Source: Methanoculleus caldifontis (GTDB lineage: Archaea > Halobacteriota > Methanomicrobia > Methanomicrobiales > Methanoculleaceae). Taken from it: DNA of 64,000 nucleotides. Positions 1 to 64,000 of the stretch are shown in pieces. A program made the position numbers and the translations under genes. The notes beneath the pieces were generated by a model that was given only the letters and a program-made list of their open reading frames with translations, ran no database searches and was not told the origin of the DNA. Positions within the stretch are counted from its first letter, which is position 1, and the number at the start of each line of letters is the position of its first letter. Location: NCBI RefSeq assembly GCF_032842345.1, contig NZ_WBKO01000002.1:268208-332207 (forward strand). Reading direction: 5' to 3'.

Positions 1-73
1 CGGCCGGCGAGGGCAGAGCAGGGGCCGGAGCCGCACCGACGGAGTTCGACCGACCGGGAGAGATGAGCAGGGT

Positions 74-745
74 ATGGCGGAGAAACAGGATTTCTTATAT
101 GTCGTTCTGGCAATCGGGATCGTCCTCATAATAGCCCTGATCGTCAAGCCGGCGGCGACCGGCGAGCCGGCGGGCATCCGGTGGGGCGGGGAGCCGGAGC
201 CGACGGTCACCCCGACGTGGACGCCCACGTTCGTCCCGGCAACGGCGACCCCGACCCCCACACCGGTCCCCACCTGGAACGGGAAGCCGCAGGCGATCGG
301 GTTCGTCGACCCCGGCGCCTACCAGGTCCCGGCCGAAGAGACGCGCCCGAACCTGACCATCCCTCCGCCCGTGAACGCCTCCGGCGCCACCCGGTGGGTG
401 ACCTACGCGACGATCGACGGCAAGTGGTCGGGGACGACCGGGATCGTCCGGATCCCGTTCCCCCGGTGGCGGCTCGACTACTCCGAGATCACGACCTCAA
501 ACGACGAGCTCCCGCGGTTCAACTGCCAGGTGATGGATGCCGAGGACCCGAACCGGTTCGTCAGGATCATCACCCTCAACTTCGCCGACTTCCTCGGTAT
601 GAAGGAGAGGCCCGACCTCAAGAAGGAGCAGTGGACGAGCACCTTCTACGAGGGGAACCACGACTACTACTTCGTCATCAACACCCGGTGTATCGACTCC
701 TACACCTTGAAGATCCAGGTGCCGGAGGCGTACGTGGGCAGATAA
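74..745 (+). CDS. Membrane-anchored hypothetical protein with Pro/Thr-rich stalk
   Basis: Unrecognised 223-residue protein. Residues about 8-26 form one hydrophobic segment (LYVVLAIGIVLIIALIV), so it is probably anchored with the rest outside the cell. A low-complexity Pro/Thr stalk follows (about 40-68, repeated TPTxTP). The C-terminal 150 residues look like a soluble beta-rich domain with aromatic-rich ends (FYEGNHDYYFVINTRC). The ATG at 74 has only a weak AGCAGGG upstream. Codon use is the strongly G/C-ending pattern of the window. The stalk and single anchor suggest a surface-exposed role, but no family is identified. Confidence 0.75.
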   Translation: MAEKQDFLYVVLAIGIVLIIALIVKPAATGEPAGIRWGGEPEPTVTPTWTPTFVPATATPTPTPVPTWNGKPQAIGFVDPGAYQVPAEETRPNLTIPPPVNASGATRWVTYATIDGKWSGTTGIVRIPFPRWRLDYSEITTSNDELPRFNCQVMDAEDPNRFVRIITLNFADFLGMKERPDLKKEQWTSTFYEGNHDYYFVINTRCIDSYTLKIQVPEAYVGR

Positions 746-843
746 TACGGGCACGGCTCTTCCCGGCAACGGCGGAAAACCCACGATCCTTACATGCGAA
801 CCCCGCGTTCATCGCATCAAAAGGAGTCCAGGGGCGAGATATC

Positions 844-1119
844 TCATCGCGCGTTTTTCATCTTTTTCATCATTTCATTCTTCTGCGAAAGAAGGGCCGG
901 AGGCATCATATCTGCCCGTGCACAGGAGCGAAGAGTCAGGGGATTGTCCACGTAGTGGTGGAGGGCGGGCATGGCTCCGGGCCGGATCTCGCCCCGGAGC
1001 CGGAAGCCGAGGACCATGTCGGCGCCGGCATCGAGCGAGATCAGGAGCTTGATCTCGATAAAGCCGTAGGTGTTGTCCGCGTCCCCGATGACGATGTAGC
1101 GCCCGATCCGGACGGCATA
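844..1119 (-). pseudogene. Remnant of a polyprenol-phosphate (DPM-like) family 2 glycosyltransferase
   Basis: Read on the minus strand this stretch encodes GRYIVIGDADNTYGF, then ADMVLGFRLRGEIRP, then GAMPALHHYVDNPL. These match the centre of dolichol/polyprenol-phosphate mannosyltransferase-like GT2 enzymes: the GDAD(N/G)TYDF metal and sugar-nucleotide motif and the GSRxKGxIxPGAMPxLHRYIGNP block. Only about 62 residues of homology survive. The N-terminal GT-A half and the C-terminal membrane part are missing. After the NPL block the frame runs into an unrelated lysine-rich tail and stops at 844. No start or ribosome site precedes it; the flank runs directly into the end of the antiporter operon. 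Confidence 0.7.
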
Positions 1120-1159
1120 TGCCGGGCGTAACCCGGTCCTTGAGGTGAGGGGGAGGCCC

Positions 1160-2959
1160 CTACCTCGTTATATTGAAGATGAAGTACAGGAACGCAACGA
1201 TACTGATGAAGATGAGCCCGTGTCCGCCGCCCCAGATGGTCGTCTGAACGTCCGGATAGTGATCTCTCAGGAACATGAGCTCCTCTTCATACGCCCGTGA
1301 CTCTTCCGAACCGGAAAACGCCCGCACAAACGGCAGAGCGACGGATTTACCTGCGATCTGAAAGGTGACCGCCGGGTTTGCCGAGATGTGCCTGAACCAA
1401 CCCACCACGCGCTCGATCACGCACCCTATCGCATCCGCGGCATGTACGAGCGGATGTGACGAGAACCAGACGACCCCATGCCCGGCCCGGATGTAGAGCG
1501 CGTCGACGTCGGTTTCGACCCCGTCGCGAGGGTGCCTGAGGGGAGGGGCCAGGAGCAGGAGGGCTCCTGCCGCAGCAAAGATGCCCGCCGACTCCAGCAG
1601 GTGCACCGGGTCGAAGACGTGGGCGGCGGTCCCGCCGGGCAGGAGGTCCGTCAGGAGGTGCGGGAAGAGCCCGATCGCAAGGCAGAAGAAGACGTTGATC
1701 CCCATTGCAGCCAGCATCGGGACCGGCGGGTCCTTCGGGAGGTGGCCTTCCCGCGTTCCGGCAACCGGCCGGAGGAAACCGAGGTAGAGGAACCGGAAGA
1801 CGTAGGTGACGGTCACCACGGCGGATACCAGGAGGAGCGGTGCGAGGTAGGGGACCGCGCCCGCCGCCTCGAGCGTCATCCCTTTGCTGACCCCACCGTT
1901 CAGGCCCGGCAGCCCCGCAAGTGCGAGACCGCCGATGACGGCGCAGAGGGTGGTCACGGGCATCGTCCTTACAAGGCCCCCGAGATCCGAGAGCCGATGC
2001 AGGCCCGTCTTGAGGATGACCGCGCCCGCCACCATGAAGAGGAGCGACTTGAAGAGGATGTCGTTGACCATATGGGCGAGCCCCGCATCGATCCCGGCAA
2101 CCGAGCCGGTCCCGACGGCCGCGACCATGTAGCCCACCTGGCTGACGATCGAGTAGGCGAGGAGCCGGCGGATATCGTCCTGCATCAGCGCAAAGACGGC
2201 ACCATACAGCGCCATCGCTCCGCCCATGTATGCAACCGTAACCCCCCACCCCCCTGTTGCAGCGAGGATGAAGACCGCGGCTTTCGTCGTGAAGATGGAG
2301 AGGGCGACCGACCCGACGACGGACGCCCTCGGGTAGGCGTCCGGCACCCAGGTATGGAGGGGAATGAACGCGGCGTTCACGCCGATCCCGACCAGCATGA
2401 GGAGGAGACCGGCTCCGTCCGCCACCGGGCCGACCGCGGCGCTCCCTGTTGCCACTATCGTGCAGGCGATCCCGCCGATCAGGCAGGCGCCCCCGAAGAT
2501 GTGGAAGAGGAGGTAGCGGTAACCTGCACCCGACGATTCCGGTGCTCTGGAGGACCAGATGATCGAGAGCGACGCAAGGGCGAGGAGCTCCCAGAAGAGA
2601 AAGACCGTGATGAAGTCGCCTGCATAGACGATCCCCATCGTCGCCCCGACCGACGCGAAGATGCCGATCGTCTCCGCTGCCGGGATATCCCGGTATGCAG
2701 CATAGATGAGGGCTGCGAGCCCCGATACGGCAAAGATACCGCCCGCGAGGTGCCGCATGGGATCGACCGTCAGGAGAACCGTCTCGACACCGGGGATGAA
2801 CCCGAACGTCAGGTCCGGTGCTGCGGACGGGAGCGAGACGGTCAGGAGAAGACCTGCAACACCGACAAGCAGTGCCCATACCTTCCTGACCCGCCCGGTA
2901 AGAACGGGGAGAAGGAGGAGGCCAAGGAGATAGACGAACGCCGGAGGTATCGCGATCAT
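1160..2959 (-). CDS. Antiporter-like (MrpD/NuoL/M/N-type) membrane subunit with C-terminal extension
   Basis: A 599-residue polytopic protein of the proton-conducting transporter family (complex I NuoL/M/N, MrpA/D, MbhH). Family features are the acidic residue in a membrane helix (TVFLFWELLALASLS) and the loop and helix VNAAFIPLHTWVPDAYPRAS, followed by a conserved lysine (IFTTKAAVF) and DDIRRLLAYSIVSQVGY. After the usual core of about 480 residues there is a soluble stretch and a last hydrophobic helix before the terminus. It is the last gene of the antiporter operon; its start overlaps the upstream antiporter gene by 4 bp. Substrate ion (H+ or Na+) cannot be read from sequence. Confidence 0.88.
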   Translation of the reverse strand: MIAIPPAFVYLLGLLLLPVLTGRVRKVWALLVGVAGLLLTVSLPSAAPDLTFGFIPGVETVLLTVDPMRHLAGGIFAVSGLAALIYAAYRDIPAAETIGIFASVGATMGIVYAGDFITVFLFWELLALASLSIIWSSRAPESSGAGYRYLLFHIFGGACLIGGIACTIVATGSAAVGPVADGAGLLLMLVGIGVNAAFIPLHTWVPDAYPRASVVGSVALSIFTTKAAVFILAATGGWGVTVAYMGGAMALYGAVFALMQDDIRRLLAYSIVSQVGYMVAAVGTGSVAGIDAGLAHMVNDILFKSLLFMVAGAVILKTGLHRLSDLGGLVRTMPVTTLCAVIGGLALAGLPGLNGGVSKGMTLEAAGAVPYLAPLLLVSAVVTVTYVFRFLYLGFLRPVAGTREGHLPKDPPVPMLAAMGINVFFCLAIGLFPHLLTDLLPGGTAAHVFDPVHLLESAGIFAAAGALLLLAPPLRHPRDGVETDVDALYIRAGHGVVWFSSHPLVHAADAIGCVIERVVGWFRHISANPAVTFQIAGKSVALPFVRAFSGSEESRAYEEELMFLRDHYPDVQTTIWGGGHGLIFISIVAFLYFIFNITR

Positions 2960-4440
2960 GGGATCACCGATCCTGTAATCTCTGCAATTGCAATATCAAC
3001 CAGGTCCATAAACGGCATCGACGGGGAGAGGAAGATCCAGACGGATATCGCCGCCGTCAGGACGATCGGGATGAGCATCACGAGAGGGGGTTCGGTGACG
3101 GAGTCGAGCGACCGCTCGTCGTCGGGCCGCTGCAGCAGCATCGTGTGGATGATCGGGAGGAAGTAGGCGGTGTTCAGGACGGTGCTCGCGATGATCACCA
3201 GCAGGAGGATCGGCATACCCCCCTCGACCGCGCCGAGCGCGAGGTAGATCTTGCTGATGATACCCGCAAGCGGGGGCAGACCGCAGATCCCGAGTGCGGC
3301 CGCCGAGAACATCAGGGCCGTCACCGGCATCTTCCTGCCGATCCCCTTCATCTCGGAGATACACTCTTTCCCGGCAGAGACGATGACCGCTCCTGCAACA
3401 AGGAAGAGCGTGATCTTGAGGAACGCGTGGATCGGGATATGCACCATCGCCGCGGTCATCCCGGCGACCGAGAGCATGGAGACGCCGAGCAGGATGTAGG
3501 AGAGCTGGCTCACGGTCGAGTAGGCAAGCCTCCGCTTGAGATTGTCCTCGGTCAGGGCGAAGAGGGACGCGGTTACGATCGTGAACGAGGCGATCGCGGC
3601 AAGGAAGACGCCGAGGCCGAGCGACGCCATCAGGTCCATGCCGTAAACCCACCCGGCGATCCGGACGACCCCGAAGACGCCCGCCGTGACGACGGCAACC
3701 GCATGGAGGAACGCGCTCACCGGCGTCGGGGCGACCATCGCCGCAGGGAGCCAGCCGTGGAGGGGCATCCACGCCGCTTTCACGAACCCGACCATGAAGA
3801 GGAGGAAGAGGACCTGCAGGATGAGCGCGGAACCCGATCCCGCCAGGAACCCGCCGGGAACAAATACGGTTGTCCCGGTGAGGGCATAGGTCACGATGAC
3901 TGCGGCAAGGAGGGCGATCCCCCCGACGAGAAGGTACGCGAGGTACTTCCTCCCCGCCTTCATCGCCGCCGGCGTCTCGACATGGACGACGAGCGGATAG
4001 GTGATGATCGTCAGGATCTCGTAGAAGACGAAGAGCGTCAGGAGGTTCTCCGAGAAGGCTATCCCTACCGCAGCAGCGATTGCAACGGCAAAGCAGAAGA
4101 AGAACCTCGTCTGCGCGTGCTCCTTCAGCGACCGCATGTAACCTATCGCGTAGAAGGAGTTCAGGAGCCAGAGAACGGCGGCAGTGAGGGCAAAGACCAT
4201 CCCGAAGGCATCCACCCGCAGAGCAAGGTCCCCGCCCGGAACCATCGGGAGGAGCGAGATCGTGATCCGGCTGCCGGAGAGGACCGCGGGAAGCATCGCA
4301 AGTACGGAGCCGAGCATCGCCACCGCGGCCGTTATCGTGACCGCTTCCCGTATATTCTCGTGCCTTCCGACGATCGGGATCAGCACCGCCGCCAGGAGCG
4401 GGATGGCTATGGTCACCGCCGGAAGCAGACTCATGTCCAT
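2956..4440 (-). CDS. Antiporter-like (MrpD/NuoL/M/N-type) membrane subunit
   Basis: A 494-residue polytopic membrane protein, second of three paralogous ion-translocating subunits in this operon. It shows FVFYEILTIITYPLV (helix-5 glutamate), KAAWMPLHGWLPAAM and APTPVSAFLHAVAVV (the Lys and His channel segment) and EDNLKRRLAYSTVSQLSY. In Mrp antiporters and Mbh/Ech-type complexes such subunits translocate H+ or Na+. The start chosen is the ATG at 4440, eight bases after a GGGGGG stretch. A GTG at 4449 that would overlap the previous gene, or the ATG two codons further in, are alternatives. Confidence 0.88.
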   Translation of the reverse strand: MDMSLLPAVTIAIPLLAAVLIPIVGRHENIREAVTITAAVAMLGSVLAMLPAVLSGSRITISLLPMVPGGDLALRVDAFGMVFALTAAVLWLLNSFYAIGYMRSLKEHAQTRFFFCFAVAIAAAVGIAFSENLLTLFVFYEILTIITYPLVVHVETPAAMKAGRKYLAYLLVGGIALLAAVIVTYALTGTTVFVPGGFLAGSGSALILQVLFLLFMVGFVKAAWMPLHGWLPAAMVAPTPVSAFLHAVAVVTAGVFGVVRIAGWVYGMDLMASLGLGVFLAAIASFTIVTASLFALTEDNLKRRLAYSTVSQLSYILLGVSMLSVAGMTAAMVHIPIHAFLKITLFLVAGAVIVSAGKECISEMKGIGRKMPVTALMFSAAALGICGLPPLAGIISKIYLALGAVEGGMPILLLVIIASTVLNTAYFLPIIHTMLLQRPDDERSLDSVTEPPLVMLIPIVLTAAISVWIFLSPSMPFMDLVDIAIAEITGSVIP

Positions 4441-4441
4441 A

Positions 4442-5932
4442 TCAGGCACCCCCCAGGAGGAGCATCGCCGCGGGCCTGACGGCCTCTATCACGACCTCGA
4501 CGAAGACGCCGAGGAAGAGGCAGAGGAGAGCGAGGCCGACCATCGGGACGAGCATCGAGACAGGGCCTTCGCGTGCCGCGGCCGGATGGTGGTCTTCGCC
4601 GTGGTGGTCCCCGAAGTAGGCGATCTCGATGAACCGCCAGATGTACCCGACCGCAAGGAGCGAGCCGAGCAGGAAGACAGCTGCATAGCCCCACTGGCCC
4701 GCTTCGATCGCCCCGAGGACGAGGTAGTATTTGCTCGCAAACCCGATCGTGGGGGGAATGCCGATCATCGACGCTCCGGCAAGAGCGAACGCAGCGCAGG
4801 AGATCGGCATCGTCTTCGCGACTCCTTTGAGGTCGGAGAGCCGCGACGTTCCCATCCGGTAGATGATCAGTCCTGCGGCCATGAAGAGGCAGCCTTTCAT
4901 CACGGCATGGCCGAGGATGTGCAGGAGGCCGCCTTCCAGGGCAAGCTGGTTTGCAACACCGAGTGCAAACATGATGTACCCGATCTGGCTGATGCTCGAG
5001 TACGCGAGCAGCCGCTTGAGATCGCTCTGTGCGATGGCCAGTATCGCTCCGGCAATGACCGCAACCGTCGCGATGAAGAGGATGAGCCCGGTCACCGGGA
5101 AGGTCTCGACGACATACGCCGTCGTGAAGACCGTGAAGACGATCCGGAACAGCGCATAGACGTTCACCTTTGCCATCACGGTCGATATCAGCACCGTCAC
5201 TGCCGACGGCGCCTCTGCGTACGCATCGGGCAGCCAGAGATGAAGCGGGAAGAACGCGGTTTTGATGGAGAACCCGATGATCAGGAAGAGGAACGCAGAA
5301 TGAACTGTTGCAAGGTCGTAGGATGCAGGGAGCAGGACCGCGAGTTCTGCCATATTCAGCGTCCCGGTCGCGACATAGAGGTTCCCGATACCGAGCAGGA
5401 TGAACCCTGCTGCAATCGACCCGAGGACGAGATAGTTGAAGCCTGCTACGTACGAGCGCGGCCTTCCGGCCGAGGCAACCAGGGCGTATGTGGCGATCGA
5501 TGAGATCTCAAGGAAGACATAGAGATTGAAGACATCCCCCGTGATCGTCATGCCGGCAAGGCCGGTTACGAGGAGCTGGAAGAGCACGTAGAACGAGACC
5601 TTCTTCTCCGGGTCTATCTCCTTTTCAACGCTTCTTCGGGCATAGACCACCGTCGCTGCGGAGAGGAACAGGATTATCGCCAGGATGTAGCCGTTGAAAC
5701 TGTCGATGACGAGTTCGATCCCGAGCGGCGGCGGCCATCCGCCGAGGTGGTACCGGATCGTGCCTTCCCGCATCACCTCAGAGAGGAGGGCGATCGCGGC
5801 TCCGAACTGGAGAAGGATCGTTATGAGCGATATGGGGTAGCAGAACCTCCGGTCGTACCAGCCGGCCAGAAGTATCAGGAGCGCCGAAAAGAACGGGACG
5901 GCGATCAGGAGGGCCGGAAGATGGTCTATCAT
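4442..5932 (-). CDS. mnhD: MrpD/MbhH-type antiporter subunit
   Basis: A 496-residue polytopic protein and the best match to a canonical MrpD (MbhH). It follows MrpC, as in Mrp and Mbh operons. Visible family motifs are NLYVFLEISSIATYAL (helix-5 glutamate), KTAFFPLHLWLPDAY followed by AEAPSAVTVLISTVMAKVNVYAL, and QSDLKRLLAYSSISQIGY. The ATG overlaps the stop of the mrpC-like gene (ATGA), indicating translational coupling. Role: membrane ion translocation within a multisubunit Na+/H+ antiporter module. Confidence 0.92.
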   Translation of the reverse strand: MIDHLPALLIAVPFFSALLILLAGWYDRRFCYPISLITILLQFGAAIALLSEVMREGTIRYHLGGWPPPLGIELVIDSFNGYILAIILFLSAATVVYARRSVEKEIDPEKKVSFYVLFQLLVTGLAGMTITGDVFNLYVFLEISSIATYALVASAGRPRSYVAGFNYLVLGSIAAGFILLGIGNLYVATGTLNMAELAVLLPASYDLATVHSAFLFLIIGFSIKTAFFPLHLWLPDAYAEAPSAVTVLISTVMAKVNVYALFRIVFTVFTTAYVVETFPVTGLILFIATVAVIAGAILAIAQSDLKRLLAYSSISQIGYIMFALGVANQLALEGGLLHILGHAVMKGCLFMAAGLIIYRMGTSRLSDLKGVAKTMPISCAAFALAGASMIGIPPTIGFASKYYLVLGAIEAGQWGYAAVFLLGSLLAVGYIWRFIEIAYFGDHHGEDHHPAAAREGPVSMLVPMVGLALLCLFLGVFVEVVIEAVRPAAMLLLGGA

Positions 5933-6306
5933 CGCCCCCTCACCACCTGCATCAGGTCGTCCTCATCGATGACCCCGTACTCCTCGTAGATCCGGACGAT
6001 GAGCGCAAGCCCGACCGCGGTTATGCTCACCGCGACAACGATCGCGGTCAGTATGAGCACATGCGGAAGCGGGTTGACGTAGAGGGCGTCCACCCCTTCG
6101 GGAAGGTAGATCGGAGCGGTGCCTCCCCGCACCTCTGAAAACGAGATGTAGAAGAGGAATATCGCGGTCTGGAAGATGTTGAGTCCGATGAGTTTCTTCA
6201 CCAGGTTCTGCTTTGCAATCAATGCGTAGAGCCCGATCAGCATCAGGATGATTGCCATCCAGTAGTTGTACCGCGAGAGGAAGAGTTCGTAGAACGCCTC
6301 GATCAT
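5929..6306 (-). CDS. mnhC: MrpC/MbhG (NuoK-like) antiporter subunit
   Basis: A 125-residue protein with three hydrophobic helices. The signature is the NuoK/MrpC block VKKLIGLNIFQTAIFLFY followed by DPLPHVLILTAIVV-like NPLPHVLILTAIVVAVS. The length is normal for MrpC. The reading frame overlaps MrpB upstream (4 bp) and MrpD downstream (ATGA). It sits in the membrane arm between MrpB and MrpD, as in the Mbh order F-G-H. Confidence 0.92.
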   Translation of the reverse strand: MIEAFYELFLSRYNYWMAIILMLIGLYALIAKQNLVKKLIGLNIFQTAIFLFYISFSEVRGGTAPIYLPEGVDALYVNPLPHVLILTAIVVAVSITAVGLALIVRIYEEYGVIDEDDLMQVVRGR

Positions 6307-6734
6307 GAAGACTCACCCCCTTTATCGGCCATATCGCAGATGATCGACGTCATCACCGCCATCACGGTGATCCCGATCGCGATCTCGATTCCGTCGATGA
6401 GGTAGACCTGGAGGTGCGGTATGCCGAGGAACGCCTCGATTGCCCCGTACTCCAGGAAGTTGCCCCCCACGAGGAGACAGAGAAGCCCGATGCCGACGTA
6501 GATGGTGATACCGAGAGCCGAGTAGATCACGATCCATCTTTCAGCGAGCCGTTTTCTGACGCTGGCACGGCCGAAGGCGATGAGCATCAGGATGAACGAT
6601 GCGGCAAAGACCACCCCCCCCTGGAATCCTCCGCCGGCCTCCAGTGCGCCGTGAACGATGACGTACAGCGCAAAAACCTGGATGAACGGCACCGAAAGCC
6701 GGGATACGGTCCTGATGACGACGTTCTCTCTCAT
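6303..6734 (-). CDS. mnhB: MrpB/MbhF antiporter subunit
   Basis: A 143-residue protein with four predicted helices. The family signature is VHGALEAGGGFQGGVVFAASFIL, here with the G-G-FQGG(V) motif typical of MrpB and MbhF. It starts with an ATG that overlaps the TGA of the MbhE-like gene. MrpB packs against MrpC in known Mrp and Mbh structures. There is no sign of truncation. Confidence 0.92.
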   Translation of the reverse strand: MRENVVIRTVSRLSVPFIQVFALYVIVHGALEAGGGFQGGVVFAASFILMLIAFGRASVRKRLAERWIVIYSALGITIYVGIGLLCLLVGGNFLEYGAIEAFLGIPHLQVYLIDGIEIAIGITVMAVMTSIICDMADKGGESS

Positions 6735-7006
6735 AGCCGCCCACCCCGTCTGAGCAGGAGGGTGACCGCTAACCCCGCGGTGAAGATCACCATGACCTCC
6801 CCGAGCGTATCGAATCCACGGTAACTGACAAGTATTGCAGTGACGATGTTGTCGATCCCGATATCGGGAAGGACCGAATCGACGTATAGTCTTCCGGTGT
6901 ATTGCGTGGCCGGAGCTTGTGGATCGCCGAACGCCGGCATATCCTCGACCGTCCAGAAGAGGATGATGCCGATGAAAAGAACCGCAAGCAGAGCTTTAGC
7001 CCTCAA
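6731..7006 (-). CDS. MbhE-like subunit (corresponds to the C-terminal part of MrpA)
   Basis: A 91-residue protein with helices near both ends. The central TILVSYRGFDTLGE-like block (ILVSYRGFDTLGEVMVIF) is the recognised MrpA/MbhE C-terminal signature. The start chosen is TTG at 7006: AAGGAG lies eight bases upstream, and the TTG overlaps the TGA of the preceding gene. The reading frame stays open upstream but runs across the MbhD-like gene there, so a longer product is unlikely. Encoding this piece separately from the large antiporter subunit is the Mbh arrangement rather than that of bacterial MrpA. Confidence 0.85.
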   Translation of the reverse strand: MRAKALLAVLFIGIILFWTVEDMPAFGDPQAPATQYTGRLYVDSVLPDIGIDNIVTAILVSYRGFDTLGEVMVIFTAGLAVTLLLRRGGRL

Positions 7007-7248
7007 TCTGATGAACTCCTTCTGGTTCGTGCTATGGCTGCAATGAAGAGTACGGTGGTTATCCCGGCCCCGACCGCCGCCTCCGTGAAGGCGACGTCGA
7101 CGGCATTCATCGCCGACCAGAGCACCGTCATGATCAACGAGTAGGCAGCAAGTATGACCGTTGCGTAGAGGAGATCGCGGACCGTGATCGCCGCGATCGC
7201 GCAGATGATCATAAACAGGAGGAGGGCAAACTCGAGTTCCCAGATCAC
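7003..7248 (-). CDS. MbhD-like subunit (DUF4040-type piece of MrpA)
   Basis: An 81-residue protein with three hydrophobic helices and the block YATVILAAYSLIMTVLW...DVAFTEAAVGAGI, the NuoJ/MbhD-like segment of MrpA. The start is GTG at 7248, which overlaps the stop of mnhG as GTGA. The open frame extends upstream, but there it only shadows mnhG. It is translationally coupled to the MbhE-like gene downstream. Its place between MrpG and MrpB reproduces Mbh order C-D-E-F. Confidence 0.86.
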   Translation of the reverse strand: MIWELEFALLLFMIICAIAAITVRDLLYATVILAAYSLIMTVLWSAMNAVDVAFTEAAVGAGITTVLFIAAIARTRRSSSD

Positions 7249-7559
7249 CGCCGTGCATCCCCCTTCTTCCACGGTTCGACCCCGCAAACGCGGGCAAAGT
7301 GCACGAGGGCGTGGATCGCCGTCGGTAACGTGATGTAGGTGAAGATCACGAGGAGCAGAAGTTTCACCGCAACCTGGCTCACCCCCTCGTACAGGATGAA
7401 ACCGATGAGCATCATCCCCACTCCGAGGGTGTCGCACTTGCCGCTTGCATGGGCGCGGGTATAGAAGTCAGGCAGCCTGACAAGGCCGACGGCACCGACG
7501 ACCATGAAGAAGAGGCCGATTACGATGAAGATCAGGGCCAGTGTATTCAGCAGATGCAT
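7245..7559 (-). CDS. mnhG: MrpG/MbhC antiporter subunit
   Basis: A 104-residue, three-helix protein. The MrpG family is recognised by VGAVGLVRLPDFYTRAHA followed by GKCDTLGVGMMLIGF. It overlaps mnhF at its start (13 bp) and the MbhD-like gene at its stop. The charged C-terminus (EPWKKGDARR) is cytoplasmic-looking. It is an accessory membrane subunit of the antiporter module; no individual catalytic role is established. Confidence 0.93.
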   Translation of the reverse strand: MHLLNTLALIFIVIGLFFMVVGAVGLVRLPDFYTRAHASGKCDTLGVGMMLIGFILYEGVSQVAVKLLLLVIFTYITLPTAIHALVHFARVCGVEPWKKGDARR

Positions 7560-7810
7560 CCCCTCCCGAGGTACTTGGCGATCGCAAGCGTCGCGATGAA
7601 GTTGATCATTGCATAGACTATTGCTATGTCCAGAAAGATCGGCCGTTCAAGGATGAAACCGACGAGAACCAGCAGGACAATCGTCTTTGTTCCGACGGTG
7701 TTGACGGCGATCAGGCGGTTCTCCACTCCCGGCCCAACGAGTATCCGGTACAGGCAGAGGAAGATGGTCAGGATCAGCACGATCACGCTGGCGTAGAAGA
7801 TATCAATCAT
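7547..7810 (-). CDS. mnhF: MrpF/MbhB antiporter subunit
   Basis: An 87-residue, three-helix protein starting MIDIFYASV. The signature is the MrpF segment LYRILVGPGVENRLIAVNT followed by LDIAIVYAMINFIATLA. The ATG at 7810 lies inside the last codons of mnhE (8-bp overlap). An upstream in-frame extension exists but lies within mnhE and lacks family similarity. Length is normal for MrpF. Confidence 0.92.
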   Translation of the reverse strand: MIDIFYASVIVLILTIFLCLYRILVGPGVENRLIAVNTVGTKTIVLLVLVGFILERPIFLDIAIVYAMINFIATLAIAKYLGRGCIC

Positions 7811-8324
7811 CGCTCTCACCAAAGATCCGTGCCAGACGGTTCTGAATGTCCCTCCCTTCGAGGAGGTCTTTTTCCGCCATCTCCCGCACGAGGGCATGCA
7901 CGATGAATGTTCCGCCGGTGACGTCGACCGTAACCGTGCCGGGCGTCAGGGTCATCGCATTCGCAAACGATGTTCTCAGGACATCGTCTCGAAACGGTGT
8001 CTCGATGGTGATGAGCGCAGGATCGATCGGCATCTTCGGGTGAAGGATCCGGTACGCGACATCGATGTTGGCGTAGACGATAGCCACCATCAGTCGGGGG
8101 ATATAGAGGACGAACCTGACAAATGTCCGTGCGGATCGAAAGACGCTTGTGTTGGATCTGAAGACGAGATCCCCGGAGATAAGAGTTATGATACCGCAAC
8201 ATATGATCCCGGCACCCAGGTAGAACGGATCCAGTTGTCCTGAAAGCATATACCAGAAAGCCATCAGTATCGCGAATATGAGAATATATTGAGATACCGA
8301 CGGCTCTTTATTACCTGAAGACAA
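7803..8324 (-). CDS. mnhE: MrpE/MbhA antiporter subunit
   Basis: First gene of the antiporter operon, about 173 residues. Two hydrophobic helices lie in the N-terminal third, followed by the MrpE block FVRFVLYIPRLMVAIVYANI and a soluble C-terminal domain (ANAMTLTPGTVTVDV) typical of MrpE. The start is uncertain. TTG at 8324 has AGAGGGG five bases upstream and fits a TATA box at 8376-8384 with transcription beginning near 8352. A TTG at 8357 in the same frame would add 11 residues but has no ribosome site. Confidence 0.88.
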   Translation of the reverse strand: MSSGNKEPSVSQYILIFAILMAFWYMLSGQLDPFYLGAGIICCGIITLISGDLVFRSNTSVFRSARTFVRFVLYIPRLMVAIVYANIDVAYRILHPKMPIDPALITIETPFRDDVLRTSFANAMTLTPGTVTVDVTGGTFIVHALVREMAEKDLLEGRDIQNRLARIFGESDD

Positions 8325-8372
8325 CGCATCCCCTCTTGGCACGATTGATTCACTCAAGCTTGGGGGAGGCTA

Positions 8373-8385
8373 CCTATAAATTTGT
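8373..8385 (-). promoter_or_regulatory. Probable TATA box of the antiporter operon
   Basis: On the minus strand the sequence reads AAATTTATAGGTA. It lies about 25 bases before the likely transcription start near 8352 and about 50 bases before the preferred TTG start of mnhE. No purine-rich BRE of convincing quality was identified. Confidence 0.45.
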
Positions 8386-8813
8386 GTATCGGGATGCTGC
8401 AGCATCGAAATCACTATTATTTTCCGGGATTCTCCATCCGGGACCTATGAGCGCGTATTTAAAATACCTGCAAAGATGGGGGGTGTTTTGTTCCTTTGGG
8501 CACACCGGGGCGATGTTTTGCCGTGTACCCTGTGTGAGCATGGAAATTTTGTTAACCTTCCCATCTCCGCAAAGATCTGAAACGGGGTCGTTCCGGTGCG
8601 GGATACGGTGGCGCGCAGTTTGTCCGTCGGGCGTGGCCCTCCGGCCGCAAGGTAGATTCACAGGTTCCGGGAAGATAAAACTCCTGGCAACAGGGGGCGG
8701 GCGCTTTCACCCGAATAAACCCCCGCCCTCCCGGACCCGAGGGTGCTCTCGATCAGAGCAGTATGAGAGATCTTCACCGCTTTTCACATGAGCCGGCAGT
8801 AACACCGAGCGCC
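8386..8813. other. Intergenic region between antiporter operon and agmatinase gene
   Basis: About 430 bases with no credible gene. It contains a perfect A/T-rich palindrome GTATTTAAAATAC (8455-8467) that could act as a TATA element in either direction. A possible stem of GGGCGGG with CCCGCCC lies around 8696-8735. Short open frames crossing it have no coding character. Confidence 0.4.
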
Positions 8814-8846
8814 AGAAAAAAGAACCCGGGCCCCTTCACCGCCCGG
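8814..8846 (-). terminator. Intrinsic-type terminator after agmatinase gene
   Basis: On the minus strand the end of speB runs CCGGGC, a nine-base loop containing the stop codon, GCCCGG, then GTTCTTTTTT. A perfect six-base GC stem followed by a T run fits a hairpin/T-tract terminator. Confidence 0.6.
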
Positions 8847-9687
8847 CAACCCAATGCCGTGCGATGAACTCCCGCACAATCTGCGCCGCCACCGCCGCCG
8901 TCTGCCCGGAATCGAACGGAGCGACCTCGACGTAGTCGAAGCCGACGACCTGCGGCGCCAGGGTCCGCACGACCTCCCGGATATCGAGCGGGGTCATCCC
9001 GAACGGCTCGGGCGTCCCGAGGCCGGGGGTGAGGCAACAGTCGATCGCGTCGGCGTCGATCGAGAGGTAGGTCCTCCTCCCCCCGATCAGCTCGATAACC
9101 TCGGCGAGGACGGCCCCGATCCCCATGTCGCGCACCATATCCGCAGTATACAGTCTCGTCTTCTCCGCCGCGACCTCGAACTGTTCACGGTCCCCGCTCC
9201 TGCCGCCGATGATCACGACGTCTCCGACCGTCTCGAGGACCCGCCGGGTGACGCAGCCGTGGCTGTAGGGCGTCCCGTCGAGTTCCTCCCGCAGGTCCAG
9301 GTGCGCGTCGCAGACGACGTAGACCTCAGGCCGGACAGCCCTGACCGCCCCCACCGTCGCAGTATGCTCGCCACCGAGCATCACCGGCACCTTCCCGTCG
9401 CCGACGATATCGCCCGCGACGTCGGCCACCTGGTTGACCAGGTCTTCCGGCAGCCGCGAGACCGCGAGATCGCCGAGGTCCGCGACCGGCACCTCGGAGA
9501 AGTCTATCCCGGTCGAGGGGTCGTAGGACTCGAAGTTGAACGAGAGGTCCCGGATCGCCCGCGGCCCAAACCGCGTCCCGGGCCGAAACGACGTTGTCCC
9601 GTCGTAAGGCACGCCGAAGACGACGTAGCGGGCGTCTTCGTAGGACGCATCCGCATCGGCAAAATGGGGGTGGGCAAGCTCGTGCAT
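8836..9687 (-). CDS. speB: Agmatinase-family ureohydrolase (SpeB)
   Basis: A 283-residue member of the arginase/agmatinase family. It likely hydrolyses agmatine to putrescine and urea using a two-metal (Mn) centre. All six usual metal ligands are visible: LGGEHTATVG, CDAHLDLREE (Asp, His, Asp) and SIDADAID. The substrate-pocket segment reads CCLTPGLGTPEP where the family usually has DPAxAPGTGTPEP, so the usual Pro after the last metal Asp is Cys. The start chosen is ATG at 9687; upstream codons overlap the eIF5A gene and are not family-like. It lies 25 bp downstream of eIF5A and is probably cotranscribed. Arginase-family substrates are hard to assign from sequence. Confidence 0.85.
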   Translation of the reverse strand: MHELAHPHFADADASYEDARYVVFGVPYDGTTSFRPGTRFGPRAIRDLSFNFESYDPSTGIDFSEVPVADLGDLAVSRLPEDLVNQVADVAGDIVGDGKVPVMLGGEHTATVGAVRAVRPEVYVVCDAHLDLREELDGTPYSHGCVTRRVLETVGDVVIIGGRSGDREQFEVAAEKTRLYTADMVRDMGIGAVLAEVIELIGGRRTYLSIDADAIDCCLTPGLGTPEPFGMTPLDIREVVRTLAPQVVGFDYVEVAPFDSGQTAAVAAQIVREFIARHWVAGR

Positions 9688-9712
9688 GCCCGTCTTAGTA
9701 AGCCAGAACACG

Positions 9713-10090
9713 TCACTCAAGCTTCTTTTTGGCCATGGACGAGATGTAGGGGATCTCCTGGCCGGGCTCGAGACCGCTGGCCTGCTCCTCGGCCACGGTG
9801 AGCTCGAACATCTCAAAGTCCTTGACGTCCATGAGCTGCAGAGTCGTGCCGGCGATCGAGATGACCTGCGCCATCTTCCGCTCCACTATGGGGACGTAAG
9901 TCTTTGCCGAGACCGGCTGGACGATCGAGCGCTTGACGCCGTCGAAGATGCCGATGCAGTCGATCCGGGACTTCGCAGCCCCGTGCTTCCCGGGTTTGGA
10001 GGTAGCGATGGAGACAATCTTGCAAGGCTCATCTTCAACGACGACGTAACGTCCTTCCTTCAGCTTCCCAACTTCTGTCTGTTCCTTCAT
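9713..10090 (-). CDS. eif5A: Translation initiation/elongation factor 5A (aIF5A)
   Basis: A 125-residue archaeal IF-5A. The hypusination loop SKPGKHGAAKSRID is intact, with Lys35 as the residue that receives the aminobutyl group of spermidine. An OB-fold C-terminal domain follows (VPIVERKMAQVISIAGTTLQLMD). It acts on ribosomes stalled at difficult peptide bonds. Length is normal. It is the first gene of a pair with agmatinase, an enzyme on the route to the polyamine that modifies it. The ATG at 10090 is the only sensible start. Confidence 0.97.
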   Translation of the reverse strand: MKEQTEVGKLKEGRYVVVEDEPCKIVSIATSKPGKHGAAKSRIDCIGIFDGVKRSIVQPVSAKTYVPIVERKMAQVISIAGTTLQLMDVKDFEMFELTVAEEQASGLEPGQEIPYISSMAKKKLE

Positions 10091-10136
10091 ATTGTCTCAC
10101 TCGGTAAACGCGTGATTAATGTATCTGAATTGCAGT

Positions 10137-10147
10137 ACATAAATACA
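10137..10147. promoter_or_regulatory. TATA element in the eIF5A / phosphatase divergent promoter
   Basis: The segment GTACATAAATAC is the only strong A/T-rich element in the 89-bp gap. It can serve the plus-strand phosphatase gene (start at 10180, GGGAG upstream) and, read in reverse as GTATTTATGTAC, the minus-strand eIF5A gene. Confidence 0.5.
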
Positions 10148-10179
10148 CCGTAGAACGAGGGTAGGTACAGGGAGATTTT

Positions 10180-10956
10180 ATGGAGTTCATCCGGGCATGC
10201 GACGATGTGGCGGGGGCCGTCTGGGACGCAGTAGCCGGCATGGTCGGAACGCCGGAAGCAGGGGAGTACGTGAAGATGGGCGCGGACGGCACGCCCACCA
10301 AACTGATAGACCAGGTCGCGGAGGATATCATCGTGGACTATTTCAGGTGCCACCCGTTCTGCCGGCGGCTGATCAGCGAGGAACTCGGCTGCGCCGAGAT
10401 GGGCGGGGAGAACGGCACCATATTCCTCGACCCCATCGACGGCACCTACAACGCCGTGGTCGGGATACCGTTCTATGCCCTCTCGATCGCGTACGCAGAA
10501 GACGGCATCGTCCGGCAGGGATACGTCCGGAACCTCGCGACAGGTGAGACGTTCCACGCCGTCCGCGGGCAGGGCGCGTTCCTCGACGGACACCCCATCC
10601 GGGTATCGCAGGTCTCGCTCCTCGAAGAGTGCGCCATGAGCGTCTACGGCCGGAAGTTCGACCCGACCCGCGTCCTCGGGATCAACCGGCAGATCCGGCG
10701 CTGGCGCCTCCTCGGCGCATCGGCGCTCGAGCTCTGCTACGTAGGGTGCGGCCGCATCGACGGATTCGTCGACGTGCGGGGGACGCTCCGCGTCACCGAT
10801 GCGGCGGCGGGGATGCTGGTCTGCGAGGAGGCCGGGGGGACCGTCTCGGACCTCGAGGGGAACGCCCTCATCTTCCCCGACGAGGTCTCCGTCGGCAGGA
10901 GCCTCGTCGCCACGAACGGGGTCGTGCACAACAAGGTGATCGAGTACCTGAGGTAG
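10180..10956 (+). CDS. suhB: Inositol monophosphatase / fructose-1,6-bisphosphatase family protein
   Basis: A 258-residue Mg-dependent phosphatase. The lithium-sensitive phosphatase signature is complete: SEELGCAE (about 65-72), DPIDGTYNAVVGIPFYALSIA (metal-binding DPIDGT near residue 84) and GTLRVTDAAAG near the C-terminus. Archaeal members often dephosphorylate both inositol-1-phosphate and fructose-1,6-bisphosphate. An inositol-phosphate synthase gene lies 6 kb away, so inositol formation is plausible. It is followed after 6 bp by NAD kinase; in some methanogens the two are one fused protein. GGGAG lies six bases before the ATG. Confidence 0.92.
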   Translation: MEFIRACDDVAGAVWDAVAGMVGTPEAGEYVKMGADGTPTKLIDQVAEDIIVDYFRCHPFCRRLISEELGCAEMGGENGTIFLDPIDGTYNAVVGIPFYALSIAYAEDGIVRQGYVRNLATGETFHAVRGQGAFLDGHPIRVSQVSLLEECAMSVYGRKFDPTRVLGINRQIRRWRLLGASALELCYVGCGRIDGFVDVRGTLRVTDAAAGMLVCEEAGGTVSDLEGNALIFPDEVSVGRSLVATNGVVHNKVIEYLR

Positions 10957-10962
10957 GCCGCG

Positions 10963-11775
10963 ATGAAGATCGTACTCGTATCCCGTCTCGACGACCCGGA
11001 GGCGCTCGACTACACCGCGTCGCTCGCCCGCGACCTCGAATCCCTCGGCCACGGCGTCGCCCTCGAAGCAGGGACGGCGCGGCACCTGGGGAGGGAGGGG
11101 ATCCCGTTTGAGGAGATCGCCGGCGACCTCGTGGTTGTCGTCGGCGGCGACGGGTCGGTCCTCCTCACCGTCCACCAGATGAAGAAGCAGGTCCCGGTCC
11201 TCGGGATCAACTGGGGCGAGGTGGGGTTCCTTGCGGATCTCGAGCCCGACGAGGCACGCGCGTTCTTTGCCGGCCGAAAGGATAACCTCCAGGTCGAACC
11301 CCGGATGCGGATCAGCCTCTCCGTCGACGGGACGTGGATCGGGGACGCCCTGAACGAGGCGGTCGTCGTCACCGACCGGCCGGCGAAGATGCTCCGGTTC
11401 TGCGTCTGGGTCGACGGGACGTCCGCCGAGCGGTTCAGGGCCGACGGCCTGCTCATATCCACCCCGACCGGGTCGACCGCCTACGCCATGAGCGCGGGCG
11501 GGCCGATCGTCGACCCGCAGATCGAGGGGTTCCTCCTCGTGCCGCTCGCGCCCTACATGCTCTCGTCCCGCCCGCACCTCATCAGCACCCGGAGGAACCT
11601 GGAGATAGCACTCGAGACCGAGAAGCCGGCGCACCTCGTCATTGACGGCCAGAGCACCTTTGAACTGGAGAGAGAGGCCACGATCACGGTGAAGATGTCG
11701 GAAGACCCCGCCCTCTTCGTCGCCACCGGCAAGCCGTTCTTTGAGAAGGTGAACCACAAGCTCCGAAACCTCTGA
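10963..11775 (+). CDS. nadK: NAD kinase
   Basis: A 270-residue ATP-NAD kinase that makes NADP. The family signature GGDG is present in [12 protein letters not shown] (about residues 59-67). NEAVVV follows, then the glycine-rich [26 protein letters not shown]. The length is typical of archaeal NadK. It is 6 bp behind the phosphatase gene, so it is very likely cotranscribed. Confidence 0.95.
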
Positions 11776-11839
11776 TACCGCTACCCGAGATTTTATGAGT
11801 GACCGCGGGGATTATCTGCACAGAGGAGTGAGCACGATC

Positions 11840-12556
11840 ATGGAAGACCAGATGCGCACGCAGATCCCCTACGCGGAGATCGCAGAACTGCTGAAGACGA
11901 CCCTGGACCTCAGGGGATCGCCGGTCGCGGTGAAACTTGCAAAGAGCCCCGAAGGCATCCCCGAAGGGGTCGGCCCGATCGAGGAGACGGTCCGGCACTG
12001 CCAGATGATCAGCAGGGCCCGGCTGGACGGCGAGATCTTCTACGCGACCGCCGACAAACACGTCTGCATGGGGGGCGGCTGGTCCCTCGGCCTGAAAGAA
12101 CTCACCAAAAGCCTCCGCTCAGGGGAGTTCTACTACAAGCTCGGCAAGTTCGAGAGCTGGGCCGCCTGCATGCGGACCATCCAGCAGGTCCCCCACGTCC
12201 CCGAGCTCGAGACCTACGCGACGGTCTACGCGCCGCTCGAGAAGACGCCGTTCGACCCGCACGTCGTCGTCATCGTCGCCGAACCGCGGACGATGCTGAA
12301 ACTCGCGCAGACCACGCTCTACCATCTCGGCGGGCGGATCGAGTCGACGATGTCGGGAATCCAGTCGGTCTGCGCGGACGCGACCGCGCTGCCCTACCTG
12401 ACCGGCAGGATCAACTACTCCCTCGGCTGCGACGGCTCGCGCCGGTTCTCCGGTATCGAGGACAACGAGCTCGTCATGGGCATCCCCGGCGAGATCCTGC
12501 CGGAGTTCGCCCGGGCCCTCACCATCATCACCGGTGCACCCGGCTCGGTGCGCTAG
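11840..12556 (+). CDS. DUF169 family protein
   Basis: A roughly 238-residue protein of the DUF169 family, common in methanogens and without firm function. Recognised features are LRGSPVAVKL near the N-terminus, CQMISRARLDGEIFYA with the ...CMGGGWSLGL glycine-rich segment, and C-rich positions (HCQM, HVCMGG, AACMR, SVCAD, LGCDGSR) that might bind metal or a cofactor. The start is uncertain. ATG at 11840 has AGAGGAG upstream. An ATG at 11795 adds 15 residues but has no ribosome site and sits in a TATA-like ATTTTATGAG. Confidence 0.8.
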   Translation: MEDQMRTQIPYAEIAELLKTTLDLRGSPVAVKLAKSPEGIPEGVGPIEETVRHCQMISRARLDGEIFYATADKHVCMGGGWSLGLKELTKSLRSGEFYYKLGKFESWAACMRTIQQVPHVPELETYATVYAPLEKTPFDPHVVVIVAEPRTMLKLAQTTLYHLGGRIESTMSGIQSVCADATALPYLTGRINYSLGCDGSRRFSGIEDNELVMGIPGEILPEFARALTIITGAPGSVR

Positions 12557-12617
12557 AGGTACCGCCCCACCCCTTCCACTTTTTGCGGCCCTTCCCTGCC
12601 GACGGGCAGGTTTTAGA

Positions 12618-12625
12618 GTATAAGG
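12618..12625 (+). promoter_or_regulatory. TATA box of the ACT protein-hom operon
   Basis: GTATAAGG lies about 30 bases before the expected transcription start near 12648, which leaves a leader of under 20 nt before the TTG at 12666. Confidence 0.5.
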
Positions 12626-12665
12626 CTTATCTCTCCGGCAGGTCAACAATTCAGCAGGTGGTTTT

Positions 12666-13166
12666 TTGCAGGTATCCATGAAGCTCGAGATGAAGGACCA
12701 GCCCGGACAGCTGGTCGCCGCCCTCAAACCGATCTCGGCAGTCGGGGGGAACATCATCGCGGTCATCCACCAGAGAGAGGCCACGACGCCCGCAGAAGCG
12801 CTGGACGTCCAGATCGTCCTGGAACTCCCTGAGGGACGCCTCGAGAACCTCCTCGAGCTGCTCCGGGAGCAGGGCGTCAGCGTCGTGCGTATCGGCGAGG
12901 AGCGGCTTCTCTACGAGTGCACGCTGATCATGATCGGCCACTTGATGCACACGGACATCTCCGACACGGTCGACCGGATCGACCGGACCGGCTCGGCCGA
13001 GGTGACGGAGCTCTCCCTCGTCATGCCGGCGATCAACTCGCCTTCGTCGGCCCGCATCACCATCCGCTCGACCACCCGACCGGAGATGAAGAAGGCGATC
13101 CGGCTCCTGCGCGAGGTCGCACAACAGAAGGAGCTCCTGATCGTCGAGCCCCTGGAGGATGCATGA
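12666..13166 (+). CDS. ACT-domain amino-acid-binding protein upstream of homoserine dehydrogenase
   Basis: A 166-residue protein. The N-terminal half is an ACT domain (KDQPGQLVAALKPISAVGGNI), and the C-terminal half looks like a second, diverged ACT-like regulatory fold. ACT domains bind amino acids such as threonine. The gene is joined to homoserine dehydrogenase through an ATGA overlap, so it probably supplies allosteric control that the short downstream enzyme lacks. The start is TTG at 12666 with AGGTGG just upstream; ATG at 12678 is the alternative. Confidence 0.82.
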   Translation: MQVSMKLEMKDQPGQLVAALKPISAVGGNIIAVIHQREATTPAEALDVQIVLELPEGRLENLLELLREQGVSVVRIGEERLLYECTLIMIGHLMHTDISDTVDRIDRTGSAEVTELSLVMPAINSPSSARITIRSTTRPEMKKAIRLLREVAQQKELLIVEPLEDA

Positions 13167-14152
13167 TGCGGATAGCCCTTCTCGGCTTCGGATCCGTCGG
13201 CCGGGGCATCGCCCGCGTGATCCTTGCAAAAGACCTCGATATCACCGTCACCGGGATTGCCGACTCGAAGAGCGGCATCATCGACGCCGCCGGGATCGAT
13301 CTTGCGGCGGCGCTCGCCCGGAAGGAGAACGGCGGTCCCTGCGGCAACGCAGGTGTCACCCCCGCCGACGTGGTGGCGAAGGCGGACTACGACGTCCTCG
13401 TCGAGGTGACCCCGACGAACGTGGATGACGGCGAACCGGCGCTGGGGCATATCCGGGCGGCGCTCCGGCGGCGTAAACACGTCGTCACCTCGAACAAAGG
13501 TCCGATCGCCCTCGCCTACCCCGAACTCCGCGCTCTTGCGGAAGAGAACGGGGTCTTCCTGAAGTACGAGGCGACGGTCTGCGGGGCAATCCCGCTCATC
13601 CACGCGATGCAGGAGGGGCTTGCGGGCAACACCATCTCCCGGCTCTACGGGGTCTTCAACGGCACCTGCAACTACATCCTCACCCGGATGGCGGCAGAGG
13701 GCCTCACCTACGAGCAGGCCCTCGCGGAGGCGCGGGAGCTCGGCTACGCCGAGGCGGACCCGACCTACGACGTCGAGGGGATCGACGCGGCGATCAAACT
13801 GGTCATCCTGGCAAACACCATCCTCGATATGCGGACCGGGCTCGACAGCGTGGAGAGGACGGGGATCAGCCTCCTCACGCCCGACGCCCTGCAGCTTGCG
13901 GAGGACCAGGACTGCACCATCCGGCTGATCGGCGAGATCGTCCCGGAGGCCGGGGTGCTCCGCGTCTCCCCGCGGATCATCGCGAAGACACACCCGCTCG
14001 TCGTCGAGGGGACGCTCAACGCCGTCACCGTCGAGACGGACCTCGCCGGTGATCTGACGTTCATCGGGAAGGGCGCGGGCTCCACCGAGACCGCCAGCGC
14101 CGTGATCGGCGACCTCCTCTACATCCAGAGCAGGCATGTCCAGGGTTCTTGA
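13163..14152 (+). CDS. hom: Homoserine dehydrogenase
   Basis: A 329-residue enzyme that reduces aspartate semialdehyde to homoserine (threonine and methionine branch). The Rossmann motif is LLGFGSVGRGIA at residues 5-16. The family blocks HVVTSNKGPIAL, FNGTCNYILTRM and EADPTYDVEGIDAAIKL (catalytic Asp/Lys region) are intact. The protein ends without a C-terminal ACT domain; the preceding gene encodes that function separately. It starts at the first of two consecutive ATGs, overlapping the upstream stop. Confidence 0.96.
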   Translation: MMRIALLGFGSVGRGIARVILAKDLDITVTGIADSKSGIIDAAGIDLAAALARKENGGPCGNAGVTPADVVAKADYDVLVEVTPTNVDDGEPALGHIRAALRRRKHVVTSNKGPIALAYPELRALAEENGVFLKYEATVCGAIPLIHAMQEGLAGNTISRLYGVFNGTCNYILTRMAAEGLTYEQALAEARELGYAEADPTYDVEGIDAAIKLVILANTILDMRTGLDSVERTGISLLTPDALQLAEDQDCTIRLIGEIVPEAGVLRVSPRIIAKTHPLVVEGTLNAVTVETDLAGDLTFIGKGAGSTETASAVIGDLLYIQSRHVQGS

Positions 14153-15263
14153 ACGGCGGAAAGGCTACCTGCGGCTGATGCGTCAGGCGACGTTCGAGCA
14201 CGGCTACTTTACGGTGGCCGATATCGCGGGGGCCACCGACACCCCCCGGAGCACCGTCCAGGACTGGGTGAACCGCCTCATCGAGGAGGGGTGCGTCGTC
14301 GTCACGGAGGAGCAGCGGGGTCGGCATGCGGCCCGGTATGCCGCAAGCAGCGTGATCCCCGAGAGCGCCTGCCGCCGGGTCTTCACCACCGTCGACGGCG
14401 ACGAGGTCGAGATCTACCACGAGTGCATGAGTGGGGGGTGCGCGGCCTTCTGCGAGTTCCACCATGCCCGCGCCGGCGGCGCCCTCCGGTCGGTCCGCCG
14501 GGACGGGACCCTGCTCCGGGAGCGGGCGGTCGTCGGACGGCGGGAGGTCGCCGTCGGGCTCGATCCGGCACCGGCGGTCGGGATCGTCGGCGTCTTCCAC
14601 GACGACGGCCACATCCGCCAGCAGATCCGGTGCATCGGGGGCCCGGCCTACTCGCTCACCGATATGATGTCGTTTGCCGAGGGCGTCTGCGGCGTCACCC
14701 TCCACCGCGAAGGCCCGGTCGTCGAGGGGGAGGTGATCACCCGGGCGCTCGCCTACGTCGCTATCGGGATCGACGACACCGATACCGCGAGCGAGGGCGC
14801 GACCTTCGCCCTCGCCCTCGCCCTCCTCCAGCACCTCGAGAAACTCGACGGCGTCATGCCGATCGGCCATCGCGTCGCGATGCTCAACCCCCGGCTCGAG
14901 TGCCGGACCGCCGGGAACTCCTGCAGCTGCATCGAACTCGCGGTGGAGCCCGATCTCGTGCCGCAGGTTGAGGAGGCCGCCGTGCGGTTCGTCGCGGACG
15001 AGGCGGCATCCCCGGAGTGGGGTGTCGCCGTCCGGCAGGGGTTCCGGGTACCCCGGGATCTCCGGGCCTTCGGGAGGAGCGCGAGAGAGGCAGTGCTCAG
15101 CCGGGAGGAGGCCGAAGCGACCGCGGGACGGTTTAGGGCGCACCTTCACGGCGGCCGGGGCGTCATCGGGGCGCTCGCGGCGGTCGCGCTCATCGGGCTC
15201 CCGCACGACGTCCTCCTCGACCCTGGACGGGATGTCTGCGCCGGGATAGAGCCGGCGGGGTGA
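14136..15263 (+). CDS. Winged-helix protein fused to a methanogenesis-marker-11-like (IDDTD) domain
   Basis: A 375-residue, two-part protein. Residues 1-70 form a helix-turn-helix of the winged type (FTVADIAGATDTPRSTVQDW). The rest resembles methanogenesis marker protein 11 and, more distantly, the tRNA-Ile2 agmatidine synthase TiaS. It has a SGGCAAFCEFHHAR segment, MMSFAEGVCG, the hallmark IGIDDTDTASEGATFALA (about 210-227) and GHRVAMLNP followed by a Cys-rich NSCSCIELA. The function of this family is unknown. It overlaps hom by 17 bp, so it is translated from the same message. Whether it is the organism's true MMP11 or a paralogue cannot be decided here. Confidence 0.68.
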   Translation: MSRVLERRKGYLRLMRQATFEHGYFTVADIAGATDTPRSTVQDWVNRLIEEGCVVVTEEQRGRHAARYAASSVIPESACRRVFTTVDGDEVEIYHECMSGGCAAFCEFHHARAGGALRSVRRDGTLLRERAVVGRREVAVGLDPAPAVGIVGVFHDDGHIRQQIRCIGGPAYSLTDMMSFAEGVCGVTLHREGPVVEGEVITRALAYVAIGIDDTDTASEGATFALALALLQHLEKLDGVMPIGHRVAMLNPRLECRTAGNSCSCIELAVEPDLVPQVEEAAVRFVADEAASPEWGVAVRQGFRVPRDLRAFGRSAREAVLSREEAEATAGRFRAHLHGGRGVIGALAAVALIGLPHDVLLDPGRDVCAGIEPAG

Positions 15264-15342
15264 GGGCAAGTCCCGGAGCTCGATAAGGCACGGCCTGTGA
15301 TGTTCCGGCTTCGCGCGAGCTAACGGGAGCAGATAACAATAC

Positions 15343-15606
15343 GGCCTCACGCGAAGAGCGTGAAGCCGCGAAGAACGACCTCCCCGATGGGGAGGGAGTT
15401 TGAGCACCCTCAGGTGCGGAGAACGACGCTCCTGCGGAGCGGAGTTGGAGCACCGGAGGTGCGACTTGCGAGCAAAGCGAGCATGAGAAGCCATCAGGCT
15501 TCGAAGGACGATGGGCCGAAGGGCCGGAGTTTGAGCACCGTCAAGGTGCGAAGGGGAGTATCATACCCATCTACCATTCTTCGCGTTCTTCGCGGCTTCG
15601 CGTGAG
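15343..15606. repeat. Composite palindromic repeat array (copy R1)
   Basis: The array starts with an inverted-orientation arm (CCTCACGCGAAG...CCGCGAAGAA, 15345-15375) and ends with a direct-orientation arm (TTCTTCGCGGCTTCGCGTGAG, near 15586-15606). Between them lie three units of about 50 bp. Each has a short variable GC hairpin followed by GGAGTT(T/G)GAGCACC and GGTGCG (15395-15418, 15441-15463, 15526-15550), which form a stem GCACC/GGTGC. The flanks 15264-15342 and 15607-15660 hold no gene. The same arm-hairpin-GGAGTTYGAGCACC order recurs at 32.5 kb. Confidence 0.75.
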
Positions 15607-15664
15607 CCTGTCTACTTATGGATACCGTCTGGCCACCCACTCTGCCGGCCCCTCTCACAACCAC

Positions 15665-15674
15665 ACATAAATAT
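15665..15674 (+). promoter_or_regulatory. TATA box of the DUF2284 gene
   Basis: ACATAAATAT lies about 45 bases before the GTG at 15713, placing the transcription start near 15695 and leaving a short leader containing GAGGGGAAG. Confidence 0.6.
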
Positions 15675-15712
15675 CCGGAGGCGGGAGACACCTCTCATCG
15701 AGGGGAAGCGCG

Positions 15713-16360
15713 GTGAGAGGCAGACTCGAGGAAGAGATCGAGAAGCTCTCCGCCCTTGCGCGGGAGCGCGGCGCGGAGGCGCGGCAGATAGCGGCACACG
15801 ACGTCGTCGTCGCGGAGTGGGTGCGGTTCAAATGCCGGTTCGGGTGCAAGGGATACGGGAAGCATATGTCCTGCCCGCCCTACGCCCCGACCCCTGCCGA
15901 GACCCGGCGGCTGCTCTCCGAGTACGGCACCGCCCTCCTTCTGCGGTTCGAGGGCGTGCCGGGACATCCCGACCTGAAGCCCGACGAGATCCCCCTCGAC
16001 TTTCACCCGTTCTTCCGCGACCTCATCCTCTGGGTGAACTCGACGGTCCACCTCCTCGAGAAGACGGCCTTCTACGACGATTTCCCGAAGGCCTTCGGGT
16101 TTGGGGGATACCCCTGCATTTACTGCGAGCACCAGCACTGCGTCGCCGAGGAGCACGAAGGGATCGTCGACGAGAGCATCCGGAGGCTCTGCCGGCACAT
16201 GGACCTCGTCCGCCCGACGATGGAAGGCGCAGGAATCGACGTCTTTGCCACCGCCCGGAAGGCCGGGTTGGACCTGCACGTCATCCCCTGCCGGGACCTC
16301 GAGTACGGGAAGATCGTCCACGGCAAGATCACCTCTGTCGGTCTCGTCCTCATCGAGTGA
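15713..16360 (+). CDS. DUF2284 family predicted metal-binding protein
   Basis: A 215-residue protein. The DUF2284 hallmarks are a clustered set of cysteines, CRFGCKGYGKHMSCPPYAP-like at residues 38-57 (CRFGCKGYGKHMSCPPY), and a second cluster YPCIYCEHQHC near residue 135. These could bind a metal or an Fe-S cluster. The function is unknown. The GTG at 15713 is preceded by GAGGGGAAG. It is convergent with the inositol-phosphate synthase gene, with a 12-bp gap. Confidence 0.85.
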   Translation: MRGRLEEEIEKLSALARERGAEARQIAAHDVVVAEWVRFKCRFGCKGYGKHMSCPPYAPTPAETRRLLSEYGTALLLRFEGVPGHPDLKPDEIPLDFHPFFRDLILWVNSTVHLLEKTAFYDDFPKAFGFGGYPCIYCEHQHCVAEEHEGIVDESIRRLCRHMDLVRPTMEGAGIDVFATARKAGLDLHVIPCRDLEYGKIVHGKITSVGLVLIE

Positions 16361-16371
16361 CGGACCGTGCT

Positions 16372-17475
16372 TCAGTCGCGCCGCAGACCCCGGATGAACT
16401 CCTCGGTCATGTGATAGGCGTCGTCGTCCCTGACCTGCACCGGGGGATGCTTCATGAAGTAGGCGGACGGGGCCGTGAGCACGCCGCCGATACCCCTGTC
16501 AAGGGCGAGTTTGCAGCACCGGATGGCGTCGATGACGATCCCGGCGGAGTTCGGCGAGTCCTCGACGGAGAGGCGGAGGTCGATATGCATGGGAATATCG
16601 CCAAAGAGCCTCCCTTCCATCCGGAGGAAGCAGACCTTGTTGTCCTTCTGCCAGCAGACGTAGTCGCTCGGCCCGATATGGATGTCGTCGTCGTCGAGCG
16701 GCACCTCGAGGACCGACTGCACCGCTTCGGTCTTCGACTGCCGCTTCGAGGCGAGGCGGCTCCTGTTCAACATGTTCATGAAGTCGGTGTTCCCGCCGGT
16801 GTTGAGCTGGTAGGTCCGGTCCAGCTTCACGCCCCGCCGCCGGAAGAGGTCGGCGAGGACCCGGTGGGTGATCGTCGCGCCGAGCTGGGCCTTGACGTCG
16901 TCGCCGATGATCGGGAGACCACGCTCGCGGAACCTCTCGGCCCAGGCCGGGTCGCTCGCGATGAAGACCGGCATGTTGTTGATGAAACCGATACCCGCCT
17001 CGAGAGCGCACCCGGCGTAGAACCGTACTGCCTCTTCGGACCCCACGGGGAGGTAGTTGAGCAGCATCTCGGCGCCCGACTCCTCGAGCGCCCGGACGAT
17101 CTCTTCGCGGGACGCCTCCTCCTCGTCGGCGAGCACGAACCTGTTCTCTTCCTTATAGCCCTGCATATGCTCGGGAAACCCATCGAGCACCCGTCCCATC
17201 CGGACGGTCACGCCGGTCTTCGGCATCTCCGGGCAGAAGATCGTCGTGCAGTTCGGGGGGGAGAAGATGGCCTCGGAGACGTCCTTCCCGACCTTCCTCG
17301 CATCGATATCGAACGCTGCGGCAACCTCGATCCCGGAGGGCAGGTAGCCGCCGAGATCCCAGTGCATCAGTCCGATTGCGTCTGCCTCGTTCCTTCCCCG
17401 GTAGTATTCGATCCCCTGAAGCAGCGAACTGGCACAGTTTCCGACACCAACAATTGCAATCCTGATCGAGTCCAC
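16372..17475 (-). CDS. ino1: Inositol-1-phosphate synthase
   Basis: A 367-residue enzyme that converts glucose-6-phosphate to L-myo-inositol-1-phosphate, the precursor of archaeal phosphoinositol lipids. The NAD-binding start IAIVGVGNCASSLLQGIEYY is typical. The family segments GDDVKAQLGATITHR, RTYQLNTGGNTDFMNM and the lysine-containing SRLASKRQSKTEAVQS are also present. The start is GTG at 17475, with GGGGGA a few bases upstream. The product could be dephosphorylated by the SuhB-like enzyme encoded at 10.2 kb. Confidence 0.95.
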   Translation of the reverse strand: MDSIRIAIVGVGNCASSLLQGIEYYRGRNEADAIGLMHWDLGGYLPSGIEVAAAFDIDARKVGKDVSEAIFSPPNCTTIFCPEMPKTGVTVRMGRVLDGFPEHMQGYKEENRFVLADEEEASREEIVRALEESGAEMLLNYLPVGSEEAVRFYAGCALEAGIGFINNMPVFIASDPAWAERFRERGLPIIGDDVKAQLGATITHRVLADLFRRRGVKLDRTYQLNTGGNTDFMNMLNRSRLASKRQSKTEAVQSVLEVPLDDDDIHIGPSDYVCWQKDNKVCFLRMEGRLFGDIPMHIDLRLSVEDSPNSAGIVIDAIRCCKLALDRGIGGVLTAPSAYFMKHPPVQVRDDDAYHMTEEFIRGLRRD

Positions 17476-17598
17476 GAAAGTCCCCCGGTAGATTCAGTAT
17501 CCTGCTGGATGCGGCCGCCTCTGCGGACGGGCGCGCCCGGCTCGTTGAGAAGCCGCAGCTGTTGGGACAGTTGCGTTTTCGACTATAATACCGAGCGG

Positions 17599-17609
17599 GA
17601 AATATAAGG
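17599..17609 (-). promoter_or_regulatory. TATA box of the inositol-1-phosphate synthase gene
   Basis: CCTTATATTTC on the minus strand is the only strong A/T element upstream. It would place the transcription start near 17577 and give a leader of about 100 nt. Confidence 0.55.
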
Positions 17610-17832
17610 GTATTGTTCGGGAAGCACCGGCGAGCCCGTGCCCTGCAGAGCGACCCGGAGCCGGGATCTCTCCGGGGGCAGGAAGGGCTCCCCTGCCGGG
17701 CCGCGGGAGTGAGAACTAAAGACCGCTATATCGTCAGGGATCGGCGGACGGACCGGCCCTCCAGGGTCTCAAACCCGCGGAAAGCCTCGGACAGAGCGGG
17801 GAGAAGGGGGCCGGTTACGCCCCCGCTTCCCG
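17610..17832. other. Intergenic region with no recognised feature
   Basis: GC-rich, about 220 bases. A plus-strand open frame from 17613 lacks codon bias and similarity and overlaps the rubredoxin gene antisense, so it is not called. Confidence 0.3.
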
Positions 17833-18219
17833 TCACACATCAAGAATGGGATCGAACTGCGACTTGCCGACCGGCCCGTGGAAACTTGTGATCTGTGGGT
17901 CCATCCCGCAGACGGGGCAGGTATAGTCCTCCGGCAGATCTTCGAACGCGGTGCCTTTCGGGTAGCCGCGAAGCGGCTCACCCCGGTTTTTGTCGTACAC
18001 GTAGCCGCAGATCTTGCAGACGTACTTCGTCGGCTCCCAGAGCTCGAACCCCCACGATCCTATGGGACCCTTGCCGGTCGCACCGCAGACCGGGCATAGG
18101 TAATCCTCCGGCAGGTCTTCAAACGCGGTACCTGCGGGGATTCCGCGATGCGGCTCTCCCCGCAACGGGGAGTAGACGTAGTTGCAGTACTTGCACCGGA
18201 ATCGCTTCACCTTCTCCAT
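17833..18219 (-). CDS. Tandem (two-domain) rubredoxin
   Basis: A 128-residue protein with two rubredoxin domains of about 50 residues. Each has a full set of four iron ligands: CKYCNYVY plus CPVCG in the first, and CKICGYVYD plus CPVCG in the second. The two halves share the loop [26 protein letters not shown], so they arose by duplication. It is a one-electron carrier, probably in oxidative-stress or ferredoxin-linked metabolism. The start is ATG at 18219, ten bases after AGGAGG; a GTG at 18228 would lie too close to that site. Confidence 0.9.
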
Positions 18220-18327
18220 GCCGATCACGCCTCCTCAGGGATAGAGTGGTGAGTGGCGGTTCCACCAGATAAGGTTTCGCGTGATCCGCCGCGGCGTCGG
18301 CTCCGGACCCCCCGGGCGACCGAGGGG

Positions 18328-18768
18328 TTACTCCCGCCTGCCGCCCGCTATCGCGCGGGAGAGGAGCGAGAAGACGAGCATGAAGACGAGTGCCACGGCC
18401 CAGACGAGGATGAACGCCATGAGGCCGAACCACCCGCCCCCGGACCGGGGGGTCTCCGCTCTCCAGGTGTAGCCCCGCGTCCACATCGTCTGCCCTGCCC
18501 CGCCGGCCGGACGGGACCAGAACGGGTCGTGCTGCCCGGGACCCGCACCTCCCCGGAGAGAGAGGTCGTAGCGCGCCCGGGCCTCCGGATCGCTCAGCGT
18601 CTCGTAGGCCTGCTGGATGGCGATGAACCGCTCGCCTGCGTCCGGGTCGGAGTTGACGTCGGGATGGTACAGTTTCGCAAGTCTCCGGTAGGCCGCCCGG
18701 ATCTCCTCGGGGGTCGCGTCGGGAGCGACACCCAGGACCTCATAGTAGGTCTGCACAACAGGCATCAC
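18328..18768 (-). CDS. DnaJ-domain protein with C-terminal membrane segment
   Basis: A 146-residue protein. Residues 6-70 are a J domain with the essential HPD ([11 protein letters not shown]), which stimulates Hsp70 (DnaK) ATPase activity. The glycine/zinc-finger and substrate-binding parts of true DnaJ are absent. The C-terminus has one strongly hydrophobic helix ([19 protein letters not shown]) followed by basic residues, so the J domain is probably tethered to the membrane. The start (GTG or the adjacent ATG) overlaps the stop of the DUF126 gene. Confidence 0.88.
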
Positions 18769-19175
18769 GCGGTCTCGTCATATGATACCTCGCCCGTATC
18801 CCCGTTCACCGTCATCATAGTGCCGGGGGCGAGGCGGGAGAACGCCGGCGGGAGGCGGTCGACCATGGGGATCCCCGCGATGATCGCCCCGACCGCGATG
18901 ATCGGCTCGGCCTCCGTGTTGATGATCGCGGCGGGAGCGAGATTGTTCTGCTTTAGCGCGTAGATCACGTACGATCCGACCGTCGAGCCCTTCCCGTGCG
19001 GGAAGGCGAGGACGCGGCCCGCGATCGATTGCCCCTCAAGCGGATGCCCGTGCTCGACGACGATACCGGTCTCCGGGTCGACGCCGGAGAGGAAGGATAT
19101 GGGCTCGGGCGAAACGAGGAGGTCCCCGCTCCCGATACCCCGGGATATGCTTCTGCCTTTCACGATCAATGCCAC
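18765..19175 (-). CDS. Phosphomevalonate dehydratase small subunit (AcnX small subunit, DUF126)
   Basis: About 136 residues. DUF126 proteins are the small, swivelling subunit of AcnX-type enzymes. In archaea the pair dehydrates mevalonate-5-phosphate in the isoprenoid pathway. The catalytic-serine block [15 protein letters not shown] is intact, with the hydrophobic [17 protein letters not shown] following. The large subunit is not in this window. The start is uncertain: GTG at 19175 is chosen, and a TTG at 19202 would lie 5 bp from the divergent PAN gene and leave no room for promoters. Confidence 0.85.
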
Positions 19176-19206
19176 CACACTATAATGAGGTTGGAGATCC
19201 AACTAT

Positions 19207-20385
19207 ATGAGTGACATGGACGAAACCATTGGCAACACCCCTGGCAGCGAGCACGACATGCTCAGCCTCCAGATCCAGGATTTAAAGGCTCAGATCCTGG
19301 ATTACAAACTCAAAAACGAGCTGCTGGAAAAAGAGCTCCAGCAGCTCCGGAAAGAGAACGCTCAGTTAAAGAGGGTGCCGCTGTTTGTTGCCGCTGTGGT
19401 CGATGTGCTCGAGAACGGCGAAGTGTATCTCCGACAGCAGGGCAACAACCAGGAATACGTTACCGCGGTCAACGAGAAACTCCACCGCACCCTCAAGCCC
19501 GGGATGAAGGTGGCGGTGAACAATACGCTCTCTATCGTCAAGACGATCGGTAACATCTACGACGCACGGGTCCGGGTCATGGAACTCGACGAGCAGCCGA
19601 GCGTGACCTTCGAGCAGGTCGGCGGCCTGAAAGAAGAGATCGAGGAGGTCCGCGAGGCCGTCGAGTACCCGCTCACGAAGCCCGAGATCTACGAGCGCAT
19701 CGGCGTGGAGCCCCCGAAGGGCATCCTCCTCTACGGCCCGCCGGGAACGGGGAAGACCCTGATCGCAAAGGCGGTGGCCCGCCAGTCCAACGCCCGGTTC
19801 ATCAGGATGTCCGGGAGCGAGCTCGTCCACAAGTACATCGGCGAAGGCGCGCAACTCGTCCGGGAGCTCTTCATCCTTGCCCGGGAGCGGGCTCCGGCGA
19901 TCGTCTTCATCGACGAGATCGACGCGGTCGGGAGCATGCGCACGAACGACGGGACCTCCGGGAGCGCAGAGGTCCAGCGGACGCTGATGCAGCTCCTGGC
20001 CGAGATGGACGGCTTCGGGAACCGCGGCAACGTCCGGATCATGGCAGCGACAAACCGGATCGATATGCTGGATCCGGCCCTCCTCCGCCCCGGCCGGTTC
20101 GACCGGGTCATCCAGATCCCGCTCCCCGACGACGGGGCGCGCCTTGAGATCTTCAAGATCCACACCGCGAAGATGACGCTCGCAGGGGACGTGGACCTCG
20201 TCGAGCTCGCGAACCTCGCCGGGAGCACCACCGGCGCGGAACTGCAGGCGATCTGCCGCGAGGCCGGCATGATGGCGGTCCGGCGGGACGCCGATGCCGT
20301 CTACCGCGAGGACTTCCTTTCGGCGATCAAGAAGGTGAAGCGCGAGGCGCCGGCGGCCCCTGCCGACACCCGCATGTATATCTGA
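19207..20385 (+). CDS. pan: Proteasome-activating nucleotidase (PAN), copy 1
   Basis: A 392-residue AAA+ ATPase that unfolds substrates for the 20S proteasome. The N-terminal coiled coil (about 18-57) precedes the OB domain. Walker A GPPGTGKT is at about 177-184 and Walker B IVFIDEID at about 231-238, with the arginine-finger block LLRPGRFDR. The last residues are MYI, a proper HbYX motif (hydrophobic-Tyr-any) for docking into the proteasome alpha ring. A second PAN, with a different tail, is encoded 2 kb away on the other strand. Confidence 0.96.
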   Translation: MSDMDETIGNTPGSEHDMLSLQIQDLKAQILDYKLKNELLEKELQQLRKENAQLKRVPLFVAAVVDVLENGEVYLRQQGNNQEYVTAVNEKLHRTLKPGMKVAVNNTLSIVKTIGNIYDARVRVMELDEQPSVTFEQVGGLKEEIEEVREAVEYPLTKPEIYERIGVEPPKGILLYGPPGTGKTLIAKAVARQSNARFIRMSGSELVHKYIGEGAQLVRELFILARERAPAIVFIDEIDAVGSMRTNDGTSGSAEVQRTLMQLLAEMDGFGNRGNVRIMAATNRIDMLDPALLRPGRFDRVIQIPLPDDGARLEIFKIHTAKMTLAGDVDLVELANLAGSTTGAELQAICREAGMMAVRRDADAVYREDFLSAIKKVKREAPAAPADTRMYI

Positions 20386-20470
20386 GGACCTCTCCTCCCC
20401 CCACCGTTTTTGCCCGCGCGTCCCCGTCACGAAGGAAACCTTATCGACCTTTCCCGCCCACAACTATGCG

Positions 20471-20914
20471 ATGAACGTCCTCCTCATTCAGCCGGAGGGG
20501 GTTGACCTCTACGCCACCCTGCTCAAATCCGAGACCAGCAGGGAGGCTCTTCGTTTCTACCGCCCAAGCAGGCTCGCATACGGTATACGCATCCGGACGG
20601 CTTCGCTTGGAAGCGCGCTTGCCCTCGCCTCCGAGCTCCGGTGGTATATCCAGCGCTACGTCGAGGAGGTCCTCTTCGAGACCGGGGAGGGTATCTACTG
20701 CTCGTCAGGGCTTGCCCGGCAGATCTACGAGCGGGACGCGAAGCCCGCATCCCCGTGGAGGTATCGCTGCCTCTACCGGATCGCCACCGACCACATGGTC
20801 GATACCATCTGGATGGACGAAGGCGCGACGCCGGAGGCATATGCCGGCCGGACGGAGCCTGAGGATACGGTGCTCGAGGTCTGGTGCACGGAGAGCGAGT
20901 ACCCGGCAAGGTAA
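20471..20914 (+). CDS. Uncharacterised small protein (possibly DUF5804-like)
   Basis: A 147-residue soluble protein starting MNVLLIQPEGVDLYATLL, with SREALRFYRP and SLGSALALASELRWYIQRYVEEVLFE. The pattern recalls small DUF5804-type proteins of euryarchaea, but I cannot confirm it. The ATG at 20471 is about 30 bases after AACCTTATCG, consistent with a leaderless transcript. No catalytic motif is visible. Confidence 0.65.
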   Translation: MNVLLIQPEGVDLYATLLKSETSREALRFYRPSRLAYGIRIRTASLGSALALASELRWYIQRYVEEVLFETGEGIYCSSGLARQIYERDAKPASPWRYRCLYRIATDHMVDTIWMDEGATPEAYAGRTEPEDTVLEVWCTESEYPAR

Positions 20915-21045
20915 GGTCAGGCAGGACCGGACCGCCGCTGCCCGACGGCAGAGCCATACTGAAACTCCCAGGCGCCGTTGCCGCACCCCGAGGGGGCCAT
21001 CCTCACGCCCCATCCTTCAAAATCCCGATCCGGAGCCTGCCGGGC

Positions 21046-21055
21046 AATAAAACTC
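21046..21055 (+). promoter_or_regulatory. TATA box of the PreA-like gene
   Basis: GCAATAAAACTC lies about 45 bases before the ATG at 21095, placing initiation near 21074, just before the GGAG ribosome site. Confidence 0.5.
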
Positions 21056-21094
21056 ATAAGGCAGTCAGGCACAGCTCAGATCAGGAGATACCCT

Positions 21095-22294
21095 ATGTCC
21101 GACCCCTCCCTCGAGACCACCGTAGGCCCGCTCGCGCTCAAGAACCCGTTCCTCCTCGCCTCCGGTCCCCCGACCGCTTCGGGCGAACAGATCCGGCACG
21201 CGTTCCGGCTCGGCTGGGCGGGTGCGGTCGCGAAGACCATCACCCCGGACACGATGGAGATCCAAGACGTCTCGCCCCGTTTTGCGGCCTGGAAGGACGA
21301 GAAAGCCGAGCTTCTCGGTTTCGAGAACATCGAACTCCTGAGCAGGAAAGACGAGGCCTACTGGACCGCCGAGATCGCCGCCATCAAGAGAGACTACCCG
21401 GACCGGGTCCTCATCGCGAGCATCATGGCCTCGTCCGAACCCGGGGAGTGGCAGGACCTTGCCCGGACCGTGCAGGATGCAGGGGCGGACGCGATCGAGC
21501 TGAACGTCTCCTGCCCCCACGGGATGCCGGAGCGGGGGGTCGGTGCGGCGATCGGGCAGCATCCCGATCTCGTCGGCGGGGTGACCCGGGCGGTCCGGAA
21601 GGTCGCCGCGGTCCCCCTGATCGTGAAGCTCACCCCCAACGTGACGGATATCCTGCCCGCCGCAGAGGCCGCGGTCCAGGCCAGGGCGGATATCCTCTCG
21701 GCCATCAACACAGTCCAGTGCCTCATGGGCATCGATCTCGAGACACTCGAGCCCCGCCCCTCGGTTGCGGGGTCGAGCACCTACGGGGGGTACTCGGGGC
21801 CCGCGGTGAAGCCGATCGGCCTGAAGGTGGTCTCGCAGATCGCCCGGGAACTCCAGGTTCCCCTCATGGGTATCGGCGGCATCTCCCGCTGGCAGGACGC
21901 TGCGGAGTACATAGCCGCCGGGGCGTCGGCGGTCCAGGTCTGCACGGCGGTGATGTGGGAGGGGGCCGGGATCGTCCGCGGGATGAACGCGGGCCTGTCG
22001 GGATACCTCGCCGGGAAGGGCTTTTCGGGGGTAGGGGCGCTCAGGGGCCGGGCTCTCCCCCGCATAGGAACGCATGCAGCCCTCTCCCGCGAAGATCGCC
22101 GTTTTGCAGCCAGAGAATCCCCGGAGCGGTGTACGTCATGCGGCCGCTGCGTGACGGCCTGCCGCGACGGGGGGTATCATGCCATCTCGATAGCGGGTGG
22201 AGAGGTCACGATCGAGAGGGAACGGTGCGACGGGTGCGGCCTCTGCTCCTACGTCTGCCCCGGGGGCGTGATCGTGATGCTGCCCGGCGCGTGA
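21095..22294 (+). CDS. PreA-like dihydropyrimidine/dihydroorotate dehydrogenase family protein with two 4Fe-4S sites
   Basis: A 399-residue protein. Residues 1-300 form an FMN-binding TIM barrel of the dihydroorotate/dihydropyrimidine dehydrogenase family: LKNPFLLASGPPT, NVSCPHGMPERG (active-site region), GIGGISRWQDAAEYIAAGAS and VQVCTAVM. The C-terminus is a bacterial-type ferredoxin domain with CTSCGRCVTAC and CDGCGLCSYVC. This is the architecture of PreA or the C-terminal part of DPYD, but no PreT/FAD partner is adjacent, so the substrate is unknown. The start is ATG at 21095 with GGAG nine bases upstream; an in-frame extension upstream has no ribosome site. Confidence 0.85.
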   Translation: MSDPSLETTVGPLALKNPFLLASGPPTASGEQIRHAFRLGWAGAVAKTITPDTMEIQDVSPRFAAWKDEKAELLGFENIELLSRKDEAYWTAEIAAIKRDYPDRVLIASIMASSEPGEWQDLARTVQDAGADAIELNVSCPHGMPERGVGAAIGQHPDLVGGVTRAVRKVAAVPLIVKLTPNVTDILPAAEAAVQARADILSAINTVQCLMGIDLETLEPRPSVAGSSTYGGYSGPAVKPIGLKVVSQIARELQVPLMGIGGISRWQDAAEYIAAGASAVQVCTAVMWEGAGIVRGMNAGLSGYLAGKGFSGVGALRGRALPRIGTHAALSREDRRFAARESPERCTSCGRCVTACRDGGYHAISIAGGEVTIERERCDGCGLCSYVCPGGVIVMLPGA

Positions 22295-22487
22295 AGGCCG
22301 AAAGGTTTCGCTGTGTGATCAGGGGAGCACGAGGCGACCAGATCTCTGAGAGGTGTCTCCCCCACCCGCGCCCGCGCTGCGGCACTCCTCAAGCAACACC
22401 GGGGGGACGGGAGCGGTGCGTGTCGATACCCGCAGGTCCGGTTTGGCAGATAGTCGAACTCCGCAGAATCGGGGCTCAGAAAACCGT

Positions 22488-22515
22488 TGAAAAAAAGAAA
22501 TCCCGCCTTCAGGCG
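22488..22515 (-). terminator. Hairpin/T-tract terminator after PAN copy 2
   Basis: On the minus strand CGCC-TGAA-GGCG forms a perfect stem whose loop contains the stop codon. It is followed by GGATTTCTTTTTTTC. The region 22295-22487 beyond it holds no recognised feature. Confidence 0.65.
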
Positions 22516-23747
22516 AACATCTCGCCGAAGGAGGTGTGGAAGTGGTGGCGGTCGAAGTCCACCGAGAGTTTGTCGATCGCCTTCATGAAGTCGTCCTGAC
22601 CGATGGAATCGTGCTCCATCCGGATCGCGAACATCCCCGCCTCCATGCAGATTGCCCGGAGGTCGGCGCCGTTCTTGCCTTCGGTGAGCCGGGCCACCTC
22701 GGCGAGGTTGACGTCCTCGCTGAGGCTCATGTGCTGGGTGTGGATCTTCAGGATCGCAAGCCTTCCCAGGTGGTCGGGGAGCGGGATCTCGATCATCCGG
22801 TCGAACCGGCCGGGGCGGAGGAGGGCGCGGTCGAGGATATCGATCCGGTTCGTGGCGGCGATGATCTTGACGTCGCCGCGGTTGTCAAAGCCGTCCATCT
22901 CGGCCAGGAGCTGCATCAGCGTCCGCTGGACCTCGCGGTCGCCGGAGGTCGTCGAGTCGTTCCGGTGCGCGCCGATGGCGTCGATCTCGTCGATGAAGAT
23001 GATCGACGGCGACTTCTGCTTCGCCAGATCGAAGAGTTCCCTGACCAGACGGGCTCCCTCGCCGATGTACTTCTGGACCAGTTCCGAGCCGACCACGCGG
23101 AGGAAGTGCGCGTTCGTCTGGTGCGCCACCGCCCGCGCGAGGAGCGTCTTCCCCGTGCCCGGCGGGCCGTAGAGGAGGACGCCCTTCGGCGGGGAGATCC
23201 CGACCTTCTCAAAGAGGTGCGGCTTCGTCAGAGGGAGCTCGACGGCCTCCCGAACCTCCTCGATCTGCGCCTCGAGGCCGCCGATGTTCTCGTAGGTCTC
23301 ATCGGGCGACTCGACCAGCTCCATGCCGTAGATCTGCGCGTCGTAGCTCGTGGGGAGCACGTCCACGATGGCGAGAGACTGCTGGTTGAGCGTGCACCGG
23401 ACCCCCGGTTTGAGGAGATCGGGGTCGATAAGTTGCGATGTACGGACTAAAAATCGCGGCCCTGCGCTGCTTCGCACAATCACCCGGCTGTTGTCGATAA
23501 CGTCCGTAACTGTCCCGATCACGAGAGGAGGGCTTCTGAGCTGCTCAATCTCGCTCTTGAGTTTCCGCAGCTCGCGTTCGTAGCGGATCTTCTGCGTCTC
23601 AATGTATCGTTTCTCGGACTCCATCTGGCGGAACTGCTCGCGTAGCTCCAGGTTTCGGTTTTCGAGGTTCGTAATCCGTTCCAGGAGATACTGGTAGATG
23701 TCTTCACCGGTATCCTTCTCTGGTGCCTGCCGAGCGATATCTCCCAT
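22509..23747 (-). CDS. Proteasome-activating nucleotidase (PAN), copy 2
   Basis: A 412-residue PAN-type AAA+ ATPase. The N-terminal coiled coil (about 18-70) is longer than in copy 1. The OB domain, Walker A GPPGTGKT (near residue 192), Walker [12 protein letters not shown] and LLRPGRFDR are all present. The C-terminus ends MFA instead of a strict HbYX tail; Phe replaces the Tyr, so docking to the proteasome may be weaker or directed elsewhere. GAGGAG lies just before the ATG. It is divergent from the MBF1 gene. Confidence 0.94.
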
Positions 23748-23779
23748 AGGTCTCCTCGAATAATTATATAGGGTAAAAT

Positions 23780-23788
23780 GAATATAAA
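23780..23788. promoter_or_regulatory. Shared TATA element between PAN copy 2 and MBF1 genes
   Basis: AATATAAAG on the plus strand lies about 21 bases before the MBF1 ATG, indicating a leaderless message. Read in reverse (CTTTATATT) it places PAN2 transcription near 23757, about ten bases before its ATG with GAGGAG between. A second A/T element, TTATATAG (23763-23770), lies too close to the PAN2 start to be its TATA box. Confidence 0.55.
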
Positions 23789-23804
23789 GTTGTTTGCGAG
23801 ACTT

Positions 23805-24296
23805 ATGCAGTGCGAACTATGCGGTGCTTCTATCCAGGGACCGTCGAAGACAATCCAGATCGAAGGTGCAGAACTCTGTGTCTGTGCCCGATGCGCAAAA
23901 CATGGTACAGAAGTCCAGCAACCGCGACGAAAGAGTGCCGCCCAGCAGACGAAGCCGGGAGTCGCCGTCCCGCAGGTCCGGAGGAAGCCGAGGGACGTCT
24001 TTGACCTGATGGAGGGCGAGATCGTCGACGACTACGCCGACAAAATCCGGATCGCCCGCGAAGAGAGAGAATGGTCCACGCTCGACCTCGCCCACGCGAT
24101 CAAGGAGCGTGAGATCCTGGTCAAGAAGATCGAGAAGGGAGACCTCATCCCCGAGGACGACGTCCGGAAGAAACTCGAGAAAGCGCTCGGCATCAGGCTG
24201 ATCGACTCAGGCGACGACAGCACCTCCACCGGCGGGCCGGGACGGGTGACCATGACCGTCGGCGACGTGATCTCCTTCAAGAAAAGCCGGAAGTAA
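23805..24296 (+). CDS. mbf1: Multiprotein bridging factor 1 homologue (MBF1)
   Basis: A 163-residue archaeal MBF1. The N-terminal zinc ribbon has CELCGAS and CARCAKHG. A disordered linker follows, then a Cro/XRE helix-turn-helix ([19 protein letters not shown]...[24 protein letters not shown]). The C-terminal segment [12 protein letters not shown] is conserved in archaeal members. It is thought to bridge TBP and regulators or to act at ribosomes. The ATG at 23805 is chosen because the upstream TATA predicts transcription starting there. Confidence 0.93.
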
Positions 24297-24360
24297 AGTC
24301 CTTCCCATACTTTTCCTGATCCCCTGCCCCGGATTCACGTTCTGAGCGGCAACCCGGCAT

Positions 24361-24370
24361 ACTTTTATAC
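24361..24370 (+). promoter_or_regulatory. Probable TATA box of the aromatic amino-acid operon
   Basis: ACTTTTATAC lies about 28 bases before an ATG at 24394 and would begin a leader of roughly 210 nt ahead of the first aromatic gene. A second candidate, GCTTTTATC at 24425-24433, would give a shorter leader. Confidence 0.45.
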
Positions 24371-24393
24371 AATAACACATAACGGTATACACA

Positions 24394-24441
24394 ATGCGTG
24401 GTGAATGTTTTTTCGCCGGTGACCGCTTTTATCTCGGTTAA
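24394..24441 (+). CDS. Candidate aromatic-rich leader peptide
   Basis: A 15-codon open frame encoding MRGECFFAGDRFYLG, with four aromatic residues (Phe-Phe, Phe, Tyr). It starts where leaderless transcription from the TATA box at 24361 would begin and lies upstream of a Phe/Tyr biosynthetic operon. This is inference only; short open frames arise by chance, and translation-coupled attenuation is not well established in archaea. Confidence 0.22.
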   Translation: MRGECFFAGDRFYLG

Positions 24442-24531
24442 CGGAGTAGCCGCCCTCGCAGACGTAAGTTCACAGATTTTGACCGCCGACATCCGTGACA
24501 GCGGAGCGGCAGCGTTCTATCGCTATTTTAG

Positions 24532-24560
24532 CCAGTTTACCCGGTATTTTACCTGGTTTT
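24532..24560 (+). promoter_or_regulatory. Hairpin with T-tract in the aro operon leader
   Basis: GGTA-TTT-TACC (24543-24553) lies inside an outer CCAG...CTGG pairing and is followed by TTTT (24557-24560). It sits 45 bases before the aroA' ribosome site GGGAGG. It could act as an attenuator or be a chance weak hairpin. The rest of 24297-24601 carries no other recognised feature. Confidence 0.3.
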
Positions 24561-24607
24561 AACATTCCCGGAAGACAGCACCGTCCAAACCCGGGAGGAT
24601 TATGATC

Positions 24608-25399
24608 ATGAGAGGAAAAGAGATTCGTCTGGAACGTATTATGGATCGGAACACCGGCAGGACCATCATCGTGCCGCTCGACCACGGCGTGACGCTCGGC
24701 CCCATCCCGGGCCTGGTCGACGTCGGGAGGACCATCGACCTCGTCGCCGAGGGGGGAGCGAACGCGGTGATCGGCCACGTGGGGCTTGCGCTCCACGGGC
24801 ATAGGGGGCACGGGCGGGATGTGGGCCTGATCATGCACCTCTCGGCGAGCACCAGCATCGGCCCCGACCCGAACGACAAGGTGCTCGTGAACACCGTCAC
24901 GAACGCCCTGAAGATGGGCGCCGACGGCGTCTCGGTGCATATCAACGTCGGGGCCGACTCCGAGGCACGGATGCTCGAAGACCTGGGCAGGGTCGCGGTC
25001 GCGTGCATGGAATGGGGGATGCCGCTCCTCGCGATGATGTACCCGCGGGGCAGGAAGGTCGTCGACGAGCACGACCTCGAGAGCGTCAAACTCTCGGCGC
25101 GGGTGGCGGCGGAACTCGGCGCCGATATCGTCAAGACCGTCTACACGGGCGACGCGGACTCATTCCGTGAGGTGACGCAAGGGTGCCCGGTGCCGGTCGT
25201 GGTCGCGGGAGGCTCGAAGACCGACGAGCGCGCGATCCTCGATCTGGTGGAGGGCGCGATGGAGGGAGGCGCCGCAGGGATATCGATCGGGAGGAACGCC
25301 TTCCAGCACCCGGCTCCCGACCGGCTGATCCGCGCCGCGGCGCTGATCATCCACGAAGGCAGGTCGGCAGAAGAAGCGATGGAAATTTTGAGGACGTGA
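24608..25399 (+). CDS. aroA': 2-amino-3,7-dideoxy-D-threo-hept-6-ulosonate synthase family aldolase (first copy)
   Basis: A 263-residue class I (Schiff-base) aldolase of the DeoC/LacD superfamily. In methanogens such enzymes start the alternative shikimate route, condensing a deoxy-ketohexose phosphate with aspartate semialdehyde. Visible blocks are [52 protein letters not shown] (Schiff-base lysine) and VVVAGGSKT...[11 protein letters not shown]. The start is ATG at 24608, nine bases after GGGAGG; an ATG at 24602 lies too close. A paralogue follows after 4 bp. Confidence 0.9.
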
Positions 25400-25403
25400 G
25401 AAG

Positions 25404-26189
25404 ATGATTGGAAAAGAGATCCGCCTCGAGCGGATAATGGACCGGAACACCGGCCGTGCCGTGATCATTCCGATGGATCACGGATTCACCCTGGGCCAGA
25501 TCGAGGGGCTCCGCGATATGACCGAGACCGTCAACGCGGTGAGCGAGGGCGGGGCGAACGCCATCGTCCTCCACAAGGGGATGGTGAAGGGAGGGCACCG
25601 GAAGCGCGGAAAGGATATCGGCCTCATCGTCCACCTCTCCGCGAGCACCTCGATGAACCCGGACCCGAACGATAAGGTCATCGTCTGCACCGTGGAGGAG
25701 GCGGTCGCGCTCGGCGCGGATGCGGTCTCGATCCACATCAACCTCGGCGCGCCCAACGAATCGCGGATGATCGAATCGGCGGGCGAGGTGGTGCGGGACT
25801 GCAACCGCTGGGGGATGCCGCTCCTGATCATGATCTACCCCCGCGGCAAGGGGATCGACCCCACCTCGCCGCAGGCGATCGGGCACTGCGTCCGGGTGGC
25901 GGAAGAGCTCGGCGCGGACCTGATCAAGACCGTCTACACCGGCGATCCGGAGTCGTTCCGCCGGATCACGGCCGCCTGCTCGGTCCCGGTGATGATCGCC
26001 GGCGGCGAGAAGGGAGGCGATCTCGAGACGCTCGCGACCATCCGCGACGCTATCGGGGCGGGCGCGGCGGGCGTCTGCATGGGCAGGAACGCCTTCCAGC
26101 GCGAAGACCCGGCCCGGTTCATCCAGTCGATCTGCCGGGTGGTGCACGAGGAAGCGAGCCCGGCCGAGGCGCTGGGGACGGAGCGATGA
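25404..26189 (+). CDS. Second ADHS-family class I aldolase (ADHS or DKFP synthase)
   Basis: A 261-residue paralogue of the preceding gene with the same blocks: VIIPMDHGFTLGQIEG, IVHLSASTSMNPDPNDKV, MIYPRGKG, DLIKTVYTGD and CMGRNAFQ. In Methanocaldococcus, MJ0400 is ADH synthase and its homologue MJ1585 makes 6-deoxy-5-ketofructose-1-phosphate (DKFP), the preceding substrate. By inference this tandem pair divides those two steps; which gene does which cannot be read from motifs alone. It overlaps aroB' by 4 bp. Confidence 0.88.
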   Translation: MIGKEIRLERIMDRNTGRAVIIPMDHGFTLGQIEGLRDMTETVNAVSEGGANAIVLHKGMVKGGHRKRGKDIGLIVHLSASTSMNPDPNDKVIVCTVEEAVALGADAVSIHINLGAPNESRMIESAGEVVRDCNRWGMPLLIMIYPRGKGIDPTSPQAIGHCVRVAEELGADLIKTVYTGDPESFRRITAACSVPVMIAGGEKGGDLETLATIRDAIGAGAAGVCMGRNAFQREDPARFIQSICRVVHEEASPAEALGTER

Positions 26190-27172
26190 AACAGTTCTGG
26201 GTCGATATCAGGCCGTGGAGAAAGGACCTCGCGACGACCGCGATCGAGAGCGGCGCGGACGTCCTGGTCGTCGACGATGCCGAACGGGTGCGTGAACTCG
26301 GCCGGGTGACGACCGTCGCGGAGAACGGCGATCTCGTCCCCGGAGAAGACGTCTTCGAGGTCGCGATCGTCGACAAGGCATCCGAGGAAGAGGCGCTCCG
26401 GCTCTCTCGGACCGGCTATGCCGTCGTCCGGACAGAGGACTGGACGGTCATCCCGCTCGAGAACCTCGTCGCGCAATCGGAGAGGATCATCGCCGCGGTC
26501 GCGAACGCAGACGAGGCGGCGGTCGCCCTGACCGTCCTCGAACGCGGGACGGCAGGCATTCTCCTTTCGACCGACGACCCGGCGGAGATCCGGCGGACCG
26601 CAAAGACGGTCGCCGGCGCCGGTGCAGAGGTCCCGCTCGCCACGTTCGAGGTGACCCGGATCGCCCCCGTCGGGATGGGTGACCGGGTCTGCGTCGACAC
26701 CTGCTCGATCCTCACGGACGGTGAGGGGATGCTCGTCGGCAACACCTCCTCGGCGTTCCTGATGGTCCACCCCGAGACCCTGGAGAACCCCTACGTGGCC
26801 CCGCGCCCCTTCCGGGTGAACGCCGGGGCGGTCCACGCCTACATCCTCCTCCCCGGCGGGAAGACGGCCTACCTCGCCGACCTCGCGGCCGGCGATAAGG
26901 TCCTCGTCGCGGAGCATACCGGCGCGACCCACGACGCGGTCGTCGGGAGGGTGAAGATCGAGCGCCGCCCGCTCCTCCTCGTCGAGGCAAAGGCCGGCGA
27001 CGCAACGGTGAGCCTGGTCCTCCAGAACGCCGAGACGATCCGGCTCGTCCGGGAGGACGGCACGGCCGTATCGGTCGCCGCCCTCGCGGTCGGCGACAGA
27101 GTGCTCGGCAGCATCGCGGAGGGCGGCCGGCACTTCGGGATCGCCGTCAAAGAGACGATCCGGGAGAAATGA
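26186..27172 (+). CDS. aroB': 3-dehydroquinate synthase II
   Basis: A 328-residue archaeal-type (AroB') enzyme that oxidatively deaminates and cyclises the ADH product to 3-dehydroquinate with NAD. It is unrelated to bacterial AroB. The family start is MKQFWVDIRPW. Later blocks are GMGDRVCVDTCSILTDGEGMLVG, SSAFLMVHPETLENPYVAPRPFRVNAGAVHAY-like (RPFRVNAGAVHAY) and LLVEAKAG. Its ATG overlaps the end of the second aldolase, and it overlaps tyrA by 4 bp. Confidence 0.95.
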   Translation: MKQFWVDIRPWRKDLATTAIESGADVLVVDDAERVRELGRVTTVAENGDLVPGEDVFEVAIVDKASEEEALRLSRTGYAVVRTEDWTVIPLENLVAQSERIIAAVANADEAAVALTVLERGTAGILLSTDDPAEIRRTAKTVAGAGAEVPLATFEVTRIAPVGMGDRVCVDTCSILTDGEGMLVGNTSSAFLMVHPETLENPYVAPRPFRVNAGAVHAYILLPGGKTAYLADLAAGDKVLVAEHTGATHDAVVGRVKIERRPLLLVEAKAGDATVSLVLQNAETIRLVREDGTAVSVAALAVGDRVLGSIAEGGRHFGIAVKETIREK

Positions 27173-28002
27173 AGAGAATGCTCGCAGGCATCATCGGCGG
27201 CACCGGGCAGATGGGCCGGTTCTTCTCCGGGGTCTTTGAGGCGGCCGGCTGGGAAGTGATCGTCTCGGGGACGAAAACCCCCCTCACCAACCCCGACGTC
27301 GCGGAGATGGCGGACCTCGTCATGGTCTCGGTCCCCATCCGCGCCACCGTCGGGGTGATCCGGGAGATCGCCCCGCTCCTCTCGGAGGAGCAGGTCTTCT
27401 GCGACCTGACGTCACTCAAGGCCGAACCCGTCCGTGCAATGCTCGAATCGCGCGCGGAGGTGATCGGCCTCCACCCGATGTTCGGGCCCGGTGCCGTATC
27501 GCTCCGGGGCCAGACGATCGTCGCGACCCCGGCCCGGTGCAAGCCGGAGACCCTCAAAGGCCTCCTCTCGGTCTTCCGCGACCAGGGAGCGGCGATCACC
27601 CTCTCGACACCCGAAGACCACGATCGGATGATGGCGGTGATCCAGGGGCTGACCCACTTCGGGACGCTCGCGAAGGCGGAAGCCATCCGCCGGACCGGCG
27701 CCGATGTCGGGGAGACCCTCGCGTTCACGAGCCCCGTCTACCGGATCGAGATGGGGTTTGTCGGGCGGCTCCTCGCCCAGAACGCCGGGCTCTACGGCGA
27801 TATCCTGCAGATGAACCCGGCGGTCCCGGAGGTCCTCGCAGCCTTCGAGGAGGCCGTCCGGGCGCTCCGGGAGATCGTGGAGTCCGGGGACGACGAGCGG
27901 TTCCGGGCGTTCTTCGCCGCGAACGCCGGCCATTACGCCTCGTTCCTCCGCACCGCGACGGAAGAGACGGACGATCTCATCAACCACACGGTGGGCCGAT
28001 GA
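27169..28002 (+). CDS. tyrA: Prephenate dehydrogenase
   Basis: A 277-residue TyrA. The NAD-binding motif GIIGGTGQMGRFF is at residues 6-18. LHPMFGPGAVSLRGQ contains the active-site His-Pro-Met-Phe-Gly, and VIQGLTHF is typical. It makes 4-hydroxyphenylpyruvate for tyrosine. No fused chorismate mutase or ACT domain is present. It is translationally coupled on both sides (ATGA overlaps). Confidence 0.93.
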   Translation: MKRMLAGIIGGTGQMGRFFSGVFEAAGWEVIVSGTKTPLTNPDVAEMADLVMVSVPIRATVGVIREIAPLLSEEQVFCDLTSLKAEPVRAMLESRAEVIGLHPMFGPGAVSLRGQTIVATPARCKPETLKGLLSVFRDQGAAITLSTPEDHDRMMAVIQGLTHFGTLAKAEAIRRTGADVGETLAFTSPVYRIEMGFVGRLLAQNAGLYGDILQMNPAVPEVLAAFEEAVRALREIVESGDDERFRAFFAANAGHYASFLRTATEETDDLINHTVGR

Positions 28003-28793
28003 CCGTCCTGACCCTCGGCCCGGCCGGGACGTTCAGCCACGAGCTCGCGGTCAGGCTCTACGGTGACGAGGTCGAACTCCTGCCGACCATCCGCGCCATC
28101 ATCGAGCAGGTGGCCGGCAGCGCGTCCCGCGGGCTCGTCCCGATCGAGAACTCGGAGGCCGGCGGCGTGGGAGAGACGCTCCAGGGGCTCGCGGAGTCCG
28201 GGGTCGTCATCACCGGAGAGGCCTACATGCCCGTCCGGCACCACCTCGCGGCCAGGGGGGAGCCGTCACGCCTCTCGGTCATCTACGCTCACCCGCAGAC
28301 GCACGAGCAGTGCTCCATCTTCCTCGACGGCCTCGGGGTCGAGGTCGTGCACACGAGCAGCAACGCCGCGAGCGCTGTCGCCATGCAGCGCGAAGAGAAC
28401 GCCGGCGCGGTCGTCTCGGAGACGGCGGCAGCGATCTACGGCCTCCCGATAGCTGTTCGGGATATCCAGAACAGGTTGGATAACACCACACGGTTCGTGG
28501 AGATATCCGCCGTCCCCCGCGGGGGTGCAGGTTGCACGAAGTGCAGCATCCTCGTGGACCCACAGACGGACAGGGTCGGACTCCTCGCCGATATCCTCGG
28601 CGTCTTCGCCCGACGCCGGGTTAACCTGACCCGGATCGAGTCGCGGCCGTCCCGGCGGGGGATCGGGAGGTACATCTTCTTCATCGATATCAACGTCTCC
28701 GAAGGCTGGCATGAGGCAAAGGAGGAACTCAAAACGATGACGACCGTCAAAGAACTCGGCTGTTACGCACGGATGGAGGTGCCGGGAATATGA
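27999..28793 (+). CDS. pheA: Prephenate dehydratase
   Basis: A 264-residue enzyme converting prephenate to phenylpyruvate. The start is LTLGPAGTFSHELAVRLYG. The core VPIENSEAGGVGETLQGL and DIQNRLDNTTRFVEIS (the TRF motif) are intact. A C-terminal ACT domain (KCSILVDPQTDRVGLLADILGVF, ESRPSRRGIGRYIFFID) gives phenylalanine feedback. There is no chorismate mutase domain. The ATG overlaps the stop of tyrA. Confidence 0.95.
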   Translation: MTVLTLGPAGTFSHELAVRLYGDEVELLPTIRAIIEQVAGSASRGLVPIENSEAGGVGETLQGLAESGVVITGEAYMPVRHHLAARGEPSRLSVIYAHPQTHEQCSIFLDGLGVEVVHTSSNAASAVAMQREENAGAVVSETAAAIYGLPIAVRDIQNRLDNTTRFVEISAVPRGGAGCTKCSILVDPQTDRVGLLADILGVFARRRVNLTRIESRPSRRGIGRYIFFIDINVSEGWHEAKEELKTMTTVKELGCYARMEVPGI

Positions 28794-30058
28794 TCGTCAG
28801 GGTATCGCAGACAGGTCCGGTCGACGCAACCTTCGAGGCACCGCCCTCGAAGAGTTACACCCACCGGGCCCTGATCGCGGCGGCGCTTGCCTCCGGGAGA
28901 TCGCGGATCGCAGGGCCGCTCCGGGCGGCCGATACGGAACTGACTGCCCGGGGGTTGGAGAGCCTCGGCGTGCCGCTCGAGTGGCTGCCGGGAGAGATCG
29001 CCGTCACCGGGTGCGGCGGCACCTTCCCGGCGGCGGGCGAGGTCGTCATCGACTGCGGAAACTCCGGGACGACCCTCCGGCTCCTCACCTCGGCGGCCCT
29101 CCTCTCCCGGCACCCGGTGGTGCTGACGGGGAACCAGAGGATGCTCGAGCGGCCGGTCGGCCCGCTCGCCGGTGCGCTCCAGGCACTCGGCGGCGAGATC
29201 GCGTTTCCCGGTGCGCCCGGCTATCCGCCCATCCGGGTCTCCGGCAGGCTCCGGGGCGGGAAGGCGGAGATCGACGGGAGCATCAGCAGCCAGTTCGTCT
29301 CGTCCATCCTGATGGCGGCGCCCTACGCTGACGAGGACGTGGAGCTCGCGCTCCCGGCGACCCCGGCCTCGCGGTCCTACCTCGACGTGACCGCGGACGT
29401 GATGCTCCGGTTCGGTGCAAGGCTCAAGCGGCGGGGCTACGACTGGTTCCGGGTGGAGAGCGGCGCAGCCTACCGGGGGCGGGACTACCGGGTCGAGGGC
29501 GACTACTCGTCGGCCTCCTACCTCTTCGCGGTCGCGGCTGTCTGCGGCGGGAAGGTCACGGTCAGGGGCTTGAACCCAACGTCGGTCCAGGGGGACCGCC
29601 GGTTCCTCGACGCCCTCGAGGCGATGGGCTGCGTTGTCACCGCCGGCGACGATGCCGTGACGGTGGAGCGGACAGGGGACCTCCACGGGATCGAGATGGA
29701 TATGTCCTCCTCCCCCGACACCGTCCAGACGCTCGCGGCGGTGGCGGCAGTCGCAACGTCGCCGACGACGATCACCGGGACCGCGCACCTGCAGTACAAG
29801 GAGAGCGACCGCGTCGGGGTGACGGCGGAGACCCTCCGGAGGATGGGTGCGGGGGTCGAGGTCACGGAGGACTCCCTCACGATCACGCCCGCGCCCCTCC
29901 ACGGCGTCGCCGTCGACCCGCACGACGACCACCGGACGGCGATGGCGTTCACCGTCCTCGGCCTCGCGGTCGGGGGGATGGCGATCCGGGACCCCGGATG
30001 CGTGGAGAAGTCCTTCCCCGGTTTCTGGGAAGCGCTTTATGCGGAGGGGCTGCTGTGA
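28790..30058 (+). CDS. aroA: 3-phosphoshikimate 1-carboxyvinyltransferase (EPSP synthase)
   Basis: A 422-residue EPSP synthase. The signatures are APPSKSYTHRALIAAALA, DCGNSGTTLRLLTSAA, DGSISSQFVSSILMAAPYA and the second signature KESDRVGVTAETLRRMG. DPHDDHRTAMAF and GCVEKSFPGFW close the protein. Length and domain symmetry are normal. It overlaps pheA by 4 bp, and its TGA overlaps the GTG of the aroK-aroE fusion. Confidence 0.97.
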   Translation: MIVRVSQTGPVDATFEAPPSKSYTHRALIAAALASGRSRIAGPLRAADTELTARGLESLGVPLEWLPGEIAVTGCGGTFPAAGEVVIDCGNSGTTLRLLTSAALLSRHPVVLTGNQRMLERPVGPLAGALQALGGEIAFPGAPGYPPIRVSGRLRGGKAEIDGSISSQFVSSILMAAPYADEDVELALPATPASRSYLDVTADVMLRFGARLKRRGYDWFRVESGAAYRGRDYRVEGDYSSASYLFAVAAVCGGKVTVRGLNPTSVQGDRRFLDALEAMGCVVTAGDDAVTVERTGDLHGIEMDMSSSPDTVQTLAAVAAVATSPTTITGTAHLQYKESDRVGVTAETLRRMGAGVEVTEDSLTITPAPLHGVAVDPHDDHRTAMAFTVLGLAVGGMAIRDPGCVEKSFPGFWEALYAEGLL

Positions 30059-31503
30059 AGATCGCCCTTATCGGCTTCCGCGGGACCGGGAAGACCTCGG
30101 TCGGGAGGATCCTCGCCGATCGCCTCGGACTGCCGTTCCTCGATACCGATACGATGGTCGAGCGCCGGGCAGGGATGCCGATCCCGGAGATCTTCCGGAA
30201 GAAGGGCGAGGCAGGCTTCCGGGCCCTCGAGCGGGAGACGATCGCGTCGCTCCGGGACGCGGAAGGGGTCATCAGCACCGGCGGGGGGGCGATCACGGAC
30301 CCGGCAAACATCGCGGATCTCCGGCGGCACGGCCGGGTCTTTCTCCTCTCCGCCGCCCCCGGCGTCATCCTCGACCGGATCGCCGGGAGCGACCGGCCCG
30401 GGCTGACCGGTCTCTCGCAAGAGGAGGAAGTGCGGACGCTCCTTGCCCGGCGGAAGGACGCCTACCTCGGTGCGGCCGATGCCTGCATCGATGCCGGCAC
30501 CCGCCCGCCCCGGGAGATCGCAGATATAATCCTCCAGGAGATCAGGGGGGAGGCCGGCATCTCCCCGGACGAGAAACCTTCGCGACTTTCGCGGCTTCGC
30601 GTGAAGCAAGAATATGGGGATGGCGATTCGATCGCACGCGAAGGCGCGAAGACGCGAAAACGTGAACGAGACGCTCTCCTTGAGCGGTTCGGGCTTACGA
30701 CCGTCCGGGATCTGCTCGACCGGGACCCGGACCTCCGGGTCTGCGCCATCGCCGGGAACCCGTGCGCCCACAGCAAGAGCCCGCTCCTCTACAACCGGCT
30801 CTTTGCGCACTTTAAGATGCACTACCACTACACCCGCTTCGAGTGGCCGGACGCAGAGACGATCCTCCGCCTCGCGGCCCTCCTCCCCGTAAAAGGGCTC
30901 TCGGTCACGATCCCGTTCAAGGCCGATGTCATCCCCCACCTCGACGAGGTGGACTCTCACGCGGCGGCGATCGGGGCGGTGAACACCGTCGTCCGGTGCG
31001 GCGGAAGGGCATACGGCCATAACACCGACTGGCTGGGTGTCCGCTCGCCGCTCGCCCACCGGCAGGGCGGAAGGGCGGTCGTCCTCGGCGCCGGGGGTGC
31101 GGCGGCCGCGGCGGTCTATGCCCTCCTCTCGCTCGATATGGACGTGACGGTGCTCGCCCGGAGATCGGACGCGGCGCAGAAACTCGCCGACCGGTTTGGG
31201 TGCCGGTGGGGGGCACTGGAAGACTTTAGAGGGAGCGACGCCGATGTTGTGGTGCATACGACCCCGGTCGGGATGGAGCCCGATACCCGGAGCCTGCTTG
31301 CCCCCTGCGACCTCGAGCGGAAGACAACCGTCTTCGACCTCGTCTACACGCCGCCGGAGACGCCCCTCATCAGGGCGGCAAAGGAGGCCGGGTGCGAGAC
31401 GATACCCGGCACGGAGATGTTCGTACATCAGGCGGCGGAGCAGTTCCGGCTGATCACCGGGATCGCGGTGACGCCTGCGCTGATTCGGGAGATGCTCGCA
31501 TGA
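30055..31503 (+). CDS. aroKE: Fused shikimate kinase (bacterial type) - shikimate dehydrogenase
   Basis: A 482-residue bifunctional protein. Residues 1-170 are a P-loop shikimate kinase: [20 protein letters not shown] (P-loop 7-14), [11 protein letters not shown] and [10 protein letters not shown]. Most methanogens instead use a GHMP-type kinase, so transfer from bacteria is likely. Residues about 226-482 are shikimate dehydrogenase: [26 protein letters not shown] (catalytic Lys), [10 protein letters not shown] (catalytic Asp), [17 protein letters not shown]. The linker, about residues 175-205, is Arg/Lys/Ser-rich and coded entirely by a palindromic repeat copy. The GTG start has GGAGGGG five bases upstream. 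Confidence 0.93.
30577..30667. repeat. In-frame palindromic repeat inside the aroK-aroE coding sequence (copy R2)
   Basis: The left arm is CTTCGCGACTTTCGCGGCTT plus CGCGTGAAG (30578-30606), and the inverted right arm is CACGCGAAGGCGCGAAGACG plus CGAAAACG (30635-30662). They flank a 26-base spacer. The left arm matches the intergenic arm at 44268-44296 at 26 of 29 positions. It adds about 30 codons without a stop and joins the kinase and dehydrogenase domains. Confidence 0.8.
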
Positions 31504-32504
31504 ATACGTTCGGGAGAAACTTCAGGTCCACCACGTTCGGAGAGAGCCACGGCAAGGCGGTGGGCGTGGTCGTCGACGGCTGCCCGCCGGGGGTCGCCCT
31601 CGCGGAGGCGGATATTCAGCCCTACCTCGACCGGAGGCGGCCGGGAAAGAGCCCGCTCGAGTCCGGGAGGCAGGAAGCCGACCGGGTGGAGATCCTCTCG
31701 GGGACATTCGAGGGGAAGACGACCGGCGCCCCGATCGCGCTCGTCGTCTCGAATCGGGACGTCCGGTCGGGGGACTACGACGCTCTCCGGGACGTCTTCC
31801 GGCCGGGGCACGCGGACTACACCTGGCAGGCGAAGTACGGGCTCCGCGACCACCGGGGCGGCGGGCGGAGTTCTGGCCGGGAGACCCTTGCGCGGGTCGC
31901 GGCAGGCGCCGTCGCAATTCGCTGCCTTGCGCCTTACGGCATCAGTATCCGGGGGAAGGTCGTCGAGATCCACGGCGCGACGGAGCCGGCAGCGATGGAG
32001 GAGGAAATCATCGCCGCCCGCGATGCCGGCGACTCCGTGGGCGGGATCGTCGAGGTGAGGGCCGTCGGATGCCCGGCAGGCCTCGGTGACCCGGTCTTCG
32101 GGAAACTCGATGCCGCGATCGCCGGGGCGATGATGGGGATCGGCGCGGTGAAGGGCGTCGAGATCGGCGAGGGCTTCGCTGCCGCCCGGCTCTTCGGGAG
32201 CGAGATGAACGATCCTATCGGCGAGGCCGGGTTTGCAAGCAACCATGCGGGCGGCGTCCTCGGCGGGATCAGCACCGGCCAGGAGATCGTCGTCCGGCTT
32301 GCCGTCAAGCCGACGCCCTCGATACGCCGGGTCCAGCAGACCATCGATATCGCCGGAGAGGAGCAGGAGATCTCGGTCGGGGGGAGGCACGACCCTTGCA
32401 TCGCGCCGCGGATTGTCCCGGTCGCGGAGTGCATGCTCGCGCTTGTGATCATGGATGCGATGCTCGAGCAGGCGAAGTACCGGGGGCTGGGTGCGACGGG
32501 CTGA
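31500..32504 (+). CDS. aroC: Chorismate synthase
   Basis: A 334-residue FMN-dependent enzyme that completes chorismate. The family signatures are [19 protein letters not shown] near the N-terminus, [19 protein letters not shown]-like [18 protein letters not shown], and [16 protein letters not shown] near the C-terminus. Its ATG overlaps the stop of the aroKE fusion. It is the last gene of the aromatic operon; a repeat element follows immediately and may help end transcription. Confidence 0.97.
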
Positions 32505-32509
32505 AGGGC

Positions 32510-32634
32510 CGTCGCACTTCGCACCTCTCGGTGCTCGAACTCCGGACGTCCCGTCCGTCATTCTTCGCGGCTTCGCGGCTTCGTGGCTTCGCGTGAGGCA
32601 TAGCGCAGGAGCAACATGGTCTCACGCGAAAGGA
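32510..32634. repeat. Composite palindromic repeat after aroC (copy R3)
   Basis: In minus orientation 32521-32557 reads CCGCGAAGAATGAC, a variable hairpin GGACGGGACGTCC, then GGAGTTCGAGCACC and GGTGC. This is the same composite as in R1. It is followed on the plus strand by the arm GCGGCTTCGTGGCTTCGCGTGAGG (about 32574-32597) and, after 21 bases, the inverted partial arm CTCACGCGAAAGG (32620-32632). Confidence 0.72.
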
Positions 32635-32705
32635 AGGTTATGGTCGCGCATGTATGATACCGACCTCGCGGCTCTTCCTCCCGGACGGACTCCCCGGCCC
32701 GGTGC

Positions 32706-33119
32706 TCAACGAACCAGTTGCGCGGTCACCACCTTCTTTGCCGCGTCGTGGAGCCTGCCGTCGCCGGTCACCAGGCTGGTCCCGCATCGGACCGTGGCGG
32801 CAAGAAAGAGAGCGTCGTAGACCGTGATCCCGTGGCTGCATGCCAGATCGTACGCCGCGGGCATCAGGTCACGGGCCGGCACCACATGGCAGGTCTCCCG
32901 GATAAATGCCTGAGAGTCGGCCAGCCCGGATCTGATGATGCCTTGGTCCTGGCCAAAAGGGGGGACCCGCTTCCAGGCAACATTTGCAACCTCGACGTAT
33001 GCGAGATCAACTGTGGTACAATCGTGGCTCTCCACGATCTCGATTGCTCTCTCCGTGATCCCCTCCGGGAAGAAGATCGCTGCGATGATGCACGAGTCCA
33101 GCACAACGCTATCGGGCAT
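32706..33119 (-). CDS. vapC: PIN-domain ribonuclease toxin (VapC-like)
   Basis: A 137-residue PIN-domain protein. The acidic metal ligands are visible as VLDSCIIAAIFFPEG (Asp8), VDLAYVEVANV (Glu), ITVYDALFLA (Asp) and LVTGDGRLHDAA (Asp). VapC toxins cleave RNA, often tRNA. The start overlaps a short upstream gene that ends like a VapB antitoxin (11-bp overlap), the usual toxin-antitoxin arrangement. Codon use is close to that of the window. Confidence 0.87.
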   Translation of the reverse strand: MPDSVVLDSCIIAAIFFPEGITERAIEIVESHDCTTVDLAYVEVANVAWKRVPPFGQDQGIIRSGLADSQAFIRETCHVVPARDLMPAAYDLACSHGITVYDALFLAATVRCGTSLVTGDGRLHDAAKKVVTAQLVR

Positions 33120-33294
33120 CGCGATCCTCCCGGATCAGGTCTGCGGCAGGGGCCCCTTCGCCCAGCGAGCGATGGACTTCCCGTGCCCGTTCCAGGAGCC
33201 GGGTCTTGCGTCTTCTCCTTACCGACTGCTGATGGAGGTGCGAACCTCGGTCCCGCCATGCGGGATCGTCCTGACCATTGGTGAAGAGGATCAT
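33109..33294 (-). CDS. Probable VapB-like antitoxin (atypical N-terminus)
   Basis: A 61-residue protein. The C-terminal half (LLERAREVHRSLGEGAPAADLIREDRDAR, split as LLERAREVHR and AADLIREDRDAR) ends with the LIREDRDR-like tail common in VapB partners. The N-terminus lacks a clear DNA-binding motif and has QSVRRRRKTR instead, so the gene may be truncated or use another start. GGGTCTC precedes the ATG at 33294. It starts ten bases after the aroD stop and overlaps vapC. Confidence 0.55.
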   Translation of the reverse strand: MILFTNGQDDPAWRDRGSHLHQQSVRRRRKTRLLERAREVHRSLGEGAPAADLIREDRDAR

Positions 33295-33304
33295 GAGACC
33301 CTCA

Positions 33305-33934
33305 TTACTTCAACAGATCCGCGAGCTGCCGCATCTCCCTGATATGGTACTGCCCTTCAGCCGTCGGGGTCCCGGCGTGGCAGAAGGTGAACTCCGACCC
33401 CACGAGCGGCAGGATGGCACGGGCGTAACGGAACTCCGCGCCCATGATGCTCGTGCAGATGGGTTTCTGGGCGTGGTGGGTGAACGCGATGAGTGTAAAG
33501 AGGTCGTCGCGGGTCCGGGGTTTCACGACGATCTTGGGGATGTCGCCGTAGGACCGGAGCATCTCCTCGATCCTCCCCAGTTCAGGCTGCGTGGGCATCT
33601 CGTTCGTGTGGAGGGATGCGAGGATCTGGACGCCCTGGCTCTTGATGAACGGCGCCTGGTCCCGGTAACGGGCCTCCACGTCCACGAAGTCGACATACCG
33701 TGCGATCGGCCCGACGATCCGGACCCAGAGGTCGGCATCGCCGACGAACCTGCCTCCTTCCTCCCGGCTTCTCAGGGTAGCAATCAGGGGGACGGCGGTC
33801 TTCTCGCGGATCGCGCGGACCTGCTCCTGCAGGTCCCCCTCCATCCGGTCGAGCCGGATCTCGATGAACGTCGGGTTGTACTCCATCACCGCATCGATAA
33901 CCCCGACATCCTCCACAGAGACGACGATCTTCAT
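33305..33934 (-). CDS. aroD: 3-dehydroquinate dehydratase type I
   Basis: A 209-residue type I (Schiff-base) dehydroquinase, the third shikimate-route step. Blocks: [49 protein letters not shown] and the lysine-containing [13 protein letters not shown], then [28 protein letters not shown]. The start is ATG at 33934, because CTTTTAAGTG about 30 bases upstream predicts a leaderless message there. It is the only chorismate gene of this window outside the main operon, and it lies on the opposite strand. Confidence 0.94.
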
Positions 33935-33960
33935 ACCTGCCGGAGGTATCATCCCTGCAC

Positions 33961-33970
33961 CACTTAAAAG
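33961..33970 (-). promoter_or_regulatory. TATA box of aroD
   Basis: CTTTTAAGTG on the minus strand is centred about 30 bases before the aroD ATG (33934). It lies in the 53-bp gap after proC, so aroD has its own promoter. Confidence 0.55.
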
Positions 33971-33987
33971 TCTGCCCGCTCTCTCCA

Positions 33988-34788
33988 TCACTTCCTCAAC
34001 CCCCCGTAGCGTTCCAGCATGGCCGCGAATACCCCGTCAAAGACCCCCGGCAGCCGATCGCGGAATCCCTGCACGCCGACCTCGGTGACGCCGCCGCGGG
34101 TCGCGACCTCTCCTATCAGGTCTTCCGGCGTCCTGCCGGTCTCCCGGAGGTAGGCGGCCGTGGCCGTGAGCAGATCCGTCGCGAGCACCAACGCCCGGTC
34201 CGGCGGGAGGCTGCTCGCACGGGCCGCGGCCCCGGCAAGTTCACCGATGATGGCGGCGAGCAACGCCGGCCCGCAGCTCGAGAGCAGCGTTGCGGCCGCA
34301 AGGTCCTCCTCCCCGACGGGCATCACGCTCCCGACGGCAGAGAAGAGGTTCTCGACCATGAGAGCCTCGTCCGTGCCGACCCACTGCCCGTGGCAGACCA
34401 GCGTCGTCCCCTCCCCGACCGCGGAGGTGGCCGTGGGCACGACCCGGCTGACCGGGCCTGCATACATCTCCTCGAGGTCATGGAGGCCGATCCCGGCGGC
34501 AAGCGAGACGAGATGCTCGCTCCCGTCCATCACCGGCACGATCTCCCGGAGGACTCCCATCGTCTCCTGCGGCCTGACGGCGATGACGATCGTGCGGCAC
34601 CGCCGGGCGAGGTCCGCGTTCGTCGCGGCGATCGCTATCCCCGGCCATGCGGCGGCGCAGGCGTCCAGGTTCCCCCGGCTCCTCGATGCCACCACGACCT
34701 CGCCGGGGGCGAGCACGCCGGACGCGAGGAAACCCTTCACCAGCATGCTGCCCATGTGCCCGTAGCCGATAACTCCTACCCGGTCCAT
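33988..34788 (-). CDS. proC: Pyrroline-5-carboxylate reductase
   Basis: A 266-residue ProC that reduces pyrroline-5-carboxylate to proline. The Rossmann motif is [18 protein letters not shown] (4-21). Later blocks are [45 protein letters not shown] and the C-terminal [22 protein letters not shown]. The family usually has PNxPxxVGxG where this has [15 protein letters not shown] lies nine bases before the ATG. Confidence 0.93.
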
Positions 34789-34832
34789 AATCCAGTCCTT
34801 CTCACCACATCGCTCTCTCTCCCAAAAAGAGT

Positions 34833-34859
34833 ACCCGCACCACGCGGGTGAGTATATAG
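34833..34859. promoter_or_regulatory. Divergent promoter with inverted repeat between proC and U32 genes
   Basis: ACCCGC-ACCAC-GCGGGT (34833-34849) is a perfect inverted repeat directly beside the TATA element GTATATAGT (34851-34859). The TATA serves the U32 gene (ATG at 34887, short leader) and, in reverse, can serve proC. Confidence 0.5.
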
Positions 34860-34886
34860 TCCGGCGGGGCGAACGGTACGAAGCAG

Positions 34887-37418
34887 ATGCCGCACAATCA
34901 CCATCAGGTATCCGGGTCGCCGGAACTGCTTGCGCCGGCCGGGTCGCCGGAGGCCCTGGCCGCAGCGGTCGCCGCCGGCGCGGACGCCGTCTACCTTGCC
35001 GGGAGGCGCTTTGGGGCCCGGCACTACGCGGCGAACTTCTCCGACGAGGAACTTCGCGCCGCCGTCGATTACGCGCACCTCCGAGGCGTCAGGGTCTACG
35101 TCACCGTGAATACCCTCGTCCGGGACGACGAACTCGCCGATGTGGCCCGCTACCTCCTCTGGCTCTACGAGACGGGGGTCGACGCCGTCCTGGTGCAGGA
35201 TGCCGGGGTGGCCTCGCTCGCCCGCGAGGCCGTGCCGGACCTCCTCCTCCACGCCTCGACCCAGATGACGGTCCACAACCGCGAGGGCGTGGGCCGGGCG
35301 GCGCGGGAGGGGTTCTCGCGCGTGGTGCTGGCACGGGAACTCACCCTCGCCGAGATCGAGGGGATCGGAGAGGAGGCAGCGGCACGGGGGATCGGCATCG
35401 AGGTCTTCGCCCACGGGGCGCTCTGCTACTGCTACTCGGGCCAGTGCCTCCTCTCCTCGGTCATCGGGGGGCGGAGCGGGAACCGGGGGATGTGCGCCCA
35501 GCCGTGCAGGAAGCCCTACCGGCTGGTGACAGGCGAGAAGGACGGGTACGGGCGCCCGAAGGAGCTCTGCGAGGTGCCCGCGGAGGACCATTACCTCCTC
35601 TCGACCCGGGACCTCGCGGTATACCCGCATCTCGATCGGCTCGCGCGTACGCCGGTGGCGTCGCTCAAGATCGAGGGGAGGATGCGCTCCCCGGAGTACG
35701 TCGCCACGGTGACGAGCATCTACCGGCGCGCCCTCGACGCGATCGCCGCCGGCAACCCCTGGTCGCCCTCGAAGGAAGAGATGCGGGACCTCGCCCTCGC
35801 GTTCAACCGGGAGTTCACGGAGGGCTACATCCTCGGCGCCCGCGATATCATGGCCCGCGACCGGCCCGGAAACCGGGGCATCCTGCTCGGCACGGTCACC
35901 GGCTACGACCCGCGGAGAGGGGAGGCGGCCGTCCGCCTCGCCGGCGACCTCTTACCCCGCTCCGGCGACGGACTCGCATTCTGCACGGACGATCCGGAGG
36001 AGGATACGGGCGCGGTCGTCAGAGGCACCCCGACCGCGAGGAGCGGGACGGTGCGCCTCTCCGTCCCCGCGCAGGTACGGGAGGGCGCCCGGGTCTTCCT
36101 GACGAAGAGCGCGGATCTCGAGGAGCGGGCGAAGCGGATCATGACAAAACCCCTGCCGCAGATCCCCATCGACATCTCGGCCGCCTGGGAGGACGGGGTG
36201 CCCTGCCTGGAGGCGACGGTCCCGGTGGACGGCGGCGAGCCGCTCCTGGTGCGCTACCGCTCCGACCTCGTGATGGAGCCAGCACGGAGCCGGCCGCTCG
36301 CCGCGGAGCAGATCGCCGAGCAGTTCGGGAAGACCGGGGGGACGCCGTTTATGGTCCGGAGAATGGATCTGCGGTACCCCGGCGGGCTCTTTGCGCCGGC
36401 AAGCGAGCTGAACCGGGTCCGGCGGACATTCTTAGAGCGGGTCGGGGAGGCCGTCCTCGCCGCCCGGCGCCCGGGGCAGGATGCGGTAGATGCCGCCCGC
36501 GAGAGGGTCGAGGCGGCGATCGCCGGGATGGAATGTTCCACAGAACAACGCCGCGCACCTCGCCCTCTCCCGGTCTCGGTCTACGCCGGCACCCTTGACG
36601 AAGCGGCGGCCGCGGCCCGGAGCGGCGCACGGACTGTCTACCTCGAACCCCCGGCCACCGGTATCCTCGCGGAGGCCGCCGCCGTCTGTCGGGAGGGGGG
36701 TGCCGACCTCGTCTGGAAGTGGCCGTCGATCACCCGGCGCGGGTTCCTCGATGCGGCGGCGCCCCTCCTCCCCTCACTCTACGACGCGGGCGTCCGCGGT
36801 GTCATGGTGAGCGGGATGGGGGTCGCGGATGCGGTCAGGCAGGCCGAGCCCCGGATGGCGCTCTACGGCGCCGCCGGGCTGAACCTCTGGAACCACAGGA
36901 CCGCCCGGGAACTTGCACCGCTCTTCCTGCGGTGCACGGCCTCCCCCGAACTCCCGGCCGCCGATCTTGCCCGGCTCGCAGAAGCGGCCGGGGAGGCTCC
37001 CGAACTCGAGGTCCTCGTGCAGGGGAACATCGAGGCGCTCGTGACCGAAGACCGGCTGGTGGCGGCGGTCTCCGGCAAGGAACCCGGCGACCGGTTCCTC
37101 GGGCTCGCAGACCAGCGCAACCGCGTCTTCCCGCTCAGGCACGACGGCGAGGGGCGGACCTACATCGCGAACGCCGTCGAGACCTGCCTCGTCGACCGGC
37201 TGCCCCGGATCGCCGGGATGGGCATCGACGCCGTCGCCATCGATGCACGGGGGCGGGGGCCGCATTACGCCGGGGAGATGGCCCGGCTCTACCGGGAGGG
37301 GATCGACGCCGCGGGCCGGGGAGACTCCCGCACCCTCGCCGCGCTCAAAGAAGAGGTGAAGCGGCGAGCGCTCGGCGGCATCACCGGCGGGCATTTCGTC
37401 AGGGGACTTGAGGAATGA
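34887..37418 (+). CDS. Peptidase U32 family protein with C-terminal collagenase-like domain (RlhA-like)
   Basis: An 843-residue U32 family protein. The N-terminal TIM-barrel-like core shows [34 protein letters not shown] and the signature [20 protein letters not shown] with [14 protein letters not shown]; these cysteines probably bind an Fe-S cluster. The second half, including a DUF3656-like segment, has [15 protein letters not shown]. Bacterial relatives (RlhA, TrhP) hydroxylate rRNA or tRNA rather than cut proteins, so an RNA-modification role is the better guess. Length is normal for the long U32 class. The TATA at 34851 indicates an almost leaderless message. Confidence 0.88.
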
Positions 37419-37518
37419 GCCCGGGCCGGTATTAGTCCCGGCTGCCGTCCCCGATTCCCTGCCCCCGCCATCAGAGTTAATATCAGGAGGGGCAACCTAT
37501 CAGGCGGACGTGAGGAAT

Positions 37519-38187
37519 ATGGTTTCACCCTTTATTCTGGTCAACCTCAAGACCTACAAGGAAGGTATGGGCAGCAACGCCCACCGGATCGCCGCTGCGG
37601 CCGAGACCGTGGCAAGAGAGAGCGGGGCCGTCATCGGCATCGCCCCGGCCTTCACCGAACTCCACCCGATGAGCCACCACTACGCGATACCGGTCTTTGC
37701 CCAGCACATCGACGCGATCACCCCCGGCGCCCACACCGGCCATATCCTTCCCGAGGCGGTCAGGTCGGCGGGCGCACGCGGCACCCTGATCAACCACTCA
37801 GAACGCCGCCTCACTCTCGCCGATATCGGCGCCTGCGTCGAGGCCGCACGGAGGCTCCACCTCGAGTCGGTCGTCTGCACGAACAACGACGCCACCAGCG
37901 CCGCCGCCGCTGCCCTCAAGCCCGATTACGTGGCGATCGAGCCCCCGGAGCTGATCGGGAGCGGGGTCTCGGTCTCGAAGGCCGACCCGGGGATCATCGA
38001 GCGGTCCGTCAACGCCGTCAGGGCGGTGAACCCGGACGTGAAGGTCCTGACCGGGGCGGGCATCCAGTCAGGCGAATGCGTCAGGATCGCCGTCGACCTC
38101 GGCACCTGCGGCGTCCTTCTGGCTTCAAGCGTCGTCAAGGCCGAGAACCCCGAAGCCGTCCTCCGGGATCTCGTCTCCCTGATCTAG
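37519..38187 (+). CDS. tpiA: Triosephosphate isomerase (archaeal type)
   Basis: A 222-residue archaeal TIM, shorter than bacterial forms. [15 protein letters not shown] has the catalytic Lys. [16 protein letters not shown] and INHSERRLT have the catalytic His, and [14 protein letters not shown] has the catalytic Glu. The phosphate loop [10 protein letters not shown] is also present. The ATG at 37519 follows GAGG closely; a GTG three codons upstream is an alternative. A TATA-like GTTAATATC lies near 37474. Confidence 0.96.
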
Positions 38188-38293
38188 AAGACCCCCAGGC
38201 GCAGGTGTACACCCTCAAACAGAAACCTGAGGCACATGGCCTCGCACGGAAGTACAAAGACCCTGAAGAGAAGACAAAAGAAGCATTTATTGG

Positions 38294-38378
38294 ACTTCGC
38301 GTCTTTTCGCGGCTTCGCGTGAGGTGGCGGTACAGATATACAAACCAGCCCTCACGCGAAGCCGCGAAGATCGCGAAG
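38294..38378. repeat. Palindromic repeat pair between tpiA and the CBS regulator (copy R4)
   Basis: The left arm is CTTCGCGTCTTTTCGCGGCT plus TCGCGTGAGG (38295-38324), and the inverted arm is CCTCACGCGAAGCCGCGAAG plus ATCGCGAAGG (38349-38378). A 24-base spacer separates them. The pair could fold into one long stem between two convergent gene ends. Region 38188-38293 otherwise holds nothing recognised. Confidence 0.82.
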
Positions 38379-38384
38379 GGGGTG

Positions 38385-38939
38385 TCAGGTGATCAGCGAT
38401 ATCAGGTTGTGCTTGGTGATGACACCCTGCACCTTCCCTTTCTCGATCACGATGATGGCGTGGTTGTGGTGCAGGAGGCGGACGACCGTGTCGACAGACG
38501 CCGTCGGGGGAACGGTCGGGAAGCCCGGCTCCATATAATCCTTCACCAGTTTCCGGTGCGTCTGGTGAAGCCCCCCCGTCTCCATGGCGTTCATGATCGC
38601 GGATTCGGATATGCATCCTATGGGGATCCCGTTCTCGAGCACCGGCAGTTGAGAGATCCCGTTCTGGCCCATGATCTCGACGGCCCGGCCGACGGGATCA
38701 TCCGGGGCGACAGAGAGGACGGGAGCGCTCATCACGTCCGCGGCCGTTACGCCCGAGTGCTCCGCGGCCTGCAGGACTTCCACGATCTTTGCGAGCGTAC
38801 TCACCCTCGGGTCCACGCTGCCCGCCTCGATCCGCGCGACCATAGATTGACTGATTCCAGCCATACGGGCTACATCTGCCTGCTTTAAGCCCATGCGAAT
38901 CCGTTTCTCCCGCAGTTCGGCCGGGGTGGGGATCTCCAT
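38385..38939 (-). CDS. XRE-type helix-turn-helix protein with paired CBS domains
   Basis: A 184-residue regulator. Residues 8-62 are an XRE/Cro helix-turn-helix (LKQADVARMAGISQSMVARIEAGSVDPRVSTL). Two CBS motifs follow (VMSAPVLSVAPDDPVGRAVEIMG and YMEPGFPTVPPTASVDTVVRLL), forming a Bateman module that usually senses adenylates. This is a standard archaeal combination for ligand-controlled transcription. A perfect inverted repeat sits right before the start codon, suggesting autoregulation. Confidence 0.9.
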   Translation of the reverse strand: MEIPTPAELREKRIRMGLKQADVARMAGISQSMVARIEAGSVDPRVSTLAKIVEVLQAAEHSGVTAADVMSAPVLSVAPDDPVGRAVEIMGQNGISQLPVLENGIPIGCISESAIMNAMETGGLHQTHRKLVKDYMEPGFPTVPPTASVDTVVRLLHHNHAIIVIEKGKVQGVITKHNLISLIT

Positions 38940-38942
38940 ATT

Positions 38943-38970
38943 ATTACTATAAGTAATTTTTTCACTTATA
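38943..38970 (-). promoter_or_regulatory. Promoter and probable operator of the XRE-CBS gene
   Basis: ATTACT-ATA-AGTAAT (38943-38957) is a perfect inverted repeat with a three-base spacer, four bases upstream of the ATG. A TATA-like TATAAGTG (minus strand, 38961-38968) lies about 26 bases before the ATG, so the palindrome falls between TATA and transcription start, where a repressor would block initiation. Confidence 0.6.
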
Positions 38971-39025
38971 CGTTTGCCCCGCCTCCCCCGGAGAGATTAA
39001 TATAGGCCGGGGCGTATCGGGGAGT

Positions 39026-39289
39026 ATGGCCGCGAACAATGATCTGCAGCAGAGCGTCCTCGCGAAGGTCAGGGATATCCTCTCGACCTACCACACTCAG
39101 GACGCCGTCCAGAGCGAACTGGAGAATCTCGGTTTCGAGGTCCGGGCGGAGCACGCAGACGTCGTCTCCATGGAGAATGCGCCTGCGGAGGTCTTCGTCC
39201 AGCTCTCCGTGAACGAACGGGGCGAGGTCTTCGACTCGCATGTCGTGACGTTTGAAGAGATCGAACTCCAGCCGCGGGGGAAGGCCTGA
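39026..39289 (+). CDS. Small conserved-looking hypothetical protein
   Basis: An 87-residue soluble acidic protein (LQQSVLAKVRDILSTYHTQDAVQ...ENLGFEVRAEHADVVSMENAPAEVFVQLSV). Family not recognised; no cysteine or catalytic motif. TTAATATAGG at 38998-39007 lies about 25 bases before the ATG, so the transcript is probably leaderless. It is the only gene between the XRE-CBS promoter and the RNase P RNA gene. Confidence 0.7.
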   Translation: MAANNDLQQSVLAKVRDILSTYHTQDAVQSELENLGFEVRAEHADVVSMENAPAEVFVQLSVNERGEVFDSHVVTFEEIELQPRGKA

Positions 39290-39326
39290 GGTCGCGACAG
39301 GAGGAATTTTAGCGAGAAGAGCGTTC

Positions 39327-39682
39327 CGATAGCAGGAGTGGGAGGAGTAAGCCTCCTTCTGTTCTGTGCGGCATTCAGCTGAGCGCCATACCTGGGCGGA
39401 TACCAGACTATCCATCTGCCCTATTCTGGCTTGCACCCGCAGGGATTCACCGTTTCATCGTATCCCGCCGTTACGTTCAACGAGGTGCGCGGAAACCCGC
39501 GCGACTCGCCCCCGAAGAGGAGGCTCGGTCGTTTCATCACTGACGGCGGGCCGTGTCGTTTCTGTGTCATTGCCGTGACTCTCGCCACCCGCACTTGCAT
39601 GCGGCTGCGTGTCTGGCAGGTGGGAGGACTTTCCTCAGCAGCACATAAAGTGCCACCGTCGGCCGCACTCTCCCTCTCCTAT
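39327..39682 (-). ncRNA. rnpB: RNase P RNA (archaeal type)
   Basis: About 356 nt on the minus strand. Conserved region I reads GAGGAAAGTCC (around 39626-39636), and conserved region V reads ACAGAA followed by GGAGGCTTACTCC (39343-39366). The two ends pair as helix P1: GAGAGGGAG near the 5' end with CTCCCACTC near the 3' end, plus ATAG/CTAT. It processes the 5' ends of pre-tRNAs. A TATA box at 39701-39710 fits the proposed 5' end. The 3' end is set by the helix and may vary by a few bases. Confidence 0.92.
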
Positions 39683-39700
39683 ATAATATCCGCCTCTAAG

Positions 39701-39710
39701 AATATAAATC
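39701..39710 (-). promoter_or_regulatory. TATA box of the RNase P RNA gene
   Basis: GATTTATATT on the minus strand lies about 23 bases before the proposed RNA 5' end at 39682. Confidence 0.6.
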
Positions 39711-39808
39711 AGTACGGGTACCCGCCCGGGCGGCCCTGCCGCCACCCGGCGCTGCGGGCTTCCGCGGAGGCCCCCGGGCCGGCCGCGCATACCCCCCGGA
39801 TACCGGAT

Positions 39809-39842
39809 AGATTTATATACCGGGTCACTGGTCTTACCAGTG
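39809..39842 (+). promoter_or_regulatory. TATA box and inverted repeat of the archaellin-like gene
   Basis: AGATTTATATACC (39809-39821) is a strong TATA box. CACTGG-TCTTA-CCAGTG (39826-39842) is a perfect inverted repeat just downstream, ending about where transcription should start and 12 bases before the ATG. It is a candidate operator. Confidence 0.6.
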
Positions 39843-39853
39843 GCGTTATTACC

Positions 39854-40444
39854 ATGGGGGGAAGTGAGGTATCGACACAGTTAGAGCTGGCGGCAATCTT
39901 CGTCGGGTTCGTCGCCATCACAACGCTCTTTTCGTTTGTCTCGATCGGGGCAAGCGCTATGGGAGGCGGGGTCGCGACCGGTACGGGCACGTATCCGGTC
40001 CTCGCCGCGGGCGAGCCACACCTTGCACCGGTCGGGGGGATCGCCGGCCATTCGTCGGTCCCGGAGTTCTCCGGCGTTCTGGTTGACATCCTGACCTTCG
40101 CCGTCGTCAACACCGGGGAGGACGGGGCCGTCGACCTCTCCCGGGCCACCGTGACGGTGGCGGCGGGGGACTATCTCAAGATTCTCAGGCGGTCCGACAC
40201 ACTTTATCCGGCAGGCACCTGGACGGCGTCGTTGCCCCGGAACGACGACGGGAGTATACCCCTCCGGGCAGGAGAGGAGTGCACGGTCCGGATCCGCCTT
40301 GACCGCCCGGTACCTGCCGGGGAGCCTCTGACCGTCAGGGTGCGCCTTGCAGGCGACAGGCCCTGCACGATCACGGCGCAGGCCCGGACCGCCGGCGTCG
40401 ATACCGTCGCCGGCACCGCTGTCTCCTCTTCTCCGGAAGACTAA
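39854..40444 (+). CDS. Archaellin/type IV pilin-like secreted or surface protein
   Basis: A 196-residue protein with an archaellin-like N-terminal helix, QLELAAIFVGFVAITTLFSF, closely resembling the GLEAAIVLIAFVVVAAVFSYV core of archaellins. A Gly-rich turn and a beta-rich domain follow (FAVVNTGEDGAVDLSRATVTV). A canonical class III signal peptide is not obvious: the segment before the helix is only MGGSEVST, so peptidase processing is uncertain. No other archaellum genes are adjacent. The ATG at 39854 is chosen; the frame upstream runs through the antisense of RNase P RNA. Confidence 0.72.
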   Translation: MGGSEVSTQLELAAIFVGFVAITTLFSFVSIGASAMGGGVATGTGTYPVLAAGEPHLAPVGGIAGHSSVPEFSGVLVDILTFAVVNTGEDGAVDLSRATVTVAAGDYLKILRRSDTLYPAGTWTASLPRNDDGSIPLRAGEECTVRIRLDRPVPAGEPLTVRVRLAGDRPCTITAQARTAGVDTVAGTAVSSSPED

Positions 40445-40473
40445 AAGTATTCAACATCCTACGACCCATTTTG

Positions 40474-41040
40474 ATGGAAATGCTGACCCCGGAAGAAGGC
40501 AGAACGGCAGTTCGTCTGGCACGGAGCGCCATCGAGAAAACCCTCAACGGCGAACGGGCGGCGCTGCCCGATCTCCCGGCGATCTTTCGCGAGAAGCGCG
40601 GCGTCTTCGTCACGATCAAGCGGCAGGGGCATCTTCGCGGCTGCATCGGCCTCCCGTACCCGGTAAAACCGCTCGGCGAGGCGCTCGTCGAAGCGGCCGC
40701 ATCGGCAGCCCTCGAGGACCCGCGGTTCCCGCCGGTCTCGCGGTCGGAGCTCGCCGACCTCGATCTCGAGGTGACGGTGCTGACACAGCCCCGACCGCTC
40801 GACTGCCCGCCGGAAGAACGTCCCGGCTGCGTCGAGGTCGGGCGGCACGGCCTGATCGTCACCGGCCTCGGGACCGGGGGCCTCCTCCTCCCGCAGGTCC
40901 CGGCCGAGTACGGCTGGAGCAGCCGGGAGTTCCTCGACCAGACCTGCGTCAAGGCCGGGCTTTCGCCCGGCTGCTGGAAGCGTAAAGACGTCGCCGTACT
41001 GACGTTCGAGGGTCAGATATTCGAAGAAAAGGCGGTTTAA
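40474..41040 (+). CDS. AMMECR1 domain protein
   Basis: A 188-residue member of the AMMECR1 family, universal in archaea and eukaryotes and of uncertain function. The invariant LRGCIG motif is present ([20 protein letters not shown]). [14 protein letters not shown] and [19 protein letters not shown] follow, as in relatives. The ATG at 40474 lies 25-30 bases after CTAAAAGTATTC, consistent with a leaderless transcript. It is separated by 5 bp from tgtA. Confidence 0.92.
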
Positions 41041-41045
41041 CCCGA

Positions 41046-42497
41046 ATGGCAATTACGTTTGAAGTCATCCACAAAGATATCGCGGGAAGGGTCGGGAAAC
41101 TCAGGGTGAATGACAGAACAGTCAGGACGCCCGCACTCCTCCCCGTCGTCAACCCTCACCTCCCCCTGGTAACCCCCCGCGAGATGCGGGAGATGGGCGT
41201 CGAGGCCCTGATCACGAACGCCTACATCTTCAGGCGGAGCACGGAGTACCGCGACCGGGCACTTTCAGAGGGGCTTCATAAGGTCCTCGACTTCGACGGC
41301 GCGATCATGACCGACTCCGGCTCGTTCCAGCTCTCCGTCTACGGCGAGGTCGAGGTGAGCAACCAGGAGACGATCGAGTTCCAGCAGGCGATCGGGAGCG
41401 ATATCATCGTCCCCCTGGACATCCCCACCCCGCCGGACGCCGGAAGGGAGAGGGCCGAGCGTGAACTCGTGGTCACGATGGACCGGATCCACGAAGCCCG
41501 CGAACTCTTCCCCGACGCGAACCTCGTCGGTCCGGTGCAGGGCGGCATCTTCACCGACCTCCGCGAGGAGGCCGGACGGGCCGTCCAGGAGTTCGGGTTC
41601 ACCTTCTGCCCGGTCGGGGCCGTGGTGCCGCTGATGGAGAGTTACCGCTACAAAGACCTCGTTCAGGTCGTCCTCGCGGCCAAACGCGGCCTCTCCCCGG
41701 CGACCGCCGTCCACCTCTTCGGTGCGGGCCACCCGTCGATGTTCGCCCTCGCCGTCGCGATGGGCTGCGACCTCTTCGACTCGGCCGCATACGCCCTCTT
41801 CGCCCGTGAAGGGCGCTACATCACCACGCACGGGAGCCTCAAGATCGACGAGCTCGCGGAACTCCCCTGCGCCTGCCGGGTCTGCCGCTCGATGACCGCC
41901 GAGGAACTCCGGCAGTCAAAGGACCGGGAGCGGCTGCTCGCGCTCCACAACCTCCACGTCACCCTCGCGGAGATCGCCCGTATCCGGCAGGCGATCCAGG
42001 ACGGGACCCTCTGGGAACTCGTCGACGAGCGGTGCCGGAGCCACCCGCGCCTGCTCGACGGCTACCGGGAACTTCTGGCCCACGCGGCCGAACTCGAACG
42101 CGACGACCCTGTCTCCAAGCGCCGGTTCTTCTACCGGGGCTCGGAGAGCTGCCGGAGGACGGAGGTTATCCGCTACCAGGAGGTCATCCCCCGCATCCCC
42201 CTTGGGGAGCGGGTGCTGGTCTCATTCGACGGCCGGGAGGTTCCGGGATTCGATACCGTCCTGAACTTCAAGCCCCCCTTCGGGCCGTACCCGACGGAAC
42301 TCGCGGAGACCTTCCCGGTGGGCCAGAGCGAGGTCCCGGAATGGGACGACGATATGGTCCGGTCGGGGTGCGCCGGGATCCGGGCCCTTATGGAGGCCCA
42401 CCCGGAGAGCCGGTTTGCCGTCCGGTGCGGCGAAGAGTGGGTGCGCCTCGTCCTTGAAGAGGTCCCCGACGCGGAGGTGTACCGTGAGCAGGTATGA
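41046..42497 (+). CDS. tgtA: tRNA-guanine(15) transglycosylase (archaeosine pathway)
   Basis: A 483-residue enzyme that exchanges guanine-15 of tRNA for preQ0. Catalytic blocks: [21 protein letters not shown] (nucleophile Asp), [16 protein letters not shown] and [28 protein letters not shown]. The zinc site is CACRVC with a downstream Cys/His (LHNLHV). It is shorter than the 600-plus residues of full archaeal TgtA: the C-terminal PUA domain is missing and is instead carried by the partner gene arcS, which overlaps by 14 bp. Confidence 0.95.
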
Positions 42498-44121
42498 GAC
42501 GCAGAAGCACGACGGCCTCGCACGGATCGGCGCCTTCGAGCACGAAGGGACGAGCGTCTCCCTCCCCGCCGCCCTCGATACGGACGATGTCTTCCCCACG
42601 CTCCGCGAGCGTCTGCTCTCGAACGTCCCCCTCTCGGCGGACGAGGGGTTCGTCCGCGACTACTTCTCCCCCGGCGAAGGGCAGCCGGTCGCCGTCCACC
42701 CGCTCGCAGAGCCGAAGGCGGAGTCGGGCGACTGCGCCCTGGTCGCGAACTGGCATACGGCACTCAGGAACCCCCGGAACTACACGGGATGGCTTGCGGC
42801 CTTAAAAGAGAGCGTCCCCCCGGACACCGCGTGGTACGCCCCGGCGTCGGCGCTCCCCTCGACCGCCTGCCTCCTCATTTACTCGGGCTTCGACCTCTTC
42901 GACTACCGGGCCGTCGACCTCGCCTCGGCGCAGAAGAAGTTCTGTCTCCCCGAAGGCGAGTTCCCCGCCTCGCTGATGGAGACCGGGGCCTGCGGGTGCG
43001 AGGGCTGCCGGGAGGGGAACCTCGTCCGGCACAACCGTCTCGCACTCGACCGCGAGATCGCCCTCGTCCGGCACTACATCGAGGCCGGGCGGCTCCGTGA
43101 ACTGATGGAGTCCCGGTGCCGCGCAGACGCCGCGCAGGTGGGCATCCTCCGGTTCCTCGACCGGAACTACGCCCTCATGGAGCGCTTCCTCCCGGTTGTC
43201 CGGGCGGTGCCGATGCGGGCGAACACCGCCGAGTCACAGAACCGGGCCGAGATCCGGCGGTTCGCCGACCGGGTGATCGAGCGGTTCGTCCCGACCCGGA
43301 CCGACGTCGCGGTCCTCCTCCCCTGCTCGGCGCGGAAACCCTACTCGCTCTCAAGGAGCCACAAGCTCTTCATGAACACGGTCGACCGGCGGGCGCACGA
43401 ACTGATCGTCACCTCGCCCCTCGGCCTCGTCCCCCGCGAACTCGAGCGGATCTACCCGGCCGGCCACTACGATGTGCCGGTGACGGGCTACTGGGACCGC
43501 GAGGAGTGCGCCTTCATCGCCGATATCCTCACCCGCTACTTCGCGGCGCACCCCTACCGCCGGGTTATCGCCCACCTCGAGGGCGGAGCGCTCACCGTCG
43601 CGGAGATGGCGGCGGAAGCCTGCGGGATCGACCTCGAGGTGACCTGCCAGGGCCACCCGACGGCGCCGGGGTCTCTGCGTGCCCTGAACGCCGCCCTCGA
43701 GGGCGAGCGCCGGGTGCAGACCGACATCGTCCGGGGAACGGTATCCTGGCAGTTCGGAACGGAGATCAGTTCCAAGGGCCTCCAGATCCGGGGCAGGAGC
43801 ATGCAGATGGCGGTTCTGCGCGGGAAGCAGCAACTCTTCAGCATCGACGCCGGGACCGGGCTCTTCCGCCCGACGTTCGAGGGCTGGGACCTGATACCCG
43901 AGGGCTACCGGGTCAGGATCGACGCCTTCGTGCCGCAGGGCGACGTCCTCGCGCCGGGGATCACCGCCTGCGACCCCCGGATACGGGAGGGCGACGAGGT
44001 GCTCGTGGAAGGGCCGCTCGCGATCGCCACCGGGAAGGCGCTGATGGGTGCGGACGAGATGCTCCGGTCGAAGCGCGGCGTGGCGATCCGGGTGCGGAAG
44101 GTAAAGAAGCTCGGGGAGTGA
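42484..44121 (+). CDS. arcS: Archaeosine synthase ArcS (DUF5591, PUA domain)
   Basis: A 545-residue TgtA paralogue that modifies preQ0 at tRNA position 15 toward archaeosine. The N-terminal half is a degenerate TGT barrel. The ArcS signature [17 protein letters not shown] is at about residue 280. A zinc-like [10 protein letters not shown] precedes it. The C-terminal 75 residues are a PUA RNA-binding domain ([15 protein letters not shown]...IRVRKVKK). The start is GTG at 42484, four bases after GGAGGTG. The radical SAM partner RaSEA is not in this window. Confidence 0.94.
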
Positions 44122-44170
44122 GCGGTCCTCCCCGGGCTCGTGCCCTGCGGCGCTCGGGCGGTGACGCAGT

Positions 44171-44334
44171 CTCACACAAAGACGTAAAGGGGACTGCCAA
44201 TAACAGCAAACGAATTTCGCGCGAAGCCGCGAAGAGCGCGAAGCTTGTATGACTCTTGACTACTTCTCTTCGCGTCTTTCGCGACTTCGCGTGAGGCAGA
44301 GTGAGGGGCTATGACCTATCCTCACGCAAAAGCG
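44171..44334. repeat. Multiple palindromic repeat arms after arcS (copy R5)
   Basis: An inverted-orientation arm GCGCGAAGCCGCGAAGAGCG plus CGAAG lies at 44219-44243. A direct arm CTTCGCGTCTTTCGCGACTT plus CGCGTGAGG lies at 44268-44296. A partial inverted arm CCTCACGCAAAAGCG lies at 44320-44334. A weaker relic, CTCACACAAAGACGTAAAG, lies at 44171-44189. Confidence 0.78.
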
Positions 44335-44370
44335 GGACGGACACGATGGGAAGCAGGCAACGCGAGCCCA

Positions 44371-44399
44371 AATAAAAAAGAAAGGCAGAATCTCCTGCC
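44371..44399 (-). terminator. Hairpin/T-tract terminator after the YbjQ gene
   Basis: On the minus strand GGCAG-GAGATT-CTGCC is followed by TTTCTTTTTTATTT, 16 bases past the ybjQ stop codon. Confidence 0.7.
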
Positions 44400-44414
44400 C
44401 CTAAAACCCAAACC

Positions 44415-44738
44415 CTACTTCTTCGGAACGAGCTTCACCGCCGTCCCGTAGGCGAGGAGCTCCGCTGCCGTCGTCATCGTCTGAGACGTCGTGAACCGGA
44501 CGTTCAGCACGGCGTCGGCCTTAAGGTCGCGCGCCGAGTTGATCATCCGGTTGGTCGCCTCGGTCCGGGCGTCTGCGAGCATCGAGGTGTACTCCTCGAG
44601 TTCGCCGCCGACGAGGCTCTTTAAGCCCGCCATGACGTCTTTTCCTACGTTCTTCGTCCGTACGGTGTTCCCGAAGACCACGCCGAGGACTTCTCCCACG
44701 GCGTAGCCCGGCACTTCCTGAGTCGTCGTCAGTATCAT
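44415..44738 (-). CDS. YbjQ/UPF0145 family protein
   Basis: A 107-residue YbjQ-type protein (once annotated heavy-metal-binding DUF74). It forms homopentamers in bacteria, and its function is unclear. Typical features are LTTTQEVPGYAVGEVLGVVFGNTVR, ARTEATNRMINSARDLKADAVLNVRF and the terminal AYGTAVKL. It follows a 58-residue membrane protein by 3 bp and ends before a strong terminator, so the two form an operon. Confidence 0.93.
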   Translation of the reverse strand: MILTTTQEVPGYAVGEVLGVVFGNTVRTKNVGKDVMAGLKSLVGGELEEYTSMLADARTEATNRMINSARDLKADAVLNVRFTTSQTMTTAAELLAYGTAVKLVPKK

Positions 44739-44741
44739 TCT

Positions 44742-44918
44742 TCACTCCCTGATTGCTTCAATGGTCTCCTCGCGCCTCCGCCAGACGATCAGCGCGAGGC
44801 CGATCAGGATGAGCGGGAGGGCGTATATGAGGAGAAAAACGGGCCCTGCTATCGCTATGGCCGCGATCACCGCGCCAAGGGCGGTCAGGACGATCCCCCA
44901 GAGGACCTGGCTCCGCAT
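44742..44918 (-). CDS. 58-residue two-helix membrane protein
   Basis: Begins MRSQVLWGIVLTALG. Two hydrophobic helices lie at about 5-24 and 27-46, and a charged tail WRRREETIEAIRE follows. Its stop lies three bases before the ybjQ ATG, and codon use is good, which supports a real gene. CGGTTATCCC (44941-44950) lies about 27 bases upstream, consistent with leaderless transcription. It may be a membrane anchor for the YbjQ protein; that is a guess. Confidence 0.75.
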   Translation of the reverse strand: MRSQVLWGIVLTALGAVIAAIAIAGPVFLLIYALPLILIGLALIVWRRREETIEAIRE

Positions 44919-45064
44919 ACTTATCCCTGCGACGGAGTCGGGGATAACCGTTCGGATTCTCGCCCCGGATCCCGGTTCACCTCGCGGGTATACGGGAAAT
45001 CACCCGGCGCCGGCGCGCAGGATCCGGTCTGCGATAGCTGCACTAAAGAGGCTGGAGCCACAAT

Positions 45065-45086
45065 AGGTATGAAACGTTGGATACCT
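45065..45086. promoter_or_regulatory. Inverted repeat upstream of the NfnAB-like genes
   Basis: AGGTAT-GAAACGTTGG-ATACCT is a perfect six-base inverted repeat with a ten-base spacer, 42 bases before the first start codon. It could be an operator or a leader hairpin. Confidence 0.35.
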
Positions 45087-45127
45087 TTTGACGTTCAGAT
45101 CGACCAACATCATCAGGAGTGAAGCGG

Positions 45128-45979
45128 TTGTATAAGGTGGAAACGGCGAATAAACTCGCCGACCGGGTTTATGAATACTGGATACGTGCGCCGCAGGTGG
45201 CGCAGCACGCACGCGCAGGCCAGTTTGTCATCCTGCGCCTGCACGAAAAAGGCGAGCGGATACCGCTCACCATCTCGGCCGTCAGGGGAGACGCCGTCAG
45301 GGTGATCTTCATGGCCGTCGGCAAGACGACCGAGGAGCTGGCGACCCTCCGGGCCGGCGACAGCATCAGCGACGTCGTGGGCCCGCTCGGAAAACCGAGC
45401 GAGATTGAGAACTACGGCACCTGCTGCGTCATCGGCGGCGGTGTCGGGATCGCGAGCACCCCCCTCATCGTCAAAGAACTCAGGGAAGCGGGCAACCACG
45501 TCATCGGGATCATCGGGGCGCGCAACGCCGATCTCCTCATCCTCGAGGACGAGATGCGGGAGGCCTGCAACGAGCTCTACGTCACGACCGACGACGGGAG
45601 CAAGGGCGTCCACGGTTTTGCAGCCGACGTCCTGAAGAAACTGCTCGCAGAGCGAAAGATCGACCGGGTCTGGATCATCGGCCCCGCCATCATGATGAAG
45701 GTCACCTCCGGCGCGACGGTGCCCTACGGCGTCAAGACCTACGTGAGCCTCAACCCGATCATGGTCGACGGGACGGGGATGTGCGGCTCCTGCCGGGTCA
45801 CCGTCGGGGGAGAGACGAAGTTTGCCTGCGTCGACGGTCCCGAGTTCGACGCCCACCAGGTCGACTTTGCCGAACTGATGCAGCGGCAGCGGATCTACAC
45901 CGGCCAGGAGAAGGCCTCGCTCGAGCGGTTCGCGGAGCACCGGTGCCGGTGCGGCGAAGGGGGTCACCACCATGAGTGA
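45128..45979 (+). CDS. NfnA/SudB-like FAD-NAD(P)H reductase subunit
   Basis: A 283-residue ferredoxin-NADP reductase-like protein, the partner of the following gene in NADH-dependent ferredoxin:NADP oxidoreductase (Nfn) or sulfide dehydrogenase complexes. It has the flavin motif RIPLTISA, the nucleotide motif GGGVGIASTPLIVKEL and a 2Fe-2S cysteine set GTGMCGSCRVTVGG...FACVDGPEF. The C-terminus is Cys/His-rich (HRCRCGEGGHHH). The start is TTG at 45128, eight bases after AGGAG, giving MYKVETANK like homologues; GTG at 45119 touches the ribosome site. Confidence 0.9.
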   Translation: MYKVETANKLADRVYEYWIRAPQVAQHARAGQFVILRLHEKGERIPLTISAVRGDAVRVIFMAVGKTTEELATLRAGDSISDVVGPLGKPSEIENYGTCCVIGGGVGIASTPLIVKELREAGNHVIGIIGARNADLLILEDEMREACNELYVTTDDGSKGVHGFAADVLKKLLAERKIDRVWIIGPAIMMKVTSGATVPYGVKTYVSLNPIMVDGTGMCGSCRVTVGGETKFACVDGPEFDAHQVDFAELMQRQRIYTGQEKASLERFAEHRCRCGEGGHHHE

Positions 45980-47315
45980 CCGGGCCGTCGACGTCCGGGT
46001 CAAGGACTTCAGGGAGGTCGACTCCGGCATCACCCCCGGCGAGGCGATCGCCGAGGCGGAGCGCTGTCTCCAGTGCAAGAAGCCGCTCTGCGTCAGGGGC
46101 TGCCCGGTCTGCATCGACATCCCCGCCTTCATCGGGCATGTCGCGGAAGGCAACTTCCCCGAAGCCGCACGGGCGCTCAAGGAGCAGAACATGCTCCCCG
46201 CCATCTGCGGACGGGTCTGCCCGCAGGAGACCCAGTGCGAGGGCGTCTGCGTCCTCGGCAACAAGGAGACCCCGATCCGGATCGGCGCGATCGAGCGGTT
46301 CGTGGCCGACTGGGAGCGGGCGAACGACCCGAGCCTCCCCGACGTGGCAAAGCCGACCGGGAAGCGCGTGGCGGTCGTGGGTTCCGGCCCCGCGGGACTG
46401 ACTGCCGCGGCAGAGCTCGCCCGCGCCGGCCACGCCGTCACGATCTTCGAGTCGCTCCACGAAGCGGGCGGGGTCCTGACCTACGGCATCCCCGCGTTCC
46501 GGCTCCCGAAGGATGTCGTCAAAGCGGAGATCGACCAGGTGCTCGCCCTCGGCGTCCGGCTGAAGAAGAACCACCTCGTGGGGAGAAGCGTCAGCGCCGA
46601 CGAACTCCTCGGCTACGACGCGGTCTTCCTCGCGACCGGCGCGGGGCTCCCCGCGTTCATGGGCATCCCCGGCGAGAACAAGAACGGCGTCTACTCGGCA
46701 AATGAGTTCCTCACAAGGGTGAACCTGATGCACGGCGACGCGTTTCCCGAGTACGACACGCCGGTCCTGCACGGGGCCCGCGTCGCGGTGATCGGCGGCG
46801 GCAACGTCGCGATGGACTCCGCACGGGTGGCCCGCCGCCTGGGCGCGAAGGTCTCGCTGATCTACCGGAGAGGCGAGGAGGAGATGCCGGCACGGAGGGC
46901 CGAGGTCGTCCACGCAAAGGAGGAAGGGATCGAGTTTTACACCTGCACGAACCCGACGCAGATCCTCGGCGAGCAGTGCGTCACCGGCGTCGAGTGCGTG
47001 AAGATGTCCCTCTGCGGCCTTGACGCGAGCGGCCGCAGGTCGCCGGAGCCGATCGAGGGGAGCGAGTTCACCCTCGACGTGGACATGGTGATCCAGGCGA
47101 TCGGCACGAGCCCGAACCCGCTCCTCGTCTCCCTGATCCCGGGCCTCGAGCGCGGGCGGAAGGGCAACGTCGTCGTCGACGAGAACGGCCGGACCTCGAT
47201 CCCCCACGTCTACGCGGGCGGCGACATCGCCACCGGCGCGGCGACGGTGATCGAGGCGATGGGCTCGGCGAAGAAGGCGGCGGCGGCGATCGACGCGATG
47301 CTGAAGGGAGAATAA
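45972..47315 (+). CDS. NfnB/GltD-like NADPH oxidoreductase subunit
   Basis: A 447-residue protein homologous to the small subunit of glutamate synthase. The N-terminus has the two-4Fe-4S set CLQCKKPLCVRGCPV and CGRVCPQETQCEGVC. FAD binding is at VAVVGSGPAGLTAAAELA, and NADPH binding at VAVIGGGNVAMDSARVARRLG. It ends with the FAD block VYAGGDIATGAATV. With the preceding gene it probably forms an Nfn-like complex linking ferredoxin, NAD(H) and NADP(H), possibly by electron bifurcation. The two genes overlap by 8 bp. A glutamate synthase large subunit is absent, which argues against GltD. Confidence 0.92.
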   Translation: MSDRAVDVRVKDFREVDSGITPGEAIAEAERCLQCKKPLCVRGCPVCIDIPAFIGHVAEGNFPEAARALKEQNMLPAICGRVCPQETQCEGVCVLGNKETPIRIGAIERFVADWERANDPSLPDVAKPTGKRVAVVGSGPAGLTAAAELARAGHAVTIFESLHEAGGVLTYGIPAFRLPKDVVKAEIDQVLALGVRLKKNHLVGRSVSADELLGYDAVFLATGAGLPAFMGIPGENKNGVYSANEFLTRVNLMHGDAFPEYDTPVLHGARVAVIGGGNVAMDSARVARRLGAKVSLIYRRGEEEMPARRAEVVHAKEEGIEFYTCTNPTQILGEQCVTGVECVKMSLCGLDASGRRSPEPIEGSEFTLDVDMVIQAIGTSPNPLLVSLIPGLERGRKGNVVVDENGRTSIPHVYAGGDIATGAATVIEAMGSAKKAAAAIDAMLKGE

Positions 47316-47585
47316 TCACTCTTTTTCCAAGGGTTGGCCCGGAATTCTGCCGGGACAAGACCGGGTCCAACCGATTCTTCAGATGTGCCGTCGGAGCGTG
47401 AGCACCATGTATGCGAGTTAACTCTCCGCAGGACGGAGCTCGGAAGGGACACAGATCTTTGGGCAGGATGCTCCCTCTTGAGCCGGAAGGAGCGCGGACA
47501 TACCTGAGTGAGGGACGCATTCTCCTACAAAAGAATAATTCATGCAGGGGAATCTCTCACTCGGGTTGACGGATACGGGTTCGCC

Positions 47586-47954
47586 TTACGGCAAAAGCTT
47601 CTCAAGTGTGAATGTGGCGTTTGCTCCGGGCGGAACGTATGTGCCGATATAGTGAATTTCGATAGGAATACACGGCGATTCTGGCACACCATCATTCTCC
47701 GGAATGACCCCCCGGAAGCCTACCATCATGCCATCTACCCGATAGGCTTCGTCCAGATTAACAGGAGCGTAACAGGTTCCGTTTTCCGCCTGTATGATAT
47801 ATACTCCACTGTCGTTTTCGACGTGTACGACTGTTCCGATGACGGTCTCTTCATCGATTTTTCCTGTATCAGTGCAACCGCTTGAGAGCAATGTTAAAAT
47901 GAGGATGAATGTAACTGATATAACTGAAAGGTGGGGTAATGTTCTATGTACCAT
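47586..47954 (-). CDS. Hypothetical lipoprotein
   Basis: A 122-residue protein. The signal peptide MVHRTLPHLSVISVTFILIL leads into the lipobox LLSSGC, so the mature protein would be lipid-anchored. The mature part is small and beta-rich (VIGTVVHVENDSGVYIIQ). No family is recognised; it loosely resembles OB-fold exported proteins. Codon use is less GC-biased than in the core genes. The start is ATG at 47954: AATTTAAGTAA about 25 bases upstream predicts a leaderless message. Confidence 0.7.
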   Translation of the reverse strand: MVHRTLPHLSVISVTFILILTLLSSGCTDTGKIDEETVIGTVVHVENDSGVYIIQAENGTCYAPVNLDEAYRVDGMMVGFRGVIPENDGVPESPCIPIEIHYIGTYVPPGANATFTLEKLLP

Positions 47955-48361
47955 TATGTATACACTTACTTCTTCATTACTTAAATTCTCGGATATATAG
48001 TTCTTGGCGCTACTCTTTGGAACCTTGAAGGTCCTCAACCTGCCGACAGCATCTGCTGCCTTTGACGATGCTTACTCCCATATACACGATGGATAAACGG
48101 AGGGTGTGGCATCACCTCAGGTGGCTCCTTGTACTGTTTGATCCGTTTTTCAAGACAGAATTAGAAGCGTGCTTCATGAACACGATCTGTTCATGCCCAA
48201 CCCATGACTGCTGAGGGTCCTCAAAATCCAAAAGAGTAGCGCTAAGAGTTATGATTTATAGTTTCATCATAATTCACTAACTATATGTTCTCTAAAGTTC
48301 CCACTGACCTGAGAAAGACTTGTTCAAAAAAGAAATCGGTTTTCTGTCCAACAGTTCATTA
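47955..48361. other. A/T-rich intergenic region
   Basis: About 400 bases beyond the lipoprotein promoter. No intact gene. On the minus strand 48050-48180 there is a short coding-like stretch (EKRIKQYKEPPEVMPH, then PPFIHRVYG) interrupted by stops; it may be the relic of an unidentified gene. The rest is A/T-rich with no clear structure. Confidence 0.3.
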
Positions 48362-49156
48362 TCAACTAACGTAAAATACTTGGCTCGTGCTATACGCCGG
48401 ATTAGGCCCTACTACAACATAACCTAGAGGCGGGACACAATAGTGGTCACCAAGCACCTGGTAATAATAGCCTCCATCTACGGATTTTTGCCCCATTACG
48501 GTCTGGGATGTAACAAGAATCCCAATTTTCTCCTTGTTTGCGATCTCCACCCACGCTGGCTCGATGAACATGAATAATCGTGTTTTCGTCGACATGTAGG
48601 GTATTGATATAGCAGGCTGTGCCTGACTTGAAGAATAATAGTCGACAACCCTGTTTCCATGAAAAGCCCATGATAACCCAGCAACGCCTAAATCGCTATC
48701 CCTCGATGCGCTATTATTATTGTTCATTACATTTTGAAGAACTACAACACCTTCTTCCGCAGACGGGACTTTGCTGAGACTGGATTTCGAATCAGATGCC
48801 CTCGACCTGATCTCACTCATCGCCTCTTCTGTGAGAGGTTCTGGCATTTGTTCTCCGGGAGCAGTCCATTGAATTTTACTGGACTTATAGAGTTTCTGAA
48901 GATCTTCTGTGAGTTTCTCCATCTCACCGGGATAGACTGCTTCGTAGAATTCCGCGTAAGTGATATCTTTCCCAACAAGGTTGGAGATTAACTCCCTGTA
49001 ATAATCTTCCTCTGATAGATCAGATGTGTCCAAGGCGGCATATTCACCATTACCATGTGCACTTGCCATAGGAACAAGCATTGCGCCAAATATGCACAAT
49101 GTTATTAGGATTCCAACTGTTTGACCCACGTTTCTTGTCCTGTTCTTTCCATTCAT
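48362..49156 (-). CDS. Exported hypothetical protein
   Basis: A 264-residue protein with an N-terminal signal peptide (VGILITLCIFGAMLVPMASA, cleavage after ASA). The mature protein has an acidic helical N-terminal part (TSDLSEEDYYRELISNL) and a C-terminal aromatic beta-rich part ending with tyrosine-rich strands (GGYYYQVLGDHYCVPPLGYV). No family is recognised. The start is ATG at 49156, eight bases after GGAGG. A/T content and codon use are unlike the core genes, suggesting recent acquisition or lineage-specific evolution. Confidence 0.75.
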   Translation of the reverse strand: MNGKNRTRNVGQTVGILITLCIFGAMLVPMASAHGNGEYAALDTSDLSEEDYYRELISNLVGKDITYAEFYEAVYPGEMEKLTEDLQKLYKSSKIQWTAPGEQMPEPLTEEAMSEIRSRASDSKSSLSKVPSAEEGVVVLQNVMNNNNSASRDSDLGVAGLSWAFHGNRVVDYYSSSQAQPAISIPYMSTKTRLFMFIEPAWVEIANKEKIGILVTSQTVMGQKSVDGGYYYQVLGDHYCVPPLGYVVVGPNPAYSTSQVFYVS

Positions 49157-49348
49157 TTTTCTTTCCTCCAGTGGTGACCCGGAGGCAAAAGAGACACACA
49201 TTTAAGTATGTAGAACGCATACGCTCCCTTTGCCTCCGGGCATGCAGGGCGCGTCATCCGGTCGTCAACCAGGGATGGGCAGCCCCACATCTTTTGCGGA
49301 CGCCGCTCTGAAGCATCCACACAGTGACATGAGCGGCGATCTATTTAG

Positions 49349-49392
49349 AAATTCTGTCAGATTCATTTACACGTTCGCAGATATTTGCCGAA
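49349..49392 (-). promoter_or_regulatory. Promoter-like site with conserved 27-bp motif (copy B)
   Basis: On the minus strand a TATA-like CAAATATCT is followed by AACGTGTAAATGAATCTGAC then AGAATTT (49349-49375). The 27-base segment matches 23 of 27 positions of the segment at 51775-51801. It would drive the exported-protein gene through a leader of about 190 nt. Nothing else is recognised in 49157-49646. Confidence 0.45.
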
Positions 49393-49646
49393 AGTGAACG
49401 GAGAGAACCCTCCCCGGAAGACGAAGGCACAGGAGAGAACCTATTCTCAAGGTGGTATATGCCGTACAGGACGCAGCAGCCTCTGACTGCCGCACTTGCG
49501 CGCGCCCTGCACCCGAACTATTGGGTTCTGTCGATGGACAGGCAGGCCTGCCGGCCGATTGCGTAAACCGTATCAGCCATGAGCGACAGTACCTTCAACC
49601 TGTACAAAAACCCGTCGAAACCAGAAAGCTCCTGTCCGGAGGTCCC

Positions 49647-50339
49647 ATGAAAAAGAGCCAGATTGTCATCTGGAGCGTCCTCATCGCTCTCGTCTTCGTG
49701 CACTATTTCTACATGCCCGAGCAGCCCAAGGTCACCAGGGGAGAGATGCATATCTCTTTCGACTCCCGGGAGTGCCGACCCGACCTGGTTGACCTCTGGA
49801 ATACGCTTGTACAGGAGCAGGCGTTTTCGAACGAGTCGGCCGTGCTCATCCAGCTGAACCAGTATATCGACAAAGACGGAACGGTGCAGTGCACCGAACT
49901 CCACTGGATCGGCTACGTAGACGGGGAGGAGCACGCGTACGAGGTATATGTCCACCAGAGCGGCAACGTATATTATAACGACCAGATATTTGACTTCCCC
50001 ATGCAGGGGGTACATCCCCTCGCCATATTACGCGAGGTCGACAGGATCGAGTTTGACGATCTCACTCACGGAGAATACAACATAACGCTCACGACGTTCA
50101 AACACGACGGTCCAATGACCTACAACAAAACCAACGGCGACCTGTACGCCTTCGCGGACGGATCGCTTCGTCCCCTGAAGGAGGCCACGTTCTCTTCCGA
50201 AGCCTCCCGGCATATGATCGAGATCTTTCCGGAGATCGGGCAGTCGGGCGAGATTACGACCGCAGAGAGCATATCGGATCGCATCATCCTCTTCCCCGAA
50301 CAGGAGATCGCCCGGGCCGACTCCGTCGTCCACGCATGA
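49647..50339 (+). CDS. Membrane-anchored hypothetical protein
   Basis: A 230-residue protein with a short N-terminal anchor or signal (QIVIWSVLIALVFVHYFYM) and an extracytoplasmic acidic domain rich in beta strands (CRPDLVDLWNTLVQEQAF, CTELHWIGYVDG). No family is recognised. The ATG at 49647 is chosen for its ribosome site (GGAGG, four bases upstream); the open frame extends 195 bases further upstream, but that part is Cys/Pro-rich and not convincing. Confidence 0.7.
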   Translation: MKKSQIVIWSVLIALVFVHYFYMPEQPKVTRGEMHISFDSRECRPDLVDLWNTLVQEQAFSNESAVLIQLNQYIDKDGTVQCTELHWIGYVDGEEHAYEVYVHQSGNVYYNDQIFDFPMQGVHPLAILREVDRIEFDDLTHGEYNITLTTFKHDGPMTYNKTNGDLYAFADGSLRPLKEATFSSEASRHMIEIFPEIGQSGEITTAESISDRIILFPEQEIARADSVVHA

Positions 50340-50443
50340 CGTGCAGGCGGCGCCCGGAGACTCTGAATGCATCCTCGATAAGCCACGGGGTGATCCGGGA
50401 AAAGGGGCAAACGGTGTAGTTATGGAGAACTGCCGAACGGCAA

Positions 50444-51217
50444 TCAGATACCGGTGCCGGACACACGCCCCCCGGCGATCGCGGGCTTCCACGATCCGTG
50501 GGCTTGTACACACTCTTTCGCATCGGCGCAGAGGTAGTAGCGTACGAACCGTCCTTTCTTCTCGTCTCTGACAATACCATCCCGGAGCAGCGGTTTCATA
50601 TGCCAGGTGACGTTCGCACCCGACATTATGAGCCGGGACGCGATCTCTTTTCTCGTGCTTCCCGGGTATTGCAAAACGATATTGAGTATCCGACTCTTTG
50701 ACTGCTCGTTGAGATATCCCGCCACCTTTCGTTCCAGACCGGGACAGGCGCCCGTGTTGACGTAATATCTCATGCCTCTGCAGTTCGGCTCGGGGACGAC
50801 CGTTCCCATCCTGCATAACATCTCTACGTGGTAGCGGAGGGTTCCGATATTCATCCCGAGCAACCGGGAGAGAGAGCTTGTATTGATTCCCGGATTATCG
50901 CGTATGCACAGGTACGTTGCATTCCGGGTTTCGTTCTCAAGGACGTTATTGCGCAGGATCCTCTTATGGCCGAAATGCAGCCATGCGAGCAGCGAGAATA
51001 CAAGTTGCATCGGGACAAAGAGCACCGGAACAAATACGGATACGAGTCCGAGAATAACAATATCCAGGGGGATATTCCAGACGTACACCGGCATCGGATC
51101 CAAAGGCACCCTCTCCGGATATGCGTCCTGAACGGCAGTAGCACATGCGGCAGACGGCAGCAGTGCGAGGCAGAAGATGGCCAGAGCGATTCCGGCAATC
51201 CGCACCCGCGTGACCAT
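50444..51217 (-). CDS. Membrane-tethered regulator with two winged-helix domains
   Basis: About 257 residues. The N-terminus has a signal-like helix (IAGIALAIFCLALLPSAACA) and a second membrane segment (IVILGLVSVFVPVLFVPMQL). The cytoplasmic part holds two winged-helix domains: RNATYLCIRDNPGINTSSLSRLLGMNIGTLRYHVEML and SRILNIVLQYPGSTRKEIASRL...VTWHMKPLLRDGIV. Such proteins are putative one-component membrane sensors in methanogens. The start is uncertain: TATATAAA lies only about ten bases before the ATG at 51217, so a leaderless start at GTG 51205 is possible. Confidence 0.8.
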   Translation of the reverse strand: MVTRVRIAGIALAIFCLALLPSAACATAVQDAYPERVPLDPMPVYVWNIPLDIVILGLVSVFVPVLFVPMQLVFSLLAWLHFGHKRILRNNVLENETRNATYLCIRDNPGINTSSLSRLLGMNIGTLRYHVEMLCRMGTVVPEPNCRGMRYYVNTGACPGLERKVAGYLNEQSKSRILNIVLQYPGSTRKEIASRLIMSGANVTWHMKPLLRDGIVRDEKKGRFVRYYLCADAKECVQAHGSWKPAIAGGRVSGTGI

Positions 51218-51300
51218 GGATTTATATAAAACCGGTATCAGTAAAAAGGTTTGGTTTGGTAGGTGTTCGGCTTTGTTGAAAGCGTGTGAGAGGTCATCAT

Positions 51301-51756
51301 TTAAGCATAAGCATTGCAATTCAAAATATACGGAATGGTTCCTGTCACACTCTCGCCATACACTTTAAGTCTCCAGGTACCTGATGCAGGGCTGCTTATA
51401 TCTATGCGAATCTGTCCATCCAGACGTCCGCCATAATTGTCACGGTACGAACCATACAGGCTCCCATCCGGTCTGTAGATCTCCAATCTCAGGGAGTGGT
51501 CCGGGGTAAACCAGTTTAAGTAAACATTCAGTAAGGACATACCGGCTGGTACATTGAGCAGATGAGTATCAGTCTCCCCTTGTGTGATCGTAAAATACTC
51601 ACGGGTTTCATACCAGTCCGCCTGCGAGAGAAGTCCCGCGACTCCGTCATTTTCGTTTCCGATACCTGCAGCTGAAACCATCGGCACGATGAAGGCGACG
51701 GCAGCCAGAAGTCCTATAATGTGACTGATCTTCATCAGAATCCACCGATGAGACAT
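51301..51756 (-). CDS. Exported small beta-sandwich (PPC-like) protein
   Basis: A 151-residue exported protein. The signal peptide MKISHIIGLLAAVAFIVPMVSA is clear. The mature part resembles bacterial pre-peptidase C-terminal (PPC) domains: YFTITQGETDTHLLNVPAGMS, then LRLEIYRPDGSL, then ISSPASGTWRLKVYG. PPC domains are usually appended to proteases; here it stands alone. The start is ATG at 51756, seven bases after GGAGG. The ATG seven codons further in (51735) also has a usable site. Confidence 0.78.
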   Translation of the reverse strand: MSHRWILMKISHIIGLLAAVAFIVPMVSAAGIGNENDGVAGLLSQADWYETREYFTITQGETDTHLLNVPAGMSLLNVYLNWFTPDHSLRLEIYRPDGSLYGSYRDNYGGRLDGQIRIDISSPASGTWRLKVYGESVTGTIPYILNCNAYA

Positions 51757-51774
51757 CGGAAGACCTCCGTATAA

Positions 51775-51808
51775 AAATTCTGTCCAATTTCTTTACACGT
51801 TTTATATA
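51775..51808 (-). promoter_or_regulatory. Promoter with conserved 27-bp motif (copy A)
   Basis: On the minus strand a strong TATA (TATATAAA, 51801-51808) is followed directly by ACGTGTAAAGAAATTGGACA then GAATTT. Transcription should begin near 51780, so the conserved segment covers the interval between TATA and start. It matches copy B at 23 of 27 positions. Confidence 0.55.
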
Positions 51809-52173
51809 CGCAAGCAGTACGTCGATCTCGGCGCGTGAGGGATCCCCGAGCGTCTCCGGAATAGCACGCAGGATCACGGGCATTTCGCCGGGAATCGTTC
51901 ACTCTGCACCTTTCTGAAGGACAAGCACAATGCGGGAAAGATGTTGCGCGGAATAATAAACCCCGCCTCAAGGGGTTTTTCCGAAAGATAACCGTTGAAG
52001 CAAGAGATTATTCACGACGGAACCAGGGTTCTTTCTCCAACACAACCCGGACGTGTAAATAATTTGCATCTGTTGTCGGTTAATCTAAAGAGTACCACCG
52101 GCTAACCCGCTCCTCTCCTCTTCATTGTTCTCTCCCGGGCAGGTTCCTGCCCGGCACCGTACCCCCCCGGCAG
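51809..52173. other. Intergenic region with an orphan plus-strand terminator-like hairpin
   Basis: No protein gene is recognised. CCCC-GCCTCAA-GGGG-TTTTT at 51961-51980 looks like an intrinsic terminator on the plus strand, with no upstream plus-strand gene to serve. The TATA at 51801 read in plus direction (TTTTATATACGC) would start a transcript near 51830, giving a possible RNA of about 150 nt. A short ACGTGTAAAT at 52051-52060 resembles the conserved motif of copies A and B. Confidence 0.3.
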
Positions 52174-52858
52174 GTGATCCGGCATCATCCCAACCACCCT
52201 GCACTCGCCGCGTTCCTCACCCCGTTCATGGGCTCGGCGGTGAACATCGCGCTCCCGTCCATCGCCGCCGAGTTCGCTCTCGACGCCGTCTCGCTCAGTT
52301 ACGTGGCCTCCTCGTACCTCATCGCGACCGCGATCTTCCTCGTCCCACTCGGGCGGTGCGCCGACATCTACGGGCGCAAACGGATCTTCACCCTCGGGGT
52401 CGCGGTCTTCACCGCATCGGCCCTGCTCTCCGCGCTCGCGACGTCGGGGCCCGTGCTCATCCTCTTCCGGTTCATCGAGGGCATCGGAGGCACCATGATC
52501 TACGGCACCGGGATCGCCATGATCACGTCGGTCTTCCCGCCCGAGGAGCGGGGGCGGGCGCTCGGGATCAACGTCACCGCCGTCTACATCGGCCTCTCCG
52601 TCAGGCCGCTCCTCGGCGGCTCCCCCACCTGGCGGAACATCTTCCTCACCAACATCCCGCTCGACATCTATATCGTCTACCTGATCCGCCGCCACCTTGC
52701 CGGGGAGTGGGTCGACGCATGCGAGGAGCGGTTCGATCTCGTCGGTTCGGTCTTCTACGGCGCGATGCTCCTTGCCGTCCTGAACGCCCGACTCCTCGCG
52801 TCGAACCGGGCGTTCGCCTTCTCCAACCCGGCCGCCCTCTGTACCGGGAGATTTTCGC
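52174..52858 (+). pseudogene. Decayed DHA2-family MFS drug transporter (internal deletion, no C-terminus)
   Basis: The N-terminal half of a 14-helix EmrB/QacA-type transporter is recognisable: NIALPSIAAEFALDAVSLSYV, PLGRCADIYGRKRIF (motif A), then RFIEGIGGTMIYGTGIAMIT and PPEERGRALGIN. SVRPLLGGSPTWRNIFLTNIP follows, shorter than the usual GPxLGGxLTxxxGWRxIFxxNxP. After GSVFYGAMLLAVLNARLL the sequence jumps to RNRAFAFSN-like SNRAFAFSNPAAL, which belongs much further on in intact relatives, and then loses similarity. No start with a ribosome site is evident. The frame stays open beyond only because it runs antisense to the decarboxylase gene. Confidence 0.8.
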
Positions 52859-52899
52859 CTCGCTCGTCCGCGGCAGGGTGCACGGGCGACGGCCGGCCG

Positions 52900-55200
52900 T
52901 CACTCCAGAACACAGTAGACGTAGTATACCCGGCGCCCGTCCCTCGTCACGACGTCCGTCCCGTGCACCTCGTTCTCGAATCCCGGAAAGAGGTTGTCGA
53001 ACTCCTGCAGGGAGACGAGGAACTCGACGATCCCCCGCGTGGCCGGCCCGCACCGCTCCCCCGGCATGATGACGGGAATACCGGGCGGGTAGGGCACGAC
53101 CATCACCGCGACGGTCTTCCCCTCGAGCTCGCCCGCGGGCACCGGCGTCACCTCGCCCCGCACCAGGCGGCGGTAGGCCTCCGCCGGCGTCATCACCGGT
53201 TCCGGCAGCGCCGCGCAGATCTTCCGCATGACGTCTGCGATCGGCCGTTCCCGGAGATAATCGTGCATCTCCCGGCAGAGGTCGGCGATGCCCCGCCCGG
53301 CATACCGGGCGGGGTGCTCCCGCACGAGATCGGGGAAGACCTCCTCGAGCGGGCTGTTGCCGTCGTAGAGCGCCTTGAACCGGAAGAGCTCCGCGAGCAG
53401 CGTGCCGGATTTACCTTTCGTGATACCGAGCGTGAAGAGGACCAGAAACGAGTAGTACCCGGTCTTCTCGACGACGATCCCGTTCTCCCGGAGGTACTTC
53501 GTGACGACGGCCGCCGGTATCCCCCACTCCTCCATCCCACCCCCCGGGCTGATGCCGGGGGTGAGGATCGTCACCTTGATGGGGTCGAGCATGGCGTAAC
53601 CCTCCTCGATGCCGCAAAAACCGTGCCACGCATCGTGGGGGTCCAGGAGCCAGCAGCCGGCGTTGTCGAGGAGGAGCCGGTCGTCCGCCTCCTCTGGAGA
53701 CATCTCGGTCTCCCGGTCCGTGATGCAGTCGGGCTGCCAGACCGTGAACCACCAGCAGTCCTCCCCGGACGGGGAACCGGCCCGGATCTCCTCCGCCACC
53801 GCCACCATCTTCTTTCTGAAGACGATCGCCTCCTCGATCGCCTCCTCGACCAGGAACCTCCCCGAATGCCCGGCCATCATCTTGGTCGCGACGTCGAGCG
53901 AGGCCACGATGGTGTACTGGGGGGAGGTCGAGGTGAGCATCATGAACGCCTCGTTGAACCGCGGGTGGTCGACGGGCCCCCGGCCCTGCCTGACGTGAAG
54001 CATCGAGCCCTGCGAGAAGGCGGCGAGGACCTTATGGGTCGACTGGGTGGCAAAGACCGTCGGGCCGACCTCGTCTCTTGCGTGCATCCCGAACCGGCCG
54101 GCATAGAGCGGGTGGAACCGGGCGTAGCCGAACCAGGCCTCGTCGTAGTGGAGGTACGGGACACGGCCGCGGAGGTGCTCCTCGACCATCTCGGTGCTGT
54201 AGCAGATCCCGTCATACGTGGAGTTCGTGATCGCGGCCATCCGGACCGCCTGCGACGCAGGGTCCGGAACGAGCGGGCATGCCCGGATCTTCTCCGCGAT
54301 CACCTCCGGGCGGAGTTCGCGGCTCATGATGGGGCCGATGATCCCGTACCCGTTCCGGGACGGGATGAGGTAGACGGGGACGGCGCCGGTCATGATGATC
54401 GCGTGCATCACGGACGCATGGCAGTTCCGGTCCACGAGGACGATGTCGCCGGGAGTGACCGTCCCGAGCCAGACAATCTTGTTCGCGGCCGAGGTGCCGC
54501 CGGTGACGAAGTAGGTCCGGTTCGCCCCGAAGACCTCCGCGGCCTTCCGCTCCGCCTCGCCGACGACACCGGAGTGGTCGAGGAGCGAACCGAGTTCCGG
54601 CACCGAGACAGAGAGATCGGCCCTGAGCGCGTTCTCGCCGAAGAAGTTGTAGAAGATCCGGCCGGCGGCGCTCTTGAGGAAGGCGACGCCGCCCATATGC
54701 CCCGGCGTGTGCCAGGAGTAGCGGTACTCCTCGACGTAGTCCATCATCCCCCTGAAGAACGGCGGAAGGACGTCGGCGAGGTAGTCCTGCGCCGCGCGCT
54801 TGATATGGCCGGCGATGAAACCGGGGGTGTCCTCGAGCTTCCAGATGTAGCCGTCGATCCGGGATATGACGCCGAGGGGTATCGCGGAGATCGCCAGTTT
54901 CTCCGTATTCAGAAAGATCGGGATTTTGGGGTTCCGTTCCCTGATGAGGGTGATGACGTCTGCGGCAGTCCGCATCCCGTCCGCGGCCTCCGGCGTGAGT
55001 TCCCAGTCGATGATGATGCAGCTCGCATGCGGGTGCGAGAGGAACGCGTGAACGCCGTCGCGGGCGGTCAGCGCCTCGATGACGGAAAAATCGTCACCTT
55101 TTAGTTCTTTCACTATCTCCCGCGACGCCCGGCCCTCTGCGGTATCCGAGTGCAGCTCGTCGTCGATGATGATGACAGGAAACTCGTCCAGATGATCCAT
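52900..55200 (-). CDS. Orn/Lys/Arg decarboxylase family protein (bacterial biodegradative type)
   Basis: A 766-residue PLP enzyme with the fold and length of AdiA/CadA/SpeF. An N-terminal receiver-like wing domain (about 1-130, FPVIIIDDEL) precedes the PLP domain: SWHTPGHMGGVAFLKS, FVTGGTSAANKI, LHYDEAWFGYARFHP and the Schiff-base lysine in ATQSTHKVLAAFSQGSMLH. The C-terminal domain ends EFDNLFPGFENEVHG. Substrate could be arginine, lysine or ornithine; arginine would yield agmatine for the agmatinase at 8.8 kb. Methanogens normally use a pyruvoyl arginine decarboxylase, so this is likely transferred. The start is ATG at 55200, nine bases after GGAGGGG. Confidence 0.9.
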   Translation of the reverse strand: MDHLDEFPVIIIDDELHSDTAEGRASREIVKELKGDDFSVIEALTARDGVHAFLSHPHASCIIIDWELTPEAADGMRTAADVITLIRERNPKIPIFLNTEKLAISAIPLGVISRIDGYIWKLEDTPGFIAGHIKRAAQDYLADVLPPFFRGMMDYVEEYRYSWHTPGHMGGVAFLKSAAGRIFYNFFGENALRADLSVSVPELGSLLDHSGVVGEAERKAAEVFGANRTYFVTGGTSAANKIVWLGTVTPGDIVLVDRNCHASVMHAIIMTGAVPVYLIPSRNGYGIIGPIMSRELRPEVIAEKIRACPLVPDPASQAVRMAAITNSTYDGICYSTEMVEEHLRGRVPYLHYDEAWFGYARFHPLYAGRFGMHARDEVGPTVFATQSTHKVLAAFSQGSMLHVRQGRGPVDHPRFNEAFMMLTSTSPQYTIVASLDVATKMMAGHSGRFLVEEAIEEAIVFRKKMVAVAEEIRAGSPSGEDCWWFTVWQPDCITDRETEMSPEEADDRLLLDNAGCWLLDPHDAWHGFCGIEEGYAMLDPIKVTILTPGISPGGGMEEWGIPAAVVTKYLRENGIVVEKTGYYSFLVLFTLGITKGKSGTLLAELFRFKALYDGNSPLEEVFPDLVREHPARYAGRGIADLCREMHDYLRERPIADVMRKICAALPEPVMTPAEAYRRLVRGEVTPVPAGELEGKTVAVMVVPYPPGIPVIMPGERCGPATRGIVEFLVSLQEFDNLFPGFENEVHGTDVVTRDGRRVYYVYCVLE

Positions 55201-55527
55201 GCGGCCACGCCCCTCCAGAAGGAGATCTCCCGGACGTCCCTCTTGTAACTTGCGGTCCGGGAGCAGGATGCGAACCTCTCGGCCGGACTCAAACGGCGTC
55301 ACCCCGAAGATCCCGCCGGGTGACGGTCCGGGAACGGTCTTCGTGCAGATCCGCGCCGTCTCAAAGACCGGGACCATGCTGCACCGGCGGGCGAGCGCGA
55401 CGACGGCGGAACGCTCCCTTCCGCACCGGGATCGCCGCGATCGTCACCGGAGTCGCATTCCGGGGGTTGAAGGTAGAACAGGCACTTTTGAGCCGTTCAA
55501 GGTCGCCAGATACTCCGCGTTGACGAC
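55201..55527. other. Intergenic region between decarboxylase and glycogen operon
   Basis: About 330 bases. Open frames cross it on both strands but lack similarity. No repeat arm is present. No convincing promoter for the decarboxylase was found. Confidence 0.3.
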
Positions 55528-55537
55528 ATTTATATAC
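55528..55537 (+). promoter_or_regulatory. TATA box of the glycogen/alpha-glucan operon
   Basis: ATTTATATAC is centred about 26 bases before the ATG at 55559, so the operon message is probably leaderless. Confidence 0.7.
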
Positions 55538-55558
55538 GGGAACGGCCATCTACCACGG

Positions 55559-57013
55559 ATGACAGGCGAGGGCTCAAATCCACCAAAGGTCTGCCTGGGA
55601 TTCGATATTCACTATCCCTGTTATCTCAATCCCGGGTTCAGGCCAGGTATGGTAAAGGGAAAGCGAAACGTAAGAGACAGTTACTTCAACCCGCATATGA
55701 AGGAAGATCTCGGAGGGGTCATCGAGCGCTCCTTTACGCCGGCGACGGAGATCCTCCTCGACCTCCTCGACGGCGGGCTTGCCTGTTCCTTCAGCATCTC
55801 CGGGGCGGTCGTGGAGCACCTTGAGGAGTGGTACCCCGAGACGCTCGGACTTCTCTCCCGTGCGGCCACTCACCGGAACGCCGAGGTCCTCGCCCAGACC
55901 TACTATCACAGCGTTGCCGGGCAGTTTACGGACCTGCAGGAGTTCGAGGCCGAACTCCTCATGCACCGCGACCTGATGAAAGAGCACTTCTCAGTCGTGC
56001 CGACGACGTTTGCACATACCGATTACCCCATCACCCCCGCCACCGCGGAGATGCTCATGGAATCCGGGATCCGGGCGGCCGTCGTCGAGGGGAGCAACGG
56101 TATCGCTGCAGAGATCGAGCAAAACCACGTCTACACCTACCTCGGCCTCCCGGTCCTCGTCACCCACTGCGACCTCGCCGACGACATCGCCGTGCGGTTC
56201 CCCTGGAGAGGGTGGGACAAATGGCCGCTGATGGCCGACCGGTACGCGGAGTGGCTCTCCGTATCCCCCGGCGACTGCATCACCCTCTTCCTCGACTACC
56301 GCGTCTTCGGGGACGCCATCGGCCCCGAGACCGGTATCCTCGAGTTCCTGCGGACGCTCCCGTCCGCCCTCGCCGGGCAGGGGATAGAGACCGTCCGCCC
56401 GGCGGATGCCGCGGCACTCCCGCCGCACGGGGAGATCGAGGTGGGTGACAGAACCCCGGGCCCCGAGGCCCTGCAGAGGACCATCATGCAGCAGTCCGCC
56501 CTCGAGGCGCTCGAGGGAGCCGGCGGCCTGGTTACAGACCGGGATACCTGGCGCTGCCTTCTCGAGACGGACCACATCCGCCGGATGGCCATGCGCTCGG
56601 CCTCGTGCGGGAGGCCGCTCCACGCCGTCAGCCACCAGGCGACCCACGACCACTTCGCCTCCTTCATGCGGATCCTCTCGGACTTCGAGGAGCGGTCCGC
56701 GACCAGCGCACGGTCCCCGAAAGCCGTCCTCTCGCTCCGCTGCGTCCCGCCCGAGAAGGCGTTCTACTTCTCGTCGCACGAGCGGCCCGCCGGATACGCC
56801 GCCCACAGCCTGCAGGAGCTCGTGAACATGCTCGAGTTCGCCCCCGACGACGTCATCCGCTACCACGTCGAGCGCGAGGACTTCTCCCGCTGGATCGATC
56901 TCGTCATCGGCGATACGAAACTTGCCGGGAAGATTCAGGGCACCTCCGACCGCAACGAACTCCGCTCGACGATACAGAAAAGGATCGACAAACTATGGAA
57001 ACGCTTAAGATAG
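55559..57013 (+). CDS. Glycoside hydrolase family 57 (alpha-amylase-like)
   Basis: A 484-residue GH57 protein. Family features are the N-terminal strand VCLGFDIHYPCYLNP (the HQP-like first motif is altered), FAHTDYPITPATAEMLMESGI, GIRAAVVEG and LFLDYRVFGDAIGPETGILEFL (the fourth motif with its acidic residue). GH57 enzymes cleave or transfer alpha-1,4-glucans. It is the first gene of a five-gene alpha-glucan cluster and overlaps the glycosyltransferase by 19 bp. The start follows from the TATA at 55528. Confidence 0.88.
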   Translation: MTGEGSNPPKVCLGFDIHYPCYLNPGFRPGMVKGKRNVRDSYFNPHMKEDLGGVIERSFTPATEILLDLLDGGLACSFSISGAVVEHLEEWYPETLGLLSRAATHRNAEVLAQTYYHSVAGQFTDLQEFEAELLMHRDLMKEHFSVVPTTFAHTDYPITPATAEMLMESGIRAAVVEGSNGIAAEIEQNHVYTYLGLPVLVTHCDLADDIAVRFPWRGWDKWPLMADRYAEWLSVSPGDCITLFLDYRVFGDAIGPETGILEFLRTLPSALAGQGIETVRPADAAALPPHGEIEVGDRTPGPEALQRTIMQQSALEALEGAGGLVTDRDTWRCLLETDHIRRMAMRSASCGRPLHAVSHQATHDHFASFMRILSDFEERSATSARSPKAVLSLRCVPPEKAFYFSSHERPAGYAAHSLQELVNMLEFAPDDVIRYHVEREDFSRWIDLVIGDTKLAGKIQGTSDRNELRSTIQKRIDKLWKRLR

Positions 57014-58152
57014 CATTCTTCTGCTGGGAGTCGCTTGGCTCCACGTTCAAGGTGGGCGGTCTCGCCCCGGCGACGACCCACCTCGCCGAGAATATGGCCC
57101 GGAAGGGGCACGAGGTCCATTTCTTCACGCGAGGAGACGGGCCCGGCGATGCCCTGATCGACGGCGTCCACTACCACTACTGCCTGCCGTTCGGCGACAA
57201 TATCGTCGATTACTGCAGGACCATGAGCAACATGCTCGTGGACGCCTTCCGCGCTCACGACACCCCGCCGTTCGATATCCTCCACTTCCACGACTGGCAC
57301 CTCGTCGAGGCGATGCACCTCCTCCGCGACAAAAACACCGTCCTCTCCTATCACTCCACCGAGTACGGGCGGCACGGAGGGAACTTCGGCGGCTGGTGGG
57401 AGTTCCAGGAGATCTCTGGCAAGGAGTGGTACGGGGGCTACATCGCGAAAGCGGTCACGACGGTCTCGAACTCGACGAAGACGGAGGTGATGTGGCTCTA
57501 CAACGTCCCCGGGTGGAAAGTAACCGTCATCCCGAACGGGATCGACCCCGACGCCTACCGCATCCCGGTCGACCCCGGCGAGGTGAAGAAACACTACGGC
57601 ATCCATCCCCTTGCACCCGTCGTCCTCTTCGTCGGGCGCCTCACCTACCAGAAGGGGGCCGACCTCCTGCTCCAGGCCATACCCCGGATCCTCGCCAAAC
57701 GCTGGGACGTGCAGTTTCTCTTCGCGGGCACCGGCGACATGCGCGGCTACCTGGAGAGTGCGGCAAACGGTCTTCCCGTGCAGTTCCTCGGCTACGTCGC
57801 GGACGAGGAGCATAACCGGCTCCTGAACGCCTGCGACCTCGTCGTCATCCCGAGCCGGAACGAGCCGTTCGGGCTCGTCCTGACGGAGGCCTGGAGCGCG
57901 GAGCGTTGCGTCGTCGCGACCGAAGTCGGGGGACTTGCCGAGAACATCGACAACTACGTGAACGGGATCAAGGTCCCCGTCCGGCCGGACTCGATCGCCT
58001 GGGGGATCTGCCACCTCATCGACGACCCTGCCTACATGCAGAGGCTGGGAAGAGCCGGCCGGAGAAAGGTTCTGGAGAAGTTCAGGTGGAGCGTCGTCAC
58101 CGAACGGATGCTCGGCGTCTACGAGAAACTTCTCTCCGGCGGCCCGCGGTGA
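56995..58152 (+). CDS. Glycogen synthase-like glycosyltransferase (GT4/GT5)
   Basis: A 385-residue GT-B enzyme. The N-terminus [21 protein letters not shown] is the GGL donor/acceptor loop of starch and glycogen synthases. FHDWHLVEA follows. The C-terminal domain has [20 protein letters not shown] and the E-x7-E motif region [15 protein letters not shown]. It probably elongates alpha-1,4-glucan from a nucleotide sugar. It is shorter than bacterial GlgA (about 480), as is usual for archaeal forms. Its stop overlaps a GTG of the branching-enzyme frame. Confidence 0.9.
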
Positions 58153-58175
58153 CGGCGCCCGGGAGGGATGAGAGC

Positions 58176-60107
58176 GTGCAACAGACCTTACCCGACATCA
58201 CGAAGACCGGGAGCCTCCTCACCGAGTACGACGTCTACCTCTTCCGGCAGGGGAACCACGCCCGCCTGTACGAGAGGCTGGGGTCGCACCCCGCGATCGC
58301 CGACGGCATCCGGGGGACGTACTTCGCGGTCTGGGCGCCAAACGCGGCGGAGGTCTCGGTCGTCGGGGATTTCAACGAGTGGAAGGCAGGCAACCACCCC
58401 CTCTCGATCCGGAGCGACGACTCCGGGATCTGGGAAGGATTCATCCCGGAGATCGGCCACGGGACGATCTACAAGTACCACATCAGGAGCAGGTACGGTG
58501 ACTACCGCGTGGAGAAGGGCGACCCGTTCGCGTACACCTGGGAGGTCCCTCCAAAGACCGCGTCGGTCGTCTGGGACCTCTCATACGCCTGGCGGGACCG
58601 GGCCTGGATACGGTGCCGGGAAGAGGCAAACACCCCCGACGCCCCGATATCGGTCTACGAGGTGCACGCAGGGTCGTGGCGGAAGGTGCCGGCGGAGGAG
58701 AACCGGTCCCTGAACTACAGAGAGCTCGCGGCCGAACTCGCCGACTACCTGATCGAGACGGGGTTCACGCACGTCGAGTTCCTCCCCGTCATGGAGCACC
58801 CGTTCTACGCTTCCTGGGGCTACCAGACGCTCGGCTACTTCGCCCCTACGAGCAGGTACGGCACCCCCCAGGACTTCATGCACCTCGTCGAGCGCCTCCA
58901 CCAGCGCGGGATAGGAGTGATCCTCGACTGGGTGCCGTCGCACTTCCCCTCCGACGGCTACGGCCTCTCCTACTTCGACGGCACCTACCTCTACGAGCAC
59001 GCCCTCCCCGGCAGGCGCTACCACCCGGAGTGGAAGAGTTACGTCTTCAACCTGGGAAGAAACGAGGTCCGGTCGTTCCTCACGAGCAGCGCCATCTTCT
59101 GGCTCGAGCGGTATCATGCGGACGGCCTCAGAGTCGATGCGGTCTCCTCGATGCTCTACCTCGACTATGCGCGGAGTGCGGGGGAGTGGACGCCGAACGT
59201 CCACGGCGGGAGGGAGAATCTCGAGGCGGTGGGGTTCCTCCGGAAGGTGAACGAGACGGTCCACGCGAACTACCCCGACGTCCTCGTCATCGCCGAGGAG
59301 GCGACCTCCTGGCCGGGGGTGACCGCGCCGACCGCGACCGGGGGGCTCGGGTTCGACCTGAAGTGGAACATGGGCTGGATGCACGATACGCTCGACTACT
59401 TCGTGCTCGACCCGGTCTTCCGGAAGTATCGGCCCGACTTCCTGACGTTCAGCATATGGTACGCGTTCTCCGAGCGCTACGTCCTCCCCCTCTCCCACGA
59501 CGAGGTCGTCCACGAGAAGGGTTCGCTCATCGGGAAGATGCCCGGTGACGACTGGCGGAAACGGGCGAACCTCCGCCTCCTGTACGGGTATATGTTCACG
59601 CACCCGGGGAAGAAACTCCTCTTCATGGGCGGGGAGTTCGGGCAGCGGTCGGAGTGGAGCCACGACGCCGGGCTGGAGTGGCACCTCCTGCGGCATCCTT
59701 CCCACCAGGGGATCTTCCGGTGGGTCGCCGACTTAAACCACCTCTACCGGCGGGAGCCCGCCCTCCACGAGCGGGACGCCGAGCAGGAGGGGTTCGAGTG
59801 GGTCGACTTCTCCGACGTCGAGAAGAGCATCGTCAGTTACCTGCGGCGGGGGCGGTCGGCCGACGAGGTCGTCCTGGTCGCCTGCAACTGCACCCCGGTG
59901 CCGCGCTACGGCTACCGGGTCGGCGTCCCGTTCGGCGGGTTCTGGAAGGAGGCGCTCAACAGCGACGCGACCGAGTACGGCGGGAGCGGCGTCGGGAACC
60001 TCGGCGGGGTGGAGGCGGAGCAGGTCCCGGCCCACGGCCGGCCGTGGTCGCTCCCGCTCACCCTGCCCCCGCTCGGGACGGTCATCCTTCTTCCCGAGGG
60101 GGCGTGA
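58176..60107 (+). CDS. glgB: 1,4-alpha-glucan branching enzyme (GH13)
   Basis: A 643-residue GlgB that makes alpha-1,6 branches. An N-terminal CBM48 ([20 protein letters not shown]) precedes the GH13 barrel: [42 protein letters not shown] (nucleophile Asp), [12 protein letters not shown] (acid Glu) and [15 protein letters not shown] (third Asp). The start is GTG at 58176, eight bases after GGGAGGG; a GTG at 58149 adds nine residues and overlaps the previous stop. Followed by a GH57 gene after 3 bp. Confidence 0.95.
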
Positions 60108-60110
60108 CCG

Positions 60111-62489
60111 ATGAGGCGCGCCGTCTGCATCCACGGCCACTTCTACCAGCCGCCGCGGGAGAACCCCTGGACCGGGGAGGTCGAGGTCCAGCGGTCCGTG
60201 GCGCCGGATCACGACTGGAATGAGCGGGTGGCCGCGGAATGTTACGGACCGAACACCGCCGCACGCATCCTTGACCCGGAGGGGCTGATCGAGGAGGTCG
60301 TGAACACCTATTCACGGATCAGCTTCACCGCCGCGCCGACGCTCCTTGCCTGGCTGGAGCAACACCGCCCGGCGGTCTACCGCGCGATCCTCGATGCAGA
60401 CCGGGAGAGCCGGGTACGCTACGCCGGCCACGGATCGGCGATCGCCTGCTGCTACAACCACCTCATCATGCCGTTTGCGACCCGCGAGGAGAAGCGGATT
60501 CAGGTCGCCTGGGGAGTCCGCGACTTTGCGGCGCGGTTCGGCCGGGAGCCCGAGGGGATGTGGCTCCCGGAGACGGCGGTCGATATCGAGTCCCTGGACC
60601 TGATGGCGGAGGCAGGGATCCGGTTCACGGTCCTCGCCCCCCACCAGGCGGGCCGGGTGCGGGCGATCGGGGGAGGAGCCTGGACGGACGTCTCCGGCGG
60701 CCGGGTCGATACGACCTCACCCTACCTCTGCCGCCTCCCCTCCGGGCGGAGCATCGCAGTCTTCTTCTACGACGGGGCTATCGCCCGCGACGTCGCGTTC
60801 GGCGACCTCCTCGCCGACGGGCGGCGCTTCGCCGAACGGCTGACCGGAGCGTTCTCCCCGGGAGAGGAGCGCCCTGAACTCGTGCACATCGCGACCGATG
60901 GGGAGACCTACGGCCACCACCGGAAGTTCGGGGAGATGGCGCTTGCCTACTGCCTCCGCGCCGTCGAGGCACGCCAGGACGTCCGACTCACGGTCTACGG
61001 CGAGTACCTCGACGCCCACCCGCCCACGCACGAGGCCGCCGTCCCGGAGGGAACGTCGTGGAGCTGCCTCCACGGCCTCGAGCGCTGGCGGGGGGAGTGC
61101 GGGTGCAGAAGCGGAACGCACCCGGACTGGTCGCAGGCGTGGCGCGAGCCGCTCCGGGAGGCGGTCGTCATGGTCCGCGACGCCCTCGCTCCCCGGTCCG
61201 CGGAGGCGCTCGCGGCCCTCGTCCGTGACCCCGGAGCGGCCCACGAGGACGCTGTCGGCCTCGTCCTTTCCCGGTGGTCCGACGAGGCCGCGGCGGCGTT
61301 CTTCGCGCGGCATGCGAGGGCCGGCATCGCCCCCGAAGAGCAACGGCGGCTCCTCTCGCTCCTCGAGATGGAGCGGCAGATGATGCTGATGCAGACGAGC
61401 TGCGGCTGGTTCTTCGACGACATCACGGAGCCGGGGAGCGTCCAGGTGATGCGGCACGCGTCCCGCACGATGGACCTTGCCCGGCAGGCGCTCGGCCTCG
61501 ACCTCGAGCCGGCGTTCATCGCCATCCTCCGCCGTGCGCAGCCGAACGATCCGGCGTATCCGACCGGCGCGGACGCTTATGAGACCTTTGTCCGGCCGGC
61601 GGCGGCCGACCTCGCACGGATCGGGGCCGGGGCCGCCCTCTACGCCCTCTTCGACCTCGAGCACCCTGCGGCCGCGTCGGGGATGTATGCCGTCCGCGGC
61701 GACTGGCAGTACCGGTCGGAGACCGATGGCCGGCGGAGCCTTCTCGGGACCGTCCGGGTGCGGTGCCGGGCGACCGGGGAGGAGGCGCTCTTCGACGCGA
61801 CCGCGTCCTTTGCCGGGATGGACCGGGTTGCCTTCGGCATCCGCGAATCCCACGGCGAGGAGGGGCTCCGGGCGGTGTGGGAGACGATGGTGGACGCCGA
61901 CCCGACTGGAACTTTTTCACGGGTCTACACGGCAGCAGACCTCTCCGACGAGGAGCGGTGGGCGATCGCACGAGCGCTCGCTCCCTCCATCGGGTCGGCC
62001 GTCTGCGCCGTCTACCGCGATGTGGCAGCGCTGATCGGGGTGCTTGAGGATCTCCGGATCCCCGTGCCGGGGAGCGCCGCGCTCCTCGGAGAACACGCCG
62101 ACACGGTGCGGCTGCTCTCGATGCTCGATCGCGGGTGCCCCGACCCGGACCGCTTCCTGGCGCTCGCAGGGGAGATACGGGCGGAGGGGGGGAGACCGGA
62201 TCCGGTGGCCCTCGGTGAGGCGGCGAGCAGGCGGATCGAAGGCTCTCTCCGCGAAGCGGCCGCCCGACCGGAGGACCCGGAGCCGCTTGAGGAGATCGTC
62301 CGTGTTTTTCGGTGTGCAAAGGTATTTGCGCTCCCGCTCACCTTATGGGAGAGCCAGAACCTCTGCATCGCGATGCGCGGGCGGTATGCCGGGATGCAGG
62401 AGCAGGCTGGCCGGGGTGACCGGAATGCGGAGCGATGGGCGGAAGCCTTCAGGAGAGCGGCGGCATGTCTTGGCGTGAGGGTGACGTAA
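60111..62489 (+). CDS. GH57/DUF3536 glycoside hydrolase
   Basis: A 792-residue protein. The N-terminal GH57 catalytic region is evident: CIHGHFYQPPRENPW (HFYQPPR first motif), GHGSAIACCYNHLIMPFA, EPEGMWLPETAVDIESLDLM (catalytic Glu) and ATDGETYGHHRKFGEMALAY (catalytic Asp). The remaining 450 residues are the DUF3536 region (SCGWFFDDITEPGSVQVMRHA). Activity is presumed on alpha-glucans from the gene cluster. It is distinct from the shorter GH57 at 55.6 kb. Confidence 0.92.
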   Translation: MRRAVCIHGHFYQPPRENPWTGEVEVQRSVAPDHDWNERVAAECYGPNTAARILDPEGLIEEVVNTYSRISFTAAPTLLAWLEQHRPAVYRAILDADRESRVRYAGHGSAIACCYNHLIMPFATREEKRIQVAWGVRDFAARFGREPEGMWLPETAVDIESLDLMAEAGIRFTVLAPHQAGRVRAIGGGAWTDVSGGRVDTTSPYLCRLPSGRSIAVFFYDGAIARDVAFGDLLADGRRFAERLTGAFSPGEERPELVHIATDGETYGHHRKFGEMALAYCLRAVEARQDVRLTVYGEYLDAHPPTHEAAVPEGTSWSCLHGLERWRGECGCRSGTHPDWSQAWREPLREAVVMVRDALAPRSAEALAALVRDPGAAHEDAVGLVLSRWSDEAAAAFFARHARAGIAPEEQRRLLSLLEMERQMMLMQTSCGWFFDDITEPGSVQVMRHASRTMDLARQALGLDLEPAFIAILRRAQPNDPAYPTGADAYETFVRPAAADLARIGAGAALYALFDLEHPAAASGMYAVRGDWQYRSETDGRRSLLGTVRVRCRATGEEALFDATASFAGMDRVAFGIRESHGEEGLRAVWETMVDADPTGTFSRVYTAADLSDEERWAIARALAPSIGSAVCAVYRDVAALIGVLEDLRIPVPGSAALLGEHADTVRLLSMLDRGCPDPDRFLALAGEIRAEGGRPDPVALGEAASRRIEGSLREAAARPEDPEPLEEIVRVFRCAKVFALPLTLWESQNLCIAMRGRYAGMQEQAGRGDRNAERWAEAFRRAAACLGVRVT

Positions 62490-62502
62490 GGAGGGGTGGG
62501 GC

Positions 62503-63999
62503 ATGAACAGGCGGGGCAGCGGGGTTCTCCTGCACATCACGTCCCTGCCGTCGGCATACGGGATCGGCGACCTGGGACCCGCGGCGCACCGGTTCGCGGA
62601 TCTTCTCAGCCATGCCGGACAGCGCTACTGGCAGATCCTTCCCTTCAACCCGACATGCCCGGCGTTCGGCAACTCGCCCTACCAGAGCACCTCGGCGTTT
62701 GCCGGAAACACCTGGCTCATCAGCCCCGAGCAGATGGTCGCAGACGATCTCCTCGCCCCGGAGGAGATCGCGAACCCGCCGGAGTTCCCGGAGGACCGGG
62801 TCGATTACCAGGCGGTCCTCGACTACAAGAACGGCCTCTTCGATAAGGCGTTTGAGCGGTTCAAAGAGGACGGCCCGGATTTCCGCTACAGGGAGTTCGC
62901 AGCCGAGAATACGTCGTGGCTCAACGACTACGCCATCTTCGTCGCCCTCAAGGCGGAGTTCTCGGGGAAGGCCTGGGGCGACTGGCCGGCCGGGATCCGG
63001 GACCGGCACGAGGAGGCGCTCCGGAAGTACGGTGCCGAGCTTGCCGACCGGATCCTCCGGGAGAAGTTCCTCCAGCACGTCTTCGACCGCCAGTGGCGGG
63101 CGCTGAAAGGCCACTGCCGCGCCCGCCATCTCCAGATCATCGGGGATATCCCGATCTACCTCACCTACGACAGCGTCGACGTCTGGGCGAACCCGGGGCT
63201 CTTCAAACTCGACGACCAGAAGAAGCCGGCGGCCATCTCGGGGGTTCCCCCGGATGCGTTCAGCGAGACCGGGCAGCTCTGGGGAAACCCGGTCTACAAC
63301 TGGGATGCGCACCGGGAGAGTGGGTTTGCGTGGTGGGAGAGCCGGATCGACCGCACCCTCACCCTCGTCGACCGGCTGCGCCTCGACCATTTCCGGGGGT
63401 TCGCGCAGTTCTGGGAGGTCCCGGCCGGCGAGGAGACCGCACGGAACGGGCGCTGGGTCGACGCGCCCGGCTGGGAGCTCTTCACCATGCTTACCCGGAG
63501 CAGGTCGTGCCTCCCGTTCATCGCCGAGGATCTCGGCTACATCACCTCCGACGTCCACGAGCTGATGGGCCACTTCGGGTTTCCGGGGATGAAGATCCTG
63601 ACCTTCGGCTTCTACGGCGACGTCGCAACAAATCCCCACGCGCCCCACAACATCACGAAGAGCTGCGTCGCCTATACGGGGACGCACGACAACAACACGG
63701 TCCGGGGATGGTTCGAGCACGAGACCTCCAGCGACCAGAAGGACCTCGTCTTCCGCTATATCGGGGGGCCGGTGAGCGCCGACCAGATACACCGGATCCT
63801 GATCCGTCTCGCGATGCTCTCCCCCGCCGACACCGTCATCGTCCCGATGCAGGACATCCTCGGCCTCGGCGAGGAGGCGCGGATGAACCGGCCGGGAACG
63901 ACGGAGGGGAACTGGGAGTGGCGGCTCCGGCCGGAGCAGACAGGAGAGGAGGTCACGCGGGAGTTCGCCGAGGTGACGGGGATCTACGGGAGGAGGTGA
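62503..63999 (+). CDS. malQ: 4-alpha-glucanotransferase (amylomaltase, GH77)
   Basis: A 498-residue GH77 enzyme that moves alpha-1,4-glucan segments and releases glucose. It has LLHITSLPSAYGIGDLGPAA, QILPFNPT, SPYQSTSAFAGN, IIGDIPIYLTYDSVDVWANP, LRLDHFRGFAQFWEV (nucleophile Asp), PFIAEDLGYIT (acid Glu) and AYTGTHDNNTVRGW (Asp). Length is normal and the stop lies one base before the window end, so the gene is complete. It is the fifth gene of the alpha-glucan cluster. Confidence 0.96.
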   Translation: MNRRGSGVLLHITSLPSAYGIGDLGPAAHRFADLLSHAGQRYWQILPFNPTCPAFGNSPYQSTSAFAGNTWLISPEQMVADDLLAPEEIANPPEFPEDRVDYQAVLDYKNGLFDKAFERFKEDGPDFRYREFAAENTSWLNDYAIFVALKAEFSGKAWGDWPAGIRDRHEEALRKYGAELADRILREKFLQHVFDRQWRALKGHCRARHLQIIGDIPIYLTYDSVDVWANPGLFKLDDQKKPAAISGVPPDAFSETGQLWGNPVYNWDAHRESGFAWWESRIDRTLTLVDRLRLDHFRGFAQFWEVPAGEETARNGRWVDAPGWELFTMLTRSRSCLPFIAEDLGYITSDVHELMGHFGFPGMKILTFGFYGDVATNPHAPHNITKSCVAYTGTHDNNTVRGWFEHETSSDQKDLVFRYIGGPVSADQIHRILIRLAMLSPADTVIVPMQDILGLGEEARMNRPGTTEGNWEWRLRPEQTGEEVTREFAEVTGIYGRR

Positions 64000-64000
64000 G

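Follow-up and report, generated by a model that had tools for sequence, protein, structure and literature searches.

A conserved aromatic-codon leader with two overlapping frames precedes the aromatic gene cluster of Methanomicrobiales and may control it through the translating ribosome

The bacterial leader peptides pheL and trpL, rich in Phe and Trp, respectively, act in ribosome-mediated transcription attenuation. In the SecM-secA system, a ribosome held near the end of the upstream ORF opens a hairpin over the Shine-Dalgarno sequence of the next gene; here secretion is sensed via the nascent SecM chain. The programmed +1 frameshift of bacterial RF2 takes place at CUU U. In the ermC leader, telithromycin shifts ribosomes into another frame, in which they read on into the spacer, whereby the mRNA is unfolded, according to passages of a 2016 review (PMC5009743). 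The same passages call frameshifting in pheL incidental, know of no hungry-codon frameshifting that yields trans-frame products with a novel function in starvation, and mention +1 frameshifting in archaea solely for a virus. For archaeal recoding, part of another review gives one case, a -1 shift (PMC8211752). We found no description of a ribosome-mediated amino-acid attenuator in archaea in the open-licence PMC literature, and such absence is not proof.

The element described here lies in a 64,000-nucleotide stretch of Methanoculleus caldifontis DNA, hereafter the window, in front of a cluster of aromatic biosynthesis genes (Table 1). Among the matches listed, the ADTHS closest to that of the window is from M. 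sediminis S3Fa (98%). A sequence-only reading had suggested a possible aromatic attenuator, with a layout like the bacterial ones, at this place. Comparison across the order lends strong support to the part of that proposal which concerns a leader with aromatic codons before the operon. Its terminator anatomy is not supported, as the main aromatic cluster lies in the +1 frame, at the stop codon, and the hairpin lies at the Shine-Dalgarno sequence. Our preferred reading, to which we assign a probability of roughly one half, is that a translated leader responsive to aromatic amino acids attenuates this archaeal operon, that it acts mainly on translation of the first gene, and that in most lineages a +1 shift serves as the gate.

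Like pheL and trpL, the element has a short, probably translated ORF with codons for products of the pathway before the operon and an RNA hairpin after it. It differs from them in its archaeal host, its leaderless start, its two overlapping frames and the terminal position of the aromatic cluster within the ORF; moreover, the hairpin of the window is found at the Shine-Dalgarno sequence, and there is no U-run terminator in the window. Because a terminator was looked for in the window and not found, the leader does not belong to the bacterial terminator class; it would work in the manner of leader-peptide attenuation. As with ermC, a ribosome on the leader ORF would free a sequestered start site. 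However, the trigger is an antibiotic in ermC and presumably uncharged aromatic tRNA here, where selection acts on both frames throughout the order. The proposed stall near the end of the leader, which would open a hairpin at the Shine-Dalgarno sequence, recalls SecM-secA; unlike in SecM, no conserved arrest peptide was seen outside the aromatic residues. As in RF2, a YUU codon in the P site followed by U would permit a +1 slip, but the A-site codon is a sense codon for Phe or Tyr and not UGA.

Table 1. Features of the leader region and the downstream cluster (window coordinates)
Feature	Position	Strand	Basis
TATA box TTTTATAC	24363..24370	+	sequence; position kept in relatives
Frame 1, leaderless 15-codon ORF MRGECFFAGDRFYLG, then stop (ATG 24394-24396, stop 24439-24441)	24394..24441	+	conserved in 107 of 137 loci
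Frame 2 (+1 of frame 1), 53-codon ORF from the conserved [AG]TG position to the aromatic tail; start overlaps frame 1 (GTG at 24401, stop 24560-24562)	24401..24562	+	
Site A, TTT-TTC in frame 1 (YUU-UUY), proposed +1 shift site, Phe codon in A site	24409..24414	+	
Site B, TTT-TAT in frame 1 (YUU-UAY), proposed +1 shift site, Tyr codon in A site	24427..24432	+	
Aromatic tail FYRYFSQFTRYFTWF, then stop; 9 of 15 codons Phe, Tyr or Trp; C-terminal end of frame 2	24515..24559	+	
Hairpin TTCCCGG / CCGGGAG, 2 nt past the frame-2 stop; 3' arm overlaps the Shine-Dalgarno sequence	24565..24597	+	covariation in sister clades
Shine-Dalgarno sequence GGGAGG of ADTHS	24593..24598	+	sequence
ADTHS (2-amino-3,7-dideoxy-D-threo-hept-6-ulosonate synthase), first gene	24608..25399	+	TIGR01949, 346 bits, above cut-off
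Remainder of the aromatic gene cluster	25404..32504	+	profile matches

The cluster downstream of the leader represents the archaeal aromatic pathway (precursors of Phe, Tyr and Trp). The first ADTHS gene is followed by a second ADTHS, DHQ synthase II, prephenate dehydrogenase, a prephenate dehydratase-like protein, EPSP synthase, a fusion of a shikimate kinase-like domain with AroE, and chorismate synthase; the matches to prephenate dehydratase and shikimate kinase do not reach the NCBIfam cut-offs. The ADTHS start at ATG 24608, before RGK, is common to the relatives, and the ATG at 24602 is a possible alternative. The shikimate kinase-like domain that is fused to shikimate dehydrogenase (30058-31503; 137.5 bits, cut-off 204) is of the bacterial type. 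Shikimate kinases of archaea usually belong to another family.

On the other side, the gene directly 5' of the leader (23778-24296) codes for the archaeal multiprotein bridging factor aMBF1 (TIGR00270, 172.5 bits). It was found upstream of the leader in all 36 loci of family f1, in 20 of 41 loci of f6 (mostly short stretches) and in 3 of 17 extra loci; it was not seen at this place in any of the 8 f2, 14 f3, 8 f4 and 14 f5 loci. Mbf1 is conserved in eukaryotes and archaea and prevents frameshifting at CGA-CGA pairs in yeast, as stated in passages of PMC6301793.

For the comparison, upstream regions of ADTHS were gathered from the genus, the order, family f3 and extra genera. An ADTHS match was present in 216 of 232 genomes of the order, and the upstream DNA was examined for 137 loci. 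This count excludes L143, a duplicate of L110; the first genus set was used without L002, L003, L016 and L030, and L036 took the place of L016. The dual-frame arrangement, which places the tail in the +1 frame of an ATG at leaderless distance from the TATA box, was found in 107 of the 137 sampled Methanomicrobiales loci and in all six families. Each of these 107 has frame 1 with its ATG, a frame 2 that is open for 35-84 codons, and 4-13 aromatic residues in the last 16 codons. L061, where the tail caller picked another ORF, is included here and left out of the positional and folding counts. The remaining 30 loci comprise 27 with a single frame, G191, which by eye is a dual variant outside the pattern, and G132 (at a contig end) and G164, which could be assigned to neither class. 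Searched as a DNA pattern with at most two mismatches, the dual-frame cassette occurred once each in 138 of 231 genomes, and the reversed pattern gave no match. Outside the order, where the gene start could be located in 18 of 20 fetched loci (one ADTHS copy per genome), no recognisable leader was seen by eye in any of the 18.

The conservation of the small frame, on which the first proposal had been staked beforehand, thus holds in 107 of 137 loci, and the 15-codon frame itself was found as it had been drawn. The same is true of the TATA box at leaderless distance: in 95 of the 105 loci that have frame 1, the start of the best TATA 8-mer lies between -33 and -30 relative to the ATG, and for this reason a leaderless start is well supported. 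The leader that had been recognised is real, but it was only the first half of the element; the second frame and its aromatic tail had been missed. Judged from this comparison, it is very likely that a conserved, translated aromatic leader lies upstream of the aromatic operon.

The tails of frame 2 outdo dinucleotide shuffles with p<0.05 in 102 of 108 loci and with p<0.01 in 76. Their aromatic residues are concentrated in about the last nine codons, with at least one in the final three codons in 103 of 107 loci, and in all 32 Methanoculleus loci the very last codon is one for Phe or Tyr. The ORF is thereby rich in codons for the amino acids of the pathway, as are leader ORFs of the pheL/trpL type, and control by the levels of aromatic amino acids would fit this composition. 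Methanoculleus tails prefer TTT to TTC (86:26) and TAT to TAC (71:3), opposite to what seven window genes show (7:45 and 6:35). Such a preference would suit slow wobble decoding; alternatively, it could reflect a need for U-rich RNA. Two loci from different families, L147 (f3 g13) and L065 (f5 g21), have a near-identical tail end (TTCTGGTTTAGACAGTAG) and near-identical hairpin arms (CTGCACCAGA...TGGTGCAG).

The overlap of the two frames was studied in 60 distinct cores from 105 loci, which were compared along a minimum spanning tree and not a phylogeny. Changes that are nonsynonymous in both frames were depleted (26 versus 41.7±4.4 expected), and changes synonymous in frame 1 (39 versus 27.6±4.0) or, with both frames scored, in frame 2 (32 versus 22.6±3.7) were enriched; since the loci are related and a spanning tree was used, p values are overstated. 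The depletion is located between sites A and B (16 versus 30.6±3.7). At the level of sequence, this indicates that the overlap is evolving as dual-coding DNA. In all 105 loci, site A reads YTT-TTY and site B reads YTT-TAY. In part, the dual coding imposes this invariance, which hence is by itself no proof of slippage. Overlapping ORFs with the downstream frame in +1 were present in all 107 dual loci; together with the conserved slip-prone sites, this is the arrangement of programmed +1 frameshifting.

In 27 loci from four of the six families (f2, f3, f5 and f6), a single frame runs from the ATG at leaderless distance to the tail; the overlap sequence is lost, and the ORF and its tail are kept. 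The script identified 24 of them, and L066, L195 and L209 were recognised by eye. In L065, L148, L149 and L201 the in-frame ATG of the script differs from that read by eye, and in L209 the script took another ORF. In three of these loci, all aligned by eye, the point of fusion could be placed: at site A in G046 (MRGECLPPLAHG...) and G108 (MCGECVLPVMA...), and at site B, with CTT-ATC, in G047 (MRGECLSAPGCLIAER...); not all other single-frame loci could be aligned. The three joins match those predicted for +1 shifting in the dual-frame relatives. These natural fusions show that ATG and tail form one translation unit in the single-frame lineages, and the same may hold for the dual ones. Since all six families include loci of the dual form, this form would be the simpler ancestral state, a view reached from its distribution and not from a tree.

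Entry into frame 2 could also take place without any shift. In that case there would be two separate ORFs, frame 2 would start at the conserved [AG]TG codon (24401) in competition with frame 1, and the tail ORF alone would be the sensor. All 105 cores have either GTG or ATG here, with A and G alternating among the Methanoregula (g34) genomes, and E. coli is reported to initiate ambiguously at AUGUG/GUGUG (PMC9841429). However, the GTG follows the 5' ATG by only 7 nt, which leaves no space for a Shine-Dalgarno sequence, and the 27 single-frame loci join the tail to the leaderless-distance ATG and not to the [AG]TG codon. G096 (L198), the sole dual-frame locus seen with GTA at this position, keeps its tail nevertheless, albeit with an in-frame GTG one codon upstream. 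The segment before site A carries 23 changes, of which 7 are synonymous in frame 1 (6.6 expected), 4 in frame 2 (5.3 expected) and 10 nonsynonymous in both (7.9 expected); it shows no constraint in either frame and does not help in the choice between a shift and a second start. We consider two separate ORFs rather doubtful and lean, with some reserve, towards a +1 frameshift as the route into frame 2.

The other half of the preferred reading concerns the hairpin behind the tail. The predicted fold has its first paired base 0-5 nt after the tail stop in 101 of 102 loci. The hairpin sequence varies between families and the pairing is kept, with double changes in 4 of 7 pairs in one f6 set, 2 of 9 in f4 and 1 of 9 in a Methanoregula-type set (alignments of 11, 6 and 10 sequences, respectively, selected from their clades). 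Compared with shuffles that preserve the Shine-Dalgarno sequence, 71 related loci gave a combined p of 3.7e-13 for energy and 6.6e-5 for Shine-Dalgarno pairing; taken singly, 22 of 102 loci for energy and 28 of 102 for pairing were below p<0.05. In the window itself, the hairpin at 24565-24597 taken alone does not stand out (z -0.88), nor does the folding of the whole leader surpass that of its shuffles (z -0.80).

The families differ in how far the hairpin takes up the Shine-Dalgarno sequence. Pairing was raised over shuffles in Methanoculleus (f1g1; 0.80 versus 0.44) and Methanofollis (f4; 0.83 versus 0.41), somewhat raised in f2 (0.59 versus 0.45) and f5 (0.66 versus 0.56), and not raised in f6 (0.47 versus 0.46) and the other f1 loci (0.44 versus 0.45). 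No Shine-Dalgarno sequence was found for L060, L063, L064, L066 and L067, and the structures of L061 and L062 were seen in part. The pairing in Methanoculleus and Methanofollis points to translation control there; in f6 and the other f1 loci, the hairpin would abut the Shine-Dalgarno sequence or act otherwise.

Predicted access to the Shine-Dalgarno sequence depends on where the ribosome is placed. Averaged over 102 loci it rises from 0.27 with the ribosome 12-18 codons back to 0.60 on the last codon, and in the 32 Methanoculleus loci from 0.25 at three codons back to 0.66; on average, the climb comes with the ribosome on the final one or two codons. In f5 it scarcely moves (0.26 to 0.32). At the window's own locus it is 0.07 without a ribosome and 0.16-0.21 at all ribosome positions but one (0.44). 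We regard control by the position of the ribosome on the hairpin behind the stop codon as somewhat more likely than not.

Alternatively, the leader could act by classical transcription attenuation, the leader ribosome choosing between a terminator and read-through, possibly with FttA-dependent termination of untranslated RNA. The layout with an aromatic leader is like that of pheL and trpL, and some f5 and f3 genomes have the tail stop 100-230 nt before the gene, with a long hairpin and then T-rich sequence in between. This distance suits transcription control better, and in these genomes the output step may differ. Archaeal polarity is called likely due to FttA in passages of PMC12548453. Against this, a terminator scan of 24300-24700 found no terminator-like site. 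A terminator near 24560 is not supported: the hairpin there (24530-24560) is weak (-5.9 kcal/mol, z -1.33), and the TTTT that was taken for its tail consists of Phe codons of frame 2. This hairpin sits in a longer tail that is absent from most other Methanoculleus loci; a similar one occurs in L025. In 88 of 107 dual loci, 35-60 nt separate the tail stop from the gene (measured to its second codon), and the 3' arm pairs with the Shine-Dalgarno region in Methanoculleus and Methanofollis, both of which speak against transcription attenuation. We regard it as fairly unlikely.

Two further explanations are very improbable. The small frames could be by-products of a conserved DNA or RNA element, an operator or a structured RNA, which would explain the strong nucleotide-level conservation of the overlap; but changes between sites A and B obey the codon rules of both frames, the tail frame is retained while the spacer varies freely, single-frame lineages have lost the overlap sequence and retained ORF and tail, and 24200-24800 has no Rfam match at E up to 1 (riboswitches, T-boxes and other families). 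A functional microprotein, with no regulatory role, would agree with a long open frame conserved across the order, but within the genus the spacer before the tail is free of amino-acid constraint (90 synonymous changes versus 85.0±7.3 expected), as expected of a leader and not of a working protein, the length varies from 35 to 84 codons, and the aromatic codons adjoin the hairpin.

Under the preferred reading, a translated leader read out mainly at the start of the first gene, the following course of events is conceivable. Transcription would start on the ATG at 24394 or a few bases from it at most, and the ribosome would initiate on the leaderless RNA, as the TATA distance suggests; that frame 1 is then translated is indicated by the comparative evidence. 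With charged Phe- and Tyr-tRNA plentiful, frame 1 would be completed and the ribosomes would leave. The hairpin behind the tail could then fold and cover or abut the Shine-Dalgarno sequence of ADTHS, which would keep expression low. When charged tRNA is scarce, the ribosome would pause with the Phe codon of site A or the Tyr codon of site B in its A site. The P-site tRNA on YUU could then slip +1 onto UUU, as dual coding and natural fusions suggest, so that translation would continue in frame 2 into the aromatic tail. In the tail, a shortage of charged Phe-, Tyr- or Trp-tRNA would slow the ribosome; a pause on the last aromatic codons would place it over the 5' arm, and judging from geometry and folding the hairpin would stay open and ADTHS would be translated. 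In the single-frame lineages the tail would be reached directly from the ATG.

A more far-reaching version, which we put forward tentatively, is that the starvation-triggered +1 frameshift is itself the sensor. Hungry-codon slip sites for Phe and Tyr in a leaderless ORF would lead into a co-selected frame 2 whose tail opens the start site of the operon; this device would be ancestral to the order, and several lineages would have hard-wired the shift by loss of a base.

Searches for further leaders of this kind were limited in extent. TrpE was matched in 178 genomes, and in the 30 loci inspected a Trp-rich leader before trpE was not consistently present; this result carries limited weight, as the script gave a partial or another ORF for at least L123 and L131 and TrpE may not be the first gene of its operon. 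In the own genome, some 0.79 Mb of contig C1 plus the window, out of 2.6 Mb, were scanned in any frame, and the three hits were the leader studied here and two others, Trp-rich and His-rich, without further support. A leaderless scan of the same DNA gave three other hits, none of them tied to an operon. The window also contains a 12-codon ATG frame, MYHYVYTYFFIT (47946-47984), in an AT-rich stretch with a TATA-like box at leaderless distance; a link to an operon was not seen.

The leader resembles a starvation sensor of a type that is known in bacteria and in archaea apparently undescribed. If the preferred reading is correct, archaea would sense the levels of charged tRNA through a ribosome on a leaderless ORF, and two overlapping frames kept under lasting selection would provide a rare example from nature of regulated +1 frameshifting.
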